A stretch of 7,839 nt of DNA, from assembly GCA_030638305.1 (NCBI GenBank), contig DAOWEW010000238.1:1-7839 (forward strand). The letters run 5' to 3'. Under the pieces are notes generated by a model. It saw only the letters and a list, made by a program, of their open reading frames with translations. It did no database searches and was not told the origin of the DNA. The DNA comes from Desulfobacteraceae bacterium (GTDB lineage: Bacteria; Desulfobacterota; Desulfobacteria; Desulfobacterales; ETH-SRB1). Made by a program: the position numbers and the translations under genes. Shown here piece by piece: positions 1 to 7,839 of the stretch (within the stretch, counting starts at the first letter, position 1; every line of letters starts with the position of its first letter).

Positions 1-192
1 AACATCTGCTTTTTCAATAATAGCAAGAGCCCTTGGCGCTGTGAGATCGGGCCCGGCCGGCCCCATACCCACAACATAAAGCTTTCCTTCTTCTCCTGCA
101 TAACTGACAGACACAATAAGACAAATAATCAGAAAAAAAACCGGTCATGCCATCTGATACTTTAATCTTGTCGTCGTCATTTTTCTTTCCAT
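1..192 (-). pseudogene. Third exported tetrapyrrole-methylase homologue (C), N-terminal part, interrupted by in-frame TGA, runs off the left edge
   Basis: Reading leftward from an ATG at 192-190 gives 15 codons, then an in-frame TGA at 147-145. The same frame then continues without a break to position 1. After the stop it encodes a hydrophobic stretch (PVFFLIICLIVSVSYA), a signal-peptidase-like site, then GKLYVVGMGPAGPDLTAPRA and LAIIEKADV. This is the N-terminal SAM-binding strand and loop of the tetrapyrrole (corrin/porphyrin) methylase family, and it matches the start of the mature parts of the two methylase homologues further right. A basic N-region (MERKMTTTRLKYQ) lies before the stop, so the TGA cuts a signal peptide between its n- and h-regions. 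A single TGG-to-TGA change (Trp to stop) would explain it. No ATG follows the stop at a useful place. It is either a pseudogene or a sequencing error; the rest of the gene is outside the window. Confidence 0.75.
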
Positions 193-196
193 TTTT

Positions 197-203
197 ACCT
201 CCT
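197..203 (-). promoter_or_regulatory. Strong ribosome binding site for methylase homologue C
   Basis: The minus strand reads AGGAGGT, with five bases between AGGAGG and the ATG at 192-190. It lies immediately after the TAA stop (207-205) of the receptor remnant, as expected for translationally linked operon genes. It fixes the start of homologue C despite the later in-frame stop. Confidence 0.75.
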
Positions 204-204
204 C

Positions 205-455
205 TTAAAACCGGAATTTGACTTTGCCCATAACAATTCTTCCGGGTGACACTGAATCATAATCATCGTATTCGCCGAATATATACTTTTTATCAAAGAT
301 ATTCTCCACTAAAAGAACACCGAACCGCTCGAACTTCTGGCTAAAAAAACTTCTTCAGAGTGGGTATCACTTTCCCCATACTTAAATGTCAAAGATGCTT
401 CCCTTCCCTTTTTTTATGAATTATTTCGTCCCTGTTCCTATCTTTGACTGATATT
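205..455 (-). pseudogene. C-terminal remnant of a second TonB-dependent outer-membrane receptor, frameshifted
   Basis: Minus-strand translation ending at the TAA of 207-205 gives FERFGVLLVENIFDKKY and then SPGRIVMGKVKFRF. This is the classic end of a TonB-dependent receptor: a penultimate beta-strand, the N-(L/I)-F-D-K-x-Y motif, a PGR turn and a final strand ending in Phe. About 45 codons upstream the frame is blocked by a TGA, and the receptor-like reading continues one frame over (ASLTFKYGESDTHSEEVF). The two frames join if the seven-base T run on the minus strand (349-343) had eight bases. A second possible shift lies in another seven-base A run near 411-417. No plug domain or upstream barrel exists, because the FmdE-family gene begins at once. 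It is therefore a deletion remnant that could not make a receptor. Its sequence differs clearly from the end of the intact receptor at 2586-4682, so it is not simply a partial copy of that gene. The upstream limit is approximate. Confidence 0.72.
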
Positions 456-464
456 ATATCAGTC
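446..464. promoter_or_regulatory. Perfect 19-base palindrome, candidate operator
   Basis: GACTGATATTATATCAGTC has nine-base arms around one central base. It overlaps the TGA stop of the FmdE-family gene (461-459). It is AT-rich, has almost no loop, and no T-run follows on either strand, so it looks more like a dimeric-repressor site than an intrinsic terminator. It also sits close to where the receptor remnant begins, so it could instead mark a deletion junction. No regulator is encoded nearby to pair with it. Confidence 0.35.
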
Positions 465-1622
465 TTGTATCAAATCCAATTTCTCAAGAGGATTAACCCC
501 GGGCCGTGCCCAGTCTTTTGGATCTTCTCCCTGTTCAAGCTCAAATTCTTTAATAACACTCACAAACAATTCCGGTTGATCAAAATAATCCAGGTACCAC
601 AAATCCGAGTAGAGCTTGTTTAATAAACTGCTTCCGTAGTCAGGGAACTCATGTATCTCATTGGCTTTGTCAAAAGAAAAACCAAGCAATCTGCCTTCCC
701 ATCTTTTTGTTGTGCCATCCTGGCGAAAGATAATCGTCGCAGCGTTTTTTGCTTCCTCTTTCCATTGTGCTGTGTCTTCTTCGTTTGGATAACTGATTGC
801 ATAACCCTTTTTACCGGGAGTTGTATCCAACAAAACTATTAAAGCATCTTCTTTACACCACGGTTTTACAGTCAAAACAAAATATCTGTCATCAGGTGAT
901 TGCAGAGGAAAACATTCTTTGATGTAATTAGCCATTATGATGCCGGAAAGAACCCCTGGACAGTAGTGATCATGGAACTCAAACGCTCTTATCGCATATG
1001 CAGGCGCTCCAGCGGCCACAGCATTTGCGATAGTTACAATACGAAATTCGTTGCCCCCGAAGATTTTATTTGCAAATTTTTCATTGTACTCTTCCGCATT
1101 GGCAAAAAGATGCTCTGCCTTGATGTTTTCAACAGCCGTTCTAATAAAAAGCTGAGATGCTGGAATGCGCAGATTGTTTTTTGCTCTTCGACGAAATTTA
1201 TGTTTATTCGCATTATTAATGAGCTCTGGCATTACCTCTGGATTGACTTCCAGATATACGCCTACACCTGATTTTCTGTAATAGATAAAAAACCAGAGTG
1301 GTTTATCATAGCGTGAATGTATTTCCAAAAGGGTATTACTTCCCCTCGTAACGCCAAGACGCGAGGTTAGTCCATCCATACAACCTTGCGTTGAATATCC
1401 GTCAATCTCCGCATATCCGGCGTTAGTAAGCGCAATAGGATTGCCTGTTCCGAGTCGCTGTCCGGTCAACTGGGACGACTCCCACGCAACACGCGTACCT
1501 ATGGCTTTCCAAACCCGATATTCTTTACTGGAAGCGGAAAGAGAGATAGAAGGAATCAAAAAAATTAAGGTAAAACAAATAATAGTGACCAACCCGTACA
1601 AACAATTATTCTTTTTGTGCAT
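459..1622 (-). CDS. Exported FmdE-domain protein (387 aa)
   Basis: Residues 1-30 form a Sec signal peptide: KK near the start, a hydrophobic core over about 9-24, and an S-x-S-A-like cleavage site. The central part matches the FmdE family (named after the formylmethanofuran dehydrogenase operon): FHDHYCPG at 216-223 corresponds to the family's H-x-H-x-CPG helix. VKPWCKEDALIVLLDTTPGK at 252-271 corresponds to the Cys-x-x-Asp-Ala strand and glycine turn. A related half-motif occurs earlier: GCMDGLTSRLGVTRGSN at 80-96, followed by an aromatic Lys/Arg stretch to about 123, resembling the second half of an FmdE domain without its His/CPG helix. At 387 residues it is about twice the size of a simple FmdE protein, consistent with one and a half to two domains. 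FmdE-like domains bind metal through such Cys/His residues, but this protein's role is unknown. The start at 1622 has AAGGAG seven bases upstream. It lies 47 bases after methylase homologue B, probably in the same operon. Confidence 0.78.
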   Translation of the reverse strand: MHKKNNCLYGLVTIICFTLIFLIPSISLSASSKEYRVWKAIGTRVAWESSQLTGQRLGTGNPIALTNAGYAEIDGYSTQGCMDGLTSRLGVTRGSNTLLEIHSRYDKPLWFFIYYRKSGVGVYLEVNPEVMPELINNANKHKFRRRAKNNLRIPASQLFIRTAVENIKAEHLFANAEEYNEKFANKIFGGNEFRIVTIANAVAAGAPAYAIRAFEFHDHYCPGVLSGIIMANYIKECFPLQSPDDRYFVLTVKPWCKEDALIVLLDTTPGKKGYAISYPNEEDTAQWKEEAKNAATIIFRQDGTTKRWEGRLLGFSFDKANEIHEFPDYGSSLLNKLYSDLWYLDYFDQPELFVSVIKEFELEQGEDPKDWARPGVNPLEKLDLIQD

Positions 1623-1669
1623 GATATTTCTCCTTTTTTTGAAAACAGATGTTTGTTTCTGGTTTTTAT

Positions 1670-2557
1670 CTATTGATCTTTGTCATATCTATTCGTCAAA
1701 AAATCACCCACATAAATCATGTGTTCAAAAGGAAGCTTTTCCCCTTTGGTCTTTTCCAGAATCGTATCAAGCGTAGCGTGTATAATCTTTTCTTTTTCTT
1801 TATAGCCCGCAAAGCACACAATCGCTATAGGTGTATCCTGCGGATAATGGGTTCTCAGCTTTTCCACCACCTTCTCCAGATCAAGAAACATGGTAAAAAA
1901 AGCCATGCTTGCCTGATTTCGGGCAAGCTTTTCAATGCTGTCCGGGCCGGTGTACTCCTCACGTCTGAACGAGGCGGTAAGTATGACCGAATGCGCCTTT
2001 ATGCCCGAAGTAACTCCTTTGCGTAAAGCGGCGTTCGCGGCATTAAAACAACTGACGCCGGGAATGACCTCAGGATCAAGATCCTCAAATGCCTCAAGAT
2101 ACCACATGTTCGGACCGTAAATGGTGGGATCGCCACTGCAAAGAACAGATACTACCCTACCCTCTTTTACGGCATTACGGATAATTCCCGTGATCTCATT
2201 GAGCTGCTTGATCTTTTCTTCGTAGTTAAACCGTTTGCTCTTCTTCGCTTGCTCAGGCTTTTTTCCGTATATGGCAAAAAGCCCGAATCCAGGATCATGA
2301 ATCTCTTTACCCTGCAAAAGAATAGGAAATTTATCTCGTGTCTTTTTGTTGCAAAAAATAACATCCGAATCCTTGATTGTATTTATCGCACGCAGGGTGA
2401 TGTTATCTGAATCCCCATTGCCCATGCTTACCAGATATAATTGAGTGCTGGCTTGCTTTTTCGCACAAGCGTTCTGAACAAATCCGTCTATCGAAATAAT
2501 TAATGAGATCATGGCAATAAAAATCCATTTTGTTGTGGGAATAAAAAATTTGTGCAT
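1670..2557 (-). CDS. Exported tetrapyrrole-methylase-fold protein (B, 295 aa)
   Basis: The fold belongs to the S-adenosylmethionine-dependent tetrapyrrole methylases (CobA/CbiF/CobM-like), which methylate corrin and sirohaem precursors. Visible family blocks are LYLVSMGNGDSDNITLRA (40-57), the SAM loop; VLCSGDPTIYG (138-148); VIPGVSCFNAANAAL (164-178); SMAFFTM (217-223); TPIAIVCFAGYKEKE (242-256); and FEHMIYVGDFL (277-287). Residues 1-32 are a signal peptide: a basic start, hydrophobic WIFIAMISLIISI, and an A-C-A cleavage site. The frame extends 13 codons further upstream, but the ATG at 2557 has AAGGAG six bases before it and puts the signal peptide at the N-terminus. It is paralogous to homologue A, roughly half identical by eye. 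It begins 28 bases after the receptor gene. Methylation in the periplasm, where SAM is not expected, is doubtful; a binding role is an alternative. The fold call is strong, the function is not. Confidence 0.82.
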   Translation of the reverse strand: MHKFFIPTTKWIFIAMISLIISIDGFVQNACAKKQASTQLYLVSMGNGDSDNITLRAINTIKDSDVIFCNKKTRDKFPILLQGKEIHDPGFGLFAIYGKKPEQAKKSKRFNYEEKIKQLNEITGIIRNAVKEGRVVSVLCSGDPTIYGPNMWYLEAFEDLDPEVIPGVSCFNAANAALRKGVTSGIKAHSVILTASFRREEYTGPDSIEKLARNQASMAFFTMFLDLEKVVEKLRTHYPQDTPIAIVCFAGYKEKEKIIHATLDTILEKTKGEKLPFEHMIYVGDFLTNRYDKDQ

Positions 2558-2563
2558 GTGAGT

Positions 2564-2569
2564 CTCCTT
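2564..2569 (-). promoter_or_regulatory. Ribosome binding site deciding the start of protein B
   Basis: AAGGAG on the minus strand lies six bases before the ATG at 2557-2555. The more upstream in-frame ATG at 2596 would overlap the receptor's 3' end, lacks a comparable site, and would bury the signal peptide behind a Lys/Tyr-rich stretch. Confidence 0.7.
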
Positions 2570-2585
2570 ATATTTTTTATATTTT

Positions 2586-4682
2586 TTAAAATCCAAAACT
2601 CAAAGCAACGCCGTAAGTTCGGTCTGTTGCAGGGTAGCCCCTGGCATCTTGATATTCCTCATCAAAAAGGTTCTTGATATAAAACTTGAGATGGGCGTCT
2701 TTCATCATGCCTAAATCCTTAAAAAGTGTTTGTTCTATACCGAAATCGACGATGTGATAGGGATCTATTTGAACCTCGGTAAAATACCATTCATCCTCGC
2801 CTATTGATTCGGACACCTCTGTAACCTCTTTGGATTGGTATGAATAATCAAGCATCAAAAGTGTGTTCTCGAAAAGATCAAAGCGCAGACCGGCATTCAC
2901 GTGATGTTTGGCCCGCTGATCAAGCTCTGTTTCACCGGCAGGTTCCGACCCCTGGTTCTCAAACTCCTGATATGCATAGGCAAGATAAAAAAATAAACTT
3001 TCCAGCAGATGCCCGCCAAGTTCCACCTCAACGCCATGCCTGTGAACTTTTTCAAGGTTGATCTTATAGTCACTCCATTCAAGTCCTGGAGGAATGTCTT
3101 TGTCTTTAAAACCGTATTTGTCGTAATCCCTGTTTGAAACAATGAAATCTTTAATCTCATAAAAAGCATAACCTGCTTTTAGATTCACATCATTCCATAG
3201 CCTTCTTGTAAACACGAAATCATAGGCAATGCCGTGTTCGGGATCAAGCCAGGCTCCTGAAGGTTTTCCCTGGCCGTTGTACACACCGTGATAATCCGGA
3301 GCATGCCATATCTTGCTCACCCCGAAAGACAAAGAAGTGTCTCTCAACATTTCTGATATGTCATCAAGCTCATAGGTAAGAAACGATTTTGGCACGAATT
3401 GATCCCAATTTCTTTCAATCCAGTTCTCTCTTCCGGTAATGTAAGTTGCACCCGTACTCGTATAGTTTTGAACCCAGATGTTAATATTCTCATATCGGAG
3501 GCCGGCGGTCAGATTGAGTCCTGGCATTATCGTCCACTCGTGCTGCAGATAACTACCCCTGTTGTCAATCCTCTTTTTTTTCTCGTCCGGGCCGTTATCA
3601 TACATCTGGGCAATATCAAAACCAACGGTTGTGATATGGTTTTCGCCAAACCTTATTTCGTCCTGAATCCTTCCACCGTGCTGCCACCAGATGGTTTCCC
3701 ATTCGGTGTACTCTGTGCCTGTTGCCTTGTCCCAATAATTCCTTTCCCTGTTTTCCTTGCTCTTATAAGCACCGAGGGTCCAAATGCCGATAGGTGTCGG
3801 TTGTTTGTAGTTCAGTCGATAGGAAGTGGCCTCCTTGTCCCAGGTAGGCCGTTGTATTGGATCGAAGGATGAATCTTCTACCTCAGGATAATCTGAGTCA
3901 TAATTATCGGCAGGATCGTTATTTACAGCTATTTCACGATCCGCATCAGTAAATGAAGCGCTCAAGGTAATATGCCCATCTGAAGGAAGGATGTATCCTA
4001 TTCTTCCGAATATGGTATCAATATCAGCTTCATTATTTCTCAGATAACCATCAGTCAGATACTTTTGATAGCCTACATCATATATAAATGAGTTAACACC
4101 ACCTTGCAGATTTATATTGTAATTTTGGGTATTATACGACCTATAACTGGTCGTTACATTTACATCCGGTTTTAAGTCGGGATATTTTTTAGGCGTTTTT
4201 GTGATCAGATTAAGGACGCCTCCTATGCTCTTACCAGGGTATAAAGCAGAATGAGGTCCGGGCATAATTTCAATTTTTTCTATCAACCATGCAGGAAGTA
4301 ATGCATAATCTACAATATGGCTTGATTTTCTTCCTCCGGTTTTCTGGATGGTTAAACCATCTATGGCAGTAACAAAACGACTGGCGGTGAACCCCCTCAT
4401 GGAGATGGTGTCATCATCCGGCACCAGATCGGTCTCACCCCGAAAATCTATTATTGCGCGATCCTTTAAAATATCGACGATATTCTGCGGAGTACCGAGC
4501 ACCTTATACTCATCGACATTTATCGTGGTTGTAGAAGGAGCAACTACGATACCTTCTTTCTCTCTGGGAGCAGTAACCTGTATCTCGCCTACCTTGAAAA
4601 CCTCTTGTTCCGCTTTACAAAGTTGTGGAATGCCAGCCACTATTATTGCCAGCAAAATAGCCATCATTTCAAACCTTTTCAT
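2586..4682 (-). CDS. TonB-dependent outer-membrane receptor (698 aa)
   Basis: This is an outer-membrane beta-barrel that imports a scarce ligand using energy from TonB-ExbBD. A signal peptide covers about 1-24 (basic MKR, hydrophobic MAILLAIIVAGI, cleavage after C-K-A). A likely TonB box, EIQVTAP, follows at 33-39. The plug domain spans about 45-165: TPQNIVDILKDR, DDTISMRGF with DG at 108-109, and LIEKIEIMPGPHSALYPG through GGVLNLITKTP. The barrel follows to the end, with the C-terminal IKNLFDEEY motif and a last strand ending in Phe (YGVALSFGF). Its length is typical of ligand-gated receptors of the siderophore, cobalamin or haem type. No ligand can be read from sequence alone. The start has AAAGGA just upstream. 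It is flanked 37 bases upstream and 28 bases downstream by exported tetrapyrrole-methylase homologues, which suggests a tetrapyrrole or metal-chelate ligand (inference). Confidence 0.95.
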   Translation of the reverse strand: MKRFEMMAILLAIIVAGIPQLCKAEQEVFKVGEIQVTAPREKEGIVVAPSTTTINVDEYKVLGTPQNIVDILKDRAIIDFRGETDLVPDDDTISMRGFTASRFVTAIDGLTIQKTGGRKSSHIVDYALLPAWLIEKIEIMPGPHSALYPGKSIGGVLNLITKTPKKYPDLKPDVNVTTSYRSYNTQNYNINLQGGVNSFIYDVGYQKYLTDGYLRNNEADIDTIFGRIGYILPSDGHITLSASFTDADREIAVNNDPADNYDSDYPEVEDSSFDPIQRPTWDKEATSYRLNYKQPTPIGIWTLGAYKSKENRERNYWDKATGTEYTEWETIWWQHGGRIQDEIRFGENHITTVGFDIAQMYDNGPDEKKKRIDNRGSYLQHEWTIMPGLNLTAGLRYENINIWVQNYTSTGATYITGRENWIERNWDQFVPKSFLTYELDDISEMLRDTSLSFGVSKIWHAPDYHGVYNGQGKPSGAWLDPEHGIAYDFVFTRRLWNDVNLKAGYAFYEIKDFIVSNRDYDKYGFKDKDIPPGLEWSDYKINLEKVHRHGVEVELGGHLLESLFFYLAYAYQEFENQGSEPAGETELDQRAKHHVNAGLRFDLFENTLLMLDYSYQSKEVTEVSESIGEDEWYFTEVQIDPYHIVDFGIEQTLFKDLGMMKDAHLKFYIKNLFDEEYQDARGYPATDRTYGVALSFGF

Positions 4683-4719
4683 AAATTTCCTTTCTTACCA
4701 AATCTTGTAATAAATTTCG

Positions 4720-5598
4720 TTAGCGCTTCTTTTTCCTTTTTTGGTCCAGAAAATCACCCACATAAACCAGGTGTTCAAAAGGAAATTTCGCATCTCCGAC
4801 CAACTCCAGAATTGTATTCAATCTTCCTTTGATCAGCCTTTCCTTTTCCTTGTATCCTGCATAAATAACAACCGCTATAGGTGTTTGGAGAGGATAAAGG
4901 TTTTGCAGCTTCTCCACCAGATCCTTGAATTTAGTATGCATAGTAAAAATAACCATAGTAGGATGATGTTTTGATAATTTTTCTATTTCACGAATGGTTG
5001 TAAGAACAACTGAGTGGGTCTCTTTTCCCAGGGCGACATCTTTACGCAAGGCGGCATTTGCTGCATTAAAACAGCTCACACCCGGAATAATCCGTGGATT
5101 GAGATCCGCAAACTCTTCCAGATACCAGCGATACGGCCCTCCATAGATAAGAAGATCGCCGCTACCTAATACTGCAACAGTTTTTCCTGCAGCAATCGCG
5201 GAACGGATCCCGAAAATCAGTTTTGCCCGTTTTTTCCTGTTTTCTTCGCATGTTACCTGTTTTTCTTTCTCCTTTATCATGGAACAGTCTTTTCCATAAG
5301 TCCGCCAACCGCTCAAGGAAATGTCCAAAAATTCTTTTCCCTTAAGGTATTCTGCAAATCTCTCCTTTGTCTTTTCGCGGCATACGATTACATCTGATTT
5401 TTTTATCGTATTAATCGCCCGCACGGTAATCAGATCGGCATCACCGACCCCAACGCTTACCAGGTAGAGTGCGGGTTTTCCTTTTTCACTTAAAGCTTGA
5501 CTTACGTCGCACATCTGAAAAAAAATCAGTGCACAAAAAGTCGTAACTACCATGGTCTTTGACCATGTTGCTATTTGTCTTCCACAAGTTTCTATCAT
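4720..5598 (-). CDS. Exported tetrapyrrole-methylase-fold protein (A, 292 aa)
   Basis: It belongs to the same family as protein B. Blocks, counted from the ATG at 5598, are LYLVSVGVGDADLITVRA (44-61); VAVLGSGDLLIYG (141-153); IIPGVSCFNAANAAL (170-184); TMVIFTM (214-220); TPIAVVIYAGYKEKE (239-253); and FEHLVYVGDFL (274-284). These follow the order seen in CbiF/CobM-type precorrin methyltransferases. Residues 1-35 are a signal peptide: R and K in the n-region, the core MVVTTFCALIFFQMC, and a V-S-Q-A cleavage site. The frame stays open to 5757, but that extra part translates a DNA repeat (PEYPVNPVK) and would put 53 residues before the signal peptide. The ATG at 5598 has AAGGAA upstream and is preferred. 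The usual Pro of the SAM loop is Val here, and the usual Pro after SGD is Leu, so activity may be altered. The C-terminus is very basic (QKRKKKR). It is the first gene of the likely operon. Confidence 0.83.
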   Translation of the reverse strand: MIETCGRQIATWSKTMVVTTFCALIFFQMCDVSQALSEKGKPALYLVSVGVGDADLITVRAINTIKKSDVIVCREKTKERFAEYLKGKEFLDISLSGWRTYGKDCSMIKEKEKQVTCEENRKKRAKLIFGIRSAIAAGKTVAVLGSGDLLIYGGPYRWYLEEFADLNPRIIPGVSCFNAANAALRKDVALGKETHSVVLTTIREIEKLSKHHPTMVIFTMHTKFKDLVEKLQNLYPLQTPIAVVIYAGYKEKERLIKGRLNTILELVGDAKFPFEHLVYVGDFLDQKRKKKR

Positions 5599-5604
5599 TA
5601 TAAA

Positions 5605-5610
5605 TTCCTT
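5605..5610 (-). promoter_or_regulatory. Ribosome binding site deciding the start of protein A
   Basis: AAGGAA on the minus strand lies six bases before the ATG at 5598-5596. It directly follows the third arm (CCGGAA, 5616-5611) of the competing hairpin set, so folding there could limit ribosome access. Confidence 0.65.
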
Positions 5611-5647
5611 TTCCGGATCAAAACCTGCCGGAATCATCCTTTCCGGC
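5611..5647 (-). promoter_or_regulatory. Leader with three complementary arms and mutually exclusive hairpins
   Basis: On the transcript, arm 1 GCCGGAA (5647-5641) pairs perfectly with arm 2 TTCCGGC (5633-5627) across a seven-base loop. Arm 3 CCGGAA (5616-5611), touching the ribosome binding site, can instead pair six bases with arm 2. Only one hairpin can form at a time: 1:2 frees the site and 2:3 places a stem against it. This resembles an attenuator or translational switch, but no known riboswitch class is recognised. Confidence 0.35.
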
Positions 5648-5692
5648 GATCCTGTTTTTTCGTAACAATTCAGGTCGTTCAAAGAGATTCTC

Positions 5693-5883
5693 TTGACAGG
5701 ATTAACAGGATATTCAGGATATAAAATATCAAAACTCATCCTGTAAATCCTCATCAAAATCCCTTACTTTGCGTTTGATTTCAACTCAAAGTATATTTTT
5801 TTTGATTTACTGGATAGCTAAAGTGAAACTTAACCCATTTATTCATTTGAAACAAAATCTTGTTTATCCTGTTATCATGTCAG
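5693..5883. repeat. Approximately 190-base element with imperfect terminal inverted repeats (MITE-like)
   Basis: The left end reads TTGACAGGATTAACAGGATA (5693-5712). The right end, read inward on the other strand, is CTGACATGATAACAGGATA (5883-5865), matching with one gap and two mismatches. Inside the left end are further AGGAT/ATCCT units: TCAGGAT at 5714-5720 and ATCCTG with ATCCTCATC at 5738-5755, able to form a stem around GATATAAAATATC. The interior is AT-rich without a gene. No clear target-site duplication is visible. Short AATCCTGTTAATCCTGTC-like repeats are scattered in many bacterial genomes; whether this one is mobile is inference. Confidence 0.5.
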
Positions 5884-5913
5884 ATTTTTTTCAACAGGCT
5901 AAAGTGTTAAATT

Positions 5914-7839
5914 TTATTTAAGCCACTGTTCTCTCCACATCTCCCACATCAAAAGCGCCCAGAGCTGATATTGGCGATTGATCCTGCCGGACATGTGTTC
6001 TTTAATTTTTTTTTCAACTATCACATGATCAAATAAACCTTCTTTTTTTAAACGCTCAGGAGAAAGATAATCTAAAAGAAGGTCTTTCAGCTCTTTACGC
6101 AACCAGTGACCTATTGGAACTCCAAATCCCATCTTGGGTCTTTCAAATAATTCTCCTGGTACATATTTAGCCAAAAGCTTTTTAAGAATATACTTGCCGG
6201 TACCATTTCTGTATTTCAAATTTTCCGGCAATGAGGAAGTATATTCCATAACCCGATGGTCAAGAAGCGGCACACGAACTTCAAGGCTTGCGGCCATGCT
6301 GGCCCTGTCAACCTTTGTTAACATCGCATCAGGTAGATATGTTTTTTGATCAACCCTCATAAGCCTGGAAATAATTTGCCGGCCCTCGGTTTCTTTGAAG
6401 GTATTTTCATATTGGCTTTCAGGAACTTGTTTTCCGATAAGTGACAGCAATTCTTCTTTTGACCAGTAACAAATGGTCATTCTGTACAGCTCTGAAATTA
6501 ATGTCTGGCTTATCATGCCCGTCAGTTTTTGCCACTTATCAGGAAAGTTGGCCACTCTAAATGGTTGGGGCAAAAAATCCCTGAATGGCAGGTAGCAGGA
6601 CTCTATCCAGTTTAATGGAATAGATTTTAAAAGATCGGAAATAAATTTCCTGACCGGTACCGGAAAATATTGCAATCCTCTTGCAATGGACTTAGTGCTC
6701 CAGTAACGCACGTAGCCTGCGAATTGCTCATCCCCTCCATCACCGGACAGCGCCACAGTTACATGTGAACGTGTAAGTTTGCTGACAAGAAAAGTAGGAA
6801 TCGCAGAGGAATCAGCAAAAGGCTCGTCATACATTCCTGAAAGCATTGGAATAACCTCAATGGCCTCCTTTGGTGTTACATAAAGCTCTGTGTGATCTGT
6901 GCCAAGATGTGTTGCGACTTTGGCAGCCCAGTTGGCTTCATTGTATTCTTTTTCTTTAAAACCAATGCTGAATGTGCGAACAGGAGATGAATTTACTTTT
7001 TGCATCAAAGCAACGACAATCGAAGAATCAATTCCTCCGCTAAGTAAAGCACCCAGCGGCACGTCACTTATCATTCTGTCTGAAACAGCCTGGGTAAGAA
7101 TATCATCAAGCTGCTGTAACTTTTCTTCTTCATTAAGCTCAAAATTATTTAGCTCACCTTTTACATCAGGGTATTGCCAATAACTATTGGTTTTTATAAT
7201 ACTATTCTCATAAATAAGAAAATGTCCAGGCAGCAACTTAAAAGTATTTTTAAAAATAGTTTTTGGAGCCGGGATATACTGGTAATGCAAAAAAAGAGGA
7301 ATAGAATCAGAATCAATATCTTTTTTAAATATGCTAAAGGCCATAAATGCCTTTAGTTCTGAAGCAAACAAAAAAACGCCATCGCTAAAATGATAATAAA
7401 GCGGTTTTATGCCTATTCTATCTCTTGCTAAAAACAGGCGTTTTTTTCTGCCATCCCATATTGCAAAAGCAAACATGCCAATAAATTTTTTGAGGCAGTC
7501 AACTCCCCATTGCAGATATGATTTCAGTACAACCTCAGTATCGGTATTACTATTAAATTTATGCCCATATCCTTCAAGGGTTTTTCTTATATCTTTAAAA
7601 TTATATATTTCACCATTATATATAATTGATACATCATCACTTTGCATGGGTTGACGGCCGGCAGCGGAAAGATCTATAATTGATAATCTGCGGTGAGCAA
7701 GTCCTATCCCCATCTCTTCATCATAAAAAAAGCCCGAATCATCCGGGCCTCTGTGATACAGGCTTAAAGCAGCTTGTGGAAGCATTCTCTTGAAAGAATT
7801 GAATTTTCTTTTACTTATAAATCCGACGATTCCGCACAT
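5914..7839 (-). CDS. asnB: Asparagine synthetase, glutamine-hydrolysing (641 aa)
   Basis: The enzyme makes asparagine from aspartate, ATP and glutamine. The N-terminal glutaminase domain (about 1-210) starts with the catalytic Cys2 (MCGIVGF). It carries RGPDDSG (30-36), AHRRLSIIDL (48-57), YNGEIYN (74-80) and NTDTEVV (98-104). Arg50, Asn75, Glu77 and Asp100 fit the known glutamine-site residues. The synthetase domain has the pyrophosphate loop LLSGGIDSS (265-273), VRTFSIGF (287-294), LSGDGGDEQFAGY (364-376) and the later motifs KVDRASMAASLEVRVPLLDH and KMGFGVPIG. Its length fits the longer bacterial AsnB type, which serves general asparagine synthesis or sits in surface-polysaccharide clusters. 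It appears complete. The ATG is the last three bases of the window, so its ribosome binding site and upstream neighbours are unseen. It is 315 bases from the next gene and probably belongs to a separate unit. Confidence 0.96.
   Translation of the reverse strand: MCGIVGFISKRKFNSFKRMLPQAALSLYHRGPDDSGFFYDEEMGIGLAHRRLSIIDLSAAGRQPMQSDDVSIIYNGEIYNFKDIRKTLEGYGHKFNSNTDTEVVLKSYLQWGVDCLKKFIGMFAFAIWDGRKKRLFLARDRIGIKPLYYHFSDGVFLFASELKAFMAFSIFKKDIDSDSIPLFLHYQYIPAPKTIFKNTFKLLPGHFLIYENSIIKTNSYWQYPDVKGELNNFELNEEEKLQQLDDILTQAVSDRMISDVPLGALLSGGIDSSIVVALMQKVNSSPVRTFSIGFKEKEYNEANWAAKVATHLGTDHTELYVTPKEAIEVIPMLSGMYDEPFADSSAIPTFLVSKLTRSHVTVALSGDGGDEQFAGYVRYWSTKSIARGLQYFPVPVRKFISDLLKSIPLNWIESCYLPFRDFLPQPFRVANFPDKWQKLTGMISQTLISELYRMTICYWSKEELLSLIGKQVPESQYENTFKETEGRQIISRLMRVDQKTYLPDAMLTKVDRASMAASLEVRVPLLDHRVMEYTSSLPENLKYRNGTGKYILKKLLAKYVPGELFERPKMGFGVPIGHWLRKELKDLLLDYLSPERLKKEGLFDHVIVEKKIKEHMSGRINRQYQLWALLMWEMWREQWLK

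Follow-up and report, generated by a model that had tools for sequence, protein, structure and literature searches.

Predicted export of tetrapyrrole-methylase homologs beside a TonB-dependent receptor in a Desulfobacteraceae bacterium: a candidate metal-uptake locus

Introduction

Methyltransferases that use SAM are regarded as cytoplasmic enzymes, and SAM is not known to occur in the periplasm, so that catalysis in this compartment would proceed without a known donor. A locus of a Desulfobacteraceae bacterium, in which two tetrapyrrole-methylase homologs (TPm) with predicted export signals bracket the gene of a TonB-dependent receptor, raises the question of what a methylase fold might do in the envelope and which ligand it might meet there. 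The question is addressed here for the window, that is, the entire 7,839-nucleotide stretch of DNA analyzed, and for related loci (numbered with the prefix L) and genomes (prefix G) from other organisms.

Organization of the locus

Four genes form a minus-strand run that is transcribed in the order TPm-A, TonB-dependent receptor, TPm-B and FmdE protein (Table 1). The open reading frames of all four were recovered, and the spacers of 37, 28 and 47 bases between them confirm the short gaps given in the preliminary description. The arrangement is more than a product of chance, because it recurs widely in other genomes. Genes for DUF4198 proteins, permeases or CbiM are absent from the 7.8-kb window; a receptor and a Ni/Co inner-membrane transporter share one locus in some relatives, and no such transporter is visible in the window.

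A decayed second unit, beyond the reach of the earlier coordinates, occupies positions 1-420. The remnants of its FRAP-type receptor match L003 3899-3985 and the start of L003 5309-5613. The adjoining methylase start is of a type here called TPm-C, has an in-frame TGA inside its signal peptide, and has counterparts at L003 5426-6298 and L009 3976-4833; L003 thus holds counterparts of both decayed elements.

Table 1. Features of the window, with positions counted from its first nucleotide
Feature	Position	Strand	Description
Third methylase homolog, TPm-C type	1..192	-	start ...GKLYVVGMGPAGPDLTAPRA...; runs off the window
Second TonB receptor (FRAP-type), remnants	206..420	-	two pieces, middle missing
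FmdE-domain protein	459..1622	-	387 aa, predicted to be exported
TPm-B	1670..2557	-	tetrapyrrole-methylase homolog, 295 aa, predicted to be exported
TonB-dependent receptor	2586..4682	-	698 aa, family NF049945
TPm-A	4720..5598	-	tetrapyrrole-methylase homolog, 292 aa, predicted to be exported
asnB-like gene	5914..7839	-	precedes TPm-A; ATG at the end of the window

Predicted export signals

Export was scored with a rule written for this analysis, which combines a net positive n-region with an 11-residue hydrophobic core and does not distinguish signal peptides from an initial membrane helix, an amino-acid permease also being positive. By this rule all four products are positive, as had been claimed in the preliminary description, and the product of the neighboring asnB gene is negative. 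Of 18 control proteins, made up of CbiF and further proteins matching the CbiF model, none was positive. The earlier claim that both methylase homologs have export signals is upheld. The signal peptide of TPm-A reads MIETCGRQ...VSQA, and its nearest rows on the tree (L145, L003 and L004) all have one as well. In the AlphaFold model of TPm-B (mean pLDDT 90.5), a helix at residues 8-29 stands ahead of the folded domain.

A scan with a TPm alignment, using one genome per species, yielded 56 loci, among which L002 and L044 share one assembly and L049 and L050 share one contig. An export signal is predicted in 36 of the 56 and absent in 20, a locus being scored as exported if any of its TPm copies is; after the N-termini had been read, the second copy of L003, the first copy of L025 and L032 were set by hand to exported and L052 to none. 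The rule also indicates lipoprotein-like signals in the double-domain versions of L035, L044, L071 and L074. Double-domain methylases of 539-586 aa occur in L005, L035, L039, L044, L068-L072, L074 and L075, and a planctomycete protein (L054 9323-10801) has a molybdopterin-binding oxidoreductase domain ahead of its methylase domain.

Family, fold and SAM site of the methylase homologs

TPm-A and TPm-B belong to the TP_methylase family (Pfam PF00590), scoring 130.1 and 133.8 bits against a curated cut-off of 27.8 and having the class-III methyltransferase fold. The closest curated model is CbiF/CobM (TIGR01465), against which they score 97.6 and 119.5 bits with an equivalog cut-off of 259.65, and the predicted fold of TPm-B is nearest to the precorrin-4 methyltransferase CbiF. 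The TPm homologs are a conserved group that is nearest to CbiF but far under its cut-off. Across 69 exported rows, the residues of the SAM site are retained at 86-100%. These motifs, which we take to be SAM-binding in TPm and CbiF, are common to both families; TPm proteins differ from CbiF/CobM (PDB 4e16, 1cbf, 3ndc) in their signal peptide, in their sub-threshold score, in N172, G251 and K84, which are specific to the TPm family, and in having relatives that adjoin metal-transport genes. A separate CbiF gene over the curated cut-off is present in 8 of 20 TPm genomes and absent from the other 12, some of whose assemblies are incomplete.

On the tree, which leaves out L057-L086, partial copies and several duplicate loci, the signal-peptide label requires 6 changes, at least 4 of them forced by starred branches. 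The CbiF controls form one group that attaches among TPm rows, namely those of the C-type and double-domain versions, and the tree does not therefore support TPm as a single clade apart from CbiF.

The receptor and its His/Cys/Sec motif

The receptor scores 90.3 bits against the TonB barrel model of Pfam and 47.3 bits against Plug, and it matches NF049945 over its full length (residues 1-698) with 952.7 bits, the cut-off being 825. NF049945 (FCYXU motif-type) has been described as a predicted selenoprotein family (PMC12013277, PMC13188914), and a methylase neighbor is not mentioned in the available portions of these two papers. Although the window receptor reaches the family score across its full length, it has HAPDYH in place of the Cys-x-x-Sec motif. 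In the alignment, this site comes after a strand ending in SKIW, where the window receptor reads HAPDYHGVYN (the His motif, WHAPDYHGVYN, lying near residue 464) and its relatives have CxxU or CxxC. Among 36 distinct receptor copies, the window included, a pattern that was written after the variants had been seen and that leaves other forms, e.g., that of L091, uncounted assigns 22 to the His, 8 to the Cys and 6 to the Sec version, the last with an in-frame TGA. In exported-methylase loci, in-frame TGA at the CxxU of NF049945-type receptors was noted in L003, L004, L005, L012, L044 and L140.

In the alignment, the His/Cys/Sec motif falls at the position of the FRAP motif found in other receptors of these loci. 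For heme receptors, the accessible part of PMC3832793 reports FRAP and NPNL motifs together with a His on the loop concerned. The His/Cys/Sec motif may bind the incoming metal. For each of the four receptors tested from beside beta- and gammaproteobacterial TPm members, the highest-scoring models were those of heme receptors, with scores under the cut-off; a tetrapyrrole ligand would fit this result.

Pairing of methylase and receptor across genomes

Within the class to which the genome of L009 belongs (192 genomes), TPm was detected in 25 genomes (E 1e-40) and the NF049945 receptor in 30 (E 1e-100), 9 of which exceed the curated cut-off. Both occur together in 16 genomes versus 3.9 expected (Fisher 1.7e-9), and in 14 of these they lie on the same contig and strand, at a distance of <400 bases in 12, 1.0 kb in one and 3.2 kb in one. 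The exceptions are G100, with the two genes on different contigs, and G156, in which they are far apart and the TPm has no signal peptide. At these thresholds, 9 of the 25 TPm genomes had no receptor hit and 14 of the 30 receptor genomes no TPm hit. TPm is rare in wider surveys (2/300, 2/293 and 7/195 genomes, starting genomes included). The order of the window recurs, with a Sec-type receptor, in L004, where TPm, receptor and TPm are followed by an amino-acid permease and CbiM.

Partner genes and the compartment split

The partner families take their names from Pfam and NCBIfam matches of representative proteins, and the profiles used for counting were built from clusters of the same loci. 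A TonB receptor lies within 6 kb of TPm in 31 of the 36 exported loci versus 4 of the 20 signal-less ones, so the occurrence of signal-peptide methylases near such receptors in many genomes, a check proposed in the preliminary description, is borne out; a receptor ends directly before TPm in 22/36 and 4/20, respectively. An amino-acid permease is found within 6 kb in 26/36 exported versus 0/20 signal-less loci (p 6e-8) and is absent from the other 10 exported loci, whereas a NikA-type binding protein is found within 6 kb in 0/36 versus 6/20 (p 0.001); both p-values overstate independence and are a guide only, given the relatedness of the loci and the shortness of many contigs. DUF4198 (15/36), NikL-like (10/36) and CbiM (4/36, not significant) genes likewise occur within 6 kb of exported TPm and of none of the 20 signal-less ones. 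MFS transporters within 3 kb show the opposite distribution, 0/36 versus 4/20. Eight of the 20 signal-less loci have no scored partner, and 2 more have a LysR gene only. On the tree, the NikA-type partners belong to two separate signal-less groups, L050-L053 and L036/L037.

CbiM, NikL-like and ECF genes are present in some loci, the NikL match being under its cut-off (70.2 versus 100). For the one DUF4198 protein tested, a chain bearing the name phosphoribosylglycinamide formyltransferase was a far better match (E 3e-13) than solved NikK (E 0.008). DUF4198 was dropped as a genome-level marker because it is present in 151 of the 192 genomes of the class. No single ligand is indicated by the solved structures most closely related to the NikA-type proteins and to the permease. 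NikR-like boxes, searched with a consensus, showed no excess (4 found versus 2.85 expected). No Rfam family, the cobalamin riboswitch included, matched in the window, and among 25 loci scanned a cobalamin riboswitch was found in one (L005). A 442-454 aa protein adjoins the receptor in L009 (7193-8521) and L005 (3310-4674), and the L005 product matches no model of Pfam or NCBIfam at E 0.001.

The FmdE-domain protein scores 63.9 bits against FmdE (PF02663; cut-off 22.9), the domain spanning residues 216-308. E215, H217, D218, H219, C221 and C256 are invariant across 46 rows, and a Foldseek search with the model of this protein matched, at E < 0.001, solved FmdE chains only (2glz). FmdE had been placed in the system by the preliminary description; it does belong to the wider theme, but its presence near exported methylases is occasional, with 3/36 exported versus 0/20 signal-less loci having it within 6 kb, a difference that is not significant. 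FmdE-domain proteins adjoin the NF049945 receptor in L087 (opposite strand), L090, L093, L095 and L102. A nucleoside hydrolase-FmdE fusion or its homolog directly follows an exported TPm in L006, L059, L141, L149 and L150; the fusion is assigned by Pfam in L059 (2496-3869) and L006 (11002-12501), and the export rule is positive in L059.

Receptor loci with other methyltransferases

Seventeen regions around NF049945 receptors without an adjoining TPm were read (L087-L103). In all five loci in which such a receptor is accompanied by a NikABC-type importer (L096-L100), a class-I SAM methyltransferase homolog lies between the two; this assignment rests on Pfam for L096 and L097 and on similarity to those for the other three, and the homolog of L098 is a 165-residue piece. 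Those of L096 and L097 have no signal peptide. A TrmO-family protein adjoins the receptor in L090 and lies two genes from it in L093; since the TPm-bearing L009 also has two TrmO-family proteins, with a gene of this family adjoining TPm there, the family is not only a replacement of TPm. At L101 (131-8929, minus strand), the NF049945-type receptor is followed by an NRPS, a radical SAM protein and an MFS transporter, and L101 is possibly a metallophore locus. No partner is common to the remaining regions of the seventeen. These observations are our chief grounds for suggesting that the role is methyl transfer and not binding alone, and that the ligand may be amino-acid- or peptide-like.

Proposed function and alternative explanations

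The sequences themselves show the predicted export signals, the pairing with the receptor, the setting among transporter genes, the compartment split and the retained SAM-site residues, and from such sequence evidence we infer the metal, the ligand, the methyl transfer and the order of events. In the proposal to which we give roughly even credence, the four genes encode those components of a TonB-dependent uptake system that lie in the outer membrane and the periplasm, and the substrate is most likely a Ni/Co complex of an amino-acid- or peptide-like chelator. The receptor would bind the metal complex through its His motif (elsewhere Cys or Sec), and TonB would drive the complex into the periplasm. 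There, the exported TPm proteins, with their SAM-type site kept, would bind and probably methylate the ligand, which may help the metal to be released or handed over. FmdE and, in relatives, DUF4198/NikK-like proteins would then pass the metal to CbiM/NikL-type transporters, and the APC permease would move the ligand. In other loci, a NikA-type ABC importer would bring the complex to the cytoplasm and to a methylase without a signal peptide or, instead, an unrelated methyltransferase, the methylase acting in the compartment to which its ligand is delivered.

How far the exported proteins act as enzymes is the point on which the readings of their role diverge. That exported TPm proteins are true periplasmic SAM-type methyltransferases, which would methylate an imported metallophore to free Ni/Co with SAM or a SAM-like nucleoside as donor, the compartment being set by ligand delivery and unrelated folds taking the same role in sister systems, is a tentative extension that we consider rather unlikely. 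Also rather doubtful in our estimate is a non-catalytic function, in which exported TPm would carry the incoming metal chelate in place of a periplasmic binding protein. SAM, as noted above, is not known in the periplasm, and a binding protein of the NikA type, the kind scored, accompanies none of the 36 exported loci, both of which would suit such a carrier. Heme is bound by exported or membrane-anchored tetrapyrrole enzymes elsewhere, such as HmuS (PMC13227078) and CbiK(P) of Desulfovibrio vulgaris, as far as the available text of these sources goes. The idea of the preliminary description that the fold serves only as a binder is nevertheless weakened by the retention of the SAM-site residues, by signal-less relatives next to NikABC, an importer with a binding protein of its own, and by the replacement of TPm with an unrelated SAM methyltransferase homolog in 5/5 receptor-plus-NikABC loci.

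As to the ligand, an imported metal chelate, one of the options raised earlier, is plausible, whereas a corrinoid or porphyrin is disfavored by the DUF4198, NikL/CbiM-type, permease and NikA-type partners and by the lack of a riboswitch in the window. A metallo-tetrapyrrole (Ni/Co porphyrinoid, corrinoid or heme) held or modified by TPm, by analogy with HmuS-type periplasmic metal release, would have to do without a cobalamin riboswitch in the window and in 24 of the 25 loci scanned, with an amino-acid permease or NikA-type importer as the recurrent inner-membrane partner, and, in 12 of 20 TPm genomes (some of them incomplete assemblies), without a CbiF over the curated cut-off; it appears improbable. 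Defense against, or export of, a toxic metal or organometal, the receptor Cys or Sec binding a soft metal, would draw on the Cys and Sec motif variants, on the efflux-type MFS transporters beside 4 of the 20 signal-less TPm, and on the organometal selenoprotein systems of Haft as context (PMC13188914, in its available portion). It is very improbable, as those inner-membrane partners to which family models give a name are Ni/Co-type and NikA-type importers and the window receptor has His and not Cys or Sec. Hardly credible at all is a pair of normal cobalamin-pathway methylases, wrongly scored as exported or located beside the receptor by chance, even though PF00590 membership, CbiF/CobM as the closest curated model and the attachment of CbiF controls among some TPm rows speak for it. 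A simple role in cobalamin synthesis was rejected because of the scores below the CbiF cut-off, the export signals (36/56 loci versus 0/18 controls) and the partners; separate CbiF genes over cut-off are present in 8/20 TPm genomes, and receptor pairing is far above chance.

Relation to known systems and significance

The proposed Ni/Co chelate uptake system has partial parallels. HmuS of Porphyromonas is CobN-like and is encoded with the receptor HmuR in the hmu heme operon; according to the available part of PMC13227078, it resembles TPm in being a member of a tetrapyrrole-biosynthesis family with an export signal, in its TonB-receptor operon and in its proposed periplasmic processing of a ligand. 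It differs in being a large heme chelatase whose fold is unrelated to that of the methylase. CbiK(P) is, from the portion of its description available, a parallel exported tetrapyrrole enzyme. In cable bacteria, NikMKLQO and NikABCDE nickel uptake and an undefined TBDT upstream of a Nik/Opp/Dpp operon have been described (PMC11247825), and TPm loci are alike in having DUF4198, NikL-like, CbiM or NikA-type partners. A term search of the available text of that paper returned neither 'tetrapyrrole' nor 'methylase', and the two sections that describe these transporters and the TBDT mention no methylase. Among the matches listed, judged by title and the start of the abstract, no published work dealt with exported tetrapyrrole methylases and TonB receptors, subscription journals lying mostly outside the literature covered. 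TonB-dependent metal uptake is known; the exported methylase and the compartment split are new.

A conserved group of methylase homologs with predicted export signals, spread over several phyla and associated with TonB-dependent uptake, poses the question of whether there is a methyl donor in the periplasm or whether an enzyme fold has been turned into a carrier. The predicted selenoprotein receptor family gains a gene neighborhood and a candidate role, and the system points to an unrecognized nickel or cobalt chelate in sulfate reducers and purple sulfur bacteria.
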